Shown here piece after piece: positions 1 to 64,000 of a stretch of 64,000 nucleotides of DNA (position 1 is its first letter; every line of letters starts with the position of its first letter). The position numbers and the translations under genes were made by a program. The DNA is from an uncultured Pirellulaceae bacterium (GTDB lineage Bacteria > Planctomycetota > Planctomycetia > Pirellulales > Pirellulaceae): contig CAJQQR010000078.1 of assembly GCA_905480545.1 (NCBI GenBank), positions 1-64,000 on the forward strand. The letters are read 5' to 3'. The notes below the pieces were generated by a model. It saw only the letters and a program-made list of their open reading frames with translations, made no database searches and had not been told where the DNA came from.

Positions 1-2
1 TG

Positions 3-68
3 AGAGGTGCGATAAAATCAGCCTGCTTCAAACTATCAATCCACTTTGAATATTCCGGCCTTTTTTGA
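3..68 (+). CDS. Possible 3' end of an upstream gene (partial)
   Basis: A reading frame is open from the window edge to a TGA at 66-68. That stop overlaps the ATG at 68 of the next gene as TGATG, an arrangement typical of translationally coupled genes. Only about 21 residues are visible, so no family can be named. A second frame is also open to position 49, so this call rests mainly on the stop-start overlap. Confidence 0.3.
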   Translation, partial: RGAIKSACFKLSIHFEYSGLF

Positions 69-754
69 TGTTCGTAGACGAAGTAAAAAAATTACAAAAT
101 GAAGAAGAACACGAAAAAGAGCTCAATGCGGATCGCTCAAACGGGCAAATGCTGGAATTCTTATCGCTTAAGCTCGGTAAGTGCCCGGACTTTGTTCGAG
201 CGAATTCCAAACTGCCGAGCGAAGCCAGACGTAATTCCGAAACGCTAATTGAATATTTCAGAAAACGAGAAGTAAATGATGATGCGTTGGGCGCTTTAAC
301 GTTGATGATCGCCTACTCCACTTTTGAACAAACGCTTGAAGAGCTCAAAGAACTAAAGAGCAAAAAAATCAGCACATCAGGTTCGCGGTCTGTTCAATTT
401 TCGAATTTCAAAGCAAAGCTTGCCAACACTCTGATCGCGACAGTTGATTCACCCAGTAAGGTCGCGATCATTGCTCTCGGTCTGGCCGGACTCATCTTCG
501 CCATCCTGTTTTTCAACGGTGTTTTTTCATTCAACACAAAGCCAGCTAATGAAAAAGCAATCATCGACTTGGACTATGCAATCAACAGTCCCGTGGCCAC
601 TTCTGAGGAGAAAGAAAAGGCTCGTGAGATTATCAACGAACGGATTGCAGGAATTACTGAGAGAATGAAGGACACGAAAAAAGGCTCCAAGGACTTTAGT
701 AGCTTGGAAGTCAACTTAAAGGCTTTGCGGAGCAATCTTGAGCAGTTGAAGTAA
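68..754 (+). CDS. Single-pass membrane protein of unknown function
   Basis: The frame encodes about 228 residues. I do not recognise the family. The first ~125 residues are charged and mostly helical, with no signal peptide. One hydrophobic segment follows at about residues 132-155 (VAIIALGLAGLIFAILFF). The remaining ~75 residues are Lys/Glu-rich and probably helical. This gives a cytoplasmic N-terminal part, one membrane span and a short tail. A TTG lies directly before the ATG at 68; I chose the ATG because its A overlaps the TGA stop of the preceding frame. The overlap suggests it is the second gene of an operon that begins outside the window. The layout would suit an anti-sigma-like or scaffold protein, but nothing in the sequence proves that. 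Confidence 0.7.
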   Translation: MFVDEVKKLQNEEEHEKELNADRSNGQMLEFLSLKLGKCPDFVRANSKLPSEARRNSETLIEYFRKREVNDDALGALTLMIAYSTFEQTLEELKELKSKKISTSGSRSVQFSNFKAKLANTLIATVDSPSKVAIIALGLAGLIFAILFFNGVFSFNTKPANEKAIIDLDYAINSPVATSEEKEKAREIINERIAGITERMKDTKKGSKDFSSLEVNLKALRSNLEQLK

Positions 755-757
755 AAT

Positions 758-780
758 GGCCCATCCTATCAAGAGATGGG
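758..780. terminator. Weak hairpin between convergent genes
   Basis: GCCCATC and GATGGGC can pair around a nine-base loop just after the stop of the first complete gene and before the 3' end of the convergent DinB-like gene. There is no clear T-run, so termination is only suggested by position. Confidence 0.3.
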
Positions 781-808
781 CACGCAAGAATCCATTTCCC
801 ATCAACGA

Positions 809-1300
809 TTAAAAAATGGGAGCTCGTCCTTTTTGTCGACGAATAACCGCCCATTGCCCGGCGTGCATCAACCAATGGTCGCCAATCATGCCAATCGCAG
901 CACCAAAAGTCGGCGCGTAATCCTTCATCGAATCCGGAGCCGCTCGATCAAGATCTTCTTCGGACAGCTTTTTTACCGCTTCCTTGATTGCATTCGTTTG
1001 TGATTCGTACAGTGCAAGAAGTTCATCCTTGGAGTGAAAATCATCGGCATTGTCTGAGCCGGCGGTTTCCTTCGTGTACTTTTCAACAAACCCTTCAGGC
1101 AACTCCGGAATCGTTTCAGGGACACATCCATTGACCATCATGATGTCCGATTGCAAAAGATGCCCCAACTGCCACTTGATGTGATTACATTTCGGATCGG
1201 GCCGGTGCATCATTTCCTCGTCTGTCAGGTCGGAAAGATAACCCATGGAAATCATTTTTGCTGTGTCGATTCCATTTTCAAGAACTTGTATTGCGTTCAT
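809..1300 (-). CDS. DinB-family protein
   Basis: This 163-residue protein fits the DinB/YfiT-like four-helix-bundle superfamily, whose members bind a divalent metal through three histidines. An N-terminal motif of the form HxxWQLGHLL lies near residues 40-49. A second motif near residues 141-150 reads DHWLMHAGQWAVIRR. Both match the usual layout for the metal ligands. The length is typical. An AGGAT-type ribosome binding site lies about six bases upstream of the ATG. Family members include thiol-dependent transferases and many uncharacterised enzymes, so the substrate cannot be inferred. The gene stands alone and converges on the gene before it. Confidence 0.75.
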   Translation of the reverse strand: MNAIQVLENGIDTAKMISMGYLSDLTDEEMMHRPDPKCNHIKWQLGHLLQSDIMMVNGCVPETIPELPEGFVEKYTKETAGSDNADDFHSKDELLALYESQTNAIKEAVKKLSEEDLDRAAPDSMKDYAPTFGAAIGMIGDHWLMHAGQWAVIRRQKGRAPIF

Positions 1301-1502
1301 TGTTTATCCTATGTTATTTGCGAATTATAGCTTTGTATCTGGGATTCTACCAAACAAGATGACTGTTAACAGAGAGCTGAATCTGCTATCGACAGTTCTT
1401 TAATTTCCTATCGTTCTTCACAAAACGGATGAGACGAAGTCGCCTGGAGCCAACGACCGATCCAAGAGCTGCTTGCCAACGAATCCGTAACAATGACGCC
1501 CC

Positions 1503-2492
1503 ATGAACAGTAAACGTGAATCCAACGCCGAGCCAGAATCCCCTTCGCTTTTAAAAGATGTGACGCATTCATTAATTGGTTTTTGCATGGGACTCTGCGA
1601 TGCCGTCCCAGGTGTTTCTGGCGGAACTGTCGCATTGGTAGTCGGAATCTATGAACGCCTGTTCACAGCGATCAGTTCATTCGACCGAAAATTCCTCCGA
1701 TTGCTTATCGGAGGGCGAATCGGTCAAGCATTCAAACACTGCAACGGACGATTTTTGTTTTCACTCTTGATCGGCATCGCCGTCGGCTACGTTGTCATGT
1801 CGAAGGGGATCAAAATCTTGATGTCCGACGAATCCTTGCGGCCGTTAACACTTGCTTCGTTTGCTGGAATGATCATCGGTTCGCTTTGGATTGTTTTCGG
1901 CATGATCAATTTTAAGAGCCTTCCAAGGTTAACGACGAATTTGATCGCCGCAGTCGCGGGGTGTGCGATTTCGATCACCATCGCAATGCAATCGAATTCT
2001 TCGACGGAAGAAATCGGGTTGGTCTACCTTTTCGCGTGTGCGGTGATTGCGATTTGCGCGATGATTTTACCCGGCATCAGCGGCGCGATGTTGCTTTTGA
2101 TTTTCGGCGTCTACTACTCTGTTTTAGACATTCCCAGCGACCTGCTCGAATTCAAGGATGTCGGCAAAAACCTTCTGCGGTTGACGGTTTTCGTTAGCGG
2201 ATGCGCTGTCGGCTTGCTTGCGTTTTCACGTGTCATCAAGTGGCTTTTGAACGACCATCGAATGCCGACCCTTTCAGCAATGATGGGGCTGATGGCCGGA
2301 TCGTTGGTCATTCTATGGCCTTTCCAAAAACGAATTGAAGCCGCCAACCCAGAACACAAACCCAGCTACCAATCTTTCATGCCGAATCAAATCGACGGGA
2401 CAGTCGTCGGATCCATTTTTTGCGTACTACTATTTGCCGCGATCGTCATTTTGTCCGATCGAATGGCGAAAGGACGGCAATCGACAACTTAG
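1503..2492 (+). CDS. popT: DUF368 membrane protein, probable polyprenyl-phosphate transporter
   Basis: The 329-residue product is strongly hydrophobic with about eight membrane spans. It carries the DUF368 signature near residues 35-55 (DAVPGVSGGTVALVVGIYE). A related second motif lies near residue 180 (MILPGISGAMLLLIFGVYY), consistent with an internally duplicated fold. DUF368 proteins (PopT) have been implicated as undecaprenyl-phosphate translocases that return the lipid carrier across the inner membrane for peptidoglycan and surface polysaccharide synthesis. The symbol is given on family grounds. The length and the paired motifs fit well. The ATG at 1503 is used; another ATG ten bases upstream is out of frame. 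Confidence 0.85.
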   Translation: MNSKRESNAEPESPSLLKDVTHSLIGFCMGLCDAVPGVSGGTVALVVGIYERLFTAISSFDRKFLRLLIGGRIGQAFKHCNGRFLFSLLIGIAVGYVVMSKGIKILMSDESLRPLTLASFAGMIIGSLWIVFGMINFKSLPRLTTNLIAAVAGCAISITIAMQSNSSTEEIGLVYLFACAVIAICAMILPGISGAMLLLIFGVYYSVLDIPSDLLEFKDVGKNLLRLTVFVSGCAVGLLAFSRVIKWLLNDHRMPTLSAMMGLMAGSLVILWPFQKRIEAANPEHKPSYQSFMPNQIDGTVVGSIFCVLLFAAIVILSDRMAKGRQSTT

Positions 2493-2613
2493 CCAAACGA
2501 CGATGGGGACTGGAAAAAATCGATGGATAGATGGATAACGATAGCTCGTCGCATCCGGTTCTGATGCGGCGTTGTATTTGTTTCCATGGCCTGATGTTGG
2601 CGAAAGATCACCC

Positions 2614-3408
2614 TTGCTCCAAATTAAAGTCGGCGTTCACCTCGCCAGTTTAAGACAGCCGTTCAAGAAAGCGTTAGAGACTGCTGCTCGAATCGGTGCA
2701 GATGCCGTCGAGATCGACGCACGAAATCATATCAAACCATCGGAAATGACACGAACCGCGGTTCGTCACCTTCACAAAAAACTCAGTGACCTAAACTTGA
2801 ACGTTTCGGCGGTGACTTTCCAAACGCGACGCTCCTATTCGGACATTGATGGCATTGAGCGACGCGTTGACGCCACGAAAGCCGCGATGAAGATGGCATA
2901 CGATCTTGGTTGTCATGTAGTCGTCAATCAAATCGGAAAAGTCCCAGAACGTCCTGCAGAGGATGCAGAATCAATCGAACGCGATCTTTTAATTGCAACG
3001 CTGTCGGAAATCGGGAAAGAATCGCAGCGAGTCGGCGCGTTCCTTGCCGCTCGAACCGGGACCGAAGATGGCCCTACGATGTTGGACTTGATCGACGATT
3101 TGCCCACCGGATCCCTCGTTGTTGATTTTGACCCTGGCAACCTAATCATCAACGGATTCTCTTCTGCCGAAGCGATTAAATCACTGGGCAAGTTTGTTCA
3201 GCATGTTCATGCTCGTGACGGGGTTCAGGATCTCGCCCAGGGGCGCGGCATTGAAGTACCACTCGGACGCGGCTCAGCGGACTTTCCGAATTTGCTGGGG
3301 AATCTTGAAGAACACCAATATCACGGTTACTTAACCGTCCAGCGTGATCACGCCGAGGATCCCATTTCAGAAGTCGCAAATGCAATCGAGTTCTTGAAGA
3401 ATATCTGA
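2614..3408 (+). CDS. Sugar phosphate isomerase/epimerase-like TIM-barrel protein
   Basis: This is a member of the xylose isomerase-like/AP endonuclease 2 TIM-barrel superfamily. It begins with the usual strand (KVGVHLASLRQPFKKALETA). It then shows an early acidic site (GADAVEIDARN), a central strand VVDFDPGNLIINGFS, the segment FVQHVHARDGV, and the late strand GYLTVQRD, which are the positions where metal ligands normally sit. The frame has no ATG near its start. TTG codons occur at 2572 and 2614. I prefer 2614 because it starts just before the first barrel strand, but an extra 14 residues cannot be excluded. The substrate is unknown. Homologues are numerous in planctomycetes and often act on oxidised or rare sugars. 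Confidence 0.75.
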   Translation: MLQIKVGVHLASLRQPFKKALETAARIGADAVEIDARNHIKPSEMTRTAVRHLHKKLSDLNLNVSAVTFQTRRSYSDIDGIERRVDATKAAMKMAYDLGCHVVVNQIGKVPERPAEDAESIERDLLIATLSEIGKESQRVGAFLAARTGTEDGPTMLDLIDDLPTGSLVVDFDPGNLIINGFSSAEAIKSLGKFVQHVHARDGVQDLAQGRGIEVPLGRGSADFPNLLGNLEEHQYHGYLTVQRDHAEDPISEVANAIEFLKNI

Positions 3409-3819
3409 AATGCTTGCGAGAATGGTTAACCTGTTCGTTTGACGTTACGGGAACCTGAAACACGAATTTGATGTCATGCACCGCGGTCCCATATCAGCCA
3501 CCGCGACCTCGGAAATTCAACGGAACCATCTCCCAAATACTCGTTAATAAAGCCTTTTGTTGAGCAGATTTTTCCTTGATTTGGGACCGGGGATCCCGCA
3601 AAAGCGAGTGAGCCTTTTCTGCCGAATCGGTAAAAACCATTAAAATCCGGTGATTTTACCGTTTCTCGAAGACCAATCCGTTATTTTTCACTTCCCTTTT
3701 CTTTTTCCCGCTACCCATTTCGATAATGCCTAGAGATTCTATTGGTGATATGATTATGAAGTGACGCAAATGGCGTTTTTAAATTTCTTCCGAAGTCCCA
3801 CCTTATTTTTCGGAGCCGA
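3409..3819. other. Intergenic region, 411 bases
   Basis: I see no convincing gene here. CGGTAAAA at 3629-3636 and TTTTACCG at 3655-3662 are complementary around an 18-base loop. This could be a terminator for the preceding isomerase gene or a leader element of the following DUF1501 gene, but it is weak. Confidence 0.4.
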
Positions 3820-5163
3820 ATGATGCTGACGATTTACGGCAAAAAAACTAAGTATTGCGATGGTGTCTCCAGACGCAGCTTTCTCAAAATTGGCGGCTTT
3901 GCGTTAGGCAGCGTCGGCGGAATGGCCCTCCCACAGATTCTGCGGGCCCAAGACGAAGCGGGAAATCGTTCCTCGCATAAAGCGGTCATTAACGTCTTCC
4001 TGGGCGGTGGCCCTCCGCATCAGGACATGTGGGAAATTAAAACCAATGCTCCCGCTGAAATCCGCGGTGAATTCAAACCCATTTCGACCAACGTTCCAGA
4101 TATCCAAATCGGTGAGTGCTTTCCGAAGATCGCATCCATGATGGACAAATTTGTGGCGATTCGATCGGTCACTGGATGCTCTGGTGCTCACGACGCCTAC
4201 CAGTGTTTAACAGGATGGAACCGCGGGATGCTGGCTTCGGTAGGGGGGCCTCCAAGCGTTGGATCGGCGGTCGCGAAAATCAGAGGGCAAGTAGATAAGT
4301 CGATTCCAGCTGTCGTTGGGCTTGCCGCAAAAACCAAACATGCACCATGGTCAGAATCCGGGCAACCGGGCTTTCTAGGCGACTCATTTAAGCCATTCAA
4401 GCCCAACGGTGAAATGATGTCTAATTTGAAATTGAATGGCATCACACTCGATCGACTATCCGATCGAAAATCGCTGTTGAATAGCCTTGGCAACATGAAG
4501 CGACAATTTGAGAATGTTGAAAATGTCAATTCGTTTTCAGAAGAGGCCTTTGGTGTTTTGACGTCCAGCCGATTGGTTGATGCCTTGGACCTGAGCAAAG
4601 AAGACCCGAAAATCCGGGCACGCTATGGCGATGGCAAGCCGTACAAGTACCAGTACGACGGCGCACCAACTTGCAACGACCACCTGTTGATGGCTCGTCG
4701 CCTAGTCGAAGCCGGTGTGCGGTCGGTATCGCTTTCATTTGGTCGCTGGGATAGCCACGGACAGAATTTTGATTTGGTCCGTGATCATGGAACAAAGCTT
4801 GACCAGTGCGTAACGGCATTGGTTGAAGACCTGGATGAGCGAGGAATGCTCGACGACGTGACTGTTATCGTTTGGGGCGAATTTGGTCGAACGCCGAAGG
4901 TAAACAAAAACGCTGGGCGTGATCATTGGCCCCAAGTTAGCTGCGCGTTGATGGCAGGTGGCGGAATGAAAACTGGCCAAGCCATCGGTGCGACCAATCG
5001 CTTGGGTGAGTTTGCGGAAAAGCGACCGGTTCCAGTCCAGGAAATTATCGCAACGCTTTATCATAATCTTGGCATTGACCCAATGAGCACAACGCTGGTT
5101 GACCCAACGGGTCGACCGCAGTATTTGCTCGATCACCGAAAACCGATGCCTGAATTGGTTTAG
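3820..5163 (+). CDS. DUF1501 domain protein, Tat-exported
   Basis: The 447-residue protein has a twin-arginine signal (SRRSFLKIGGFALGSVGG, residues ~17-34) ending near LRAQ. It should therefore be folded in the cytoplasm and exported by Tat. The body is a DUF1501 domain with alkaline phosphatase/sulfatase-like fold signatures: FLGGGPPHQDMWE near the start, FGRWDSHGQN in the middle, and WGEFGRTPKVN...GRDHW toward the end. DUF1501 proteins are greatly expanded in planctomycetes and usually lie next to DUF1549/DUF1553 partners. Here none is adjacent. Two ATGs (3820 and 3823) are possible, both served by GGAG at 3812-3815. The enzymatic role is not established. Confidence 0.9.
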   Translation: MMLTIYGKKTKYCDGVSRRSFLKIGGFALGSVGGMALPQILRAQDEAGNRSSHKAVINVFLGGGPPHQDMWEIKTNAPAEIRGEFKPISTNVPDIQIGECFPKIASMMDKFVAIRSVTGCSGAHDAYQCLTGWNRGMLASVGGPPSVGSAVAKIRGQVDKSIPAVVGLAAKTKHAPWSESGQPGFLGDSFKPFKPNGEMMSNLKLNGITLDRLSDRKSLLNSLGNMKRQFENVENVNSFSEEAFGVLTSSRLVDALDLSKEDPKIRARYGDGKPYKYQYDGAPTCNDHLLMARRLVEAGVRSVSLSFGRWDSHGQNFDLVRDHGTKLDQCVTALVEDLDERGMLDDVTVIVWGEFGRTPKVNKNAGRDHWPQVSCALMAGGGMKTGQAIGATNRLGEFAEKRPVPVQEIIATLYHNLGIDPMSTTLVDPTGRPQYLLDHRKPMPELV

Positions 5164-5240
5164 GTAACGCTTCATGGGCAATAGCGAAACGGAAACATTC
5201 GCGGTTTTGAAGGGTTCTGTGGATTTCAAAGAGTTGACTC

Positions 5241-5564
5241 TCAATCCACGACAACCTTGCGGTCAATGGCAAATATCTACATTCCGCATTGCATGAATCG
5301 GATACCGTTCATCAACTGATATGGTGGCGATACAGTGAATACTTAGCATCGCTCAAAGATGCAGAGTATCGTGACGCTGTATTTCGACACATCGATCAAG
5401 AGGATTCTCTGCGGTCAGTGACTTATCAACTCTAGCTTCTGAAGACGGTCGGTTTTACCCAAGTCGAAATCCTTCACAAGAACTTGCCTCGCCGCGATAA
5501 AGGGAAACTCGCAATGAATTTAGCCGGTAGCGAAACAAGCTTACCATCGATGAGTTGGGCTTGA
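5241..5564 (+). pseudogene. Remnant of a class I SAM-dependent methyltransferase
   Basis: Reading in frame from 5241, the translation resembles the C-terminal end of a common class I methyltransferase family: YSEYLASLKDAEYRDAVF, then HIDQEDSLRSVTYQL, then an in-frame TAG at 5433-5435, then LLKTVGFTQVEILHKN. Family members continue straight through this point, typically as YQLDLLRKVGF, so the TAG looks like a nonsense mutation. A TGA at 5235-5237 also closes the frame upstream, and the N-terminal SAM-binding part is absent. The residues after HKN do not match the usual family ending. It lies between the DUF1501 gene and the 3' end of the prenyltransferase gene. The family match is from memory. 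Confidence 0.6.
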
Positions 5565-5583
5565 TTTGTCGAACAACCGAGCA

Positions 5584-6567
5584 CTATGTCGACTTGAACC
5601 ACTGTCCCAACATGATAGCTGGGAATAGCAGCACCAATACGACGAAGGCGAATTGATACTGCTCTGGATCAACCCAGAAACATAGCGCCGCGTTTATCAA
5701 GATCAGCGAAAGAATGCATTGCTTAATCGTCATTTGCACGTGACGCGGAGTCGGATCGGCAATCGCTACCAATGACAAACGAACGACACTCAAACCGATC
5801 GCGCCGATAATGAACGGCAACAACCAGATTTTTGTCGCCGTTGCTGGCAAAGTTAGCCCGTAAAATGGCATACCCGCAATGAGCAGCAAGCCGACAACCA
5901 TAACGACAAACCCAAACGTCAATAGTTTGATGTCGCTTTCCTTTGCCTCGCTGCGAGCGAACCACGTAAACCCCGCAACAAAAACTCCGACCCCCAACGC
6001 GATCATCAAACCCGCCGGAATCAAGCCTGCGTTCGCCGAACCAATCAGACTCATTCCCAAAAGAATGTTCAGAAATCGGCAACCGCCCATCGCAATTGGT
6101 GCAACGGGCGTCTTCTTCAATATTTTGTTGTAGAGAAAGATTGCCGCGACCAACAATATCGCAATGATCGCCGGCTCGAAACTTGTAAGTAACTTTTCTT
6201 CGGCAAAAAAGAAATAGCTGGTGATTGCGCATCCGACGCCCGTAAATATCAACGTGTAACTTAGAATGGTCGCGAACTGAAGCGATACGGCACCCGACGG
6301 AATCGGTCGCTCTGGTCGTTCAACGGAATCGATTTCCACATCGAACACATCGTTCAAGATCATTCCCGCTGAATACAAGCAGCATGTCGCTGCGCATAAA
6401 AAAAGCAATCCTCCCAACGGTTCAAAGCTTTGATGCATAAACACAAAGCCCATCATCACATCAGCAACCGCCGTAAAGATATTAGGAATCCGCATCAGTC
6501 GAAAAATTGATTTTACAAACGACTGCGTCCGGTTGTTTTTTTCTTTTGAATCGTCGATTTTATTCAC
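5584..6567 (-). CDS. UbiA-family prenyltransferase
   Basis: The protein is 327 residues with about nine hydrophobic segments. The first Asp-rich UbiA motif is clear at residues ~72-88 (NDVFDVEIDSVERPERP); D73, D76 and D80 are the likely magnesium-diphosphate ligands. It is followed by IPSG, as in the EboC-like branch of the family. A second polar site, RSEAKESD, appears near two thirds of the length, where the second Asp-rich motif normally lies. The enzyme should transfer a prenyl chain to an aromatic or other acceptor at the inner membrane. No other ebo, menaquinone or ubiquinone gene is nearby, so the acceptor is unknown. It converges on the decayed methyltransferase remnant. Confidence 0.82.
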   Translation of the reverse strand: MNKIDDSKEKNNRTQSFVKSIFRLMRIPNIFTAVADVMMGFVFMHQSFEPLGGLLFLCAATCCLYSAGMILNDVFDVEIDSVERPERPIPSGAVSLQFATILSYTLIFTGVGCAITSYFFFAEEKLLTSFEPAIIAILLVAAIFLYNKILKKTPVAPIAMGGCRFLNILLGMSLIGSANAGLIPAGLMIALGVGVFVAGFTWFARSEAKESDIKLLTFGFVVMVVGLLLIAGMPFYGLTLPATATKIWLLPFIIGAIGLSVVRLSLVAIADPTPRHVQMTIKQCILSLILINAALCFWVDPEQYQFAFVVLVLLFPAIMLGQWFKST

Positions 6568-7223
6568 GCCGTATTCTGAAATGAACTGAAATGAGAATTG
6601 AGCGTAAACCGAATTGGTAACTTTCTCAAGTCACTGGAAGTTGGTCAGAATAACGCGTTGTGCAACCATTGCACCCCACAAACAAAAAAAGGTCCAGGCC
6701 GCACTTAAGCGACCTGGACCACAAACCCCCCCTGGGATTGAATTGTCAAACGGAGTTGATATCTCCGTAGCATTGATGTTTTGGTGTTGGCTGGAAGACC
6801 GGATCGACACCGGTTTCACGAGATCGTTACTGGTTCGCAAATGATCGGAGAGGCGGGGACGGAAGCTTCGTTCGATTGTTTTGATCGGACAGAATCAATA
6901 AATGATTCCGTTCCACATGTTGAATAGCGATTGTCGCCGGGGCGTTGTCTCGTTGCTGAACGCTTTGACAATTACCAAATATGAGAACAACAAATCTCAA
7001 CGTAGATGACTCTGTTTCGAACGGTTAGTGAGCTTGCGAAACTGTTTTCATTTTCCGTCGATTGCGACGAAACCAAGTTTCGATGCCTTTTATATCGGCG
7101 CCACACGTCGACAACTTTGGTAATCTTTTCGGATTATTTTCAGTTTGCTGGTCAGGTTCGAATTTCCGGTTATTCCGAGAAAATGCCTGCGGTGGTGATT
7201 TTCGCTGAATCATCTACTGCCAA
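6568..7223. other. Intergenic region, 656 bases, with an orphan terminator
   Basis: I see no convincing protein gene. A 73-codon frame at 7006-7227 overlaps the next start codon by four bases but has no family features. A clear minus-strand terminator lies at 6688-6722, yet no minus-strand gene is visible to its right. A small transcript from the minus strand between about 6723 and 7000 is therefore possible. Confidence 0.45.
6682..6722 (-). terminator. Rho-independent terminator reading leftward
   Basis: GGTCCAGG and CCTGGACC form a strong stem around a ~16-base interior loop. On the minus strand the stem is followed by a run of seven T (AAAAAAA on the plus strand just left of the stem). 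No minus-strand gene upstream of it is evident. Confidence 0.7.
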
Positions 7224-9938
7224 ATGACGATTTCTCAGACTAGGCAAAGTTTTCCGTTTATGGAAAGTGATGCGCCTGCATCATTTGCCTCGCCAATCTT
7301 AAGCATGCATCAGCAAGGAAGCAATTTCATGCAAGCACCACCAGCAACACCTGTTACAAGTCAAGACAATACCCCGCGAACCAAAACTGGAACTCTAGGT
7401 TCGGTGATGGGATCGTTAGGTTGGCCGGTCATTATCGGCCTGGTTGCCTATTGGGGATTTCTGTTTTTGATTCAGCAAGGCTGGATCAAAAGTGAAATGT
7501 TGGTCCGATACCTGTCGGCCCATCCGGTTTCTTATGTTGCGACCGCCATGTTCTTTGTGGGTGGCGTGGGGCTAATTATCAAACTAATTGATGTACTGCG
7601 TCAAATTGGGGACCAAAAGAATGTTTGTCTTCAGCCTGCACCCGCTCTTGGCCAGCGGGCAGATGCAAGCCGCATGTTGCTAGCAGATTTGGATGAACTC
7701 TCACCAGCACGCCAAGATTCATACCTTGGACTCCGGCTGCGAAATGCATTGGAATTCGTAGATAAAACCGAGTCGGCAAACGGACTAGATGATGAGTTGA
7801 AGTACTTGGCCGATATGGACGCCGCCAAGCAGCAAGAGAGTTACTCGCTGATTCGGATATTAATTTGGGCGATCCCAATGCTGGGATTTCTGGGCACTGT
7901 AGTTGGAATTTCGGGAGCCCTTGGCGGTTTGACCGTCGCTTCGGATTTTGAAGCGATGCTCTCAGGCCTCCGTGACAAACTTTACGTCGCGTTTGATACG
8001 ACGGCGCTTGCACTCACATTATCAATTGTGCTGATGTTTGCTCAATTCATCGTCAATCGAATTGAGACCCAGCACCTGGACGCCGTCGACGAGGCAGCAA
8101 TAGACGAATTGGTGGGACGTTTTGAGACGTTTGGAACCAATCGCGATCCCTATTTGTCATCCGTCGAAAATATGTCGCGAAAAGTCCTCCAAAGCGTCGG
8201 GGCAATTGCGGATGAACAGGCTGGGGTCTGGGCATCAGGAATTGAAACGATCCGTCAGACGACCGAAGGTGTTTTGGATCGATTTGCAGACGTTCTTGCG
8301 ACTCGACTTTCGAATCAGCTTGAGCCTGTCATGGATGAGTTTGGAATTGCAATTCGAAATGCGATCGCCGATTCAAACATTGTGATGGAATCTCACACTC
8401 GGAATTTATCAAAAGCGGTCGAAGCATCTTCCAATGCATTTGCCAGTCACGGTCAATTTATTGGGGCTGCAATGAGTGAGCAGTCCAAAGCCTATCACTC
8501 AACCATTCAACAGCATGGCGATGAACTCAAAGTCATGATGTCTCAATCGAATAAATTAGCAGCTGGACACACGGAAAAACTTTTGGCCGGATTGGAGCAA
8601 ACCGAGGGCGTTTTGCAGACCCAATCGGAGCAAATGGCCGATGCTTCGGCCCATCATCTGGAGAATCTCAAAACCATCATTTCCCAGTCCGATGAAGTCT
8701 TGATCGCGCATGCAGAAAAGGTCACTCAGAGAATGGATCAAGCTACCGACATTGTTCTCAATCAAGCAAAGCAACTCCACGAAGGCATAGCGAATGCGAA
8801 TCAAGTCCTCGAGTCCAATACCAATTCGGTGCATCATTCAATCGAGCAGGGCAATCTATTAATTGCTAGTCATACCGAAAGAATCAAAGAAGTCATTGCC
8901 GTTTCATCCGATGTCATGAATGATCACGCCAGCAAAATCAGCGATGCCGTAACACGCAGCGAAGAGATTGTCGACAAACGACAAGAGTCAATCGCCAAGA
9001 CCCAGGAATCGATGTTGCGGGCTCAAACACAACAGGCGATGGCTATTACGCAATTCACCGAAAAGCTTGAAGACCTGCAAGAGGCAGTTGAGCAAGCCAA
9101 TTCGATGAATCAGATGCAGGAGAGTTTAAAGAAGAGCATCGATAGCCTTACCGAATCAGACTCTCTGATCAAAGAAGTGAAGGGCTTGGCAAGAGTGGTT
9201 CGCGAATCAGTAACTGAATCGAACGAACAGCAGTCCGATGGACAAAAACAGTCACAACGCAATCTTGAAGTGATCGCTAACCAGATTCAAGCGGTCTTTG
9301 GCGAAAACGCCAAAATGCTAACGGCATACCAGAAGAAACAGGATGAGCTAATCACCGCAACGATGCAAATGCATAAGTCAATGGACAAATCTGAGGATAA
9401 CCGGCACATCGTCGAGGGCCTTTCGCGAAACTTTACGGCACTTGGAAAGCAGATTGCAATGCAGCAAGAGTCACTGCAGGACTTGGCCCAGCAAATTCCA
9501 CAAAACATGAAAATGGATGAGCATGTTGAGCAATTGAAGAACGCAATCCAAGCCGTTGCAAAGAACTCTTCTTCCGCAATTAAATCAGATCCAATCGTCG
9601 CGAAACTGGATAAACTGCAGGATAGTCTCACGAAGCCAAATCCGTTCCAACAACAGTTCCTGGCTCAGCAAAAACAGACGGTCGATAATCAGAACCGCTT
9701 ACTGGAATTTTGCCAAACGCTAGAAGGAAAAAATCGCACCCAGTTTCTGGATTCGGCGAAAAGCGTGTTAGCGCAGCACTCCGAGGCTTTGGAGGAAGCG
9801 GCCAAGCTTGAAGAAACGGTTCGAAACCTAACTTTTTCCGTCAACTTGTTGAACCAGTCCTTAAGCACAGAAACAAACAAAGCCGTCGAATTGTCCAACC
9901 AGCTTAATCAGCCTGAAATTCCGAAACGTGTTGCATGA
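7224..9938 (+). CDS. Giant MotA/TolQ/ExbB-like channel protein with long helical tail
   Basis: This 904-residue protein has an N-terminal membrane part and a very long cytoplasmic tail. Hydrophobic segments lie near residues 65-86, 102-124, 209-232 and 256-280. The last two carry the MotA/TolQ/ExbB signature: a Pro/Gly-rich span (IPMLGFLGTVVGISGAL) followed by a span with a paired Thr (FDTTALALTLSIVL). Residues ~300-900 are Gln/Glu/Lys-rich and predicted helical. A loose repeat runs through about 395-590, in which short blocks begin with His and read like HTEKLLAGL, HAEKVTQRM and HTERIKEVI. Family members use ion flow to drive a partner. The tail is far longer than in ExbB or TolQ and recalls ZorA. 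The stop overlaps the next start as ATGA. Confidence 0.85.
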   Translation: MTISQTRQSFPFMESDAPASFASPILSMHQQGSNFMQAPPATPVTSQDNTPRTKTGTLGSVMGSLGWPVIIGLVAYWGFLFLIQQGWIKSEMLVRYLSAHPVSYVATAMFFVGGVGLIIKLIDVLRQIGDQKNVCLQPAPALGQRADASRMLLADLDELSPARQDSYLGLRLRNALEFVDKTESANGLDDELKYLADMDAAKQQESYSLIRILIWAIPMLGFLGTVVGISGALGGLTVASDFEAMLSGLRDKLYVAFDTTALALTLSIVLMFAQFIVNRIETQHLDAVDEAAIDELVGRFETFGTNRDPYLSSVENMSRKVLQSVGAIADEQAGVWASGIETIRQTTEGVLDRFADVLATRLSNQLEPVMDEFGIAIRNAIADSNIVMESHTRNLSKAVEASSNAFASHGQFIGAAMSEQSKAYHSTIQQHGDELKVMMSQSNKLAAGHTEKLLAGLEQTEGVLQTQSEQMADASAHHLENLKTIISQSDEVLIAHAEKVTQRMDQATDIVLNQAKQLHEGIANANQVLESNTNSVHHSIEQGNLLIASHTERIKEVIAVSSDVMNDHASKISDAVTRSEEIVDKRQESIAKTQESMLRAQTQQAMAITQFTEKLEDLQEAVEQANSMNQMQESLKKSIDSLTESDSLIKEVKGLARVVRESVTESNEQQSDGQKQSQRNLEVIANQIQAVFGENAKMLTAYQKKQDELITATMQMHKSMDKSEDNRHIVEGLSRNFTALGKQIAMQQESLQDLAQQIPQNMKMDEHVEQLKNAIQAVAKNSSSAIKSDPIVAKLDKLQDSLTKPNPFQQQFLAQQKQTVDNQNRLLEFCQTLEGKNRTQFLDSAKSVLAQHSEALEEAAKLEETVRNLTFSVNLLNQSLSTETNKAVELSNQLNQPEIPKRVA

Positions 9939-11707
9939 GTAGAAGATCCTCTCAGCAAAATCAAACCGCTCCAACGCTGTTTCCGTTCCTCGCCGTGCTG
10001 ATTTGTACGATGGGTGCGATCATTGTGCTATTGGTTTTGGTTGTCAAAAGAGCCGACATTCAAGCGAATCAATCGGAGCAAACTGTTTCAGCCGAAGAAA
10101 TCGCCGAACAGAAACAGCAGCTCGTCGACAAGCTTGAGTTTAGCAAAAACAACATACAATTGTTGGGCAGCCTACGCCCGCAATTGAAAGAACGGCTCGA
10201 ATCTGAAAAAGCACTCTACGGTCACCTTACCAGCCACATCGCCGAGCTTGCTAACGAGTTGACGCAATTAAAAAAACAACTGCAAACAATAGCTTCGAAT
10301 GATACAAGCGACGTTGACCAGGACAAGTTAAAGCGGCAGCTAACTCAATTGACGAAAAAAATCGACGAAGAAACACAAAAGTTGGCCAAAAAACGGAATA
10401 TTGCAGAGAATCAAAAACAGACCTTCGCCATTATTCCACACGCGACCGGAGGCAACGGAACGTTTCGCCGTCCCATTTTTGTGGAATGCGACGGGGATGG
10501 AGTGACCGTTCAGCCCTACGGAATTACACTTCGGGCCAGCGATTTCCCCAACCCCATATCTGCCGGGAATCCACTGGATGCCGCCCTGGTAATGATTCGC
10601 GATTATTGGAATCAAATCGATCCGAATCATAAAGAAGGTCAGCCGTATCCGCTATTTGTCGTCAGGCCAAGTGGTTCCAAATCATTTGCGGCAGGGCGTA
10701 AAGCAATGAAGTCTTGGGTGGATGAATTTGGTTATGAACTGGTCAACACCGACGTCGAAATTGCGTATCCGAAAACGGATGAAGCATTCAAGAGTCAGCT
10801 TGTTTCCGCGGTCAACTTGGCCCGTCAACGTCAGCAAGCTACGATCGCAGCGATCAATCGCACTCAGGCTATGCGGCAAATCCGACAATTAGAAAACGGA
10901 TCGGGACAGGGCGCTGGATCGGGTGGTGGTGCCTCTGGCGGAGGTTATCGTGCGTCATCAATCACCGGTGGATTCGTCCGTGAACCAAGAGGGAGTAAAA
11001 CCTCCGGCCAATTGAATGGCAACTCAAGTTTCGCATCGTCGAAGCGGTCAGCCTCAGGTTCCACATCCGACAATTCGCTCGACAAGTACGAATCGAACAG
11101 TTCACAAATTAGTCGGAGCTCAAAATTCGGTACAAACCCCTCGGGGCAACCTTCAGATCGAAATTCCCAATTCGACGAGAATCGTAATTCTTCGTTTGGT
11201 GAACCGCAAAATAACAGGAACCTGAGTGGGCAACCCAATCAAGCTTCGGAAAACCTTGCGTCGAATTCAAATCAAAACAACTCAAATCAAAACAACTCAG
11301 GACCGGGTGGAAATTCAAGTTCCGCCAGCGGCCAGACCGGCGGTGACGAACTTCCCCAGGAGAGCATTGCTCGAGCTCGCGGTAACAATTGGGCGCTTCC
11401 ATCAAAAGCCAGCAATTCGATCCAAATTCGAAAGCCCATCAAAATCCTGGTCAACGATAACGAAATCCAAATCGTCGAAATTGGAAAGGGCATCAAGTCG
11501 ATTTCGTTTGCCAATGGAAGCGAGACAGCTGTTCCAGTTTTGGTTGAACAAGTCTGGCAACATATCGATGCTTGGGGAATCGCCGGTGTCAATTCCTACT
11601 GGAAACCAATCCTGAACGTTTACGTTTCACCAAACGCGGATGGGCGGTTTCTGGAATTGAAAAACCTTCTTTCTGGCAGCGGCCTCGATCTACGGAGAGT
11701 CCAATGA
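9935..11707 (+). CDS. Single-pass ExbD/MotB-like protein with duplicated module
   Basis: The 590-residue product has one hydrophobic segment at about 15-38 (LFPFLAVLICTMGAIIVLLV) after a short basic start, giving an Nin-Cout single-pass topology. Residues ~40-160 are coiled coil. A globular region at ~165-285 contains VRPSGSKSFAAGRKAMKSW. A Ser/Asn/Gly/Gln-rich linker covers ~320-482. The C-terminal ~100 residues contain VSPNADGRFLELKNLLSGSG. The two globular parts share a pattern of a beta strand ending in a Pro-polar turn, then Phe-xx-Leu/Met-Lys and a helix, as if duplicated. Unlike ExbD or MotB, its membrane span has no acidic residue. It overlaps its neighbours by ATGA on both sides. Confidence 0.8.
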   Translation: MSRRSSQQNQTAPTLFPFLAVLICTMGAIIVLLVLVVKRADIQANQSEQTVSAEEIAEQKQQLVDKLEFSKNNIQLLGSLRPQLKERLESEKALYGHLTSHIAELANELTQLKKQLQTIASNDTSDVDQDKLKRQLTQLTKKIDEETQKLAKKRNIAENQKQTFAIIPHATGGNGTFRRPIFVECDGDGVTVQPYGITLRASDFPNPISAGNPLDAALVMIRDYWNQIDPNHKEGQPYPLFVVRPSGSKSFAAGRKAMKSWVDEFGYELVNTDVEIAYPKTDEAFKSQLVSAVNLARQRQQATIAAINRTQAMRQIRQLENGSGQGAGSGGGASGGGYRASSITGGFVREPRGSKTSGQLNGNSSFASSKRSASGSTSDNSLDKYESNSSQISRSSKFGTNPSGQPSDRNSQFDENRNSSFGEPQNNRNLSGQPNQASENLASNSNQNNSNQNNSGPGGNSSSASGQTGGDELPQESIARARGNNWALPSKASNSIQIRKPIKILVNDNEIQIVEIGKGIKSISFANGSETAVPVLVEQVWQHIDAWGIAGVNSYWKPILNVYVSPNADGRFLELKNLLSGSGLDLRRVQ

Positions 11708-12741
11708 AGCCAAGGTATGGGCGTCGCGAGGTCGACAACTCACTTGAACCGGGACAAGATTCATTTTTGGACGTTGTCGCAAATCTCGTTGGTATTTTAA
11801 TCATTTTGGTGGTTTTGATTGGATCACAAGCCAAATCTGTTTGGGAGAAATTGCGAACTGATGAAGAAGGTCCCAACGCCGAAATGGCTGCGTTGGAAAC
11901 GGAAATTGAGAAACGAGACCTTGAAACCACCAAACTGAAATCGGAAAACGTTCAAATCGAGTCCATGATCAAGACCCAAAAGAACGCCGCGAAAATCCTG
12001 ACATCAGATCGCGACCGATTGCAACTGGCCGTCTCCGCTGTAAGACAGTCCATTGAAGCACGCCAAAGCGAGCTCTCGCATTCCGAGCAAGAGAATTTAT
12101 CGTTGATCAGTCAGGGTGAACGACTTAAAGCCAAATTGGAGTCTTTAGAAAGTCAAAACCAGAGCCTTCAGTTCAACGCCGCACCGCCCGGAGTGATCGA
12201 CCACTTGCCCACGCCGATTGCCAAAACCGTATTCGGCGAAGAGATTCACTATCGTTTGATGGAGGGAAAGTTAGTCGCTGTCCCGCTTGATAGCCTTGTG
12301 GAATCGATGCGGTCTGAGTGGAAAGTCAAGGCAGCAAAATTGACTCAAGCTCAGTCGACGATCGAAACCGTCGGGCCGATCGACAACTTTCGACTGCAAT
12401 ACAAACTGGTCCTGAAAGAACAGACGCAGAAAACTGAGTTTGGTGTCGTTCGTGCCATGGTGCCTGCATTGGAACGTTTCATTCTGTTGCCCACACAAGA
12501 TCAAATTGGGGAATCAATGCGCAACGCCTTGGAGCCTAATTCGCAATTTATGCAGTCCATCAACGGGCTGGATCCAAATGAAGTTACGATCAGCGTTTGG
12601 GTTTACCCCGATTCGTTTGGATACTTCAATGAATTGAAACGGGTTCTCTACGACAAGGGTTTTCTTTGCGCCGGCTGGCCATTACCCGAGGGGCAGCCAA
12701 TTTCGGGTAGTCCCAATGGGTTTCGAACTGCCGCGCAATAA
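11704..12741 (+). CDS. Second single-pass ExbD/MotB-like protein with membrane Asp
   Basis: The ATG at 11704 overlaps the previous stop, giving 345 residues. The frame is open further upstream, but that part lies inside the preceding gene. Residues 21-40 form a single membrane span that starts with an Asp (FLDVVANLVGILIILVVLIG, D23). This is the position of the essential proton-carrying Asp in ExbD/TolR and MotB. A coiled coil follows at ~45-160. The C-terminal globular part includes ISVWVYPDSFGYFNELKRVL, which matches the modules in the preceding protein. It probably forms the stator partner of the channel protein, with D23 the only obvious ion-carrying residue in the two partner proteins. 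This is inference from layout, not from any known homologue function. Confidence 0.8.
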   Translation: MKPRYGRREVDNSLEPGQDSFLDVVANLVGILIILVVLIGSQAKSVWEKLRTDEEGPNAEMAALETEIEKRDLETTKLKSENVQIESMIKTQKNAAKILTSDRDRLQLAVSAVRQSIEARQSELSHSEQENLSLISQGERLKAKLESLESQNQSLQFNAAPPGVIDHLPTPIAKTVFGEEIHYRLMEGKLVAVPLDSLVESMRSEWKVKAAKLTQAQSTIETVGPIDNFRLQYKLVLKEQTQKTEFGVVRAMVPALERFILLPTQDQIGESMRNALEPNSQFMQSINGLDPNEVTISVWVYPDSFGYFNELKRVLYDKGFLCAGWPLPEGQPISGSPNGFRTAAQ

Positions 12742-13031
12742 CGACTTGTGCAATAAAATCAGAGGGTTTGCGAGCCGATAAAGAAGCACCGAATCACCAA
12801 AGTTCTTTTGCTTCTAAGCATTCTTATGTTATGCTTTTGACTACAGAGCGACTCAACCCGGGCAGAATCTTGAGCTCTGATGATCCTGTCGGGTATTTGT
12901 TTGCTCCGGTGCTCTCGCGAAGTCACTTTGTTGTTTAATTTCGCTACTCATTGTTATGGGTATCGGGATTCGTTTTGTTGTACGAATCAATCGATAGTCC
13001 ATAAATGACACAAATCACTCCTCTCTGAAAG

Positions 13032-13517
13032 TTGCGTTTCGACGTGAAATCTAAAAAACCAAAGCCGAACAGAAACATTACGCGTATCGATTTCAAAAAC
13101 AAGAAGGGTGAAATCGCAAGTGGCGGTTGGGAGGTAAGATTTCACCGCCGAGGCAAGAAGATCGAGAAGTTTTTTGCCGACAACAAGCTTGGTAGCCGAA
13201 ACAAGGCTTTAACCGAAGCGAAGAAGTTTCGCGACAAAACCGAGTTGAAATTACCGAAGTATTCCGTGCAGGAACTTGCGAAGAAGCCGTCAAAACGCAA
13301 CAAATCTGGGCACGTTGGCGTACGGCGTCATGAGCAAACTGATATTCGAGGCGAATGGGGTTACACCTACGCCTTTTGGGTCGCTCAATGGACCGATGAA
13401 AATGGAAAACGAAGAACTAAGTCATTTTCTGCCAATCAGTACGGCGAAGATGGTGCTTTCGAAATGGCGATCAAAGCCCGCAAAAAAGGGATGGCCGAGC
13501 GGAAAAAGAATTCATAA
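13032..13517 (+). CDS. Protein with two AP2/ERF-like DNA-binding domains
   Basis: The 161-residue basic protein starts with TTG; no ATG is available. Residues ~18-67 and ~93-155 look like two AP2-type three-stranded sheet plus helix units. The second is clearest: SGHVGVRRHEQTD, then YAFWVAQWTDENGKRRTKSF, then a helix with FEMAIKARKKG. Bacterial AP2 domains are usually found in homing endonucleases or phage integrases, but here no HNH or recombinase catalytic domain is present. The protein is thus probably a small DNA-binding protein or a domesticated remnant of a mobile endonuclease. It is downstream of the ExbB-like operon by 290 bases and is followed by tandem repeats and a bidirectional terminator. 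Confidence 0.6.
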   Translation: MRFDVKSKKPKPNRNITRIDFKNKKGEIASGGWEVRFHRRGKKIEKFFADNKLGSRNKALTEAKKFRDKTELKLPKYSVQELAKKPSKRNKSGHVGVRRHEQTDIRGEWGYTYAFWVAQWTDENGKRRTKSFSANQYGEDGAFEMAIKARKKGMAERKKNS

Positions 13518-13570
13518 AGATAGTGAGTGCCATCCAGATGGATGCTCGTCCTTGCGATCGATTCGTAAGC

Positions 13571-13626
13571 TACTGCAACGCCCGGTAGCTGCAACGCCTC
13601 GTAGCTGCAACGCTCGGTAGCTGCAG
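13571..13626. repeat. Tandem repeat, 16-base unit, about 3.5 copies
   Basis: The unit GTAGCTGCAACGCxyG occurs at 13585-13600 and 13601-13616, with partial copies on both sides (13571-13584 and 13617-13626). The repeat lies between the AP2-like gene and a terminator. The repeats are contiguous without spacers, so it is not a CRISPR array. Confidence 0.75.
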
Positions 13627-13776
13627 TTGCGAACCAATACTGGATTGAGATCGCGAGCGAGGTGATTCATCCTGAAAACAACTGGCGTGGAAAACTCAGT
13701 TTGTATTTTGCGGTTTTCCGACACCCTGTCGGCAGGTCCCCGAATTTCCGTTCAATCGGGATGGCAATATGAAGCA

Positions 13777-13808
13777 AAAAAGGCGTGTCTAGCGACACGC
13801 CTTTTCTC
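13777..13808. terminator. Bidirectional rho-independent terminator
   Basis: AAAAGGCGTGTC and GACACGCCTTTT form a perfect stem around a four-base loop (TAGC), with A-run and T-run flanks. It serves the AP2-like gene from the left and the Gly-rich lipoprotein gene from the right. Confidence 0.9.
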
Positions 13809-13897
13809 AATGATGCTTTGGTCTCGCTACGCTTCGACCTTCAATCGAACAAACGGAATCTCGTATTGATGCGGATTCTTTGTTTTTTTCCGATGAT

Positions 13898-14500
13898 TTA
13901 CCGCCCAATGCTAGGTGGGTTTGCCATCAAGAAGTCGCGAGGAGCCCGCGTCGTGTAGTAGGGGTACGCGTAAGTTCCCATTTGGGGTCCGCCTTGACCA
14001 GCTCCCTGATAAGGGTGAGGCGTGTAGGGTGCAGCATTCTCGTTGCAGCCACAACGACCGCCCAGCAGTCCGCACGAAGTGCATTTACCAAAGCCACCGG
14101 CGAGCATACCGCCAGCCAGTCTTCCACCACCGCCGCCCATTCTCGCGCCGCGGCCCATCATTGCACCGCCGCCCATCATTGCACCGCCGCCCATTCTTGC
14201 TCCGGCACCCATCATTGCACCGCCGCCCAATCCAAGCTGAGAACCGATGCCGCCTGGCATTGCCACAGCGCTCCCGCTCGATCCATTTCCGCTCGCACCG
14301 TCGCCGCATGTCGAGCAAGCTCCTTCGCCGCGAAGGCGGCCAAGCAAACCACCAAGACGTACGCCTGAACCGCAATCACTACAGTCCGAGCATCCAACAG
14401 CTCCACCTGTGTCACATCCCTTATCAACGCTCAATGAAACACAACCTGTGGTTGCCATCGCTGCGAAAATTAAGGCGGTCGAAAATAACATCGAACGCAT
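13898..14500 (-). CDS. Gly/Met-rich, Cys-containing secreted lipoprotein
   Basis: The 200-residue product has a lipoprotein signal ending in ATTGC with Cys20. The mature protein starts with Cys-rich clusters (DCSDCGSG, ACSTCGDG). A Gly/Met/Ala repeat follows, with units such as GGGAMMGGGAMMG and GARMGG (~residues 95-130). Another Cys cluster comes next (CTSCGLLGGRCGC), and the protein ends in a Tyr/Pro tail with RAPRDFLMANPPSIGR. That ending is familiar to me from secreted planctomycete proteins, but I cannot name a function. The cysteines suggest a disulphide-linked surface component. A GAGGAA ribosome binding site precedes the ATG. The repeat makes long shadow frames on the opposite strand. 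Confidence 0.8.
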   Translation of the reverse strand: MRSMLFSTALIFAAMATTGCVSLSVDKGCDTGGAVGCSDCSDCGSGVRLGGLLGRLRGEGACSTCGDGASGNGSSGSAVAMPGGIGSQLGLGGGAMMGAGARMGGGAMMGGGAMMGRGARMGGGGGRLAGGMLAGGFGKCTSCGLLGGRCGCNENAAPYTPHPYQGAGQGGPQMGTYAYPYYTTRAPRDFLMANPPSIGR

Positions 14501-15102
14501 GTTTGATTCCTCTATTGATTTCGTGGGTCATATGCGGCGTCCGGAATCAACGACTTTCTGACGATGATGAAAAATCCAGTTGCCTGAGAATCAGAATCGG
14601 CAGAAGAAAACGATTTATTAAAAGATTAGAAAAACCTGTTTAACTCCCACTAATCCGCAAAAACAACCCCTTCCCCCCAGGCTGCCAAATTTCGACCGTT
14701 CGTCGACAAACTCAATTTCGAGAGGTCCAATGACAACAGAATGTTCGTGATTTTCATAAGTGGTATGGCGTTTGCTGTTTCTATGTCCAGGAAACTCCTA
14801 AATCGGGGCCCGAACAGAGAAGTGGATTACGGAAAGAGGCAATTTCCTAAATCTGGAACAGAACTTCGAGGCAAATCGGGAAACCGCAAAACAGGTGAGC
14901 TAAATCTTAATTTGGCTCACCTGTTTTATTTTGCGCGTATCATTTTGCAGCACTGCATCGTTTTGATGCATTTTTTCTTTTGTAGTTTTGAAAAGAACCT
15001 AAGGCTTTCTTGGGAAATATAGTGCAAAATTGAGTACTATCAGACCGGTGACGCGTTCTCTTATTCACCGCAGCAACGGCACTTACTTTTAGCGGATCCT
15101 AA
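14501..15102. other. Intergenic region, 602 bases, with an orphan hairpin
   Basis: The flanking genes are divergent, so promoters for both are expected here. A 93-codon frame at 14741-15022 reads straight through a strong terminator-like hairpin at 14888-14930 and has no recognisable features. I do not call it a gene. A short plus-strand RNA ending at that hairpin is possible. Confidence 0.45.
14888..14932 (+). terminator. Terminator-like hairpin with no visible gene
   Basis: AAAACAGGTGAGC and GCTCACCTGTTTT form a perfect 13-base-pair stem around a 14-base loop, followed by TTTTATTTT on the plus strand. Neither neighbouring gene ends here: one starts to the left and one starts to the right, both reading away. 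Confidence 0.65.
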
Positions 15103-16854
15103 ATGTATCAACTCATTTTTTCACGCACGCTCACTTTGGCACTTCTGGCTGGATTGATGAACGTTGGCTTAATCAACGTTTCTGAAGTGGAAGCGCAAAC
15201 AGAGAAGAAAACGTCTGTTTCGAAGAAACCTGCGACATCTCGATCAAATCGTAAATCGAAGGTCGAATTGCCGCGTCAGGTGGTGAAGATCAATGAATTG
15301 GTGAAACAGACGTGGGATGATTACGAGATGAAACCATCTCGTCAGGCGAGTGATGGTGAGTGGTGCCGGCGGGTTCATCTTGACATCATTGGCCGAATTC
15401 CAACTGTCGTCGAATTGGATGAATTCATCAAAGACCGGGCAAAGGACAAGCGCTCCGCCTTGGTCGCCAAGTTGCTTTATGACGATCAATACACCGAAGA
15501 GTATGCTCGCAATTGGACAACCTTGTGGACCAACATTTTGATTGGCCGTGCAGGCGGAACAGAACGGAATTCACTAACCAGTCGCGAGGGGATGCAAAAG
15601 TACCTACGTGATACGTTTGCCCGAAATAAACCGTACGACAAAATGGTCCACGAGTTGGTTTCTGCGACTGGGACAACCACCCCGGGCGGTGAGCAGTTCA
15701 ATGGTGCAACCAATTTCCTTGCGATGAAAGTCAACGAGGAAAAAGGGAGCCTTGCCACTGCGGCAACTTCAAAGACTTTCCTCGGACTTCAGGTTCAATG
15801 CACGCAATGCCATAACCATCCCTTCAACGATTGGAAGCAGCAGAAGTATTGGGAGATGAATGCGTTCTTCCGTCAAACTCGTGCGCTTCGTCGGTTTACT
15901 CCCGGCACACGAAACGTGAGCGGCGCCGAGTTAGTTGATCAAGATTTCGCTGGCGAAGACAACTTTCCTGAACAGGCCCGCGTTTTTTATGAACTTCGAA
16001 ATGGCGAGACCCGAATGGCGTTGCCCAAATTTGTCGACGGAACCGGGATTGGAAGCAGCGGTTACGTTGAGCAAGTGAATCGACGATCTGAATTGGCAAA
16101 GAAGATTGTCAAGTCAGAATACCTGGATAAGACGATCGTCAATCGAATGTGGGCCCATTTTTTCGGATACGGGTTCACGAAACCGATTGATGATCTTGGC
16201 CCACACAATCAGCCGTCACACCCTGATCTGATGGATTATTTGGCAGGCGAAGTCAAGAACAACAGTTACAATCTCAAAGAGTTGATTACATGGATCTGTT
16301 TGACCGACGCTTATTCATTGGAAAGTAAGGCCAATGCCTCAAATGCGGCCGACGATCCCCAGTTAGGCGAAACACCAAAATTCACTCATTTTTATCTTCG
16401 TCAGATGCGAGCCGAGGAACTTTACGAGTCACTTTTAGTTGCCACGCAAGCCGCCCAAGCTCGCGGAAACTACGAGCAACAAGAACGCGAAAAGAATCAA
16501 TGGCTTTCCCAATTCGTTTCCCAATTTGGAACGGATGAGGGTGATGAAACAACGTCTTTCAATGGTACGATTCCACAAGTATTAATGATGTTCAACGGTG
16601 GAATGATCAAGAAAGCAACCGATACGAAGAATGGGGGCTTCTTGTCAAAGGTCGCGACCAGCAATCTTTCTCGGGATCGCAAGCTGGAATACTTGTTCGC
16701 CGCAGCCTTTGCGAGAAAACCCACGCGTAACGAAAAAACAGAAATCACCAACGTTCAGTTGGTAGATGGTGTTTACAAAGGCAACGAGTTGAATTGGTTG
16801 GCGGACGTCTGGTGGTCGATGATCAATAGCAACGAGTTTATTTTCAATCACTAA
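15103..16854 (+). CDS. DUF1549/DUF1553 domain protein
   Basis: The 583-residue protein has an N-terminal signal peptide (hydrophobic residues ~8-25) and a Lys/Ser-rich segment to ~55. The DUF1549 domain follows, with its typical start WCRRVHLDIIGRIPTVVELD. A CTQCHNHPF motif at residues 233-241 has the CxxCH form of a covalent haem site, although haem attachment in this family is not assured. The DUF1553 part begins near NRRSELAKKIVKSEY and includes NRMWAHFFGYGFTKPIDDLG. It ends with FARKPTRNE and SNEFIFNH. Such proteins are a planctomycete hallmark, always close to DUF1501 proteins as here, 139 bases upstream. They are exported. Their activity is unknown. Confidence 0.92.
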   Translation: MYQLIFSRTLTLALLAGLMNVGLINVSEVEAQTEKKTSVSKKPATSRSNRKSKVELPRQVVKINELVKQTWDDYEMKPSRQASDGEWCRRVHLDIIGRIPTVVELDEFIKDRAKDKRSALVAKLLYDDQYTEEYARNWTTLWTNILIGRAGGTERNSLTSREGMQKYLRDTFARNKPYDKMVHELVSATGTTTPGGEQFNGATNFLAMKVNEEKGSLATAATSKTFLGLQVQCTQCHNHPFNDWKQQKYWEMNAFFRQTRALRRFTPGTRNVSGAELVDQDFAGEDNFPEQARVFYELRNGETRMALPKFVDGTGIGSSGYVEQVNRRSELAKKIVKSEYLDKTIVNRMWAHFFGYGFTKPIDDLGPHNQPSHPDLMDYLAGEVKNNSYNLKELITWICLTDAYSLESKANASNAADDPQLGETPKFTHFYLRQMRAEELYESLLVATQAAQARGNYEQQEREKNQWLSQFVSQFGTDEGDETTSFNGTIPQVLMMFNGGMIKKATDTKNGGFLSKVATSNLSRDRKLEYLFAAAFARKPTRNEKTEITNVQLVDGVYKGNELNWLADVWWSMINSNEFIFNH

Positions 16855-16993
16855 TCAATATTGACGTTTGAAACCCTTCTCATCCTGAATTAGTCTGAGC
16901 ATTGTTAACTGAATCAAAACGTAGGCGATTCATTTCAATAGAACTTAAACATCGCTCAATATCAAAATTTATCATCCATTTTTGGAGCCGAAT

Positions 16994-18292
16994 ATGAAAA
17001 CGCCCACAGGCATGTCTCGACGCCACTTTATGACTCACATGGCAGGTGCTTCGGCATTGACCGGCTCCTCGATGGCGCTGGGAAACACGATTCGTCAAAA
17101 CGCGCCCGATTTAAAGAAACGACGTAAAAGCGCGATTCTTTTATGGATGGGTGGTGGCCCGTCAACGATGGATATTTGGGACCTTAAACCCGGCGCTCCA
17201 ACCGGTGGTGAGTTTAAGCCAATTTCAACCGCCGGCGACATGCAAATTTCCGAGCATATGCCGATGACGGCAAAGATCATGGATCGAATGTCAATTGTTC
17301 GATCCATGTCGACTCGCGAAGCAGATCATGGCCGCGGTCGCTATTACATGCACACCGGTTATGTCCCCAATCCAAACATGGAACATCCGACCTACGGCTC
17401 GGTAATTTCTCACGAGACGATTTCGCAGCGTCCCGAACTTGAAATTCCTCCGTTTGTTTCGGTAGGCAGTGATGCTGGTGGTCCGGGTTTTCTCGGCATG
17501 GCATGGGCTCCGTTTTCGGTCGGTAGCAACGGGCAAGTCCGAAATCTTGGACTTGGTTTAGACACCGAACGAATGCTGCTTCGAAAGAAAATGCTTGAAG
17601 GATTTGGCTCGAATTTCATTGATCGAAAACCGAGTGACGTTTTAGCAGAAATGAAGAAAGTGAACCGAGGCATTGCGGCCAAGGAACACATGGAAGTGAT
17701 CGATAAGACATGGAACCTGATGACCAGCAAGCAGATGGATGCTTTCAAAGTCAATCAAGAGCAACCTGCGGCACTTGAACGCTATGGAAACAATGCGTTT
17801 GGCCGTGGTTGTTTAATGGCCCGTCGTTTGGTTGAACAAGGCGTACCATTTATCGAAGTTGGGAACGGCGGATGGGATAATCATGGCAACATTTTCCCGA
17901 CGCTTCGTGACACAAAACTTCCAACCATTGATCGAGCGATGAGTGCATTGGTGGAAGACCTTACCGAACGTGGTTTGTGGGAAGACACCGTCGTTATTTG
18001 GATGGGCGAATTCAGCAGGACCCCACGAATTAACGGAAACGCCGGACGCGATCACTGGGCCCGGAGCTGGAGTGTTGCAGTTGGTGGTGGTGATATTAAA
18101 GGCGGAATGGCAGTCGGTGCGACAAGCGAAGATGGCACCAAAGTCATAACAGAACCTTATTCATCTGAAGATTTAATGGCGACCGTTTGTAAGGGGTTGG
18201 GAATTTCACTTAATACGACCTTCACCAGCCGTAACAATCGTCCAATGAAAATCGCCAATGGTGGAAAAGTCATCAAAGAACTATTTTCATAG
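16994..18292 (+). CDS. DUF1501 domain protein, Tat-exported
   Basis: The ATG at 16994 follows GGAG at 16984-16987 with good spacing and gives 432 residues. An in-frame TTG at 16982 is part of that ribosome binding site region. The start carries a twin-arginine motif, MSRRHFMTHMAGASALTG. The DUF1501 domain has WMGGGPSTMDIWDLKPG near the N-terminus, NGGWDNHGNIFPTL in the middle, and WMGEFSRTPRINGNAGRDHW near the end. It is the partner of the DUF1549/DUF1553 gene just upstream, and the two are probably co-transcribed and both act outside the cytoplasm. The paralogue at 3820 shares the same motifs. Confidence 0.92.
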   Translation: MKTPTGMSRRHFMTHMAGASALTGSSMALGNTIRQNAPDLKKRRKSAILLWMGGGPSTMDIWDLKPGAPTGGEFKPISTAGDMQISEHMPMTAKIMDRMSIVRSMSTREADHGRGRYYMHTGYVPNPNMEHPTYGSVISHETISQRPELEIPPFVSVGSDAGGPGFLGMAWAPFSVGSNGQVRNLGLGLDTERMLLRKKMLEGFGSNFIDRKPSDVLAEMKKVNRGIAAKEHMEVIDKTWNLMTSKQMDAFKVNQEQPAALERYGNNAFGRGCLMARRLVEQGVPFIEVGNGGWDNHGNIFPTLRDTKLPTIDRAMSALVEDLTERGLWEDTVVIWMGEFSRTPRINGNAGRDHWARSWSVAVGGGDIKGGMAVGATSEDGTKVITEPYSSEDLMATVCKGLGISLNTTFTSRNNRPMKIANGGKVIKELFS

Positions 18293-18453
18293 GACGGTTT
18301 CATTTCACAGGACGGGTTCAGGGTCATCTACTGGCCCAATTTGCTTGAAAACAACACTCAGGGTCGAAATTTTCAAGAAAAGCATGAACACATGGTGCTT
18401 CGGCATCGTAGTAACAACCGAAGAGATTCCTAAAGATATAGAAGAATGAAATG

Positions 18454-18483
18454 AAAAAGGACAGTAAAACACAGTCCTTTTTT
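18454..18483 (+). terminator. Rho-independent terminator after the DUF1501 gene
   Basis: AAAAAGGAC and GTCCTTTTTT pair around an 11-base loop, ending in six T. It lies about 160 bases beyond the stop of the DUF1501 gene in the 375-base gap before the bicarbonate transporter gene. I see nothing else in that gap. Confidence 0.75.
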
Positions 18484-18667
18484 CATGCGCTATCCCTTGT
18501 GTCAAATTCGTTGTCATAGCGCCGCACTAGGAAGTTGAGTCAAATAGTGCCCCTTCGTCTAAATTACGATGGCGGACAATAACGATTTGAAACATAATTC
18601 GGCTGCCCCCACAATCTAAAATTACGAACCTCTGTAACTGCGTGAAAATCAAAGCAGGAATGATCCA

Positions 18668-20707
18668 TTGAAAAAGCTGCTAGAGTCTTGCGAAAACGAC
18701 CTTTTGATGTTGGACCTTCAGTCTCGTTCGCTTGATGCTGCGGTGAGCGATATGATCGACCAACTTGCCGAGAAAGGCGTGATCGATCGTGCAGATACGC
18801 AAACCATTCTCAACGGAATCAAGGCTAGAGAAGATCTGGCAAGCACAGCGATCGGGAATGCCGCGATTGTCCCGCATGTCTATCTGGATTGCATTTCTAA
18901 GCCGGTCATCGCAATCGCTCGTCTCAAGCAAGCAATCAACGTCGGGGCACCAGACGGTGCCCCGGTCCAGTTAATTTTTCTGCTGATTGGTCCGCCTGAA
19001 GCAACAGCCGAACACTTGGACTCGCTGGCTCATATCGCTCGATTAATGTCCGACGATGAGTTTCATTATCTAGCGGTAACTGCAAAAGCAACCAAGCAAT
19101 TCAAAGACGCCATCGAATCGCGAATGAGTGGCAAATCCGCTGCGGTCCATCACGACTCGATTGGTGAGGGCCTGAGATATTCCGGCAAACTGTTTGGCGG
19201 ATTTATTGGAGACGTCAAACGTCGCCTCTCACATTACAAATCTGACATTGTTGACGGTTTGCATTCCAAGTCCGTTGGTTCAACGATTTTTTTGTTCTTT
19301 GCGTGTTTGGCACCGGCGATTATTTTCGGCGGGCTCATGGACGATAAAACGGGTGGACAGATCGGAGCGGTTGAGATGATCATCGCGACCGCAGCCTGCG
19401 GGCTGGTCTACGCGATTTTTGCCGGACAACCCATGATCATTTTGGGCGGTACCGGCCCGATGTTAATATTTACAGGGTTGCTTTATGAATTCTGCACCGC
19501 AAATGAAATCGCGTTTTTGCCCGCCTATGCATGGGTCGGGTTTTGGACCGGTGCAATCCTGTTGGTACTTGCTTTTACCGATGCAAGTTGTTTGATGCGG
19601 TACTTCACTCGCTTTACGGATGAAATATTTGCTGCCCTGATTTCAATTATCTTTATCTACGAGGCGGTCAAGAGCCTGATTCATATCTTTCATGAGCATG
19701 GTGAAACGTCCAGCTACGATATCGCCCTGTTGTCTTTGCTTTTGGCGATTGGAACTTTTTACATCGCATCACAATTGAGTGCATTTCGTAAAAGTCATTT
19801 GCTAGTTCCACAGCTGCGTGAATTCCTGGCGGATTTCGGTCCGACGTTGGCCATTATCGCGATGGCCGCCGTCGCCTACATGACACGCGACGCCATTAAA
19901 TTAGATGTGCTGCCAGCACCCGAAAGCATCCAACCTACGGATTCGGAAAGAAGTTGGCTCGTTGGTTTTATGGACACTCCGACGTGGGTGATCTGGGCGT
20001 CTATTGTTCCAGCGATTTTGTGTAGCATTCTCGTCTACCTTGATCAAAATATCACTGCAAGACTGGTCAACAGTCGGGACAACAATTTGCAAAAAGGTGA
20101 ATCGTATCACCTCGACCTTGGTGTAGTTGGAGTTTTGATCGCGGTCTGTTCAGCATTTGGCTTACCTTGGTTGGTTGCTGCGACAGTCCGTTCACTGAAT
20201 CACGTGCGTTCGTTGGCAAGCACGGAAGAAGTGATCGATCGTGGAGGAACCGCCCACACCCACATCCTTCATGTGCGGGAAAATCGCATCACAGGAATTT
20301 CGATCCACTTGCTGGTCGGTTTGTCTTTGCTATTGCTGCCTTGGTTTAAGTACATTCCGATGGCCGTGTTGTTTGGTTTGTTCCTTTACATGGGCGTCGT
20401 TTCGATGAAAGGAAATCAGTTCTTTGAGCGCCTCAGTTTATGGCTGACCGATCCTGCCCTTTATCCCGCAACCCACTATGTCCGTCGCGTTCCATGGCGC
20501 ACCATCCATTTGTTCACCGTTATTCAGCTACTCTGTCTGGTTGTGTTGTGGACCGTCAAAGCTAGCGCTTGGGGGATACTGTTTCCTGTTTTCATTGCGA
20601 TACTCGTCCCCATCCGCTTTGCTTTGGGTTACTTTATCAACTCAAAACATATCGAAATTTTAGATGCGGAAGAGAATCCGGAGGAAGAAGAAGAGACCTG
20701 GTCGTAA
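18668..20707 (+). CDS. PTS EIIA-like domain fused to SLC4-type bicarbonate transporter
   Basis: The 679-residue protein starts with TTG at 18668, eight bases after an AGCAGGA site. Residues ~1-155 form a PTS EIIA type 2 domain, with His70 in AIVPHVYLD at the normal phospho-histidine position. Residues ~170-655 match the band 3/SLC4 anion exchanger fold: FFACLAPAIIFGGLMDD, the conserved FAGQPMIILGGTGPMLIF, ALISIIFIYEAVKSL, and a late VGLSLLLLPW with GLFLYMGVVSM. SLC4 proteins move bicarbonate or carbonate, often with sodium. The fusion suggests control of inorganic carbon or pH homeostasis by phosphorylation. No other PTS gene is nearby. The EIIA-like domain may instead bind a regulator without being phosphorylated. 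Confidence 0.88.
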   Translation: MKKLLESCENDLLMLDLQSRSLDAAVSDMIDQLAEKGVIDRADTQTILNGIKAREDLASTAIGNAAIVPHVYLDCISKPVIAIARLKQAINVGAPDGAPVQLIFLLIGPPEATAEHLDSLAHIARLMSDDEFHYLAVTAKATKQFKDAIESRMSGKSAAVHHDSIGEGLRYSGKLFGGFIGDVKRRLSHYKSDIVDGLHSKSVGSTIFLFFACLAPAIIFGGLMDDKTGGQIGAVEMIIATAACGLVYAIFAGQPMIILGGTGPMLIFTGLLYEFCTANEIAFLPAYAWVGFWTGAILLVLAFTDASCLMRYFTRFTDEIFAALISIIFIYEAVKSLIHIFHEHGETSSYDIALLSLLLAIGTFYIASQLSAFRKSHLLVPQLREFLADFGPTLAIIAMAAVAYMTRDAIKLDVLPAPESIQPTDSERSWLVGFMDTPTWVIWASIVPAILCSILVYLDQNITARLVNSRDNNLQKGESYHLDLGVVGVLIAVCSAFGLPWLVAATVRSLNHVRSLASTEEVIDRGGTAHTHILHVRENRITGISIHLLVGLSLLLLPWFKYIPMAVLFGLFLYMGVVSMKGNQFFERLSLWLTDPALYPATHYVRRVPWRTIHLFTVIQLLCLVVLWTVKASAWGILFPVFIAILVPIRFALGYFINSKHIEILDAEENPEEEEETWS

Positions 20708-20895
20708 AGCAAATTTACATTTGGTCTGGGCTCATTGTCTTTCCGTCAATTCCGTCACGCGACCATCGACAATCCAATGAAGAACATCTTTTCACACCGT
20801 GCGGAAATTTGAGAATACGAAAGCGTTTAGAACAGCTGGAGCGATTCGTGAGTGTTTCAGAGATCTCGCAACACTTCTAAAAAAAACATTCGAAA

Positions 20896-21903
20896 CTAGC
20901 GATTCGCTGGATTTTGCTGAGAAGTTGATGATCTCGGGCCCTGGATGGGTGCTTTTTTTGCACCGATTTTTTTGCCACCGATTTTTTTACCACCGATTTT
21001 TTTACCACCGACAAGCTTTGCCCGAGGGTGCGCTTTCTCGTAGATGTCCTTCAATCCGGCGGTACTGACATGGGTATAAATCTGGGTCGTGACCAGGCTC
21101 TTATGTCCCAGTAACTCTTGGACGCTCCGAATATCTGCACCAGCATCAAGAAGATGCGTCGCAAAACTGTGTCGCAGGGTATGCGGGGAAGTTCGAAGGT
21201 CCAAACCGGTCACCATCAAGTACTTTTCTACCATCCGGCCGATGCTGCGTGTCGTGATGCGTTTGCCAAATTTGTTAACAAACAACGGCATCTTGCCATT
21301 CTCGGTTTTGGCCCTGCGTTGTCGCTGCCATTTTCTAATCGCTTTGATCGCAAAGGAACCCAGCGGAGCCAGTCGCTCACGTTTGCCTTTTCCGGCAACC
21401 CGAACATATCCATCTTCGAGATCCAGACTCGAATCATTGATACCGACCAATTCACTGACTCGCAGGCCTGCTGAATAAAGGACCTCAAAAATGGCTCGGT
21501 CGCGAGTACCCATGGTGTCATCCAACGGGGGAGCCTGCAGTAACTTGCCAATCTCGTCGGTCGTGAGGAAGTGAGGCAGTTTTCGTTCAGGACGTGGGTT
21601 CTTTAAAGGCTTGGCCGGGTTGCTATCAACAAGACCTTCGCGTTGACCGAACCGGAAAAAACTTCGAAGGCTTGCAAGACGTCGGGAAATCGAGCTTTTC
21701 GCGTATCCTGCTTCATGCAGTGCTGCCACGTATCCTCTCAAATCGAGAGATGTAATTTGCTGGGGCTCAGGAGTTCGGCCATCATCTTCGGCAAGGAACT
21801 CAGCGAGACTCGTCAAATCTTCTTTGTAAGACTTGATGGTGTAATCGGACGAATTGCGTTCAACTTTGAGGTAGGTCAGAAATCGCTGGATTGCTTCAAG
21901 CAT
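20896..21903 (-). CDS. XerC/XerD-type tyrosine recombinase with repeat tail
   Basis: The 335-residue enzyme has a SAM-like N-terminal DNA-binding region (to ~105) and a full tyrosine recombinase catalytic domain. Catalytic residues are visible as R148 (AGLRVSEL), K172 or K174, H241 and R244 ([12 protein letters not shown]), H267 (LLGHKSL) and Tyr276 (TTQIYTHV). This fits a chromosome-dimer resolution recombinase of the Xer family. It could be XerC or XerD; I cannot tell which from this sequence alone. Beyond residue ~298 there is an unusual Lys-rich tail with [19 protein letters not shown], encoded by a 15-base tandem repeat with T7 runs on the plus strand. The gene follows a short conserved partner gene, probably in one transcript. 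Confidence 0.9.
20950..21010. repeat. Tandem repeat, 15-base unit, inside the recombinase gene
   Basis: On the plus strand the unit CCACCGATTTTTTTx repeats about four times with small changes. It encodes the KKIGG repeats of the recombinase tail on the minus strand. Its 15-base period keeps the frame, but the T7 runs are prone to slippage. Confidence 0.8.
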
Positions 21904-21932
21904 TCATTCAAATTGCTATGACAGCAATCATA

Positions 21933-22178
21933 TCAATAGGAATAATCATCTGGATCGTTGTGGTCTGCCGCTTCGAAAATAGGATCGGAGTCAAAGCGGT
22001 TTGCTTCGGCAGTATCAGCCGTCGAGCGAATTTTTTGACTCAAAACTGCAGCATCGTACCAAGTGAAACTCAGGTCAGGATCCGATGCATACTTGCCCAG
22101 TTGACGTAATGTTTCCGATCGATTGTTGTCGTCGAACAAGAAGACGTATTTCTCTTCGCCTTTGACGAGTGCAAGCAT
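21933..22178 (-). CDS. Small conserved protein upstream of the recombinase gene
   Basis: The ATG at 22178 gives about 81 residues beginning MLALVKGEEKYVFLFDD. A GTG at 22196 would add six residues. The sequence continues with a helix (ETLRQLGKYASDPDLSFTW) and YDAAVLSQKIRS. I recognise this pattern as a short protein widespread in planctomycetes, but no function is known to me. The acidic C-terminus ends in HNDPDDYSY. It lies 29 bases upstream of the recombinase gene on the same strand, which suggests co-expression. Confidence 0.75.
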   Translation of the reverse strand: MLALVKGEEKYVFLFDDNNRSETLRQLGKYASDPDLSFTWYDAAVLSQKIRSTADTAEANRFDSDPIFEAADHNDPDDYSY

Positions 22179-22424
22179 GTTTAATTCTTGTGCCACTTGA
22201 TGAACGCCCCCCGACGTTGATTCGATTCAAAGTTGATTTCGCAAGAGTTGTATCGTCGAGTCCGCTCAAAAAAACAACATTTTGATCTTATCTAATCCAT
22301 TATCGTTTGAATGGCGAACGAGCTTTATCGATTATCACGTTTACTGGGTAAGGTTTTTTCGCTTGTAGTGAAACGAATTATTTTTCACAAAAACGGTACT
22401 GACCGGATCACAATGATCCGTCTC

Positions 22425-22586
22425 TTAAAACGGCGTCCATAGATGCCATCGAAACATGCGATAGCGTTGTAGATAGCGATGCAGATAGCTGGCAAACTGC
22501 ATGCTAAGACCATACATAAGCATAGGGTTCTCGATGACGTAATTCGAATCGATTAAGGCTTCGACAAACCGCAATTCCCGATACAC
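22425..22586 (-). CDS. Possible 53-residue protein after the serine dehydratase gene
   Basis: This frame starts with GTG at 22586 and is read in the same direction as the serine dehydratase gene, 31 bases after its stop. The translation (VYRELRFVEALIDSNYVIEN, then PMLMYGLSMQFASYLHRYLQ, then RYRMFRWHLWTPF) looks protein-like, amphipathic and rich in Tyr and Arg. Upstream codons in the same frame also look coding (DPEYRAASG) but follow a TAG. It may be a real small gene or the C-terminal remnant of a lost one. I do not recognise a family. The other 22197-22424 bases of this gap show nothing clear. Confidence 0.35.
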   Translation of the reverse strand: MYRELRFVEALIDSNYVIENPMLMYGLSMQFASYLHRYLQRYRMFRWHLWTPF

Positions 22587-22617
22587 ACCACTGGCCGCTC
22601 GGTATTCCGGGTCCTAA

Positions 22618-23994
22618 TCAGCATTCGGTAATATTCACAGCTAACCCGCCACGTGAAGTTTCTTTATATTTACTGGACATGTCTTCGCCGGTACGCCGCA
22701 TCGTCTTGATGACTTTGTCGAGCGATACACGATGTTTTCCGTTGCCACGCAGTGCCAATCGCGATGCATTGATTGCTTTAACTGCCCCCATCGCATTCCG
22801 CTCAATGCATGGAACCTGCACCAGCCCTCCGATCGGATCGCAGGTCAAACCCAGATTATGTTCCATTCCGATTTCCGCAGCTTCTTCGACCTGCTCCGGA
22901 TTGCCGCCCAGGACTTCGGTTAGTGCTCCCGCCGCCATGGAACAGGCGACGCCGACTTCGCCCTGACAGCCGACCTCTGCACCCGAAATCGATGCATTCA
23001 TTTTATAAAGCATTCCGATCGCGCCAGACGTCAGAAAGAACTTGATGATGCCGTCTTCGTTTGAGCCCGGATAAAACCGATCATAGTAATGCAGAACGGC
23101 TGGAATGATCCCAGCTGCGCCATTGGTCGGAGCGGTTACCACCCGCCCACCGGCGGCGTTTTCCTCATTCACCGCAAGCGCGTATAGATCCACCCAATCG
23201 AGAATCGTGAGCGGATCCTGCTGTTGAGTCTCATATTGACATGACAACTTCTGAAAAAGTGCAGCTGCACGCCGTTCTACCTTCAGTCCGCCGGGAAGTA
23301 TCCCAGTCATGCGGCAACCACGCTCAACACATTCCTTCATTACTTTCCAGAGCTTTAGGATTCCGGATCGAATATCGTTTTCGTCGCGCAAGGCCTTTTC
23401 ATTTTCCCAAACAATACGGCTAATTGCGAATTTTTTTTCCGCGGCTATATCTAGTAGTTCAGCTGCGGATTGAAATGGATATGGAATTGTCGGACCACCG
23501 ACAACTTCATCCGAATCGGAATTCTCTTGTACAACAAATCCTCCGCCAATCGAAAAATAGGTTTTCTCTAATATCAAGTTGCCCTGGGCGTCGGATGCAA
23601 AAAACGTCAAACCGTTTGGATGGAAGTCCAAGATTTCTTTACGAAGAAAGTGAATATCCGCTTCAGGATTAAATTGAATTGAGGTCTCGTCGACGGCGAG
23701 TTTTTTTTCGATTTCAACATTTGTGAGCAACGCTTCCACTTGGTCTGGATCGATTGAATCAGGTGTGTAACCGAGCAGTCCCATGACCAACGCACGATCT
23801 GTTCCGTGCCCTTTTCCGGTCAATGCCAGTGAACCATACAAGTGGATTTTCAAATGGCACACGTTTATGAGCAGTTTCTCGGACCTTAAGCTATCCAAGA
23901 AGACCTTCGCAGCCCTCATCGGACCGACTGAATGCGAGCTGGAGGGGCCAATACCGATCGAAAACAAATCGAAAATACTGATATAAGATTTCAT
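22618..23994 (-). CDS. sdaA: L-serine ammonia-lyase, iron-sulphur type, single chain
   Basis: The ATG at 23994 gives 458 residues starting [20 protein letters not shown], the normal family start. A TTG at 24024 would add ten residues and is less likely. The N-terminal beta domain carries [14 protein letters not shown]. The catalytic alpha domain has [18 protein letters not shown], then [20 protein letters not shown] and [19 protein letters not shown]; the conserved cysteines in these segments ligate the 4Fe-4S cluster. The enzyme converts L-serine to pyruvate and ammonia in the cytoplasm. The length matches fused-type enzymes of bacteria such as E. coli. It converges with nothing on its 3' side but a small frame, and a VOC gene lies just upstream. 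Confidence 0.95.
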
Positions 23995-24051
23995 GTTATT
24001 GCTTTGGACCTGAAGAGACTGCAATGTTCGCCTGATGAATTTTACTTTGAA

Positions 24052-24477
24052 TCAACTTGCGAACAGCATTTCTGGGTTCTTAAAAGCCTTGAATTCCAAA
24101 CCATTACCGCTTGGATCGGTGATGAACATTGTTGCTTGCTCGCCCGGCTCACCTTTGAATCGGATGTAGGGTCCGATCAGGAACTCCGATACATGCGGTA
24201 TCAGTCGATCACGAAGTTGATGCCAATCGTCCCATCGCAAAACTGCGCCAAAATGACTGGAGGGAACGTTTTTTTCGTCAACCAAATTGGTCGCGACATG
24301 CGGCATTTCATTGACCAAATGAGCGGTAACCTGGTGGCCGAAGAAGTCGAAGTCGATCCACCGATCACTTGTCCGGCCGATTTTGCATCCGATCACGTTC
24401 TTGTAAAACGTTTCTGTTTTCGGCAAATCGATGACGGGAAACGCTAAATGAAACGGTGGCGTATGAGTTTTAGACAT
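24052..24477 (-). CDS. VOC-family (glyoxalase/dioxygenase fold) protein
   Basis: The 141-residue protein has the paired beta-alpha-beta-beta-beta units of the vicinal oxygen chelate fold. The first unit starts [20 protein letters not shown] with His at the usual metal position. The second contains SSHFGAVL and ends [18 protein letters not shown], where Glu is the likely ligand. The order H, H, E is consistent with a metal-dependent VOC enzyme, although the substrate is unknown. It lies 57 bases upstream of the serine dehydratase start on the same strand and may share its transcript. Confidence 0.82.
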
Positions 24478-24661
24478 GTGGTAGACTTGATAATTGAAGT
24501 CGGAGCGATTTTACGGCGGAAGTCAATCGCAGCGGAGATAGGTTAACGACAAAACTCTCCGCAAACTGAATTGATCGATTTCGATTCGTTAACTGCCGTA
24601 ACTTTCTCACAAAACCAGTTTACCTAGAAGGGCGCGTTCGTTTTTCCGTTTTATTCCGCAA

Positions 24662-25423
24662 ATGACAGATCAAACTCCAATCAAAACTGATGGCTCAAAT
24701 CGTGCAAATCGCGTGTTTGCGACGACGCAATGGAGTTTGGTGGTTGCGGCAGCCCAAAACGATTCGAGGCATTCCACGAAAGAGGCTCTTGAAGAGCTTT
24801 GCGAAAATTATTGGTACCCTTTATACGCTTATGTGCGGCGGCGTGGTTTTTCGCCTGACGAAAGCAGCGATCTGACTCAGTCGTTTTTTACCCACCTATT
24901 GGAAAAAAATTCGATCGAGCACGCGGATCGGGAACGGGGCCGATTTCGGACCTTCTTGTTGACGTCGCTCAAGAACTTTATTTCCAATCAATGGCGTAGT
25001 GAAAAGACACAAAAACGGGGTGGGCACCTCAAGAAGCTTTCATTGGAAATCACTCGCGGCGAGGATAAGTATTCACTCGAGCCAATTGACACAACAACTC
25101 CTGAGACCTTGTTTGCACGACGCTGGGCGATGACTTTGCTGGGCACAACAATTGAAAGGCTTGAAGAAGAATACAAGAGCTCCGGCAAGCTCAGCTTATT
25201 CGAAAAAATCAAACCGTACCTCGTTGGAGCAAACGATAAGGTCCCTTATCGCGAAGTCTCTGAATCGTTGGATATGACTGAAAACGCGATCAAGGTGGCC
25301 GTTCATCGATTGCGAAAACGATGTGGTTTAATCTTGCGAGAAGAGATTTCGCAGACCGTGATGTCCGAATCGGAGGTTGATGAAGAATTACGAGAGATGT
25401 TTGCCACATTGGGTAGCAAGTAA
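24662..25423 (+). CDS. Planctomycete-type ECF RNA polymerase sigma factor
   Basis: The 253-residue protein starts with the F-xTTQWSLV motif typical of a sigma group common in planctomycetes. Region 2 includes LCENYWYPLYAYVRRRGFSP and SSDLTQSFFTHLLEK. A long linker leads to region 4 near residues 175-225, with YREVSESLDMTENAIKVAVHRLRKR as the helix-turn-helix. Genes of this group are often followed by a large Ser/Thr protein kinase gene. Here the next gene is instead a response regulator fused to an RsbW-like ATPase domain, 274 bases downstream. The sigma factor should direct a specific regulon, but its target promoters cannot be read from this window. Confidence 0.9.
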   Translation: MTDQTPIKTDGSNRANRVFATTQWSLVVAAAQNDSRHSTKEALEELCENYWYPLYAYVRRRGFSPDESSDLTQSFFTHLLEKNSIEHADRERGRFRTFLLTSLKNFISNQWRSEKTQKRGGHLKKLSLEITRGEDKYSLEPIDTTTPETLFARRWAMTLLGTTIERLEEEYKSSGKLSLFEKIKPYLVGANDKVPYREVSESLDMTENAIKVAVHRLRKRCGLILREEISQTVMSESEVDEELREMFATLGSK

Positions 25424-25509
25424 TCACAAGTGTCCCGTTTGAAACTTCTTTAGGCTGGCTCGCTTGAATACTGAATGCATGAGATTGCATTGGCTAGACA
25501 ACGAAGTCG

Positions 25510-25539
25510 TTGCCGCGCGAACATTCGGTTGAGTATAAT
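25510..25539 (+). promoter_or_regulatory. Candidate sigma-70-type promoter
   Basis: TTGCCG at 25510-25515 and a consensus TATAAT at 25534-25539 are separated by 18 bases. They lie upstream of the response regulator gene at 25698. A hairpin GCCACC-GAAT-GGTGGC follows at 25559-25574 in the expected leader. Confidence 0.45.
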
Positions 25540-25697
25540 AAAGGCAATAGCATGTGACGCCACCGAATGGTGGCACGTTTCACGTGTTGATCAAAACAGG
25601 ATATTGTTATTTGAGACATCACTTCTCCAATGAAACCGACGTCCTTTGTCCACCAAGCTTACTCTTTGATACGAGCATTTTTTTCTCCGGGTAATGA

Positions 25698-26594
25698 GTG
25701 TCCACCGTGACAAGTGTATTAGTTGTTGACGATTCCGCCGTTGACCGAAAACTGATCAGCACGTTACTCTCCAATCAAACCGATTGGCATATCGACGTAC
25801 GCAATGACGGACAGCAGGCGCTTGCATATGTGGCCGAGCATCAGCCCGATTTAGTGCTGTCCGATATGAAAATGCCGAATTTGGACGGATTGTCATTGGT
25901 GGGTGAACTGCGATCCAAGCACCCCCTGATTCCAGTTATCCTGATCACTTCATTTGGCAGTGAAGAGCTCGCCATGGAAGCATTAAAAGAGGGGGCCGCG
26001 AGTTATTGTCCGAAGACCCGTATGTCACGCGACTTGATCGCAATCGCTCGAAAAATCTTAGCTGTTTCTTTAAAAAGACGCCGCATCGAGCAGGTACTTA
26101 GCCGAGTGACTGAATCGACCATTTCCTTCACGTTGGAAAATGACAGTTCATTGATACCTCCGATGATTGAACACCTTCAAAGTCATATGGTGGCTTGGGA
26201 CGAAACCGATCGACTACGAGTGGGTGTCGCACTCGACGAATCACTTCTCAATGCGATGCATCATGGCAATCTTGAGATCGACTCAACCCTTCGCGATCAA
26301 GGAGACGGTAGCGGTTACCAAAAAGCAATCGCCCAACGAAATCAAGAATCACCGTTTCGCGATCGAAAAGTTAAACTGGACGCAAAAATTTCGAGTGATG
26401 AAATCAAATTAAGCATTGCAGACGAGGGGCCCGGCTTTCTGCCCGAAACTGTTCCAGATCCGACATCGAGTGAAAACCTTCATAAACCATCGGGCCGCGG
26501 ATTACTTTTGATCCGAACTTTTATGAGCGAAGTGAAGCACAATGAAACGGGCAATGCAATCACGATGATCAAAAGACGTGATCCAACGAATTGA
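25698..26594 (+). CDS. Response regulator fused to RsbW-like ATPase domain
   Basis: The 298-residue protein starts with GTG; an ATG four bases upstream is out of frame. Residues ~5-120 are a receiver domain with D11/D12, the phospho-acceptor D56 in LVLSDMKMPN, and K106. Residues ~140-295 form a HATPase domain of the anti-sigma/RsbW type. The N box is DESLLNAMHHGNL, then ADEGPGF (G1) and GRGLLLIRTF (G2). RsbW-like proteins bind and inhibit sigma factors or phosphorylate anti-anti-sigma factors. The fusion would let a sensor kinase switch that activity. No histidine kinase or STAS protein is adjacent, and the nearest sigma factor is just upstream. Confidence 0.88.
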   Translation: MSTVTSVLVVDDSAVDRKLISTLLSNQTDWHIDVRNDGQQALAYVAEHQPDLVLSDMKMPNLDGLSLVGELRSKHPLIPVILITSFGSEELAMEALKEGAASYCPKTRMSRDLIAIARKILAVSLKRRRIEQVLSRVTESTISFTLENDSSLIPPMIEHLQSHMVAWDETDRLRVGVALDESLLNAMHHGNLEIDSTLRDQGDGSGYQKAIAQRNQESPFRDRKVKLDAKISSDEIKLSIADEGPGFLPETVPDPTSSENLHKPSGRGLLLIRTFMSEVKHNETGNAITMIKRRDPTN

Positions 26595-26728
26595 ATCGTT
26601 TTCTCGATGAAGTCATTTCAATGAACAGACTCCTGCGCACAATGGCATAACATCCATCGTTTCATTCCATTGAACACCTAAATTCGAAAGTCATTTCACC
26701 AAATACTTCCTCGACGAGCCTTTATTGA

Positions 26729-27421
26729 ATGAATTATTTCGCGCATGCGTTTTCTTTTCTGGACAATGATTCTACGTCAACAAATATTGATCCTTACTTT
26801 ATCGCTGGGGCGGCGGTTCCAGATTGGCTAAATGTTGTTGACCGAAAAGTCCGAGCGAGATCCAAATCTGCAAAGAAATTCTTGTTAAATTCGGACCCCG
26901 AATTCGCTTCGCTTGCCAAGGGGATCGTCCAACATCATCATGACGACGATTGGTTTCATCAAACGCGTGTCTTCAACGAATTGATTCTCACGTTTGCCAT
27001 CGAGATCCGTGATTTACTCGCTCCCGATGACGGCTTTCGCCCGAGTTTTTTGGGGCATATTTTGGTCGAACTGTTTTTAGATGCGGAGCTGATTCGGCAC
27101 TCGGCAGATAAAATTGAAGCCTATTACAACGTCTTGAATCGGGTTGATCGAACAAAAGTTGAAAAACTTGTTGGCGTGATCGCCGGAAAACCAGCAACAC
27201 ATATGTCCTGGTTTATTGAACGATTCATTGAGGTCCGTTTTCTTTTTGATTATTCAGATGACGAGCGTTTGATTGGGAGGCTGAATCAAATAATGCAACG
27301 TGTTAAACTACCACCGTTGCCAAAGAGCTTGATGCCGTTTTTTGAGCCCGCTCGTCATCAAGTCGCGGAAAACATCAACAGCCTTTTCTTTGACAACCGC
27401 AATTCAGCTTTGCCACATTGA
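26729..27421 (+). CDS. Conserved hypothetical protein, possibly ACP phosphodiesterase-like
   Basis: The 230-residue protein starts MNYFAHAFSFLDND and has IDPYFIAGAAVPDWLNVV soon after. A His-rich motif follows at ~residues 70-78 (GIVQHHHDDDWFHQT), with a later FLGHILVELFLDAEL. These His/Asp positions resemble an HD-like or AcpH-type metal site, which in AcpH removes phosphopantetheine from acyl carrier protein. The similarity is to the general pattern only, and I would not assign an enzyme. No fatty-acid gene is nearby. It is followed after 87 bases by the epimerase gene on the same strand. Confidence 0.65.
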   Translation: MNYFAHAFSFLDNDSTSTNIDPYFIAGAAVPDWLNVVDRKVRARSKSAKKFLLNSDPEFASLAKGIVQHHHDDDWFHQTRVFNELILTFAIEIRDLLAPDDGFRPSFLGHILVELFLDAELIRHSADKIEAYYNVLNRVDRTKVEKLVGVIAGKPATHMSWFIERFIEVRFLFDYSDDERLIGRLNQIMQRVKLPPLPKSLMPFFEPARHQVAENINSLFFDNRNSALPH

Positions 27422-27508
27422 ATACGAGAATGGCAACGGAATGCAACGAAGAAAAACGAAAACAACAATCCTCAAAACTCACTCACAACATATACCAAGG
27501 AATAAAAA

Positions 27509-28357
27509 ATGAAGTTTGGAATGAACCTACTGCTGTGGAACGGCGAACTTAGCGATGACATGGTTCCTGTTTTGGAATCATTAAAATCCATGGGTTACGA
27601 TGGTGTAGAGGTTCCTTTGTTCAACTACGATTTGGATTATTCTTCATGGGGAAAGAAATTCGTAGACATGGGTTTGGAATGCACCGCCGTTACGGTTCGT
27701 ACCGACGAAGACAATCCCATCAGCCCAGATGCCGCTGTCAGGACGAAAGGAATTGAGCAAAACAAACGAGCGTTGGATTGCTGTGCGGCCATGGGGGCGA
27801 CACATTTGGTCGGACCTTATCACTCGGCGTTGGGTTCATTTTCAGGCGCGGGCCCCACGGAAGACGAATGGAAACATGGAGTTGAAAGCATGCGGGCAGT
27901 GGCAGAGCATGCGGGAAGTGTCAACGTAACACTGGGTGTTGAAGCTTTAAATCGTTTTGAATGCTACCTGCTCAATACGCATGGCGATTCGGCTCGATTT
28001 GCAAGAGAAGTCAATCATCCGAATTGTCGGATCATGTACGATACTTTTCATTCCAACATCGAAGAAAAAGATATTGCCGGTACAATCCGCGGTGCCGCCG
28101 ATATGATTTGTCACATTCACATTTCCGAGAACGACCGAAGCACGCCCGGTACAGGAAACATTCGCTGGAAGGAGAACTTTGATGCAATCAAAGAAATCGA
28201 TTACGACGGGTGGTTAATGATTGAGGCCTTTGGATTGGCACTGCCTGAGTTGGTTGCAGCAACAAAAATTTGGCGACGTATGTACGAGTCAGAAGAGCAA
28301 CTTTCCCGTGATGGACTTGCCTTTATGAAATCCGAGTACGCAAAACGCTGGAGCTAA
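27509..28357 (+). CDS. Ketose 3-epimerase-like sugar isomerase
   Basis: The 282-residue TIM-barrel protein resembles the D-tagatose/D-psicose 3-epimerase branch of the xylose isomerase-like superfamily. It starts MKFGMNLLLWNGELSDDMVP after an AAGGAA ribosome binding site. Probable metal ligands are visible as E in LGVEALNRFE, D and H in MYDTFHSNIEEKD, H in HIHISENDRSTPGTG, and E in LMIEAFG. These four strands occur in the right order and spacing. Such enzymes interconvert ketoses at C3. The true substrate is unknown. An upstream TIM-barrel gene at 2614 is only a distant relative. Confidence 0.85.
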   Translation: MKFGMNLLLWNGELSDDMVPVLESLKSMGYDGVEVPLFNYDLDYSSWGKKFVDMGLECTAVTVRTDEDNPISPDAAVRTKGIEQNKRALDCCAAMGATHLVGPYHSALGSFSGAGPTEDEWKHGVESMRAVAEHAGSVNVTLGVEALNRFECYLLNTHGDSARFAREVNHPNCRIMYDTFHSNIEEKDIAGTIRGAADMICHIHISENDRSTPGTGNIRWKENFDAIKEIDYDGWLMIEAFGLALPELVAATKIWRRMYESEEQLSRDGLAFMKSEYAKRWS

Positions 28358-28462
28358 TCCGTCCTACATTCGAGAACGTCATGTTTTTGAAAATCGGACC
28401 CTTTGATAGCCGAACCTTTGAAGTCCGACTCGCATCAACGGAAGTCGCGACTCGCCAAAATT

Positions 28463-28493
28463 CAGGCAAGGTTTCCGCAAGAAACCTTGCCTG
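28463..28493. terminator. Hairpin between convergent genes
   Basis: CAGGCAAGGTTTC and GAAACCTTGCCTG pair perfectly over 13 bases around a five-base loop (CGCAA). It lacks a T-run. It sits between the convergent epimerase and porin genes and may terminate both. Confidence 0.6.
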
Positions 28494-28545
28494 TCGTGAC
28501 ATGACCGTCTGGCCATTCTAAGCTCACGCTTGGAACGACTGGTTA

Positions 28546-30093
28546 TCAGAACTTCCACTGGTAAGTTGTTCGGAATAGGGTCCCATCGTCGCCGGGTCGA
28601 ATATTGATCGCTGAATCATTGGCGGTAGCGCCGTTGAGATCGGTTACATCAAACGTCAACTTCGAATTGTGCTTGTTGAAATAGACGACAAAGCCTGCAG
28701 CAAGTTCATCAGAACTGGTATCAAATGCTCCCAGCGAGCCTGAATCGCCACGAATATGAGCATGCCGAGCGATCAATTGGACTTTTTCCGGCACAATAAA
28801 GTAACCGACTTCGTTCCAATAACCATAGTCAGAAAAGCTTGGTAAACCGCCGCCACTGAATCCTGCGATTTGGCGGAAATAGGTTTCACTAACAAAACTA
28901 AAGCCCTGGTATTTCAAGTTAATGTCATTGGCGAACATGAAGAGGTTGTAGGCTGTAATACCGGCAGGTAGAACGGTGATGATATTGCGTCCGCTTGATA
29001 CGACGCGCGGGAAAACAAATTCGCGTAAGCCTTCGATATCCGGGCGTGTATAAGTAAAACCAGACCCCAAACGTAGTGCTGGCACGTCTCGGAAATCGAG
29101 ATCAGCATGGCCATCTTTTCCCCAGTCACCGGTCACCAGCCAATTGACTCGAGCGGCAAAACCAGGATTGCGATCCAATTGTTCGACAGCTCGTGACGGC
29201 AGAAACCCTGCGTTGTCAATACCGTTCGTTAAAGCAAACTCCCAATTGAATTTTTCACCAATGATTGGAAGCATCTCCCCCAACAAGCCGACTCCGATAC
29301 TTCGATCAAAATCGAACAGAACGCTTGCCGTGGTTCGATCCGAAAATTGCATCCTGATTCCCGATTCTTCACGTGCTCGATTGAAACCCACTTTCCAACG
29401 ACCAAATCGCAGTGCCATCCTTTTTTTCTGGGCGCCAAACAAGTCAGCACCGAAGTCATATGTGCCGTAGTAGTCCAACGCGTCAACGTTTTGAGCCCCT
29501 GCACCCGAATCGCTGTCCGCATCAAACTGAAAACTATAAGTAAAATTTGGGTTGTATGCGTAACCGCTAAATGTCAAACGCAGGCGTTCAAATTCAAGGT
29601 CGTTTTGATCAAGAGTCGGTCCTCTTGAATCAAAGAAGTTATGACGGAACTGTCCCCAAGATCCAATTTTCATGGTGAATTTTGGTTTTCCATCCTTGAG
29701 ATCATCAATGGGCCCGGCAAATGTAAAACCGCCATCATAACCCTTGTTGAAGTAGGCCGGCTCGGGGTCTCTTGGTGCCGCGCCTTCGTTCGCTGCACCG
29801 TTTTCCTGGTTTGTCTGGACGGAAGGCAGAGAATCAAAGACGGGACGCGATTCCGATGCAAATCCGATGGGAGGATTCGATGACTGTGCCTCCAAAGCCT
29901 CAAACCGTTTCATTTGCCGTTCAAGCAAATCCGACTGTTGCTGAATCACCGACTGTTGCTGATGAACAATTCTCTTTAATTCCGTTAACTCATTCTGAAC
30001 GGGAGCCTGACCCACTAATGGGTTTGTTGCAAGCAAGCCTATGAGCGCAAGCAAAGCGCATTTCAGGGGTTGCTTTTGTTGTAATAAGAACAT
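28546..30093 (-). CDS. OprP/OprO-type outer-membrane porin
   Basis: The 515-residue protein has a signal peptide (hydrophobic residues ~10-25) and a short coiled coil at ~35-70 (KRIVHQQQSVIQQQSDLLER) that may mediate trimer formation. A barrel of about 16 beta strands runs from ~130 to the end. Features typical of phosphate-selective porins include WGQFRHNFFDS, LEFERLRLTFSGYAYN, FRFGRWKVGFNR-like segments, and a terminal aromatic residue (TTYQWKF). It is divergent from a second porin gene at 30533. Its proximity to pstCAB hints at phosphate uptake, but porin selectivity cannot be read from sequence. Confidence 0.85.
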   Translation of the reverse strand: MFLLQQKQPLKCALLALIGLLATNPLVGQAPVQNELTELKRIVHQQQSVIQQQSDLLERQMKRFEALEAQSSNPPIGFASESRPVFDSLPSVQTNQENGAANEGAAPRDPEPAYFNKGYDGGFTFAGPIDDLKDGKPKFTMKIGSWGQFRHNFFDSRGPTLDQNDLEFERLRLTFSGYAYNPNFTYSFQFDADSDSGAGAQNVDALDYYGTYDFGADLFGAQKKRMALRFGRWKVGFNRAREESGIRMQFSDRTTASVLFDFDRSIGVGLLGEMLPIIGEKFNWEFALTNGIDNAGFLPSRAVEQLDRNPGFAARVNWLVTGDWGKDGHADLDFRDVPALRLGSGFTYTRPDIEGLREFVFPRVVSSGRNIITVLPAGITAYNLFMFANDINLKYQGFSFVSETYFRQIAGFSGGGLPSFSDYGYWNEVGYFIVPEKVQLIARHAHIRGDSGSLGAFDTSSDELAAGFVVYFNKHNSKLTFDVTDLNGATANDSAINIRPGDDGTLFRTTYQWKF

Positions 30094-30532
30094 GCGTCAT
30101 CCTTGACATATAACACTAACAGATTGCTTACCGATCGGAAAATTACAACCCTATTATTCAAAATGAAAAATGGATCCGGAGATTCTTAGCCGGTCGTTAG
30201 AGTTTCACTTTTCGGAATTACCCATTCTCGTGCGGCAATTAATTTAGACGAAAGAGCCTTCTGAGAGTGCCTGCTGGATGCATAAAGTAACTAAATGCGG
30301 CACATCTCGAGCGTGTGTGTTTACCAACCCAAAACCGTTTTTTGACGCACACACATGGGTCTGCTACTGGCGTCATCATTTAGCAAACTGTTAATCTATT
30401 CCGCATTTTCTGCTTTTCATGCTTTTGCCGCATATTTTTCCCTTGAGAGATATTTCTGCCGATCCTTGAGAAACGTCGAAGGAACTTTTCTTCGAGACGA
30501 AAAATTCGTACCCCATATTTGCAGGGACGCAA
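30094..30532. other. Divergent porin promoter region, 439 bases
   Basis: This gap separates two porin genes that read away from each other, so both promoters should lie here. A hairpin of TCGAAG (30476-30481) and CTTCGA (30490-30495) sits in the leader of the right-hand gene. A GTGTGTG and CACACAC pair flanks 30310-30355. I found no convincing Pho-box-like direct repeats. Confidence 0.4.
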
Positions 30533-31996
30533 ATGACTGTAACTTCTCCTCTTGCCGCAATTCTCGCCATTCTTGTAGGGTTCGCCGCCTCCACCTGTGC
30601 GCAGGAATACAATTTCGCTAACTCTAACAACAATTCCAATGCAAATTTTGAAAGTTTTGCATCTGGAAAATCGATCGTTGATGACTTGAAAAGCCTGAAA
30701 GAGACGCTTGAAAAGCAAGACGAGACGATCGCTAAAAATAAAGACGCTATCAGCGATCTCAAAGATGACGTCAAAGCAAAAGTCAATCCAGGCTCCTCGG
30801 CAGCCTCGATGAAAATCGCTGGTCGAGTTCATGCGGACTACTGGGGATTCCCGGAAACCTCTCCCGGCATTGATGCCATCGAGGGTGGTCCAGCCGGTCC
30901 CCAAGATCGCATCGGTTTTAGGCGAATGCGTTTCGGTGTTCGCGGTGATGTCACGTCAAACATGGAATACCGAATTGAAATGGAATTGGCTGGCGGAAAT
31001 AACGTCGAGTTCCGTGACGCCTGGATCGGCTTCAAGGAATTGCCATTTTTCCAAAAAATCCTCATTGGTAACCAAAAACGCCCTTATGGCCTGGATCATC
31101 TGAACAGTAGTCGTTTTAACGTCTTCCTTGAGCGACCCTTTGTTATTGAGTCTTTTAACCAGGATGCTCGTCGCTTGGGTATTCAGTCCTATGGCGTATC
31201 TGAAGACCAGGCTTGGAACTGGCGATATGGTGTATTTAACCAGCGGCTGATTCAAGACGAAGGCAATTACAGCAACGAACATTTGCAACCGGAATTTGCT
31301 TCACGGCTAGCAAACACGTATTGGTATGACGAAGACGCGAATGGACGCGGCTATGGTCATTGGGCTGTTTCTGGAACCTGGGCATTCCCGGACGGATCCA
31401 CTCCATCAGACAACGGTAAAACTGGCCCGGACGTGAATGAAGCTCGGTTCCGTCATCGTCCTGAGGCTCGCTCGGGCAATCGGTGGATAGATACCGGACT
31501 AATTGACGGTGCTGACAATTATCGAATGATCGGTTTGGAAAAGGTTTTGAACTTCGGCCCCCTCCAACTTGTCGGAGAGTACCAGACGATGCTGGTCGAC
31601 CGGGATGCTGGTGCGGACAATGTCAACCTGCACGGTGGCTATGTCTATGCGTCATACTTCCTTACAGGCGAACATATGCCGTGGGAAAGAAAATCTGGAA
31701 CGGTCAGTCGAATCAAGCCTTTCGAGAACTTTTTCTGGGTGAATACCGAAGACGGAACTCGCGAAAGTGGTTTAGGTGCGTGGCAAGTTGCCGCTCGTTA
31801 CTCTTGGGCCGATTTTAACTCTGTTGGAATCCTTGGCGGTGAAGCAGAAAGTGTAACGCTTGGACTGAACTGGTATTGGACACCCAATGCACGAATGCAG
31901 TTCAACTATATCCACGGAACGATCATCGATAGCGGTGCAATCGGTCGTGGTGGTGACTACGACATCATTGGAACCCGATTCATGATTGACTTTTAA
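30533..31996 (+). CDS. OprP/OprO-type outer-membrane porin, second copy
   Basis: The 487-residue protein has a signal peptide cleaved near STCAQEY. A Ser/Asn-rich and then coiled-coil linker follows (~residues 40-80), with SLKETLEKQDETIAKNKD. The barrel begins with AGRVHADYWGFPE and continues with RIGFRRMRFGVRGDV and MEYRIEMELAG, KRPYGLDHLNSSRFNVFLER and FENFFWVN. It ends in a C-terminal Phe (TRFMIDF). This is the phosphate-selective porin family. It has a different domain length from the neighbour at 28546 and only distant similarity. A short Cys-rich gene follows after 66 bases and is probably co-transcribed, with a terminator after both. Confidence 0.88.
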   Translation: MTVTSPLAAILAILVGFAASTCAQEYNFANSNNNSNANFESFASGKSIVDDLKSLKETLEKQDETIAKNKDAISDLKDDVKAKVNPGSSAASMKIAGRVHADYWGFPETSPGIDAIEGGPAGPQDRIGFRRMRFGVRGDVTSNMEYRIEMELAGGNNVEFRDAWIGFKELPFFQKILIGNQKRPYGLDHLNSSRFNVFLERPFVIESFNQDARRLGIQSYGVSEDQAWNWRYGVFNQRLIQDEGNYSNEHLQPEFASRLANTYWYDEDANGRGYGHWAVSGTWAFPDGSTPSDNGKTGPDVNEARFRHRPEARSGNRWIDTGLIDGADNYRMIGLEKVLNFGPLQLVGEYQTMLVDRDAGADNVNLHGGYVYASYFLTGEHMPWERKSGTVSRIKPFENFFWVNTEDGTRESGLGAWQVAARYSWADFNSVGILGGEAESVTLGLNWYWTPNARMQFNYIHGTIIDSGAIGRGGDYDIIGTRFMIDF

Positions 31997-32062
31997 TCAC
32001 CAGCACCTGATGACAATCCAAATTTTCATACAAAACAAAGCAGAATCAAAACGGAGTTTATC

Positions 32063-32599
32063 ATGATACGAAGTCTTCTTATTGTGGGCGTATTGTTCGT
32101 CTACACCGCAGACACTTTTGCTAACGACGGATGCTGTTGCCCAGAATGCGGAACAAAAACTTGCATTGCAAAACCGGTCACCAAAAAAGTCAAGAAAACC
32201 GTTTTCAATGTTGAAACGAAAGACATCTGCATTCCAAAGTTTCGCTTTCCCTGGCAAATGAAAAAGAATACCGTTGGGACCGCCGGGTGCGACGCGAGCT
32301 GTGATTCCAGCAGTGGAGCATGTGGAAGTTCAGAGTGCGGTTGTGCACCGAAATGTGGAAGAGTGATTACCGTTAAGGTATTGAAAAAGAAGTCGGTCGA
32401 ATGTGAAAAGTGCGGCTACGAATGGGAAATCACAACCGTTGAATCGGTTCCGTGTAACTCTTGTCAAGTTGGATTCGGATTAGGCGGATTGGGTCTTCGG
32501 GGTCGGGCAGCGGCAAACTGCGATAGCAGTGGGGCATGCGACTCGTCTTACCTCCAAGGGTCCAACGCAGTTCCTGTCATACCGATTCCAACAAAGTAA
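32063..32599 (+). CDS. Small secreted Cys-rich protein
   Basis: The 178-residue product has a signal peptide (MIRSLLIVGVLFVYTADTFA, cleaved near ANDG). The mature part contains many cysteines: CCCPECGTKTC at the start, then GCDASCDSSSGACGSSECGC, then CGRVITVKVLKKKSVECEKC and CNSC. Four CxxC-like pairs and CEKCGYEW suggest metal binding or a disulphide-rich fold. I do not recognise the family. Similar Cys-rich secreted proteins recur in planctomycetes. A GGAG ribosome binding site precedes the ATG. It follows the porin by 66 bases and precedes a terminator, so the two probably form one operon. Confidence 0.78.
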   Translation: MIRSLLIVGVLFVYTADTFANDGCCCPECGTKTCIAKPVTKKVKKTVFNVETKDICIPKFRFPWQMKKNTVGTAGCDASCDSSSGACGSSECGCAPKCGRVITVKVLKKKSVECEKCGYEWEITTVESVPCNSCQVGFGLGGLGLRGRAAANCDSSGACDSSYLQGSNAVPVIPIPTK

Positions 32600-32631
32600 G
32601 CTGCGGTCCAAGCCAGAAAAACAAATCACGA

Positions 32632-32664
32632 AGAGGCCTTTGGCAATCCGCCAAAGGTCTTTTT
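32632..32664 (+). terminator. Rho-independent terminator after the porin operon
   Basis: GGCCTTTGGC and GCCAAAGGTC pair around a five-base loop and are followed by TTTTTT on the plus strand. It lies just after the Cys-rich gene. Confidence 0.85.
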
Positions 32665-33179
32665 TCATGCGTTGAAGCGAAGCAAAATCATTGAAATCAT
32701 TGGCTTAGCGGGTCAAAACCATCGTTCCTGCGATTCCCGAAGTCGGAAACCAAAAAACACGATAACGTGAGAGTGATTTGCTGGGGAAAACAAACCGAAG
32801 TCGGCATCGATTTTTAGGTCGCGTGGCATCAGGCCCCAGCAGAATCCAGACGTGATTCGAAAAAGGCAATCTGATAATGGATTTCCCATCGTCTCTTGAA
32901 TCAAAAACCGACTTGCAAACCCGGAATGAAACAGATGGTAGACCTAGCGATTTCCAAGTGCAGCCCAGAGGTGATGTGTACGGAATTGAGGCTCACGTCC
33001 CACGCATAAAAAGTTTGCCTTGAAACATCTCATTGTTAGACGATTCGTAAGGGAATTCAGGTTCAGTTGAACAAGGCATTCTCTGTCGACAGTGCGAAAA
33101 ACGTCAGGTTCGATCGCAAGGACGTCTGGTCACCGCTGCAAACATTTTGACGTTCGCAACATCCAACCTGTAGCTGCTG
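32665..33179. other. Intergenic region, 515 bases
   Basis: I see no supportable gene here. A 63-codon frame on the minus strand at 32713-32904 has a weakly protein-like ending but no family features. phoU, which often follows pstB, is not present. Confidence 0.45.
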
Positions 33180-33956
33180 CTAACCAAACGATCCATCGAC
33201 ATATTCTCGCGTCATATGATGCTGGGCAGCATTAAAAATTTTCTGAGTGTCCCCTTTTTCAATTAGCTTTCCGACGCCTTCGACCATACAAAAGAACGCG
33301 ACACAATCGGAAATCCGTTTGGCCTGAGCAAGATTGTGAGTCACGACGACAACCGAAATTTCTTTTCCCAATCGCACAAGGAGATCTTCAATCTTTTTCC
33401 CTGAAACTGGGTCCAACGCACTGCACGGTTCGTCACATAATAGGACTTTTGGCTTCAGTGTTAATGTCCTTGCAATGCATAAGCGTTGCTGTTGACCGCC
33501 AGAAAGTTCAGTAGCATTGCGGCGTCGAATGTTGGAAACCTCATCCAGTAATCCGACGATTTTCATTGATTCATTGACCGTTGACTCGATTTCCTTACGG
33601 TTTCGCATCCCGTGTTCCTTCAACGGCAGCGACAGGTTTTTGTAAACCGAAAATGGAAACGGGTTCGGTTTTTGAAAGATCAGACCCACATTTTTTCGCA
33701 AGTTGACCACATCAAAATCACGCTGATAGATATTCTGGCCGTCAAAATGAACGTCACCCCGATGAGAAAAATCTGGAGTCAAATCGGTAATGCGATTCAG
33801 TGAATTCAGTAGCGTGCTTTTCCCGCACCCTGACGGACCGATGATGGACATGATTCCACGCCTCGGGATATTCAACGAAACATCATTCAAAGCTTCCGCA
33901 TCGCGATAGCTTGCGCTGAAGTTGTTAATTTCGAAGATATTCGGAGAAGTTGTCAT
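33180..33956 (-). CDS. pstB: Phosphate ABC transporter ATP-binding protein PstB
   Basis: The 258-residue ATPase has Walker A GPSGCGKST (residues 40-48), the Q-loop region LIFQKPNPFPFSVYKN with the PNPFP of PstB, signature LSGGQQQR (151-158), Walker B VLLCDEPCSALDP, and a switch His in VVVTHNLAQAKR. The VGLIFQKPNPFP and LSGGQQQRLCIAR strings are diagnostic of PstB. It powers phosphate import through PstC and PstA in the inner membrane. It is the last gene of a pstC-pstA-pstB operon on the minus strand, 36 bases after pstA. No phoU or pstS gene is linked. Confidence 0.95.
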   Translation of the reverse strand: MTTSPNIFEINNFSASYRDAEALNDVSLNIPRRGIMSIIGPSGCGKSTLLNSLNRITDLTPDFSHRGDVHFDGQNIYQRDFDVVNLRKNVGLIFQKPNPFPFSVYKNLSLPLKEHGMRNRKEIESTVNESMKIVGLLDEVSNIRRRNATELSGGQQQRLCIARTLTLKPKVLLCDEPCSALDPVSGKKIEDLLVRLGKEISVVVVTHNLAQAKRISDCVAFFCMVEGVGKLIEKGDTQKIFNAAQHHMTREYVDGSFG

Positions 33957-33992
33957 TCAAATTTACAAAGCGACACACATTTCAGCCGTAGT

Positions 33993-34829
33993 TTAATGGT
34001 TTGCCGAGCGGATCCAATTGGGCTGACGATCGACAATAGCAAAAATCAGAAGATTGATGATCAGCAATACGATTAACAACACCAATGCTGCCGCGTTTGC
34101 GTTCGCATCGCCACCGGCAACATTCATTGCCAATTCGTAGATATGAACGGAAAGCGATCTGCCCGAATCAAAAATCGATCTCGGTTGCCGGATACTGTAT
34201 CCGCTCGTGAAAATCAGGGCTGCAGTTTCCGCCACGCAACGACAAACCCCCAACACAATACCCGCAACAATTCCGGAAATTGAATGTGGAATCAACAAGT
34301 GTCTCGCAACCGTCAACCGGCTGAGCCCCAAACTTTCGCTGACCATTCTCGTTTCGTTCGGCAAAGTCAGAAAGCTTGCGAAGAGCGTTAGGCACAACGT
34401 CGGAAAAATCATCAATGCCAGCGTGAGACCACCCGAAAGTATCGAAAATCCAAGATGCAGAAAATCGCAAAAAAAGAGCATCCCAAACAATCCAAACACA
34501 ATCGAAGGAATCGACGCCAGCAATTCCAACACAGTCAAAATCAAGCGAGTTTGAACAGTGTCGCACCGACATCGAAAAAAAAGAAAGATCGCTGTTAACA
34601 TGGAGATTGGAACCGCGAAAAGTATAGCCAAAACAAGAATCATCGAGGTCGAAATTAGGATGGGTGCAATACCACCCTCCAATCCAAAGTTTCTTGGTGA
34701 GGAGAACAAGAATTCAAAACTGAGCGATTGATACCCAGAATTGATCAGTCCGATCAGCATTGTGACGAACGTCCCTATGCAAATCACCACAGCCGCAATC
34801 GCGAAAACTTTCGTCATGACTCTTGTCAT
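33993..34829 (-). CDS. pstA: Phosphate ABC transporter permease PstA
   Basis: The 278-residue protein has about six membrane spans and a permease EAA-type loop in the form LGLSRLTVARHLLIPHSISG. Strings typical of PstA include the extracytoplasmic GGIAPILIST, ELLASIPSIVFGLFGMLFF and GVCRCVAETAALIFTSG. It pairs with PstC to form the phosphate channel. Its ATG overlaps the pstC stop by four bases, so they are coupled. The ORF order C-A-B is standard. Confidence 0.92.
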   Translation of the reverse strand: MTRVMTKVFAIAAVVICIGTFVTMLIGLINSGYQSLSFEFLFSSPRNFGLEGGIAPILISTSMILVLAILFAVPISMLTAIFLFFRCRCDTVQTRLILTVLELLASIPSIVFGLFGMLFFCDFLHLGFSILSGGLTLALMIFPTLCLTLFASFLTLPNETRMVSESLGLSRLTVARHLLIPHSISGIVAGIVLGVCRCVAETAALIFTSGYSIRQPRSIFDSGRSLSVHIYELAMNVAGGDANANAAALVLLIVLLIINLLIFAIVDRQPNWIRSANH

Positions 34830-35698
34830 TCGCCTTTAAAGCTCCTCGGCTGAAACCAACGCAAGGTCAGCACCAAAGTGCCGATCATTAGCATCAAAAC
34901 CAACGCTATCGTAAATAAAGCCGAGCGATGAATGTCGGCAGCGTATCCCATCTCCAGCGCTAGATTTGCTGTCACCGTTCGAATTGGATCAAATACGCTT
35001 CCAGGAATTTGAATCACATTTCCACTGACCATCACAACGGCCATCGTCTCACCGATTACACGTGTCAAGCTCAACACGATGCCAACAATCATTCCGTATT
35101 TTGCTTGTGGGATCGCGATAAACCAAAAGTAACTTTCTTTTGAAATTCCCAAGGCGTTGCTCGCCAACATCAAATCAAATCGGCAACTGCTTAATGCAGC
35201 ATCAACCGAGATGATAATCGTCGGCAACGTCATCAACGCGAGAACAAGCGTTGCAGACAGCATGGATGCTCCCGGCGGATAGTATTGGTTGACCATCGGA
35301 ACCAGCGTGATCAATCCCCACAGTCCAAATACAATCGATGGAATCCCACCGACCAACTCCATGATTCGGCGAAGTAGGAAAGCCATCCATTTCGGTGAAT
35401 AAAGAAAAACAAACGCGAGGTAAAACAATCCGATCGGAAATGCAATCGCTACGGCCCCAATCGAAATCATCAGGCTGCATGCCAACATCGCCACTGCGCC
35501 AACTTTGGGCATCGATTCATTTGTCGGATTCCATTTCGATTCGGTAATGAATTCGCCCAATCCGAATTCCGAAAGCGCAGGAAATGAGTTTCCAAGTAAA
35601 AGAATCAGGATCAAGATAAGCACCGCAATACCGAAATACGCACCCACGGTGATGATGACATCGAAGGTCAGATCGCGGTATCGATTGGTGAGTTTCAA
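34826..35698 (-). CDS. pstC: Phosphate ABC transporter permease PstC
   Basis: The 290-residue permease has six membrane spans with MELVGGIPSIVFGLWGLI and an EAA loop ALGISKESYFWFIAIPQAKYG, then LTRVIGETMAVVMVSGN. These match PstC. The start is TTG at 35698 and no ATG or GTG is available: an in-frame TGA lies 24 bases upstream. A phosphate-binding PstS gene would be expected just upstream but is not found in the 480 bases before thymidine phosphorylase. PstS must be encoded elsewhere. Confidence 0.92.
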   Translation of the reverse strand: MKLTNRYRDLTFDVIITVGAYFGIAVLILILILLLGNSFPALSEFGLGEFITESKWNPTNESMPKVGAVAMLACSLMISIGAVAIAFPIGLFYLAFVFLYSPKWMAFLLRRIMELVGGIPSIVFGLWGLITLVPMVNQYYPPGASMLSATLVLALMTLPTIIISVDAALSSCRFDLMLASNALGISKESYFWFIAIPQAKYGMIVGIVLSLTRVIGETMAVVMVSGNVIQIPGSVFDPIRTVTANLALEMGYAADIHRSALFTIALVLMLMIGTLVLTLRWFQPRSFKGE

Positions 35699-36182
35699 GA
35701 TGCTGGATAATTTGTTGTTTCATCGCGTTCGAATCGCGATGCTGAAGTTTCCACTGATGGCCAGATGAGTTGACGAATCACCTTCGAATGGACGCTGTTG
35801 TTAGAAGTTGCACGGCTACACGTTTATCTAGCTGGGCACTCATCAGTCGTTATACAAAATAACATTCTAAGCAGGTTCGCTGCAAATGGCTAATAACGAG
35901 CGAATGCGACGACCAATGACAACGTTGATAAGCCCCCCCAAGCGGTTCCTTTTTGGATCTCGCGGAATTGCGAATTCGTTTTCTCCGTCGAGAACCGAAA
36001 CATAATTTGGTGAATCGATCGGATCCAAGTGGCGTGCATCGGCCTTTGAGCGATTCTGTTGGCCGTTTTAAGAAGCGCAACGCAATGAAGAACAAGATTA
36101 CCACCGACAGATGAATTGTAATTCGTGGCGTATTAATCAATGCAATGGTTTGATCTAGCAGGTCGATACCTAACGATCTCCT
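35699..36182. other. Intergenic region between thymidine phosphorylase and pstC, 484 bases
   Basis: The region should contain the pst promoter. A 96-codon minus-strand frame (35850-36140) begins with a hydrophobic stretch (IHLSVVILFFIALRFLKR) but then looks random. I do not call it. No PstS-like coding sequence is seen. Confidence 0.45.
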
Positions 36183-37487
36183 CTATTCAATGATCGAATG
36201 AATCAGCGAAAAAGGTTTTGGTGGCGAATCTAAAATCACAATCGCATCCTCGATTTTTTTTTGCACCTCTAAGCGTTCATTTTCATGGGATGATTTATTG
36301 AAGAAGCGAACCAGTTCGTCACCCTGATGGACGAAATCACCAAGTCGCGCGATTTGTGTGATACCGGTGCGATGATCAAGTAAATCAGCCAGTCGTTTCC
36401 GCCCGCCACCCATTTCGATGATCGCAAACCCCAATTGTTGTGCATCGATCGCTGAAACATACCCGGCTCTTTTCGCCACAACTGGTGTTTCCTGAATGTC
36501 TTGAGCAGGCGATTGAGAAAAGGATAATGAGTCATCGCCACCCTGCATCGCAACCATTTCTTTAAAGCATTGCAAAGCAGTCGACGAGGAAATCGTTGCA
36601 ACAAGTTGATTACGACAAGCTTCCAAACTGCTATCAGCAGAAACCGAACGGAGTAGCCTTGCACCCAATTCGACGGTTAACTCCGTAACATCACGGGGAC
36701 CATTTCCAGCAAGTATCTCAATAGACTCTCTGATTTCATTTTCATTCCCAGCTGCCCGGCCTAGCGTTTGATTCATGTTCGTCAAAAGTGCTGTAGTTTT
36801 GACCCCCATTTCTTGTCCAACCGCAACCAGCGATTTCGCAAGTTCATTCGCTTGTTCAACAGTTTTCATGAATGCACCACTTCCGAACTTTACATCCATC
36901 ACCAACGCATCCAATCCGGCAGCTAGTTTTTTGCTAAGAATGCTGGCCGTGATCAAGGGTATGGACTCGACGGTACCGGTCACGTCACGCAGCGCGTACA
37001 GCTTTCTGTCTGCTGGTGCAAGTTCTGGAGATGCGCCGGTAATCACGCAGCCAAGCGAATTGACTTGAGTATAAATCTCGTCTTTCGAGAGATCCGTACG
37101 GAATCCAGCAATCGATTCAAGCTTATCCAGTGTTCCACCCGTTGGTCCCAGTCCACGCCCGGAAATCATGGGCACTCGAACCCCACAACATGCTAACATC
37201 GGGGCCAGTGGAATCGAAACTTTATCACCAATACCGCCGGTTGAATGTTTATCCACGACGGGCGAGCCGGGCGTCCAACGTAAGACCTCTCCGGAGTTCA
37301 ACATCGATCGCGTCAGAAAAACGGTCTCCTCTAGGCTCATGCCCTTCAGCAATATCGCCATCGCGAACGCAGACATTTGATAATCTGGCACCGAACCATC
37401 GGTGTACCCCTCGATTGCGCATCGAATCTCAGACTCTGAGAGCTCGTGGCCATCTCTTTTTCTCGCTATCGTTTGAACGAAGTTAAT
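36183..37487 (-). CDS. deoA: Thymidine (pyrimidine-nucleoside) phosphorylase, probable ATT start
   Basis: The enzyme splits thymidine or other pyrimidine nucleosides with phosphate. Recognisable strings are TRSMLNSGEVL, VVDKHSTGGIGDKVSIPLAP, ISGRGLGPTGGTLDKLE and VMDVKFGSGAFM. The first conventional start is GTG at 37391, but it would remove the conserved N-terminus. The frame continues upstream and encodes INFVQTIARKRDGHELSES, then EIRCAIEGYTDGSVPDYQM, which is the family's normal beginning. No ATG, GTG or TTG exists there before an in-frame stop. ATT at 37487 lies seven bases after GGAG (37495-37498 on the plus strand), which gives 434 residues, the usual family length. Alternatively CTG at 37493 may serve. 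Confidence 0.85.
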   Translation of the reverse strand: MNFVQTIARKRDGHELSESEIRCAIEGYTDGSVPDYQMSAFAMAILLKGMSLEETVFLTRSMLNSGEVLRWTPGSPVVDKHSTGGIGDKVSIPLAPMLACCGVRVPMISGRGLGPTGGTLDKLESIAGFRTDLSKDEIYTQVNSLGCVITGASPELAPADRKLYALRDVTGTVESIPLITASILSKKLAAGLDALVMDVKFGSGAFMKTVEQANELAKSLVAVGQEMGVKTTALLTNMNQTLGRAAGNENEIRESIEILAGNGPRDVTELTVELGARLLRSVSADSSLEACRNQLVATISSSTALQCFKEMVAMQGGDDSLSFSQSPAQDIQETPVVAKRAGYVSAIDAQQLGFAIIEMGGGRKRLADLLDHRTGITQIARLGDFVHQGDELVRFFNKSSHENERLEVQKKIEDAIVILDSPPKPFSLIHSIIE

Positions 37488-37536
37488 GCTCAGTCTCCGA
37501 CTAGAAAATTTGGAAAATCATGTTTTTTATCGACGC

Positions 37537-37571
37537 AGCTATTGGTCATCAGCTATTGGTCATCAGCTATT
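37537..37571. repeat. Tandem repeat, 14-base unit, 2.5 copies
   Basis: AGCTATTGGTCATC occurs at 37537-37550 and 37551-37564, followed by a partial copy. The second copy overlaps the stop codon of the beta-propeller gene on the minus strand. Confidence 0.8.
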
Positions 37572-38675
37572 CGTTGGCAAAGTGTATATTCCAAACACGG
37601 CGTTGATCCCGATCGATTCCAAATCAAAACTCTTGCGAACGGTTTGGTCCAGGAGATTGTAATTGACGATTCGCGTCGGACGCGTCCCGTACTGACCCTT
37701 GGCTTGAAACCCTTGCTTGATCCAGCTGATGTTTTTCCGAAGCCAAGTCGGACGGATTCGGGAAAAACCCGCCCAAACCAACTCATTTGTTTCAAAACAA
37801 AGGCCTCGACACCATCCCAACAACTCCGAATTGCCTTCGATTGACTTCAAGTCGACGCGGCAGGTCTCTTGCCCCGAATCCAAATCATATCCAACGATCG
37901 ATCCGTTGGTTGTGGTAAAATAAACCACCGCGCTTTCGCTTGCCGATTGATTGTCATCGAGCGGGGTTTCTTTAAACGAATCCACCACACGCTGTGGTCG
38001 CACGATTCCATCATGTGGATTACCGGCTTCGATTTTCAAGACGGATTCGGCGGTTGCGATGTCAATGACATCTTGTTGGTGAAATCGAGTTGCAAAAATT
38101 CTTCCGTCGGCCTGGAAAACAAAATTGGGATGCGAAAAATGCGGCTTTGTCGTTGCGACCGTTCGATAATCCGTTTTAGGATCGAATCGATCCCATGTTG
38201 GTTCTAACGTTACACTTTTGGACCACTCCAGTTCCGCAGTTGAACCGTTTTTGCGAATCGCAACAACTTGGTCCAACCCTGTATTCGCCACCAGAATTCG
38301 AGCAGAATCAGTCCGATCATAGCAGGCATGGTGCAAGTCATTGAACGACGAATGTGAATAATGAAAAACGGAGTTCCAACTTTCTGTCGAGAACTCGATG
38401 ATTTCGGTTTGCGTGCACACCAACAGCGATTTTCCGTCGCCAGAGAGATCGCCCGCTTTGAAAACGATCGCTGGCTGATTATCGCTACATAACTCTTTAG
38501 GCGTTTCGTACTCGACAACCACCTTTGCGGAATCGTCCTTTAGATCAATTTCCGCGATAATTGCTTTTTCGTATGCATGCCACTCGTCAACGTCGATGGC
38601 ATTCCGGCGTTGGCGTCCACCCACGACCAGTAATCGGTAAGGGTGTTTCGGTTTGTGCGAAGCGTTTCTTGACAA
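37563..38675 (-). CDS. Beta-propeller-like protein of unknown function
   Basis: The 370-residue protein begins with TTG at 38675; there is no ATG nearby. It shows repeated strand patterns of a beta-propeller: LLVVGGRQRRNAIDVDEW, VFKAGDLSGDGKSLLVCT, NDLHHACYDRTDSARILVAN, HPNFVFQADGRIFATRF, VYFTTTNGSIVGYD and GWCRGLCFETNELVWAGFSR. There is no signal peptide. The HHAC, HPNFVF and WCRGL segments recur in propeller proteins near surface-glycan genes, but I cannot assign a role. It reads in the same direction as the thymidine phosphorylase gene 75 bases downstream. Confidence 0.65.
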   Translation of the reverse strand: MSRNASHKPKHPYRLLVVGGRQRRNAIDVDEWHAYEKAIIAEIDLKDDSAKVVVEYETPKELCSDNQPAIVFKAGDLSGDGKSLLVCTQTEIIEFSTESWNSVFHYSHSSFNDLHHACYDRTDSARILVANTGLDQVVAIRKNGSTAELEWSKSVTLEPTWDRFDPKTDYRTVATTKPHFSHPNFVFQADGRIFATRFHQQDVIDIATAESVLKIEAGNPHDGIVRPQRVVDSFKETPLDDNQSASESAVVYFTTTNGSIVGYDLDSGQETCRVDLKSIEGNSELLGWCRGLCFETNELVWAGFSRIRPTWLRKNISWIKQGFQAKGQYGTRPTRIVNYNLLDQTVRKSFDLESIGINAVFGIYTLPTNS

Positions 38676-39183
38676 TTGTGTTGTAATTCAAACCCGTCTT
38701 CGATCCGAAATTTGGCATTCGTGTTGCCAAGTGGATGCCAACAAAATACCGAATGATTGATAAGAAGTTCATCATAACTTGTTCAGAACGACGTGGCACC
38801 ACACTTGCGATCGGATGACATCGAAGAAATTATTAAAAGAGTCGATTCATTCAGGAAATACAAATCCCGACTTGTGTTCGACTGCCGGCGAAATTGCTAC
38901 AACTCGGCTAATCATTGCAATGCAATTTTAAAATCGTGGCGAGTGTTTTAGATTCTCCTTAAATTCAAAATCTTTCTCCCGAAAATTTAGAATTTGGTTG
39001 ATAAATTGGTGCTGCACCCGCAAGTTATTTTTTTGATGGCTATAGTTTCTCAGCATTTGGTTAGCAACGCCAACGCCAAATCAAACAACTAAATTTCAGA
39101 AAACGAACCTAAACGACCGTCATCCTGCTTCCCGCCGTTCGACCCAAACCACGGAGCAATTTTTCTCCACCAAAGGACTTACC
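38676..39183. other. Intergenic region, 508 bases
   Basis: The region is AT-rich (for example around 38930-39060) and divergent. I see no gene, hairpin or repeat that I would call. Confidence 0.5.
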
Positions 39184-39636
39184 ATGGCAATCATTCCACA
39201 TTTACAAGTTCGAAATCTTGAAGAATCGATTCGATTTTATCGAGATATTCTGGGCTTCCATTTGGAATGGCAAGACATTGATGACCAAGACCACGAGTCA
39301 GCGATGATGAGCCGGCGTGACGCTTCAATCTCGTTTTCAAATCAAAGCTATTCTGAAAACACGGAATTTGCCGCGGAGCTCACTGGTGAATTAATGATGT
39401 TTGAAGAAGAAGTTGATTTCATGTTTGAAGAAATCGAAAGTGATTCAGAAGATTCGACGGGAAACTTTTCGATTGTCGATTCACTCAAAGAGTCAAATGG
39501 ACTTCGTTGGTTTTCAATCCTTGACTGCAACGGATATCGGATCACGATTGCGGCGGTTGTAAACAATGTAAGTGATCGAGTCGACACCTTCGCGTCAACG
39601 CGTCCGAACAAACGTGAGTTCAGCGTTATTGGGTAG
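39184..39636 (+). CDS. VOC-family protein, glyoxalase/bleomycin-resistance-like
   Basis: The 150-residue protein starts IIPHLQVRNLEESIRFYRDI, the usual first strand and helix of the VOC fold, then FHLEWQDIDD and a second unit with WFSILDCNGYRITIAA. A strongly acidic insertion (MMFEEEVDFMFEEIESDSED) separates the halves. The first His and a later metal ligand are plausible, but the conserved Glu is replaced by a Thr/Ile-rich end, so it may not be a metal enzyme. A bleomycin-resistance type binding role is possible. It converges with the isochorismatase-like gene. Confidence 0.75.
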   Translation: MAIIPHLQVRNLEESIRFYRDILGFHLEWQDIDDQDHESAMMSRRDASISFSNQSYSENTEFAAELTGELMMFEEEVDFMFEEIESDSEDSTGNFSIVDSLKESNGLRWFSILDCNGYRITIAAVVNNVSDRVDTFASTRPNKREFSVIG

Positions 39637-39651
39637 CGAGATTCTGTTGCC

Positions 39652-40449
39652 TTAAGATTGATTGAATGTGAACTTTTTACTTCGCTGCTTCCAGACATCT
39701 AGTTTGGCTGGAATCTGATATGATTTTGCCGTTTCAAAGAACATTCCGTTAAATTTGTTGATCACAAATTGTGCGGTCATTTGATTTCCCGTTCCGCAGC
39801 AATCTTCGATCAGCGTCATAAAGTAGCCCCTGTTCGTTCCACTTACACATGTTGTCAAAACACATACTTCGGTGGTTAATCCACAAACCAAGAGGTGCCT
39901 AATATCCCGCTGCCGCAAGTAAGCATTTAGTTGCAGATTCAAAAACGGATCAAATGAATCTTTCAAGAGTACTTTTTCTCCCGGTAAAGACCATGCACAC
40001 TCCATTGGCTTGCAATCGGCGGTACCCTCTACGCACGGCACTTCGTCGCCAAAAATAGTCTGAATCGTTGGAAGCCGCTTAGCAGGATCTGTGGCGAATG
40101 AGGAATGGATGTGAATCACTTCAATCCTGCGTCGACGGCAGTCACTCAGTAACGCTGCCATCTTTCCGCGAAAATTCGAATTGATCTTCTCGATATTTGC
40201 TCCAAAAAATCCGTTTTGGGCGTCGACCACCAAAACCGCAACCGCTCCCTCAGATGCCTCCGCGACTTTAGTGGCTTCCGCGACCTTAGTGGCTCCCGCG
40301 ACCTCGACTAGACCTGTCGGATGGGCGGCCTCTTGCGAAATCTTCCTGCTGCAGGATGCGGAAAGAATCGTTCCGATGACAATAAGCAGCGTGGTCATTC
40401 CACAACGCGAACCCGCGAACCGCTGTGGGATCGAAAATAACATCACCAT
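39652..40449 (-). CDS. Isochorismatase-like cysteine hydrolase with lipoprotein signal
   Basis: The 265-residue protein carries the cysteine hydrolase triad: D76 in LVVDAQNGFF, K163 in LLKDSFDPF and Cys196 in LTTEVCVLTT. The full hydrolase core runs from ~70 to 245. The first 33 residues look like a lipoprotein signal with ILSASC and Cys33, unusual for a family normally cytoplasmic. Between signal and core lies a short tandem repeat, ATKVAEATKVAEASEGA. An earlier start or an internal ATG at residue 18 could alter the signal. The substrate is unknown; nicotinamidase-like and isochorismatase-like activities are typical of the family. Confidence 0.8.
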   Translation of the reverse strand: MVMLFSIPQRFAGSRCGMTTLLIVIGTILSASCSRKISQEAAHPTGLVEVAGATKVAEATKVAEASEGAVAVLVVDAQNGFFGANIEKINSNFRGKMAALLSDCRRRRIEVIHIHSSFATDPAKRLPTIQTIFGDEVPCVEGTADCKPMECAWSLPGEKVLLKDSFDPFLNLQLNAYLRQRDIRHLLVCGLTTEVCVLTTCVSGTNRGYFMTLIEDCCGTGNQMTAQFVINKFNGMFFETAKSYQIPAKLDVWKQRSKKFTFNQS

Positions 40450-40927
40450 ATCTTTTGCGTCTCTCTGTTCTGCTGCCCAAACTATTCCACGCGAGGTTTT
40501 GAACGCTTTTGTTTTGCGAAAGTTTCGCGAAAAATAGGGAACGAAAACTCATCGCGCCCCCATCAGGGGCCAACAAAACTATCTGAAAATGCCTCAACTG
40601 AGTCTGGATCAAAGGTTTTGGTGCAGGGTAATGGGCCCTGCAAATCGATGGAACAAGTCATTAAATTTTAGGTCGCCAAAGTGAAACAAGGAGCCAGAAA
40701 ATCGTTGAAACTCTTCAAAACCGCGTTTCCACACCATCAGTTTCTACTGATTTCGGCGTCCCAATATTCGTAACGATTTTTAGAAAAACAAAAGAAACTA
40801 TCCATGGATTTTCTGGTTAAATTCCCGTCCAGTTTCAGACCCGCTCAATCCACAAATATATTGAATCTTACATTGTGCGAAATTCACTGGTTTTCAAGGA
40901 TTAAATAGGGATTTCAGCACACGCTCA
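40450..40927. other. Intergenic region, 478 bases
   Basis: The flanking genes are divergent, so promoters should lie here. I see no gene or clear structural element. A frame on the minus strand through 40612 is a shadow of the upstream start region. Confidence 0.45.
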
Positions 40928-41839
40928 ATGGGAAAAAGAAAAAATCGCCGGAAGGAGGAAACAGCTAAATCGCAATCCAATCCACGTGCACCAGGCAATA
41001 GACTCTCTTGGCTCACATCGCATCTTCAGCAAGGTGTCGTCATTGCCATCGCGGTCGTTTTGGTGGTGGCTTTGGTCGCCAATAAATCCTTGAGAACGGA
41101 ACGACCCGATCAAGATATTTTCGGGGACCAGGGACCTGTTTCGATGCAGGACCGGCAACCGCCGCAAACACTGAAAGTCTCTCGACCACCAAACCGACTG
41201 CCGGAAACGAAGCTGGGCCCAGCGGTAACCAGCGATGGGATCGCAATTCAACAGAGCTATCTCACATGCCCTAAAGGCAGAATTATTGTTGATCATTTTC
41301 CGGTCGATTATGCTCAATTCGGCGGGATGGTCGACGCTGGAGTTGGAGAGTTCAAAGAACACTATTCGGTAGACGGTGAGCTTTGGTACCAGGGCAGTGA
41401 TAAAGGCTACGTATTAACAACCTTTAATTGTTTCACCTTTGCTATCGCACCGTTTATTGGTCTAACACCCAACGACCGTTTGGAAGCGGCGATTACCCCC
41501 GGATTTGGAAATCCTCTCGAAATCGCTTTTGATTCTTTTTTTGTGAAAGTCGCTACTTTCGATTTAAGCTCGAGTTTTCGGAGCGAGCAATTTGACAAAG
41601 ACACATCGCTGCGCAACGGCGACGTGTTTTGTCTTGTAAACAAGCACTATGGTGAAGTCCGATATGTTCACGCCGGACGGATCAAAAAAATTGACGGAGT
41701 AAATCGACTCATTAGCAAGTTCGGGCGAATGGGACCGATTTTACTTACCGATTGGAGATATGTTTTTCGCCATTACAAAGGAAACGAAATCAGAGTCTTT
41801 CGATTTGATCCCTTTACTCGCCGCGGTTCGCTGCCGTAG
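40928..41839 (+). CDS. Membrane-anchored protein, possible papain-like peptidase fold
   Basis: The 303-residue protein begins with a Lys/Arg-rich segment and a single membrane span at about residues 36-52 (VVIAIAVVLVVALVA), so the rest lies outside the cytoplasm. A Pro-rich linker leads to a globular part from ~95. A Cys in TTFNCFTFAIAPFIGL and a His in VRYVHAGRIKKI, followed by GPILLTDWR, recall the Cys-His order of papain-like NlpC/CHAP enzymes. This is a pattern-level suggestion; other residues of that fold are not obvious. I do not recognise the family. Confidence 0.55.
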   Translation: MGKRKNRRKEETAKSQSNPRAPGNRLSWLTSHLQQGVVIAIAVVLVVALVANKSLRTERPDQDIFGDQGPVSMQDRQPPQTLKVSRPPNRLPETKLGPAVTSDGIAIQQSYLTCPKGRIIVDHFPVDYAQFGGMVDAGVGEFKEHYSVDGELWYQGSDKGYVLTTFNCFTFAIAPFIGLTPNDRLEAAITPGFGNPLEIAFDSFFVKVATFDLSSSFRSEQFDKDTSLRNGDVFCLVNKHYGEVRYVHAGRIKKIDGVNRLISKFGRMGPILLTDWRYVFRHYKGNEIRVFRFDPFTRRGSLP

Positions 41840-41879
41840 GACATATTTTTAATTTAAAAAAATTTGGCTTACCATCGTG

Positions 41880-42152
41880 TTACGAAATATCGAACGAACG
41901 TTCAACATTTCGGCTAGCGGTGGCCCAATCGGAATCCTTTGTGCGAGCTTGATGCTTTTCAAACGCGTCGCGATCAACAAACTCCTCATAAACATTGAAA
42001 CGACCTACATGTTCGGGATCATCCACAACGTCGAAAACGATGCAGCCCTGTTCAGCTCGTGTAAGGTGCATATGGACATTGAGCGCGGAGCGAATTTTCG
42101 TCAACTCTGATTTATCGACGGTAAGCGTGCCCGTCACTGTAACCTTTGTCAT
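41880..42152 (-). CDS. Antibiotic biosynthesis monooxygenase (ABM) domain protein
   Basis: The ATG at 42152 after AGGAA gives 90 residues; a TTG eight codons upstream is less likely. The protein shows the dimeric ferredoxin-like ABM pattern: VTVTGTLTVDKSELTKIRSA, then EQGCIVFDVVDDPEHVGRF, then VYEEFVDRDAFEKHQ. Family members act as small monooxygenases or haem-binding proteins; many are uncharacterised. It follows the aldose epimerase gene by 30 bases on the same strand (the epimerase is upstream in the transcript), so they may be co-transcribed. Confidence 0.85.
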   Translation of the reverse strand: MTKVTVTGTLTVDKSELTKIRSALNVHMHLTRAEQGCIVFDVVDDPEHVGRFNVYEEFVDRDAFEKHQARTKDSDWATASRNVERSFDIS

Positions 42153-42182
42153 CAATCGTTCCTGATGCGGGTGCAAAGTCTT

Positions 42183-43241
42183 TTAAACCAATCCAAATCG
42201 ATGGATCGTCGTCGCGTTAAATTCTTCGCCGGGGTTTAATTCAGTCGTTGGAAAGTTTGGAAAATTTGGCGAATCAGGAAAGTGCTGCGTCTCCAGGCAG
42301 AATGCCTCGTTCTCGTTATAGCCATTGGTCCCCTCATCACCTGACAGCCAATTTCCAGTATACAACTGAATTCCTGGTTGCGTCGTTTCAATCGACATCG
42401 ACCGACCGGACTTAGGGTCGTAAACCGATGCCGCTGAACGAAGCTGATTCGGTTCCTTTTCCGAATTGAACTGTCGCACAACATAACAATGGTCGTATCC
42501 CTTTGCTGGCGTCTCTTGCATCGACGCAATGCGGTCGCCTATCGCACGAGGTGATCGAAAATCCAACTCCGTATCAGCTACGCCTGCGAACTTCCCACTG
42601 GGGATGAGCGTATCATCAACGGCAAGTGATTCATCTGCCTCGACCTGTAAAATATGGTCCAAAATTTTGCCTGAGTCGACGCCACCTAAATTCCAGTAGT
42701 TATGATTGGTTAGATTCACGACTGTCTTGGCGTCGGTTGTCGCCCGAAACTCGATGGTCAATTCGTTATCGTTATTCAAAAGATAATCGGCAGTCACATT
42801 CATCGTGCCCGGAAAACCTTCGTCACCATCGGGGCTGGTATGTGTAAAACGGACCCCCACAATATTCTTCATTTGAACTTCTTCGGCTCGCCATACGGCA
42901 TGACTAAACCCCTTCACACCGCCGTGAAGCGAATGCGGCCCGCAATTTACGGCCAGTGGATACTCGGTACCGTCAATCGAAAACTTGGCGTGGGCAATTC
43001 GGTTACAAAATCGTCCAACCGTTGCACCAAAATAGGCCACGCACTTTTCGTAGCCTTCCACTGAATCGCAGCCAAGGTTGATGTTTTCAAACTGCCCATT
43101 TTTGTCTGGGGTTAGCATCGACTGCATGATCGCTCCGTACGTAATCAGCGACATCGAAAGCCCGTTGTCATTGGTGCAGCTAAAACGATCAACGGGATCC
43201 CCATTGGATGTTTTCCCGAAATTTGATTTTGTAATTTTCAT
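42183..43241 (-). CDS. galM: Aldose 1-epimerase (galactose mutarotase)
   Basis: The 352-residue enzyme carries the family strings ATVGRFCNRIAHAKF, NCGPHSLHGGVKGFSHAVW, NLTNHNYWNLGG and KGYDHCYVV, with NHNYWNL and the catalytic His/Glu in the expected order (LETQHFPDSPN near the end). It interconverts alpha and beta forms of aldoses such as galactose and glucose in the cytoplasm. Length is typical (about 350). The start is the ATG at 43241. No galactose-catabolic genes are adjacent. Confidence 0.92.
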   Translation of the reverse strand: MKITKSNFGKTSNGDPVDRFSCTNDNGLSMSLITYGAIMQSMLTPDKNGQFENINLGCDSVEGYEKCVAYFGATVGRFCNRIAHAKFSIDGTEYPLAVNCGPHSLHGGVKGFSHAVWRAEEVQMKNIVGVRFTHTSPDGDEGFPGTMNVTADYLLNNDNELTIEFRATTDAKTVVNLTNHNYWNLGGVDSGKILDHILQVEADESLAVDDTLIPSGKFAGVADTELDFRSPRAIGDRIASMQETPAKGYDHCYVVRQFNSEKEPNQLRSAASVYDPKSGRSMSIETTQPGIQLYTGNWLSGDEGTNGYNENEAFCLETQHFPDSPNFPNFPTTELNPGEEFNATTIHRFGLV

Positions 43242-43518
43242 TGAGTGTTTTTTGACAGATTGCGGAATCGCATGAGGCGAAAAAGAGAGTGGCTATGAAT
43301 AATTTCAATAGAATACCAGAAGAATTTTTTTCCACTTTCTTCGGTGAAAGTAAACGAAGGGTGGATTTTCCAAATTCCACCCCAATTTGCAAGCATTTTG
43401 CCCCTTTTCTAGCTTACTTCCTAACTTTCTTTCCAATTTTTGAAGGAAAACCCACTGGAATAGCAAGATCTCATTGCCGCCGGCAACTAATTGCCTAAAG
43501 GAAACTCGTAGAAAGTAT

Positions 43519-44073
43519 ATGGAAAGCGGAATTGCTCTTACACCGCCGTCGCAAATCGACTGGCAAGCAGTTTTGGTTGAACACCAACGCTGGTTGTGGA
43601 CGATCATTTATGCGCGGGTAGGCGAACCGCAAGCCGTAGACGAAGTATTGCAGGAAGTCGCTTTAGCAGCGGTTCGCCAGTCGGCCCCAATCGACGATCG
43701 AACCAAGGTTGCCCCGTGGCTCTATCGCGTCGCGATCAGACAATCGCTGCTTTATCGGCGAAAGATGGGAAGGATTCGCAAGCTCAAGGATCGGTATGCG
43801 GATCGTGAACAACCTACCGAAGTAGACAGACGCCAGCAAAGCCCGCTCGATTGGCTGCTTGCCGATGAACGGAAGGACTTAATTCGCAAAGCAATGGGTT
43901 GCCTTAAAGAGAAAGATCGCGAGATCTTGCTTTTAAAGTACACAGAGAACTGGAATTACAAACAAATCGCAGATCATTTGGGAGTCAGCCACAGCGCTGT
44001 CGAAGCCCGGCTTCACCGCGCCAGACAGCGGCTTCGTTTGGAATTAAAAACTCTTCAAGTGATCGAAGATTAA
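43519..44073 (+). CDS. ECF RNA polymerase sigma factor
   Basis: The ATG at 43519 gives 184 residues. A TTG- or ATG-like start at 43474 would add 15, but they look unlike family N-termini. Region 2 is LWTIIYARVGEPQAVDEVLQ with the downstream APWLYRVAIRQSLLYRRKMG. Region 4 is LKEKDREILLLKYTENWNYK, then QIADHLGVSHSAVEARLHRA, the helix-turn-helix. It is a standard ECF factor. It heads a probable operon with an anti-sigma-like membrane protein and a PDZ protein, after a 112-base gap. It should be regulated by the second gene. Confidence 0.9.
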   Translation: MESGIALTPPSQIDWQAVLVEHQRWLWTIIYARVGEPQAVDEVLQEVALAAVRQSAPIDDRTKVAPWLYRVAIRQSLLYRRKMGRIRKLKDRYADREQPTEVDRRQQSPLDWLLADERKDLIRKAMGCLKEKDREILLLKYTENWNYKQIADHLGVSHSAVEARLHRARQRLRLELKTLQVIED

Positions 44074-44185
44074 TCATGCCGGTCCAAAAGATAACGACGC
44101 AATTGATGAGAATGTAAACACGATATTTTTTCCAGACTTACGACAAACGACGAAGTTTCAAAACGGCGGCCAAACAGTTTTTAAA

Positions 44186-45091
44186 ATGAATCATCCCGGA
44201 AACGACAAACGCGAACCAATCAATCAGGTTGAAGACTTAATGGATCTCAATGACCCAGCAACCGATGCCGAAAAGGATCTCGATGAATTAGTCTTGGGTC
44301 GATTAGTCTTGGATCGATTAGTCGACAATGACCTGAGTCCTGAGGAATACAAAGCGGTACTACTCCTGGTGGAAGAAAAACCGGACGGCTGGCGGATGTT
44401 GGCGCTCGCATTTCTCGAATCACAAGCGTTCGAAAACGACCTTTCTGAAATGCGTCTCGATGGAAGTCCTTTGAATGGCGGACACGCGGCAACCACAGAA
44501 GCTTCTTTCTCGAACGAAGCTCCCCAAACAAGGCAAGCAACCCAAGAACGCTTGGGATTGATTGACGTGGTTGATGTTCTGGATCAAACAAAAAAAGTAC
44601 TCGTTGAACCAAGCGTTGCAAACGGAAACCCTTTTGACAAAAACGATTCCAATGCGTTTTGGCGGAGAATGAAACAAGTGATTCCTGCGATTGCTGCCTG
44701 CTTGATCATTGCCCTCATTGCAACGCTCTACGTTCGCGAACTTCAAAATCAAAGGGGTCGATCCGACAATGTCGTCTCAATTCCGCCCGAATTGGGTAAC
44801 GACTTGAATTCGAACGATGGGCGAAATCAAAACTACATTCAACTGGTTGGAAACAACGACAGTGAATCGATGCGAGCACCCGTTTATGACCATGACAAGT
44901 TCGACCAGCAAGAGGCTGCCAAAGATTTTGCCAGGTTCACACCGCGATTGCGTGAGGTCCTTACTTCATCCGGTTTAAATGCAAATGAACGGACCCATGT
45001 CATGCCCATCAAAGATCGCGATGGAAACAAGATTATTCTTCCGATTAAGGAATTCAAACTGACCCCCACCCACTGGGAGGGCTATCAGTAA
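44186..45091 (+). CDS. Anti-sigma-factor-like membrane protein
   Basis: The 301-residue protein has a cytoplasmic N-terminal part of about 160 residues and one membrane span at ~165-186 (VIPAIAACLIIALIATLYVR). An external C-terminal part of ~115 residues follows. Near residues 48-80 the text LVDNDLSPEEYKAVLLLVEE resembles the start of anti-sigma domains. I therefore infer it binds the sigma factor encoded just upstream. A short tandem duplication gives LVLGRLVLDRLVDND. The C-terminal part ends with PIKEFKLTPTHWEGYQ. The stop overlaps the next start (TAATG). The classic zinc His-Cys motif is absent. Confidence 0.65.
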   Translation: MNHPGNDKREPINQVEDLMDLNDPATDAEKDLDELVLGRLVLDRLVDNDLSPEEYKAVLLLVEEKPDGWRMLALAFLESQAFENDLSEMRLDGSPLNGGHAATTEASFSNEAPQTRQATQERLGLIDVVDVLDQTKKVLVEPSVANGNPFDKNDSNAFWRRMKQVIPAIAACLIIALIATLYVRELQNQRGRSDNVVSIPPELGNDLNSNDGRNQNYIQLVGNNDSESMRAPVYDHDKFDQQEAAKDFARFTPRLREVLTSSGLNANERTHVMPIKDRDGNKIILPIKEFKLTPTHWEGYQ

Positions 45092-46563
45092 TGGCTAACA
45101 AGAAATTGAATTTCGAAACCGTAGTACTGATTTGTTTGACAATGTCATTCATTTTTGGCGATTTTATCGTGGCGCAAAGTCATCAGAAAACAGATGGCTT
45201 GCTGAAGGGTGAAAATCGCATTGGAAAATCAGAGAATTCAGATGACTCGATTTTAAGCCCCGTTAAATCGAAAGCATTTCCAACACGGTCTGACCAAATT
45301 AAATCGGCGGTCACTGCAAAACGGATAAAGTCGATGCAGAAAAGCCCAAAGCAATCTAATTTGAAAATCCGCACCTACAGCGGGGACATTCAGCTTCGCA
45401 CCTTTGATTTTTATGACCAAACTTCGCCAGCCCAAAACCGGCAAGTCATTGTGGAAATGAAGAAAGGAACTGGCTCAAAGAATGAGAGCGTTATTCGGGG
45501 AATGATTACCGACGAGTCCTGGATCGACTCAACTTCTGGAGCCATCCAGTTTTACAACGCAAACGAGCTGTTTGATTCGACAGCACCCAATCAGTTTTGG
45601 ATCGGTGTCCGATGTGAGGAAGTTCCATCCGAATCATTGTTGAGTGGAATAAAGCAAATGGTTTTGTCGGTGGAAGACGTCGTTCCCGATAGCGCAGCAA
45701 GCGAGGCGGGCATCGAAGTCAAAGATGTAATTAGATCTTGGAATAACACGACCATCAACTCGGTCCAGGATCTGGTCGACCAAATTCAGGTCAACCAACT
45801 GAAACTTGCGACGGTCTCGGTACTCCGTAGTGGCAAACCGTTGGATGTTCAACTTCGGCCACGGGCACGAACGTCAGGAGTTACAAAGGTCCGTACGATC
45901 TTTGCCCCCTCAACTGAACTGGACGTTGCCGAGGAACGAATCGGACAATTGAAAGACATGATCCTTGCCAACGATATGAACAAAGATCAACTATTTCGTT
46001 TTGTTGTCGTGGGACCCGGTGTCAATTTTGGGCAAGGTGAGATCGAGCTGCAATTGAAACCAGATTTGCAAAATCGGCAGGCTGAGGTCACGAGAATGAT
46101 TAACCGAGTTGCGGATAATAAATTCAGTGTCATGTTCCGCGACGACAATGTCAGATTATTGGACTCCGCGGAACTTGACTTGAGTTTCGACATTGACGAG
46201 TTGGTTCCAGAGCAAATCTGGCAGTCATTTGAAATCGGTTCCAATGGCCGATCGTTGTCCTTTTCGATGATTGCGCCGCAAGTCCTTACTCCTCAGGCGA
46301 ACAGCATCCGGGTCTTGAACAAGGTTCAACGAATTGATCGCAAGTCGCTATCCAGCGATGTCATGAACGGGGCATTAAATGAATTGTCCGGTGGTCGATT
46401 TATTTTTGAAAGTCCGCACCGGGAATTCAACATCGAGCAAATCGTACGGAAGGGAAAGCAGCTTCAGGATTTACAATTAAAGTTAGAGCAAATCAAAATG
46501 GAAAACGCTGATCTTAAGGCGGAGTTAAAGACGATCAAAAATCTGCTTAAATCCAAGAATTGA
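45091..46563 (+). CDS. Secreted PDZ-domain protein
   Basis: The 490-residue protein has a signal-like N-terminus (VLICLTMSFIFGDFIVAQSH). A PDZ domain follows at about residues 167-255, with FWIGVRCEEV, VVPDSAASEAGIEVKDVIRS and LATVSVLRSGKPLDVQL. There is no trypsin-like or other protease domain. Residues ~455-485 form a coiled coil (LQLKLEQIKMENADLKAELK). It is the third gene after an ECF sigma and an anti-sigma-like gene, joined to the latter by TAATG. By analogy it may sense extracytoplasmic proteins and influence anti-sigma stability. That link is inference. Confidence 0.78.
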   Translation: MANKKLNFETVVLICLTMSFIFGDFIVAQSHQKTDGLLKGENRIGKSENSDDSILSPVKSKAFPTRSDQIKSAVTAKRIKSMQKSPKQSNLKIRTYSGDIQLRTFDFYDQTSPAQNRQVIVEMKKGTGSKNESVIRGMITDESWIDSTSGAIQFYNANELFDSTAPNQFWIGVRCEEVPSESLLSGIKQMVLSVEDVVPDSAASEAGIEVKDVIRSWNNTTINSVQDLVDQIQVNQLKLATVSVLRSGKPLDVQLRPRARTSGVTKVRTIFAPSTELDVAEERIGQLKDMILANDMNKDQLFRFVVVGPGVNFGQGEIELQLKPDLQNRQAEVTRMINRVADNKFSVMFRDDNVRLLDSAELDLSFDIDELVPEQIWQSFEIGSNGRSLSFSMIAPQVLTPQANSIRVLNKVQRIDRKSLSSDVMNGALNELSGGRFIFESPHREFNIEQIVRKGKQLQDLQLKLEQIKMENADLKAELKTIKNLLKSKN

Positions 46564-46647
46564 TAAAACGTCGCACTGTTGCGATAAATCTTGGCTAACG
46601 GACGCCCATGGATTGATTTCTAGATCATATCTTCACGAATCAAAGGT

Positions 46648-48399
46648 TTAAACAACGCGGAGCCATAGGAAGCCGAAGGGCGAAATCGTGTTGGTCGACC
46701 GCATGTCTGCTTCCATCAAAACATCTTGGTATCGTTGACTACCGTCGAGGGTAAACTCAATTTCTGTTGCTGTGGGATTGGCAATGACGATTACATTTTC
46801 CGATTCATCGACCGCCGTCCTTTGGAAGGCAAACAATTGCGAGTCACCAACGTCGATGACCTTGCATTCAGCATCGGGATGAAATGCCGTACATTCGATT
46901 CGACATCGCAGCAGTTTCTGGTATGCCATAAATACTTTTGCCTGACTTGAGTCTTGATCATCCAGGATTTGACACACTTCATTCAGGTCATACTTGCGGC
47001 GGTTGATGCGGCGAGGAATACCCGATTCAGCCGCACTGGCACCATCGTTTGGAGTTCCGACCAAGCTATGAAAATAGACTCCAGGAATACCCGGCAACGA
47101 AAGCATAATTGCTTGTGAACAGATAAACTTGCGAATATCGGCATCAGAGCGAACCCAGTTTTCATCCGATGAATCATATGGATCCGAAAGAGCATCGATA
47201 TAGGTGATGTTTAGCTCGTAGGCGGTATCGGATCCGTCTGGTTGTTTTCGTGTTCCAATGTACGCCCCCCGCTTTCGCATTTCATCGACGAGCGAATTGA
47301 AACGCTCGGGATTGAGCAACCCTTCCAACGGTCGAACACCAATTCCATCATGCGATGATGCAAAGTTAAAAAATGTCGTGCCTCGAGGAGTTTGCTCCAA
47401 ATTCTCCAGCCAGTTTCGAAGTGGCGTCGGATCCTGATGTGTAAACATGTCGAGCAGCAGCGGTGGAAGGCTAAATTGATACACCATTTGAGCTTCGTCG
47501 CCATCACCAAAATAGCTTACGTTTTCCTTGTGCGGTACGTTGGTTTCAGTCAACAAAATCACGCCGGGCGCCGCGATTTCCAAAACGTCACGCATCAGCT
47601 TGACCACCTCGTGTGTCTGCTCAAGATGAACGCAGGTGGTACCCATTTCTTTCCAGAGAAATGCAATCGCATCAAGCCGAACGATGCGAGCGCCTTGCTG
47701 AACGTAGAACAACAAGATCTTCAGAAATTCTAAAAGGACAATCGGATTACTAAAATTCAAATCGACTTGATCTTCGCTAAACGTCGTCCAAACATGCTTT
47801 GGGCCGTTGCTTGTTTTAAATTTGGTTAGCAATGGAAGACTACGCGGCCGAGTCACCAGAGAGAGATCTTCCTCCGGGTCCACTGCATGAAAAAATTGAT
47901 CGTATGGCTCTTCGCATTCCAAAAATCGTTGGAACCATTCGCTCTGTTTTGAGCAATGATTCAAGACCAAGTCAAACATCAGGTAGACGTCTTCATTCAG
48001 TCGATTGACGTCGTCCCAACTGCCCGTGCCATCCGCCAAGTCATAGTAATCGACGACCGAGAATCCATCATCAGAGGTGAACGGGTAGAAAGGGAGCAGA
48101 TGAACGGTATTGATGAATTCTGGAATCGAATATCGATTCAGAAACGTTTTTAAGGATTCAAGTGTCGGCGTATGTGGTGAATCCGTTTGGGCGACCTGAT
48201 CCGCGTAAGTAATCAGTACAATGTCTGTCTGGTCCCAACGCTTTTTTTCAGGTCGAAATTGTACTTTTTCATCGTCCCATCTCACCGATAATGACTTGAT
48301 CAATTCTTCAATCGAATCGATCGTACTGGGCAATACGTTCGGGTAAATGTTTTTAAGGCGAGATTCGATTCGCTCAAGTGCCTGTTTTAGATCGCGCAC
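46648..48399 (-). CDS. GH13 sugar phosphorylase (sucrose/glucosylglycerate phosphorylase-like)
   Basis: The 583-residue enzyme belongs to GH13 subfamily 18. The nucleophile is D243 in VRLDAIAFLWKE, the acid/base E285 in LLTETNVPH, and the third Asp D351 in SHDGIGVRP. Other strings are VHLLPFYPFTSDDGFSVVDY and LPGIPGVYFHSLVGTPND. Subfamily members split sucrose, sucrose-6-phosphate or glucosylglycerate with phosphate, producing glucose-1-phosphate. The sequence does not tell which substrate is used, and no transporter for it is adjacent. The gene stands alone, converging with the PDZ gene. Confidence 0.88.
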   Translation of the reverse strand: MRDLKQALERIESRLKNIYPNVLPSTIDSIEELIKSLSVRWDDEKVQFRPEKKRWDQTDIVLITYADQVAQTDSPHTPTLESLKTFLNRYSIPEFINTVHLLPFYPFTSDDGFSVVDYYDLADGTGSWDDVNRLNEDVYLMFDLVLNHCSKQSEWFQRFLECEEPYDQFFHAVDPEEDLSLVTRPRSLPLLTKFKTSNGPKHVWTTFSEDQVDLNFSNPIVLLEFLKILLFYVQQGARIVRLDAIAFLWKEMGTTCVHLEQTHEVVKLMRDVLEIAAPGVILLTETNVPHKENVSYFGDGDEAQMVYQFSLPPLLLDMFTHQDPTPLRNWLENLEQTPRGTTFFNFASSHDGIGVRPLEGLLNPERFNSLVDEMRKRGAYIGTRKQPDGSDTAYELNITYIDALSDPYDSSDENWVRSDADIRKFICSQAIMLSLPGIPGVYFHSLVGTPNDGASAAESGIPRRINRRKYDLNEVCQILDDQDSSQAKVFMAYQKLLRCRIECTAFHPDAECKVIDVGDSQLFAFQRTAVDESENVIVIANPTATEIEFTLDGSQRYQDVLMEADMRSTNTISPFGFLWLRVV

Positions 48400-48611
48400 G
48401 AAAAGGCTGGCTCCGATTAAGTTGATGGCGATTTAGGAAGAGGGTTTGAGCAACGTCATCTTACCATTTTGCGAGCACGACTCCTACACGCAAATCCCCG
48501 AAACCTATTCTGTAGATTGCCGCAAGGGCCTAACCTAGCTGTTTAGTTCTCGCCCTTCAGCTTTTCCGATTGGGACTAGTTTCCAATCACCCTTTGATTT
48601 TAAGCAGCGCG

Positions 48612-48638
48612 CAAAAAAAGCGATGACAAGGCATCGCT
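48612..48638 (-). terminator. Rho-independent terminator after the ABC operon
   Basis: AGCGATG and CATCGCT pair around a six-base loop and on the minus strand are followed by TTTTTT (plus-strand AAAAAAA at 48613-48619). It lies 40 bases beyond the stop of the last gene of the minus-strand ABC operon. Confidence 0.8.
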
Positions 48639-48678
48639 CGGACAAAGTGGCGTTCATCGAACACTTTGATCTAAAGTA

Positions 48679-48725
48679 TCATGCTTTCTTGGCTTCGTCT
48701 TTCTTGGCTTCGTCTTTCTTGGCTT
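48679..48725. repeat. Tandem repeat of 15-base unit at the gene's 3' end
   Basis: The unit CTTTCTTGGCTTCGT occurs almost three times on the plus strand. It encodes the DEAKK repeats at the C-terminus of the 614-residue protein. Confidence 0.75.
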
Positions 48726-50523
48726 CTGGGGCAATATTCAGGTCTTTCAAAGCTTCCTTAGCCGCATTCTCTGCTTCTTCCAGTTCTTTTGCGGCTTCAA
48801 TTCGATCAGCCATCGAAGCGGTCGTCGGTAATCCATCTTCTAGTTGGCGAGCAGATCGGAAATCAATCAACTCTTGAAGAGGGAAGTCGAGCGGCCATTC
48901 CGCCTGGATTTTTCGCAAGTTACCCGAATACTCTTTCATGGCTCCGACAAGATCATCTTCCATCACATCGTCTGCAAGACGTTCGTATTTATCCAGAACC
49001 GTTGCCCACAAATTGAATGACTTCTCATACATTTGGATCGCACCCGGTTCGGTAATTTGCTCCATCACCTGGTTGTTATTTTCATCGACGATGAACTGTC
49101 CGTCCTGGTCTTTCTTCGGAACGGTGACAACCGCTTCATCGATTTTCGCTTGTTTCACCAACTCACGCGCATCGAAGAGGGCTTTCCTCGCCTCAATGGT
49201 TTCATTTTGGGACTCAGATTCGCATCGGTCTCTCCAATATTCGTAGTTGACGGTCGTTCGATAGTTGGAAACAAATCGAAGTTCGTTTAGCTTTTGCTTG
49301 ATTTCCAATCGAAGCAGATCATATTTGCTTTTCTGAGCGGGTGTCAGTTTCAGAGAGCCTTCTGACAAGCGTCTATCAACTTCCGCTTCAAACTCTCGGT
49401 CCTTATCAACATCCAAGACTTTTTTGGCCGCCATCAAATTCTCGAACATGTCACCGGTGACCAACTCCTGTGGCGTGTTATAAGCTTTCCACATTTCGTC
49501 GGTCATTTGGCCTTTGCGAATTGCGTCGAGTTCATCTCGCAAGCCAAGAATAATTTTGTCCATTTCATCGCGCATCGAATCGATGCGTTCGTTTTCGACA
49601 GCCAGCTTTTCCAAATAGATCGGCAATCTCGTCGAGGTTAAGATTTCTCGATCACCGAATTCAGGACCGGTCCATTCGTCCAACGCTTTTTCCCATGCCA
49701 ACTGTGCAGCTTCATCTGGTCGTTTTTCTGTCTCGTAATCGATTGCGTAATTTCGCAATTGACTCGGTGGCTGCTTGTAAAACATCAATTCGCTGTTTGG
49801 CTTTTTAAGAAAACCCGCGTTGACACCCTTTCGAGAACGATCGTACCACTCGTAGGCTGCCAACCAATTGTCTGGACCACCCAGTTCCGGAGATCTTATC
49901 TTGAACGTATCGATACCGTAGTCCTTCATCTTCGCGTGGTAGTCCGCATCTTTTCGGAACATGCGACGGAATTGGAGTTTTTCGTCCGATCGCCCGAGCT
50001 TTAATCCGAAAAAGAACCCCAGCGAATCGAAAATTCGATGGTCTTTGCGGTTATAGGCGATTCCGGTCATCAAATACGACAATCCCTCTTTGACCCAATG
50101 ATATCGGTACTGATAATCATCGAATTCTCGCGAGATGTTATAAGAAAGGTTATGCGCCTGAAACTCCCAAACTTTGATAAAGTTCGGTTGGAGCGCGATC
50201 AACGTTTGGGTTGAAGTCCGCATCCGGTCCCACTGTTGCTTCTTCTTCGATTCCTGAATCCGATGCCAAAGCATCGTCACAGCAACCGGACGCAATCCCA
50301 AAGTCGCCAGCTTCATGGACTCACTCGCCGGATCGACCTCGGAGATTTCGGCTTGCGAAAGTCGATGATCCTTGCGGATTTTAGACAGAATACCGGATGA
50401 AGATGTTTCGCCAGATCCCTTGGAAACCGTTGCAGGTTGGCTGACAAATGCCAATGGGATCAACAGCACGGGAATTAGACAAATATAAATGATCTTGCGG
50501 CGAAAAGAATCGTTGCGCGTCAT
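48679..50523 (-). CDS. Membrane-anchored protein linked to ABC transporter genes
   Basis: The 614-residue protein has one N-terminal membrane span (IIYICLIPVLLIPLAFVSQP) and a large, mostly helical extracytoplasmic part. It contains EISEVDPASESMKLATLGLR, VTMLWHRIQESKKKQQWDRM and GIAYNRKDHRIFDSLGFFFG, patterns suggesting TPR-like helical pairs. The C-terminus is Glu/Lys-rich and ends in a short repeat KKDEAKKDEAKKA. I do not know the family beyond planctomycetes. Its start overlaps the permease stop (ATGA), and it is the third gene of an ABC operon, so it is probably a dedicated partner of that transporter. Confidence 0.75.
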   Translation of the reverse strand: MTRNDSFRRKIIYICLIPVLLIPLAFVSQPATVSKGSGETSSSGILSKIRKDHRLSQAEISEVDPASESMKLATLGLRPVAVTMLWHRIQESKKKQQWDRMRTSTQTLIALQPNFIKVWEFQAHNLSYNISREFDDYQYRYHWVKEGLSYLMTGIAYNRKDHRIFDSLGFFFGLKLGRSDEKLQFRRMFRKDADYHAKMKDYGIDTFKIRSPELGGPDNWLAAYEWYDRSRKGVNAGFLKKPNSELMFYKQPPSQLRNYAIDYETEKRPDEAAQLAWEKALDEWTGPEFGDREILTSTRLPIYLEKLAVENERIDSMRDEMDKIILGLRDELDAIRKGQMTDEMWKAYNTPQELVTGDMFENLMAAKKVLDVDKDREFEAEVDRRLSEGSLKLTPAQKSKYDLLRLEIKQKLNELRFVSNYRTTVNYEYWRDRCESESQNETIEARKALFDARELVKQAKIDEAVVTVPKKDQDGQFIVDENNNQVMEQITEPGAIQMYEKSFNLWATVLDKYERLADDVMEDDLVGAMKEYSGNLRKIQAEWPLDFPLQELIDFRSARQLEDGLPTTASMADRIEAAKELEEAENAAKEALKDLNIAPEAKKDEAKKDEAKKA

Positions 50524-52532
50524 TTGGCGATCTCACGTGTTTTCAAAACAAAGTACCCGACGATCACGGTCATAAAGGCAAACACACCTGTAAGGATCGT
50601 GGCAATCAGGAAGACTGATAAGTTAATATTGAATCCGGCAACCAGCGGCTCGGAGAAATCAAGCCGCGTAAAATCAGGAACCAAATACCGCATGTACGTC
50701 ACGGTTTCGAGGAAAGCGGCATCTAGCGACTTGATCACCGTTTTCCCAATACCTTCATCCATTGGCGTCACTTGATTCTGTTGCGTATAGATTCGGAATA
50801 TCGATTCGATCGGGCCACCACCCTCCATCACGCCTTGGCGTAATTCCAAAATCAAATCGCCGAAACATCCAAGCACAAGAGTTGACAGCACTGCGACCAT
50901 CGAAACAATTCCGCTCAAAAACGTGCTAAACATGACACTAACAGAAATGATAAACATCATTTGCAGCCAAATCCCGAAGTAGGCTTTGGCGAAATTCAAT
51001 GCAAAGCTACCTTCGCTGGTTAAAAAATAAAGATCGTTTTGAGCAACACCAAAAAATTGTCCGGACTCGTTGCATCGAAGAATGACTTCGACTTTACCAT
51101 TGGCACCAATGTCCTCGAACAAGTCAAAGTCGCCAACTTCTTCCTCGGCAAACTCCCCTTCAATTTCGACGGTTGATTTACGGACACAGTTGCGTTGAAC
51201 TCGATCGATGAACAGTGTCTTGATTGCGAATTCGTCAGCTTCGAAAATAATCGGTGCCGTCAAATACTCATAATCATCGGTCACTCCGCGAATTTGGATG
51301 GCGCCCGAAACTCCACGCTCGATATTTCCCTTGTGTGTCCTTACGACACTCATGTTGTTGAGATCCAACTGCACCAAATCGGGATTCGAAAATTGGTCCT
51401 TGTAGAAACCTTCGAACGAAAAGATCGCTCGGGCAAGTGAGGAACTTCCGCCCGCGATGTATGATCTGTGCATCCACTCGTTGCCAACATTTACACCTTC
51501 GTCTTTTTCGTTGCCGCGTCGGTCAGTAAACGAAAGCTCTTTCGCACCGATCCGTTTGCGGGCCATCAAAATCCCGGTAGGGGGTCCGACACGGTAATCC
51601 ACCGGATCGCCTGTTTCCGTATTGAAGACGACCAATTTCCCGTCATCGACACGTGCTCGGACATACTCGTTGGCGCGATCGTTGATCGGACCTGTGAATT
51701 CTGATGACGAAACGATTAATTCGTGTGCATGTCCACCATTTTCTGCCGGGACCTGAATATTCACCCGACCTGCTGGCTCACCGGACTCCGTCTTTTCTGA
51801 GGTCACCTCAACAAGGTGCCAATGGTTTGACGCAACGCCAGACCGACCTTCATATTCGGCGGAAAGCGACGTTCTCCCTCCTGAAATCGAGGATTCACCC
51901 CGCTTTTCAATTTTTGTGAACGAGACGTCGGAAAGGTCATGGGTGTGGTTGAGACCACGTTCGACGAAAAGGTAGCTTGCAATCCAAATCAGAAGCAACA
52001 TCATCGTGCCCACGAAACCGAATCCTAAAACCCGCCCCAAAACAATTTCGCTGGACCGGACAGGCTTTGTAACGATCGTGTAAATCGTTCGTGATTTAAT
52101 GTCTGCTGGCAAACTAAAGGTCGCAATCAATAAACCGAAAAGTCCCATCAGCAACTGCGTCCCAAAGTAGACAAAGCCGATGTAAACCTGGTCTGGATGC
52201 CGCGTGTTCATATTGAGAAACCAGCCACCGCCGAGAAGCAGGGCGGTAAAGATCGCAAACGCAACGAAGATCACCTTCTTGCGAACCGTTTCTTGAACGG
52301 ACAGTTTTGCCAAGGCAAAAATCCGGCCGAACGACGTCCTCACAAAATCAGGAATGATCTGAAAAACGATGCGAGAGACGAAATAAAACGCCTCGGACGG
52401 GCCGTACTGTAACGTTGCAATCAGATAACTAAAAACGAGGCCAATGGCGGCAACGATCCCCGCAACGATCACGAAAATTGGCGCGCTGTCGGTCAGCCAA
52501 TCGAGCAACGAAATTGAATCGTCAAATATCAT
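50520..52532 (-). CDS. ABC-2-type transporter permease with large external insert
   Basis: The 670-residue protein has several membrane spans near the N-terminus (IFVIVAGIVAAIGLVFSYLI, VIFVAFAIFTALLLGGGWF and LLMGLFGLLIATFSLP). A ~300-residue extracytoplasmic insert follows (~205-500). More spans lie at the end (MMFIISVSVMFSTFLSGIVS and LIATILTGVFAFMTVIVGYF). IKSRTIYTIVTKPVRSSEIV is the cytoplasmic loop typical of ABC-2 permeases that partner gliding/efflux-type ATPases. The upstream gene is the ATPase. It is unusually long for ABC-2 permeases because of the insert. The substrate is unknown. Confidence 0.82.
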   Translation of the reverse strand: MIFDDSISLLDWLTDSAPIFVIVAGIVAAIGLVFSYLIATLQYGPSEAFYFVSRIVFQIIPDFVRTSFGRIFALAKLSVQETVRKKVIFVAFAIFTALLLGGGWFLNMNTRHPDQVYIGFVYFGTQLLMGLFGLLIATFSLPADIKSRTIYTIVTKPVRSSEIVLGRVLGFGFVGTMMLLLIWIASYLFVERGLNHTHDLSDVSFTKIEKRGESSISGGRTSLSAEYEGRSGVASNHWHLVEVTSEKTESGEPAGRVNIQVPAENGGHAHELIVSSSEFTGPINDRANEYVRARVDDGKLVVFNTETGDPVDYRVGPPTGILMARKRIGAKELSFTDRRGNEKDEGVNVGNEWMHRSYIAGGSSSLARAIFSFEGFYKDQFSNPDLVQLDLNNMSVVRTHKGNIERGVSGAIQIRGVTDDYEYLTAPIIFEADEFAIKTLFIDRVQRNCVRKSTVEIEGEFAEEEVGDFDLFEDIGANGKVEVILRCNESGQFFGVAQNDLYFLTSEGSFALNFAKAYFGIWLQMMFIISVSVMFSTFLSGIVSMVAVLSTLVLGCFGDLILELRQGVMEGGGPIESIFRIYTQQNQVTPMDEGIGKTVIKSLDAAFLETVTYMRYLVPDFTRLDFSEPLVAGFNINLSVFLIATILTGVFAFMTVIVGYFVLKTREIAK

Positions 52533-52656
52533 TTTTTGTGACTAAAGTTTGTAGAAATTTTTCAGAAGAAACGTAACGAGTTCAGAAATAGATTTCAGTT
52601 GAAATACTTGTCGCCGATTTTTGGTCCCAGGAGAATCAAAACTGATGTTTGCAACA

Positions 52657-53601
52657 TCACTCATCACGACGATTGGCTTGGCGACCAGGGCGAGCTTCAC
52701 TTTCACTAACAATATCAAGGAACAAGTCTTGCAAAGTCGTCGATGGCTTACCGTACTCAACGAGCTCACCATTATGCTTGGCAATCACATCTTTGATTTC
52801 CTGCTCAGCTTCGGCAGAAAGCCCGCCAGCCCGAATTTGGACTTCGTTTGATACTTCCAAAAGAGAATCAACGCGTCCAAGTTCCTTCAATTCACCTTGA
52901 TGAAGAATTGCAATTCGGTCGCAAACACTCTGAACGTCTGTCAACAAGTGACTGCACATCACGATCGTCTTACCCTGTTCCTTGAGTTCGATGATCATCT
53001 TTTTCATTTCATCGACTCCCAGTGGATCAAGCCCGGATGTTGGCTCATCAAGCAAAATCAAGTCGGGGTCGTTGATCAACGCTTGGGCCAAACCGATCCG
53101 ACGCGTCATTCCCTTTGAGTATTCTTTCAGCTGCCGACGCCGTGCACCGGTCAGTCCGACACGATCAATCAATGATTTCACCCGATCTCGGCGGACATTG
53201 GCCGGCATATCAAAAAGCCGACCATAGAAATCGAGTGTTTCTTCTGCGTTTAAAAATTTATAAAGGTACGATTCCTCAGGCAGGTAACCAATTCGCTCAT
53301 TCTTTTCGACGTTGGAAGCTTCTTTTCCAAGGACCAAGGCCTGACCGCCACTGGGAAAAAGCAAGCCCAGCAACAGCTTCATTGTCGTCGACTTTCCAGA
53401 ACCATTGGGACCCAGCAATCCGAAGATCTCACCTTTTTGAACTTCCAAATCCAGTGCTTTCAAAGCACGAACTTTTTGCCGCCCCCAAAAGTCCCGGTAA
53501 ACCTTGGAAAGGTTTTTTGTCTCAATAACGATGTTTGAACTGTCATCGCCGAATCGCCGTGTTTTTTCTGGCAAGGATGCTGTGGCTTTTTCTTCGCTCA
53601 T
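52657..53601 (-). CDS. ABC transporter ATP-binding protein
   Basis: The 314-residue ATPase has Walker [10 protein letters not shown] (64-72), a Q-loop near [13 protein letters not shown], the signature [15 protein letters not shown], Walker [14 protein letters not shown] and a switch His in [12 protein letters not shown]. It belongs to the DrrA/CcmA-like group that pairs with ABC-2 permeases. It is the first gene of the minus-strand operon, followed after 124 bases by the permease and then the membrane-anchored partner. It should energise that exporter. The C-terminus extends beyond the core with a short Arg-rich end ([10 protein letters not shown]). Confidence 0.9.
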
Positions 53602-54040
53602 TGATGAATTCTCAGCGGAATCTACGTAAAATAGGGTCGGGATGCGTGGGGTATGTGAACGCGATCGTTCTTTCCCTCGAAAATAAGAGACAATGAATCA
53701 GGATTTCGAAGGAGTCAAAAAGATTTCTAGGTCTATGGAATTACGATTTGCATTCATTAAAGGTTCAAAATGCCGTCAATACAGGACGATTTCGTTGGCA
53801 ACCGATGACAAGAATCCATGAAAATCGATCTGTAGATTCGCAAATGTCTGAAACGACTTGTCATTAAGGTTTTCACACAAATTGATTCAAACACTATAAA
53901 AACGGCTAAGCAGACAAACAAGGTAGAGAATTCCACGGTTTCAAAGTACGAGCTTTCCGAATCATCCAAAAACGCTAAAATCCGTTCAATTGATAAAAGC
54001 CTCCTAAGAAATAGTTCGGGCTTCCTGTAACGATTCCAAT
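53602..54040. other. Intergenic region between divergent ABC and folC genes, 439 bases
   Basis: Promoters for both directions should lie here. I see no gene, repeat or clear hairpin. Confidence 0.5.
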
Positions 54041-55552
54041 ATGCACCCCAAAGCGAGCGTCAGCGACGACGTTCTCCACCGCCAATTGACAACGACGACA
54101 CTTATCGAAAAAGTCTTCGGGCGGATCAATTATGAACGACGAAGCCCAATCCAGTTGGATAACGAGTTCAAGCTTGAGACGATCCAAACGTTGCTCGACC
54201 GCTTGGGAAATCCCCACCATGACCTAGACATTATCCATATCGCTGGAACCAAAGGGAAAGGTTCGACCGCCCAATTTGTATCGGCAATCGCTCACCAGCT
54301 AGGTTTTAAAACCGGCGTTTACTCTTCGCCGCATTTTGAACGCTATACCGAGCGATTCCAAATCGACGGTGCAGAGGTTTCGCTCCTCCAAATCGAAAAC
54401 GTGCTTGCCGAGGTCTTGAAGCAGGTCGAGATTCTTGATCACGAGATCGAGTCCGGCATGTCGCTGAGACCGGCAACTTTTTTCGACATCTCAACCGCAG
54501 CTGCATTTTTGCTTTTCAAAGAACACGGTGTTGATCTCGTGGCTCTTGAGGTTGGACTTGGTGGCAGGTTGGATTCGACGAATATCTGTGTTCCCATCGC
54601 ATCCATCATTACGTCGATCAGTTTCGACCACACCAAACAACTTGGTGAGACCCTCTTGGAGATCGGCACTGAAAAAGCGGGGATCATCAAACCCGGGAAG
54701 GTGGCAATTTCAGGTTGCACCCAACCCGAGATCATTGAATTGATGCGGTCCATCGCCGAAAGCAAAAATGCGACATACTTTCAACTGTCGGAGTCATTTG
54801 GAATCGAAAACGTGACCACAAATCATGGTCAAGTCACGTTTGACTACCGCGATCATGATTTCGATTCAACGGCAACCCATTCCGAGCAGAACGCGAATAT
54901 TGTTATTCGTCAAATTACGCTGAACGTCCGGGGTGAACATCAAGCGTCCAACGCCGCGCTTGCGATCAAGTCCGTTTTTGAATTTTGCAAAAGGCAGTCA
55001 TCCGGTATCGATTTCACAGATGCCAGTTCAACCGAAGCGATTCGAAATGGCTTAAACACCGTTTCGTTGAAAGGTCGTTTGGAAGTCATCTCGGAAAACC
55101 CGACCGTTATCGTCGATATGGCTCACAATGAAATTTCAATCTCAGCAATGGTCGACGCGATTGACAAAAATTGGCCCAACGAAAAACGCCAAGCTATTTT
55201 TTCTTGCTCAACAGATAAAGATCATGTTGCGATTCTAAATCGATTAAACGGCGTATTCGATCAAATTGTTTTTACCGAATTTCAGTCGAATTCACGTGCT
55301 CAATCGGGCGAGAGGTTGATCGCCACCTATGAAAAAATGACGCCGCAATTGCGAAAAACGAAATTGGTCTACCAAGAAACTCCGGAACTAGCATGGAAAT
55401 TCGCGTCAAAGAATTTTCCTAGCTCCGAATTGGGCCCCAACGATCAGGAGTTTGAGTTAACTTGCATTTGCGGCTCAATTTTCCTCGTTGGCGAAATGCT
55501 GAATTTCGTCGTCGAGGACTTGAATGAACGAAAAAAAATTGGAAGACGGTAA
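54041..55552 (+). CDS. folC: Folylpolyglutamate/dihydrofolate synthase
   Basis: The 503-residue protein has the FolC/Mur ligase P-loop HIAGTKGKGSTAQF (residues 66-79). Other FolC strings are VYSSPHFERYTERFQIDG, ALEVGLGGRLDSTN, SISFDHTKQLGETLLEIGTE and KAGIIKPGK. It attaches glutamate to folates (and possibly to dihydropteroate) using ATP. At 503 residues it is longer than the ~420-440 usual for the family; the extra lies in the N-terminal ~25 residues and a longer C-terminal part. It stands alone between non-coding gaps. Confidence 0.93.
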   Translation: MHPKASVSDDVLHRQLTTTTLIEKVFGRINYERRSPIQLDNEFKLETIQTLLDRLGNPHHDLDIIHIAGTKGKGSTAQFVSAIAHQLGFKTGVYSSPHFERYTERFQIDGAEVSLLQIENVLAEVLKQVEILDHEIESGMSLRPATFFDISTAAAFLLFKEHGVDLVALEVGLGGRLDSTNICVPIASIITSISFDHTKQLGETLLEIGTEKAGIIKPGKVAISGCTQPEIIELMRSIAESKNATYFQLSESFGIENVTTNHGQVTFDYRDHDFDSTATHSEQNANIVIRQITLNVRGEHQASNAALAIKSVFEFCKRQSSGIDFTDASSTEAIRNGLNTVSLKGRLEVISENPTVIVDMAHNEISISAMVDAIDKNWPNEKRQAIFSCSTDKDHVAILNRLNGVFDQIVFTEFQSNSRAQSGERLIATYEKMTPQLRKTKLVYQETPELAWKFASKNFPSSELGPNDQEFELTCICGSIFLVGEMLNFVVEDLNERKKIGRR

Positions 55553-55688
55553 ACTTGAATCACGGCCGATGGAAAAATCCGCTGGGGGTATTCAAGTTTG
55601 GTTTCTACCCTAACGGGGAATAGCGCTAATAGGGAATGGCGCTGACACACGAATGGCTTCGTCTACCGGGTGCTTTCTACCCATTTAT

Positions 55689-56357
55689 TTATTGCGTGAA
55701 AAGATAATTCGGAATTCGCTCGCGAACTTCCATCAGGCGATTCAAATTCGAGACAATCTCCTCGGGCTTAAGACAGCGATCGTAGAAAAAGGTCAAGCAA
55801 TGGTTTTCGATCTCGATATCAAGGTCTCTGTGATCCAGCAGGTAATCGATCATGCGTGCATTGCAAACATCATACGCAAATTTTTTGTCGGTAGATCGCA
55901 CGCAAAAACTGCGTGAAAATTCGGCCGATTCGAAATCGATATCATCGTATCCAAAAAACTGTGCGAACTTGGATAGCCAATTTTCGTGAGTAATCACCAA
56001 CTCGGGGCATCTCAGATTCATCTGCATGATGAAAAACGAAAAATAATGATGATGGGTTTTACGCCGCCCTTTTGAGTCGGTTGTATGTGTTTCATAGTGG
56101 TAGTCAAACAAGCAAACATCATGCCCGCGATACTCACCGGAAATCACGTTGTAGCCATATCGATTCGACCCCATGGTCAGTTTATTCAGGAAGGGATATT
56201 GCTCGTCAAATGAATCATTCTTGCCACTGAAATAGGTCATTCCCAAAGTGTTAGCAATCGATGCAAACGCTTCGCGACGGACCTTCGCAAGGTGTGCCGA
56301 ATACAACATGCCGCCAACAACGGCTGCAATTCCCAAAATCACAACTATCCAAATCAA
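55689..56357 (-). CDS. Membrane-anchored hypothetical protein
   Basis: The 222-residue protein starts with a membrane span (MIWIVVILGIAAVVGGMLY). The rest is soluble-like, with SIANTLGMTYFSGKND, a segment GSNRYGYNVISGEYRGHDVC, then FDYHYETHTTDSKGRRKTHH and later CPELVITHENWLSKFAQFFG. I recognise this layout as a common membrane-anchored bacterial family without known function. Genome context gives no clue. It has no lipoprotein or signal-cleavage site. Confidence 0.65.
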   Translation of the reverse strand: MIWIVVILGIAAVVGGMLYSAHLAKVRREAFASIANTLGMTYFSGKNDSFDEQYPFLNKLTMGSNRYGYNVISGEYRGHDVCLFDYHYETHTTDSKGRRKTHHHYFSFFIMQMNLRCPELVITHENWLSKFAQFFGYDDIDFESAEFSRSFCVRSTDKKFAYDVCNARMIDYLLDHRDLDIEIENHCLTFFYDRCLKPEEIVSNLNRLMEVRERIPNYLFTQ

Positions 56358-56573
56358 ACCGTTTTTCCTTGAGATGTTTGTCGACGATCACTCTAATCCA
56401 CTGAGGTCAACGCGATTTCAGTTTTTGTGATCGCCGAATCGTCTCTTTATTCGAAAACGAGGCTACTTTATTGCTTGTTTTGTTCAATGCACACGTCGTT
56501 TGTTTCCATTCCTCGATTGTCCTGCCGGCCATTTGGACTTTGACATTGACCATCATGTCAATCCACTTTCGAA

Positions 56574-57686
56574 CTAAACTGCGATAGAACGGTTATCGAT
56601 GATAGGCAGTCCTTGAGACTTTAATATTTTTCCTGCGATGGCCGCAGAGCCTAATTGACTGGCCATTTGTCTTTCATTTTCGAAAAGCGGAATCGTCCAG
56701 AGTAAATTGACTTCCTCACCCATGACGTCAGGAATTGAAACGACTTGGCTCGAGTCAGGTAGCTGATTCTGATTCCATAATAAGATTGACGAAAAGTCGG
56801 GTAGATGATCTGTCTTTAAAAAAAGGTCGCACGTGATGGTGTGCCCACTAGCTAAAAAAGTCAACTGCTGCCAAGGCATTGCGACTTGGCCGCTCAAATA
56901 ACCTAAAAACGCAGCAAGTGTCGGCTCTGGTACATCTTTGGAGAACGAGCAACCAAGTTCTATCCGACGAACGGTATTTGGATTTTCGAAGTAAAGTTCG
57001 GCTTGAGGTTGCGGGCAAAGCGAAACGCCCAAGGTCATGAAAATGATCCGATCGTCACAATCGAATCGGACGATCGCTTTGGGTGGCCACTGCCCATTAT
57101 CGATTGCGTAATATTTCGAATGGGTCCCAAACGCTTTTTCGTAAGCTGCAAAGAGTTTGGGTTCTTCCAACAACCAGGGCGAATCGTCGGTTTCCCATGA
57201 ACTCCAATACTGATCCGCGCTGGCAATCCTTTGATTGATCGCTCTGGGATCGGACAACTCAATGCAGAGGGGCGAAACACCAATGCAGTCGCGTGCGTAT
57301 CCACTAAGCTCCAAGTTATTTTCACCGATTTGAGTTCCACTCCAGGGCGGAATGACCGACAGAAATTCATCTCCATGCATTAGCGCTGCACCGTCGCCAC
57401 TTTCGAACCAAACGATCCGCAATTCGGATTCAATCAGCTTCGGTTGGCCGTCTGGGAATTTGCAAAATCGCTCAGGTAGAATCGGTGCAAGGCCTTGCTT
57501 CATCCGTTCTTTGTCGAACGTTTCGGGTGCTTTGCAAAAGTTACGAATCCAACACGACTTCATGTCATATTTTTGTTTACCGGTTGGACGCAAATAAAAA
57601 TAAGCCACGTCATCGTCTTGCTCAATAACCGCTTCGAGGCTGTCGTAAGGCGAGTTCTCGGCAAAGACTAATTCGGTTTCGTTCAT
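56574..57686 (-). CDS. Suppressor-of-fused-like domain protein
   Basis: The 370-residue protein is cytoplasmic. Its C-terminal half (~195-350) has the pattern of the suppressor of fused (SUFU) domain seen in bacteria: FMTLGVSLCPQPQAELYFEN, SGHTITCDLF, LLWNQNQLPDSSQVVSIPDV and LLWTIPLFENERQMASQLG. The N-terminal part has no family signature I know. In bacteria SUFU domains are frequently immunity proteins to polymorphic toxins, but no toxin gene is adjacent, so I would not assume that role. Confidence 0.6.
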   Translation of the reverse strand: MNETELVFAENSPYDSLEAVIEQDDDVAYFYLRPTGKQKYDMKSCWIRNFCKAPETFDKERMKQGLAPILPERFCKFPDGQPKLIESELRIVWFESGDGAALMHGDEFLSVIPPWSGTQIGENNLELSGYARDCIGVSPLCIELSDPRAINQRIASADQYWSSWETDDSPWLLEEPKLFAAYEKAFGTHSKYYAIDNGQWPPKAIVRFDCDDRIIFMTLGVSLCPQPQAELYFENPNTVRRIELGCSFSKDVPEPTLAAFLGYLSGQVAMPWQQLTFLASGHTITCDLFLKTDHLPDFSSILLWNQNQLPDSSQVVSIPDVMGEEVNLLWTIPLFENERQMASQLGSAAIAGKILKSQGLPIIDNRSIAV

Positions 57687-57806
57687 CGAGTGAATTACTT
57701 TTTGACAGATGTGAACGGTTGGGATTTCTAAAACAATAAGTTTATGGCCGAGAAGCCCGTTGATTCATGAACCCGAATGGAGATGATTTCGTGTCACAAC
57801 CATGCA

Positions 57807-57844
57807 AAAAACGCGGAAGCAACTTATGTCGGCTTCCGCGTTTT
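57807..57844 (-). terminator. Rho-independent terminator after enolase
   Basis: AAACGCGGAAGC and GCTTCCGCGTTT pair around an 11-base loop. The minus strand ends in six T. It lies 80 bases beyond the enolase stop. Confidence 0.85.
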
Positions 57845-57923
57845 ATCTTATTCGAAATTGCATGGTCTGTGAGCGAGGCTGAATCTTAGCAACGCTCCTC
57901 TAGGCCGTCATACTCCGATCAAA

Positions 57924-60006
<2,083 letters not shown>

Positions 60007-60088
60007 GAAACGCGATCATTCCTCCAATCACGGTACGCGAAAAAGTCATCCGATTTCTCCAAAAGATAATTATTAAATAAAGTCATTT

Positions 60089-61000
60089 ATGGTCGCAAAA
60101 CAAACCGTTTCTTTTCTAACTAAACGCTTCAGAGAAGTTGGTCTCGAACCGGATTCTCGACATGGTCAAAACTTTCTAATTGACATGAACCTGCTCAACT
60201 TGCTGGTTGATTCAGGCAATATTGAATCCAATGATTTGGTTCTGGAAATCGGAACTGGAACCGGATCATTAACATCGCTGATGGCACCACGGGCTGCCCA
60301 TGTCATTACCGTAGAGATCGATACGCATTTGCATCAACTTGCGCGCGAGGAGTTGGAGGAATTTGACAATATCACGATGGTGCAAAATGACGCGCTGCGG
60401 AACAAGAATAACTTCAGTCCGATCGTCCTGAGCACCATCAAGGAGAAGTTTGAATCGATTCCAAATTGCCGATTCAAATTGGTTGCCAACCTGCCCTACA
60501 ACGTTGCCACGCCTATCATTTCGAATTTGCTACTGACGGAAATCTTGCCGACGTCGATGACCGTTACAATTCAAAAAGAGTTGGCGGACCGAATTGTTGC
60601 CGTACCCAGAACCAAGGATTACAGCGCGTTGAGTATTTGGATGCAGAGCCTGTGCGATTGCCGAATCGTCCGAGTGCTTGGACCATCCGTTTTTTGGCCG
60701 CGACCCAAAGTCCATTCTGCAATCATTCATTTGGAGCATTCTCTTGAAAAACGCAGTCGCATTCATGATGTGCCGTTTTACCACGAGTTCGTACGCTCAC
60801 TTTTCTTTCATCGGCGAAAGTTCTTGCGCAGCGTAGTAATCAGCTCTTTCAAGGGGCAGCTTGACAAACCGGATGTCGACGATGTGTTGGACCGATTAGA
60901 ACTTGGGCCACAAACACGCGCCGAAGAGTTGCCCGTTGAACGCATTTTGGAATTGAGCGAAGGCATGCGTCTCAAGCTTCAAGAAGTTGAATCTCGATGA
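60089..61000 (+). CDS. rsmA: 16S rRNA dimethyladenosine transferase
   Basis: The 303-residue enzyme (KsgA) methylates two adjacent adenines in the 3' hairpin of 16S rRNA. It has QNFLIDMNLLNLLV, SAM motif I VLEIGTGTGSLT (51-62), the motif IV NLPYNVATPI (134-143), and C-terminal SVFWPRPKVHSAIIHL with RSLFFHRRKFLRS. These are the usual family landmarks and order. The start is the ATG at 60089. It is probably co-transcribed with ribE, which ends 82 bases upstream. Confidence 0.95.
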   Translation: MVAKQTVSFLTKRFREVGLEPDSRHGQNFLIDMNLLNLLVDSGNIESNDLVLEIGTGTGSLTSLMAPRAAHVITVEIDTHLHQLAREELEEFDNITMVQNDALRNKNNFSPIVLSTIKEKFESIPNCRFKLVANLPYNVATPIISNLLLTEILPTSMTVTIQKELADRIVAVPRTKDYSALSIWMQSLCDCRIVRVLGPSVFWPRPKVHSAIIHLEHSLEKRSRIHDVPFYHEFVRSLFFHRRKFLRSVVISSFKGQLDKPDVDDVLDRLELGPQTRAEELPVERILELSEGMRLKLQEVESR

Positions 61001-61167
61001 CAGAAAATTGGCGACCGATTAGGACTAGAGTATCAGTGCGTTAAATAAAAACTTTTTTTGGCGCCCCCTGGTGTCATCAGGCTGATGTGAGCGGGTAACC
61101 CACTGGACGTTGCACGCATAGATTCCAAGCAGGTCGTGACGTCACTAAGGTCCTATTTCTAATTCCT

Positions 61168-63345
61168 TCACTCGATGTCAAATTTTTCAACTTCCGGGGT
61201 GGGGTCAAAGTTGCCCGCCGTATCATAGGCTCGGGCACGAAACGAATAAGAACCGGCGGCCAAATGCGGTGTTAGAAAAAACCATTGGTCGGCATCGTTG
61301 GTTTCCGTATCAATCGGAGTATTTTTGGCCACCCAATTATCACCATCAAAACATTCTCCCGTTACTAGGTTTTGCAAAACCAACCGGATGTCCCGGACCT
61401 TATAATTATCTCGCGCTCGACCATTGATTCGAACTTTCCCGTTGCCCAGCTTTCGAACCTTACTGATTTTCGTGACCGGTGGAAACGCGTCGTATTGGAA
61501 TTTTTGCACGACGACTTGCCTCGTGAAACTTCCGTTGTTTGAATACGCTCGCGGTACGACGCTATAGTCAGCAGAGGTATGCAGTGGTTCGGTCGTATTG
61601 AGGGAATAGCCCCACTCCGTTTGAATCCCATTTGGGTTTTTAAGTTCAGTTTCCAGGGTGATCCGCTCCACCTGCCATCCCGTTCCATTCCAGAACTCTC
61701 CGGACGACCGTTTGCGAATGACCAAATTGACTTTATTGATGCCGCAGCTATCCTCTGCGACACCACATACCATCAACGGCTGTCCAGGTCTTGGTATGAA
61801 GTTCGCCGGCGGTTGCTCAACCGTCGCTAATGGCTCTGGCATGTTCCGCCGCAATGACATCATTCTTTTCCGATATGATTGATGCTGCTCTTCGGTCAAT
61901 GTCGATGCTTTATTTTCTAATTCCAGGGGATCTTTGGAAAGATCATAGAACTCACGAGATCCATCGGCCCATTGAGTGTAGATCGAGTCATACAGTCGCA
62001 ATTGAGAAAAAGTCGTTTTCAGCGTGTATTTGAGAAACCGTCGAGACTGCCAGTTTTCAATCAAAATCGAGTCACGCCAAGATTCTTCACTGGATGTTCG
62101 GCCTGAAGCGAGCAATGGGGCAAATGATTTCCCATCGAAAAACGGTTTCATTGGCGCACCAGCCAGTTCCAAACAGGTCGGAGCGATATCGATGTGTGCC
62201 AGAAGATGATTGGCTGTTTGGTTAGCGGGAACACCTGGACCGCTAATGATCATGGGAACATGGGAAGACATTGTCATCGTGTTCCCTTTACCACTGATGC
62301 GATGCTGTCCGAGTGAATAACCGTTGTCCGACGTCACCATGATATAGGTGTTGTCGTAACGCCCCGTAACCTTGAGAGACGCTACGATCGCTGCGATTGC
62401 CTTGTCGACCGATTTGGTTGCAAGCATCCTTTTACGATAATCCCGCCTAAGTCTTTCTTTGATCTTCTCCGACAACTGTAGCAATTGACTGTAGGCTGGC
62501 GGTTTATCGAGAATGTCAGCTTCGTCGAAATCTTCGGCTATTGGCGGAGAAATATCCGGCCAAGTATCCATGTTGGCAGTGTCGATCATGCCACCATTCG
62601 CTTTTCCTTCTGTATGAGGACCAAATGGAGAAAAATACACAAACAACGGCTGGGCCGTATCTTTATGATCTCGAATCAGGCGGGCGACGTCTGCAGCTTC
62701 AGCATTGGTTCGATAAACACCCTCAGGAAGAGTTTCACCGGCACCATTAGGATTGGTCCTATTTGTGAATCTCGTTGTGAGATAATAACGAGATCCTTGT
62801 GACCGGTAGTAATCGTCCCAACCGGCTGGAATTCCAGATCTGCCATCAATTTGGTTGATGTGCTTCCCCACGAACATCGTTCGATAACCAGCGTCTTTCA
62901 TCCATCGACCAAAATCATCATCGTAGTATCCCTTCTCAATAAACGTCTTGAAGTCCCCTCCGAACCCCCGCGTCTCAACCGTTCCAGAAATGTTTGTTCG
63001 ATGTCCTAATGCATGTGCATATTGCCCACGAAGCAAACAGGCACGTGATGGTCCACAAAGTGGTGTTGTCACATGAAAGTTAGTGAACGTTAAGCCTGTT
63101 TTGGCGATTGAATCAATGGCTGGGAATCGCGAGGCCAGAACCTCAGGTCGAAACATCTCCCGATCCGCATCGTCGAGATTGATCAATACGATATTAGGGC
63201 GTGTCAGCGGGGTTTTTGGCGCGGTGGAGTTTGCAATGCTTATGGGCGTTTCGATTGCAAATGCATCGACTAGTAGAAAAACCAGCCAGCAATGACAAAT
63301 CGCTGCAGCGAGTATTGTATTTTTGATTAAGGAAAAACGTGACAT
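61168..63345 (-). CDS. Sulfatase with C-terminal accessory domain
   Basis: The 725-residue protein has an N-terminal signal (residues ~10-30), and a sulfatase domain with metal ligands D58 and D59 (LINLDDADREMF). The active site is LCGPSRACLLRGQ, whose Cys97 should be converted to formylglycine by a sulfatase-maturing enzyme. GYRTMFVGKHINQ and TSDNGYSLGQH follow in the normal order. From ~500 on there are Ig-like beta-rich segments with repeated GxGKVRINGRARDNYKVRDI style. The substrate is likely a sulphated polysaccharide. No maturase gene is nearby. Confidence 0.9.
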   Translation of the reverse strand: MSRFSLIKNTILAAAICHCWLVFLLVDAFAIETPISIANSTAPKTPLTRPNIVLINLDDADREMFRPEVLASRFPAIDSIAKTGLTFTNFHVTTPLCGPSRACLLRGQYAHALGHRTNISGTVETRGFGGDFKTFIEKGYYDDDFGRWMKDAGYRTMFVGKHINQIDGRSGIPAGWDDYYRSQGSRYYLTTRFTNRTNPNGAGETLPEGVYRTNAEAADVARLIRDHKDTAQPLFVYFSPFGPHTEGKANGGMIDTANMDTWPDISPPIAEDFDEADILDKPPAYSQLLQLSEKIKERLRRDYRKRMLATKSVDKAIAAIVASLKVTGRYDNTYIMVTSDNGYSLGQHRISGKGNTMTMSSHVPMIISGPGVPANQTANHLLAHIDIAPTCLELAGAPMKPFFDGKSFAPLLASGRTSSEESWRDSILIENWQSRRFLKYTLKTTFSQLRLYDSIYTQWADGSREFYDLSKDPLELENKASTLTEEQHQSYRKRMMSLRRNMPEPLATVEQPPANFIPRPGQPLMVCGVAEDSCGINKVNLVIRKRSSGEFWNGTGWQVERITLETELKNPNGIQTEWGYSLNTTEPLHTSADYSVVPRAYSNNGSFTRQVVVQKFQYDAFPPVTKISKVRKLGNGKVRINGRARDNYKVRDIRLVLQNLVTGECFDGDNWVAKNTPIDTETNDADQWFFLTPHLAAGSYSFRARAYDTAGNFDPTPEVEKFDIE

Positions 63346-63574
63346 TGCTTACATGGGTAACAGAAAGCTTAACGAAGATTCCGTTCGTGATAACTTGTGT
63401 CTCCCTACACCGATGATTCTCTCTATCTAAAGCGACATTTCATATCACGCGTTTTAAGGTATTTTTATTTGAACGATGTTATCGATTTTGACGCACTCAA
63501 CTTCCTCTATTGGATTTGCTAGAGAGCTGTTTTGATATCATTCGCTTTTGAAATCCAGAAAATTTCGCTAGAAA

Positions 63575-64000
63575 ATGAAGGCCATGGACCCCAAAACGGC
63601 AATGCAGTTACTTGAATACAATCGAATCGCTTGGAATAGACAGGTTGAAACGAAGAATCAGTGGACCCAACCGGTTACTTCTGAAACGATTGCTGCGGCA
63701 CGAAAGGGCGATTGGAGTATTGTTTTGACGCCTGAGAAACCGGTTCCACGTGATTGGTTTCCGCCGCTTAATGGCCTGGCAACACTTTGTCTTGCGAGCG
63801 GCGGGGGACAACAGGGTCCCATTTTGGCCGCTGCAGGAGCCGAGGTCACCGTTTATGACAATTCAGAAATGCAGTTGGCTCAAGACCGTTTCGTCGCGGA
63901 CCGAGATGGACTGTCAATCGCGACCCTTCAGGGAGACATGGCAAATCTCGATCAGATCGCTGATGAATTTTTTGATCTGATCGTGCATCCATGCTCGAAT
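63575..64000 (+). CDS. Class I SAM-dependent methyltransferase, cut by the window end
   Basis: The frame runs from ATG at 63575 (or 63584) to the window edge with no stop, giving 142 visible residues. [19 protein letters not shown] is followed by [19 protein letters not shown], then SAM motif [21 protein letters not shown], then [15 protein letters not shown] and [11 protein letters not shown] at the edge. This is the N-terminal part of a class I methyltransferase common in bacteria. The remaining half, including the C-terminus, lies outside. Nothing in the visible part shows the substrate. Confidence 0.85.

Follow-up and report, generated by a model that had tools for sequence, protein, structure and literature searches.

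The three overlapping genes analysed here very probably encode an ion-driven membrane motor of most Planctomycetia. They occupy positions 7224-12741 of the window, a stretch of 64,000 nucleotides from an uncultured Pirellulaceae bacterium, over whose full length all coordinates are counted. The initial annotation had described three genes joined by ATGA, and the corresponding open reading frames, with overlaps at 9935-9938 and 11704-11707, were found as follows:

7224..9938, + strand: g1, 904 aa, MotA/TolQ/ExbB-type channel subunit (PF01618 match and orthologue alignment A4)
9935..11707, + strand: g2, 590 aa, Asp-less ExbD/TolR-like partner
11704..12741, + strand: g3, 345 aa, Asp-bearing single-span partner
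9935..9938, + strand: g1/g2 stop/start overlap, ATGA in 90 of 110 loci
11704..11707, + strand: g2/g3 stop/start overlap, ATGA in 42 of 110 loci

Since g3 was recovered in 59 of 60 related genomes, the genes stand together in the order g1-g2-g3 in 108 of 110 complete loci and the ATGA at the g1/g2 junction is so often kept, the operon is not a product of chance, with the locus counts read as counts of sequences and not of independent events. The search across planctomycetes that had been suggested along with the initial annotation revealed the operon to be class-wide, the g3 profile A2 finding matches in 200 of the 248 genomes of the class Planctomycetia. A phylum-wide draw gave matches in 40 of 294 genomes, 19 of which, apart from the window's own genome, belong to the class; matches beyond the class were all either weak or to paralogues. 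A scan of named genomes yielded 80 loci, nearly all of them from named planctomycetes.

The surroundings of the operon recur as well. Downstream on the other strand lie gatB, gatA and gatC, and upstream a UbiA-type protein is encoded; the neighbours in the window itself are UbiA, DUF1501, AP2, DUF1549 and similar proteins, of which the following bear on the locus:

2572-3408: xylose-isomerase-like protein, near the UbiA-type protein; relatives recur upstream of the operon
5584-6567: UbiA-type protein, near the xylose-isomerase-like protein; relatives recur upstream of the operon
13032-13517: AP2-domain protein (PF00847, 37 bits)

In 18 loci, a small gene resembling the AP2 gene of the window sits immediately downstream of the operon on the same strand. 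The pair of UbiA-type and xylose-isomerase-like proteins is perhaps an ebo-type cluster. Neither the window neighbours nor the recurrent neighbours include TolA/TonB, TolB or Pal, there is no vWA or TPR gene among the recurrent neighbours, and no partner protein was found to be encoded next to the operon. Given its wide distribution, kept gene order and recurring flanks, the operon has the appearance of a core locus that is inherited vertically and stays at a conserved chromosomal site. It was not described in the literature searched, the coverage of which was incomplete, and the main text of a paper on essential genes of Planctopirus limnophila (PMC10632474) does not name it.

The product of g1 had been assigned spans of the MotA/TolQ/ExbB type, and this assignment is substantiated by the Pfam profile search, in which residues 174-282 matched PF01618 (MotA_ExbB) at 37.3 bits, with a cut-off of 22.9, and by two invariant threonines in the channel region. 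In a genome-wide search the same protein scored 42.7 bits against this profile. By inspection, four hydrophobic spans were placed at about residues 66-86, 104-126, 206-236 and 254-282. PDB sequence searches with g1 and g3 returned nothing useful. The genome from which the window derives encodes seven other PF01618 proteins, including flagellar MotA and ordinary ExbB/ExbD sets, and the operon hence constitutes an additional system. Two further planctomycete types of the operon, B and C, form g1 clades separate from type A. The relevant sites and regions of g1 are:

7896..7898, + strand: Thr225, in the GFLGT motif; invariant in alignment A4
7995..8003, + strand: Asp258-Thr259-Thr260, in the AFDTT motif; Thr260 invariant in A4, Asp258 nearly so (replaced by Asn in a few orthologues)
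8091..9935, + strand: cytoplasmic tail of about 614 aa, coiled-coil-like, of genus-specific length
9807..9851, + strand: conserved motif near the tip of the tail, LEETVRNLTFSVNLL in the window and with the consensus FEDTVMSLSAAIHLL in many orthologues

A giant tail of roughly 600 residues had been taken as a hallmark of the system. The tail is present, and with a hydrophobic periodicity of 3.66 close to the membrane and about 3.5 farther out it resembles a coiled coil. As a defining part of the machine it had to be rejected, being the extension of one genus: g1 comprises 904 and 824 aa in the window's own genus and mostly 440-560 aa among the other orthologues, and the region after the last span measures 614 aa in the window, 552 aa in a sister genome and mostly about 200-290 aa elsewhere. 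As the length varies between lineages, with the motif near the end and a terminal Ala-Ala common to many orthologues, the tail resembles a spacer of variable length that ends in a tip, and the giant size is no feature of the system. The Ala-Ala ending itself (window 9925-9938) occurs in 95 of 110 orthologues and may partly be a by-product of the GCATGA overlap.

The third gene encodes the partner that carries the candidate ion-binding residue, with the following features:

11761..11829, + strand: single span of g3 with the DSFLDxxxNxVGIL motif
11770..11772, + strand: Asp23 of g3, without exception in loci that have g1
12235..12738, + strand: periplasmic domain of g3, residues 178-345; pLDDT mostly above 90, kept without g1 in family f111

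The earlier description of one span starting with D23 at the place of the ExbD/MotB-type Asp agrees with the single N-terminal span and the invariance of this residue; together with D19 and N27 it is invariant in alignments A1 and A2. Since the scan of named genomes had relied on motif patterns, we rechecked the conservation of Asp and Asn in loci obtained by whole-protein or profile search and found both Asp23 and Asn27 in all complete type-A and type-B g3 proteins. Three odd rows in this recheck, read by eye, were parsing errors or a contig end, and L209 reads DSFTDVVTN. The refuting outcome named in the initial annotation, a lack of conservation of D23 and the paired channel threonine in homologues, did not occur: Thr225 and Thr260 are invariant in A4, and all intact type-A orthologues examined that still have g1 carry D23. 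In the predicted structure of g3 (mean pLDDT 87), the span leads into an extended coiled coil, which is followed by an alpha/beta domain in the periplasm, residues 178-345. In a VIA-align comparison this model matched no ExbD structure; the coiled coils and alpha/beta folds that were listed are unrelated and stayed below Z 6.5. Foldseek returned nothing at E <= 0.001 for either model, g2 or g3, TolR 5by4 appearing only at rank 18 for g2. Likewise, g2 and g3 matched no ExbD/TolR profile in Pfam and NCBIfam, nor anything beyond coiled-coil noise.

Judged by its sequence, g2 is a second, Asp-less ExbD/TolR-like subunit, which had been overlooked in the initial annotation. Its parts are:

9977..10045, + strand: single span of g2, LFPFLAVLICTMGAIIVLLVLVV
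9992..9994, + strand: Ala20, at the place of the ExbD-type Asp (D23-A20 in the profile alignment)
10442..10804, + strand: periplasmic domain in the middle of g2, residues 170-290, of which the C-terminal domain is a repeat
10916..11347, + strand: low-complexity linker, mostly pLDDT < 50
11396..11704, + strand: C-terminal domain with an ExbD/TolR-like fold match, tied with other folds

The one N-terminal span of g2 is homologous to that of g3: a profile comparison of the two proteins pairs D23 with A20 and G30 with G27 (probability 96.7, E 4.6e-10, coiled coil included), and the spans alone still align with a probability of 68 and an E of 4.8e-5. At the place of the Asp, 107 type-A loci have Ala (102), Thr (3) or Ser (2), and three further loci (L081, L238, L239) have Asp. 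These three belong to one clade in g1, where position 258 is Asn (L249 being the g1 of the genome of L081). Sequence comparison thus makes an Asp-less partner the rule in types A and B, with one clade nested in type A, subtype A2, having Asp. A co-variation of g1 Asp258 with this g2 residue in many lineages was considered and weakened, as g2 Asp coincides with g1 Asn in the one clade only (L238, L239, L249); g1 Asn258 also occurs together with g2 Ala in L179 and L186. In the predicted structure of g2 (pLDDT 76), the span is followed by a coiled coil, the middle domain, a disordered linker at residues 352-471 and the C-terminal domain. The middle and C-terminal domains are related (hhalign probability 90, E 1.7e-6), and the predicted C-terminal domain resembles ExbD 8p9r (Z 6.6, 71 aligned residues, rmsd 2.6) and TolR 5by4 (Z 5.9). 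Since uS11 ribosomal proteins score about the same, this likeness of fold supports the kinship with ExbD/TolR and does not prove it.

We consider it likely that the three proteins make up a motor of the MotA/TolQ/ExbB kind that sits in the inner membrane and is powered by ions, in which g1 provides the ring, g2 and g3 a heterodimeric axle and Asp23 the ion carrier, and which acts on a target in the envelope. The ring-and-axle mechanism is drawn by analogy from MotAB, ExbBD, TolQR and ZorAB (PMC11890865, PMC12204202). Accordingly worded by analogy, g1 would assemble into a pentameric ring enclosing a two-helix axle made of one g2 and one g3, and from this we infer a 5:(1+1) stoichiometry. The N termini of the axle would reside inside the cell, and its coiled coils and ExbD/TolR-like domains in the periplasm. 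Ions would cross by binding to Asp23 of g3 within a ring of g1 threonines, while g2 would fill the second place in the axle without an Asp, usually with Ala. The resulting rotation or rocking of the axle would then move the periplasmic g2-g3 pair against the envelope target.

The axle might also be a homodimer of g3 alone, with g2 as an accessory envelope protein docked beside the ring in the manner of TolA or TonB. This arrangement would suit a protein that has no Asp but additional domains and an extended linker, and transducers of the TolA and TonB type do bind the outside of the ring (PMC12204202). We nevertheless regard it as unlikely, because the homology between the g2 span and the axle span of g3 makes the former more than a hydrophobic anchor, because subtype A2 (L081, L238, L239) has an Asp at exactly that place in g2, and because in the related type-C operons both partners carry an Asp.

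Family f111, in which the channel is missing, offers a natural control that speaks for this mechanism. A g1 profile search over 61 genomes (19 with the operon, 33 of f111, eight of f112 and G164) gave 216-380 bits in the 19 operon-bearing genomes, whereas none of the 33 f111 genomes exceeded 140 bits; in the eight f112 genomes and G164, all of which lack g3, the type-A g1 is absent as well. The reading of f111 loci was limited to 11, and in all of these the periplasmic part of g3 is kept (179-211 bits, from about profile position 53) and the DxxxN helix is not intact, an unrelated anchor taking its place except in L223, where the helix is kept as ESYLGILGNLVGLL, with Gly for Asp. In nine of the 11 loci g2 adjoins g3 and has a changed span. 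Since g1 is absent from f111 and the DxxxN helix is lost or changed there, Asp23 is tied to the channel. The joint loss of g1 and Asp23 probably goes back to a single event on the tree and therefore counts once. Since the g2-g3 pair persists in f111 without g1, its periplasmic portion is useful without a motor, and the conservation pattern together with this lineage points to the periplasmic pair as an output side.

The retention of the periplasmic parts in f111 without g1 and without the Asp would fit a structural tether of the envelope, in which g1 serves as a regulator or assembly scaffold and the periplasmic g2-g3 pair does the main job. Outside f111, however, neither Asp23 nor Asn27 nor the ring threonines vary across the class, a constancy that a passive scaffold would not need, and we hold a tether to be improbable. 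A g1-like protein of about 430-510 aa with an AFDST motif also exists in f111 (L242-L248, L253), with no g2 or g3 adjoining. It (L242-L248) was considered as a candidate for a relocated g1, but the tree places it with another type (support 0.83), outside type A, and it is probably a different gene.

Under the motor reading, a more specific proposal can be made, which we offer tentatively. The axle may be an obligate heterodimer with one ion-carrying Asp, and a single Asp in a ring of five would predict five steps of 72 degrees per turn rather than ten of 36; Asp258 of g1 or the Asp-less subunit might then serve direction or gating, and the output pair might be uncouplable from the motor in evolution, as in f111.

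A Zorya-like anti-phage machine with its effectors elsewhere or replaced is very improbable: g1 is tailed and resembles the ZorA profile weakly (2.8e-5 and 1.6e-4, in part over the coiled coil), but PADLOC finds no ZorB match and Pfam no OmpA-type peptidoglycan-binding domain in g2 or g3, ZorC/D/E-like genes are absent from the window and recurrent neighbours, as already noted for the window by the initial annotation, tail length is not conserved, and the near-universal vertical retention at a fixed site is unlike that of patchy defence genes. With ZorAB (PMC11890865) the operon shares a ring protein with a long cytoplasmic tail and a single-span, Asp-bearing partner; having neither the ZorB-type domain nor effector genes, and being a core rather than an accessory gene set with a tail of variable length, it is not Zorya.

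When compared to ExbB-ExbD and TolQ-TolR, the operon has in common the PF01618 channel, a single-span partner with a PFxD/SFLD-type Asp at the start of the span, an N-in topology (by inspection) and the g2 C-terminal domain resembling the periplasmic domains of ExbD/TolR, a fold tied with uS11. It differs in its two dissimilar partners, one of them Asp-less, in the long periplasmic coiled coils and extra domains, in the four-span g1 with a cytoplasmic tail and in having no TonB, TolA, TolB or Pal gene nearby. From the PVC group, a TolQ-like gene accompanied by two unlike TolR-like genes has been described beside vWA and TPR genes (PMC12204202); the present operon shares with this cluster its occurrence in planctomycetes and the combination of a TolQ-like channel with two dissimilar TolR-like partners. 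It differs in having an Asp-less partner, which the consulted part of that report does not describe, in its standing as a core locus of the class and in the lack of recurrent vWA/TPR neighbours.

How motors of the 5:2 kind use both Asp residues of a symmetric axle is an open question. Ready-made comparisons are at hand in the proposed single-Asp axle kept over a whole class, in subtype A2, which has regained a second Asp and has Asp258 of g1 changed to Asn, and in f111, which lost channel and Asp together. Planctomycetia have an unusual envelope and an unusual mode of division, and a core envelope motor in most of them would be a good candidate for a missing envelope or division function.

Among the planctomycete paralogues, types B (L087-L098, L256) and C (L252, L254) have the three-gene layout of the operon, with a channel, an LFxF-type partner and a D-bearing partner. 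In type B, g2 carries Ser and g3 reads DSLLDTMTN (motifs LFPFLSVLACVIG / DSLLDTMTNVVGIL), and type C has Asp in both partners and AFETT in g1 (motifs LFAFQDIIMSTIGV / LLLDTICNTFGGIL). The flagellar stator MotAB likewise combines a four-span channel protein with an Asp-bearing single-span partner; in contrast to it, g2 and g3 have no OmpA-like domain, and a flagellar MotA with two MotB-like genes is encoded separately in the genome of the window. These lie on contig C43 (L002:1204-3357), where the flagellar-type MotA is followed by the two MotB-like genes, a heterologous axle pair in which both members have an Asp in the span (MTYSDVITLLM and LISFGDTMTALL).

Follow-up and report, generated by a model that had tools for sequence, protein, structure and literature searches.

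The gene at positions 18668..20707 of the window (the whole 64,000-nt stretch of DNA analysed, from an uncultured Pirellulaceae bacterium) follows, in bacterial form, the layout usual for SLC4 proteins: its EIIA-Ntr-like domain matches the animal N-terminal domain in position, order and fold. We regard as nearly certain both the fusion architecture and its kinship to the N-terminal domain of animal SLC4 proteins, and the regulatory domain of the bacterial protein probably derives from a bacterial phosphate-relay protein. The initial annotation had described an EIIA type-2 domain fused to an SLC4 transporter, and both Pfam domains were recovered over cut-off in this open reading frame; the notion of the PTS EIIA as an odd fusion or unrelated add-on was abandoned, as the domain corresponds in bacteria to the N-terminal domain of SLC4 proteins (Band_3_cyto match, AE2 and NBCe1 at 1e-19). 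The link in fold between EIIA and band 3 was already known; the bacterial SLC4 protein with a phospho-site-bearing version of the domain appears to be new. Pfam itself may list the combination of EIIA and SLC4 domains. A bacterial SLC4 protein with a phospho-site-bearing domain was not described in the openly licensed literature searched, and passages of one 2015 review (PMC4664831) state the opposite: AE1 and NBCe1 are there given N-terminal domains of EIIA fold, the N-terminal domain is said to be absent from bacterial, fungal and plant SLC4-like proteins, and no homologue of it is said to be identifiable as a gene of its own. In passages of two further papers, fish slc4a11a is reported to match PTS_EIIA_2 (PMC7692064) and Nitrococcus mobilis is cited as carrying a bacterial SLC4-like protein (PMC8738779).

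Domains were assigned by Pfam searches of the translated open reading frame (Table 1). PTS_EIIA_2 was matched at E 2.1e-22 (80.1 bits, cut-off 27) and HCO3_cotransp (PF00955) at E 1e-181 (605.9 bits, cut-off 27), the latter over profile positions 1-171 and 233-550 of 551, the membrane domain being complete. Band_3_cyto (PF07565) was matched at E 4.3e-10 (40.2 bits, cut-off 34.3) over profile positions 198-279 of 294 only. Compared with the PDB, the whole protein matched NBCn1 and AE2 at E about 1e-126 and PtsN at 3e-14. The fusion is not a product of chance, since the fusion has relatives over its whole length, at 71% identity (L007) and 45% identity (L008, Myxococcota).

Table 1. Positions of the fusion gene and its parts in the window, and of other EIIA-transporter fusions (given by locus).
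Feature	Position	Strand	Remarks
Whole gene: EIIA-like N-terminal domain and SLC4 membrane domain	18668..20707	+	679 aa, TTG start
AGGA, possible ribosome-binding site	18656..18659	+	8 nt 5' of the TTG start; putative, from sequence
EIIA type-2 domain, residues 9-150 (also matches Band_3_cyto, residues 72-151)	18692..19117	+	Pfam, fold match
Linker joining EIIA-like and SLC4 domains	19118..19186	+	by difference
SLC4/HCO3_cotransp membrane domain	19187..20674	+	two Pfam pieces, 19187-19699 and 19712-20674
Arg54	18827..18829	+	in 12/13 Planctomycetota fusions (L007: Gln)
His70, predicted phospho-acceptor	18875..18877	+	codon CAT, within ASTAIGNAAIVPHVY; 13/13 Planctomycetota fusions, 27/33 overall
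His116, second active-site-type His	19013..19015	+	13/13 Planctomycetota fusions, 25/33 overall
Asp459	20042..20044	+	aligns with Asp of Na+-coupled NDCBE/NBCn1 (AE2: Glu)
Arg508	20189..20191	+	aligns with Arg of AE2 (NDCBE: Leu)
EIIA-transporter fusions (amino-acid permeases, CLC channel, sulfate permease, Na/H exchanger)	L117:280-3717, L120:2707-5148, L116:406-2550, L121:9-1988, L118:574-2259

The genome assembly comprises 5.97 Mb in 300 contigs and is 88% complete. On comparison of neighbouring genes across 19 loci the fusion gene appears to stand alone: no conserved operon partner was seen in these loci beyond two upstream genes common to the window and L007, blocks in G137 and G194 (which are very similar to each other) and scattered pairwise matches, and none of nine neighbouring genes carried a PTS or carbonic-anhydrase domain. 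A search of a plasmid collection returned 158 records with a match, none covering 80% of the query; among the matches listed, the EIIA part only was covered, up to residue 181. On the opposite strand of the window, positions 20896-21903 (-) hold a 335-aa open reading frame with a lysine/glycine-repeat tail, presumably a tyrosine recombinase of the XerC/XerD type.

The occurrence of the SLC4 family was surveyed in two phyla, Planctomycetota and Myxococcota. Matches to PF00955 came from 18 of the 392 Planctomycetota genomes sampled, 14 of them over cut-off, and from 32 of the 377 Myxococcota genomes sampled. Rows left out of the counts were, in Planctomycetota, G065 and G147 (matches divided between contig ends) and the sub-cut-off G110, G140, G171 and G323, and in Myxococcota, G407 and G714 (listed without a locus) and the second SLC4 copy of G718; L008 and L059, being one protein, contributed a single count. 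In G718 (contig C447) two SLC4 genes lie on opposite strands with their matches about 1.1 kb apart, in open reading frames of 589 and 688 aa, and the longer one was analysed. The 30 Myxococcota SLC4 proteins comprised 20 with an EIIA-like domain, 8 without and 2 that were ambiguous (L040 at a contig edge, L053 with a broken frame). The set of 33 fused domains used below consists of 13 from Planctomycetota and 20 from Myxococcota.

The initial annotation had placed His70 in the active-site position, and this was borne out by alignment: Arg54, His70 and His116, positions that we take to be the EIIA active site, align with the matching residues of the free EIIA-Ntr encoded by the same genome. Conservation of His70 in fusion orthologues, put forward there as a check, was found in all 13 Planctomycetota fusions and in 27 of 33 when Myxococcota were added. 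The 13 Planctomycetota domains are 28-56% identical to the window protein; His70 and His116 are among their 14 invariant columns, and the full active-site pattern (Arg54, STAIG, Pro-His, His116) is present in nearly all of them. The fused domains read PHxY/F at the motif, as against PHTK or PHGK in most free EIIA-Ntr proteins. Arg at column 84 was considered as a mark of fused domains and discarded, as it occurs also in Burkholderia and Neisseria PtsN. An AlphaFold2 model of residues 1-170 (pLDDT 76.5) was compared with solved structures, giving Z 15.5 for PtsN/EIIA-Ntr, 15.6 for human BTR1, 14.5 for AE2 and 14.4 for band 3, with a range of 13-15.6 over 135-158 residues for the solved band 3/AE/NBC N-terminal domains. 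A full-length AlphaFold2 model built from three sequences reached pLDDT 39.4 and was set aside.

The gene is predicted to encode a bacterial SLC4 transporter of the bicarbonate/anion type; the uptake of inorganic carbon named in the initial annotation is a possible function more than a supported one. At the half-site columns held in AE2 by Glu and Arg, which we take to be part of the substrate site, the window protein has the acidic Asp459 and Arg508, columns from which the mode of coupling is not deducible. Asp occupies the first column in 32 of 41 bacterial rows and Arg the second in 35 of 41.

Kinship of the fused domain to the animal N-terminal domain was detected by profile searches. When the 13 fused domains from Planctomycetota were combined into a profile, it matched PtsN at 5e-26, AE2 at 3.3e-19, NBCe1 at 4.4e-19, NBCn1 at 1e-16 and AE1 at 9e-14. 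The corresponding profile of free EIIAs, built from 13 domains with one per genome of that set, matched EIIA-Ntr at 9e-34 and AE2 at 3.6e-4, and did not match AE1 up to E 10. At E 0.01, Band_3_cyto was matched by 13/13 of the fused domains versus 1/13 of the free EIIAs. Across all 33 fused domains, Band_3_cyto was matched by 25 and PTS_EIIA_2 by 28, and the domain of G227 matched both families almost equally (3e-26 and 4.3e-23). A segment of AE2 before the active-site loop, about 85 residues between two matched AE2 segments, is absent from the bacterial domain, which is therefore filed as a homologue and not as an animal-type member.

The initial annotation had noted that no EI or HPr gene was visible, which holds for the window and fails for the genome. 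A single EI match lies on another contig (C137:11155-11526), inside a 597-aa open reading frame containing GGPTSHAAIIAR, which we take to be the EI active-site motif, and a single HPr match (C144:29397-29633) adjoins the free EIIA-Ntr gene. The relay is thus present in the genome, since genes for EI and HPr were found, and the suggested search for EI/HPr or PTS-Ntr genes was answered by all three on contigs other than that of the window; with these genes and His70 in 13/13 Planctomycetota fusions, the earlier view of phosphotransfer control as plausible was retained. HPr was matched in 191 of 199 sampled Planctomycetota genomes (G065 having no match) and in 91 of 188 sampled Myxococcota genomes. 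As HPr is near-universal in Planctomycetota, its presence says little there, and EI/HPr is a necessary condition only, a weak test when taken alone. A third EIIA of the genome (L010:4438-5136, contig C102 of G000) combines a type-2 domain with an N-terminal HTH_17 domain and is possibly a PTS-controlled DNA-binding regulator.

Presence of the phospho-site was then compared over the 33 fusions. The Pro-His motif occurs in 16, comprising the 13 from Planctomycetota and 3 from Myxococcota. The 17 fusions without it are all from Myxococcota; they form a single clade in the EIIA-domain tree (100/99) and, together with L040, a single clade in the membrane-domain tree (96/96). Eleven of them have His in another context and six have Arg or Val. 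EI and HPr were both found in 16/16 genomes carrying a Pro-His fusion versus 9/17 without the motif (Fisher p 0.0027; one independent contrast). Independent-pairs tests against the PTS gave too few contrasts, one for the PH motif and two for His, on starred branches. His is still present at the His70 column in 6 of 8 PTS-less carriers, and 9 carriers have a PTS and lack the PH motif. The Myxococcota pattern fits a loss of phosphorylation control, short of proof.

In a tree of the 33 fused and 25 free domains, all fused domains fell on one side of a 100/99 branch; when three animal domains and two PDB PtsN sequences were added, the 27 free domains formed one side (100/97) and the animal domains fell on the fused side. 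In the membrane-domain tree, which was built without G344 (long branch) and L053, two animal sequences formed a separate 100/100 branch, with Pro-His fusions as the closest bacterial rows, the tree having no Bor1 outgroup and a bootstrap that had not settled. The window membrane domain is closer to animal SLC4 (1e-119) than to Bor1 (3e-62). We give an even chance to the reading that an EIIA-Ntr domain phosphorylated by the PTS was joined a single time, in bacteria, to an SLC4 carrier and is the ancestor of the N-terminal domain of animal SLC4 proteins, that the protein passed to animals with both domains and its phospho-site then disappeared, as happened inside Myxococcota, and that the first job of the domain was control of base transport by the PEP relay. 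A single fusion event common to bacterial and animal SLC4 proteins is likewise evenly poised, and the series inside Myxococcota from Pro-His through x-His to Arg or Val, along which loss of the phospho-site may be traceable, belongs to this same reading and shares its middling standing. It is unlikely that bacterial and animal SLC4 proteins gained the EIIA-like domain independently, with the Band_3_cyto likeness a convergence on one domain family. Such a course would agree with the repeated joining of EIIA domains to transporters, though at the C-terminus in those cases, with the AU test, in which a tree with the animal domains among free EIIAs was not rejected (p 0.203), and with trees in which no Bor1, algal or protist sequence was placed; against it, the order and position of the domains are identical, the best tree groups animal with fused domains across the 100/97 branch, Band_3_cyto separates the fused domains from the free EIIAs of the same genomes, and AE2 and NBCe1 are reached at 1e-19 from the fused profile as compared with 3.6e-4 for AE2 from the free one.

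As to function, phosphate from PEP would pass in the regulatory PTS through EI and HPr to His70, phosphorylation would change the seating of the domain on its membrane partner, the changed seating would alter the rate of transport, and the movement of base or inorganic carbon would thereby be tied to the PEP/pyruvate state of the cell. Other transporters of related or carrier genomes, namely two amino-acid permeases, a CLC channel, a sulfate permease and a Na/H exchanger, likewise bear an EIIA domain with an intact PH motif, here at the C-terminus (Table 1); EIIA is therefore used there as an attached transporter module, and in those genomes has the look of an all-purpose control unit appended to ion transporters. 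A 521-aa protein (L122:2194-3756) has a C-terminal EIIA type-2 domain preceded by about 370 residues with no Pfam match. From these fusions and the precedent of LacS, whose fused EIIA-like domain is described in a passage of PMC10710835 as phosphorylatable by HPr, phosphorylation of His70 by HPr is favoured as an SLC4 switch, and it is moderately probable that HPr~P acts on His70 and so sets transporter activity, by analogy with LacS. The main rival, which we consider rather doubtful, is that the domain serves in structure, dimerisation or docking and is not phosphorylated, as proposed for animal SLC4, His70 being kept for folding or another contact. The animal N-terminal domains do have the fold without the His, 6/33 bacterial fusions have Arg or Val at the His70 column, and neither EI nor HPr was found in 8/33 carriers; yet the active-site pattern is kept in nearly all of the 13 diverged Planctomycetota fusions and the decayed forms are confined to one Myxococcota clade. 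EIIA-Ntr acts by binding other proteins, and the fused domain, which resembles it, might be a tethered EIIA that takes phosphate from HPr for onward transfer or as a sensor of the relay on behalf of another partner (TrkA is given as an example of an EIIA-Ntr partner in a passage of PMC4664831), with transport independent of it. This is judged quite improbable, the 19 loci having no conserved neighbouring partner gene beyond those common to close relatives.

If the proposed switch works, the fusions would be a second kind of carrier under direct PTS phosphorylation, and if the single bacterial origin is true, the first job of the domain would have been control of base transport by a phosphoenolpyruvate relay. 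The bacterial fusions, whose EIIA active-site pattern is intact, provide an intermediate form that bears on where the N-terminal domain of bicarbonate transporters came from and what it first did, and make that question testable with purified proteins; they may reveal the source of the same domain in human transporters.

Among known systems, LacS would be the closest in manner of working, as a carrier to which an EIIA-type domain phosphorylatable by HPr is covalently joined (a passage of PMC10710835), but it joins an EIIA(Glc)-like domain to a GPH carrier, both of other families than those of the window protein, in which no PTS_EIIA_1 or GPH match was obtained up to E 1 (Pfam). Bor1 and the domain-less bacterial SLC4-like proteins (Nitrococcus mobilis, by citation) share the membrane domain family; the window protein differs from the latter, among them the eight Myxococcota proteins without an EIIA domain, in possessing one. 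EIIA-Ntr/PtsN shares with the window domain the Pfam family PTS_EIIA_2, the fold (Z 15.5) and the active-site pattern, whereas the window domain is joined to an SLC4 carrier, matches Band_3_cyto and lies on the fused side of the tree (100/99). The animal SLC4 proteins (AE1/band 3, AE2, NBCe1, NBCn1, NDCBE and SLC4A11) have the same two domains in the same order, with an N-terminal domain alike in fold (Z 13-15.6) and of detectable sequence kinship; the bacterial domain retains Arg54, His70 and His116, whereas AE2, NBCe1 and NBCn1 have Val at the His70 column.
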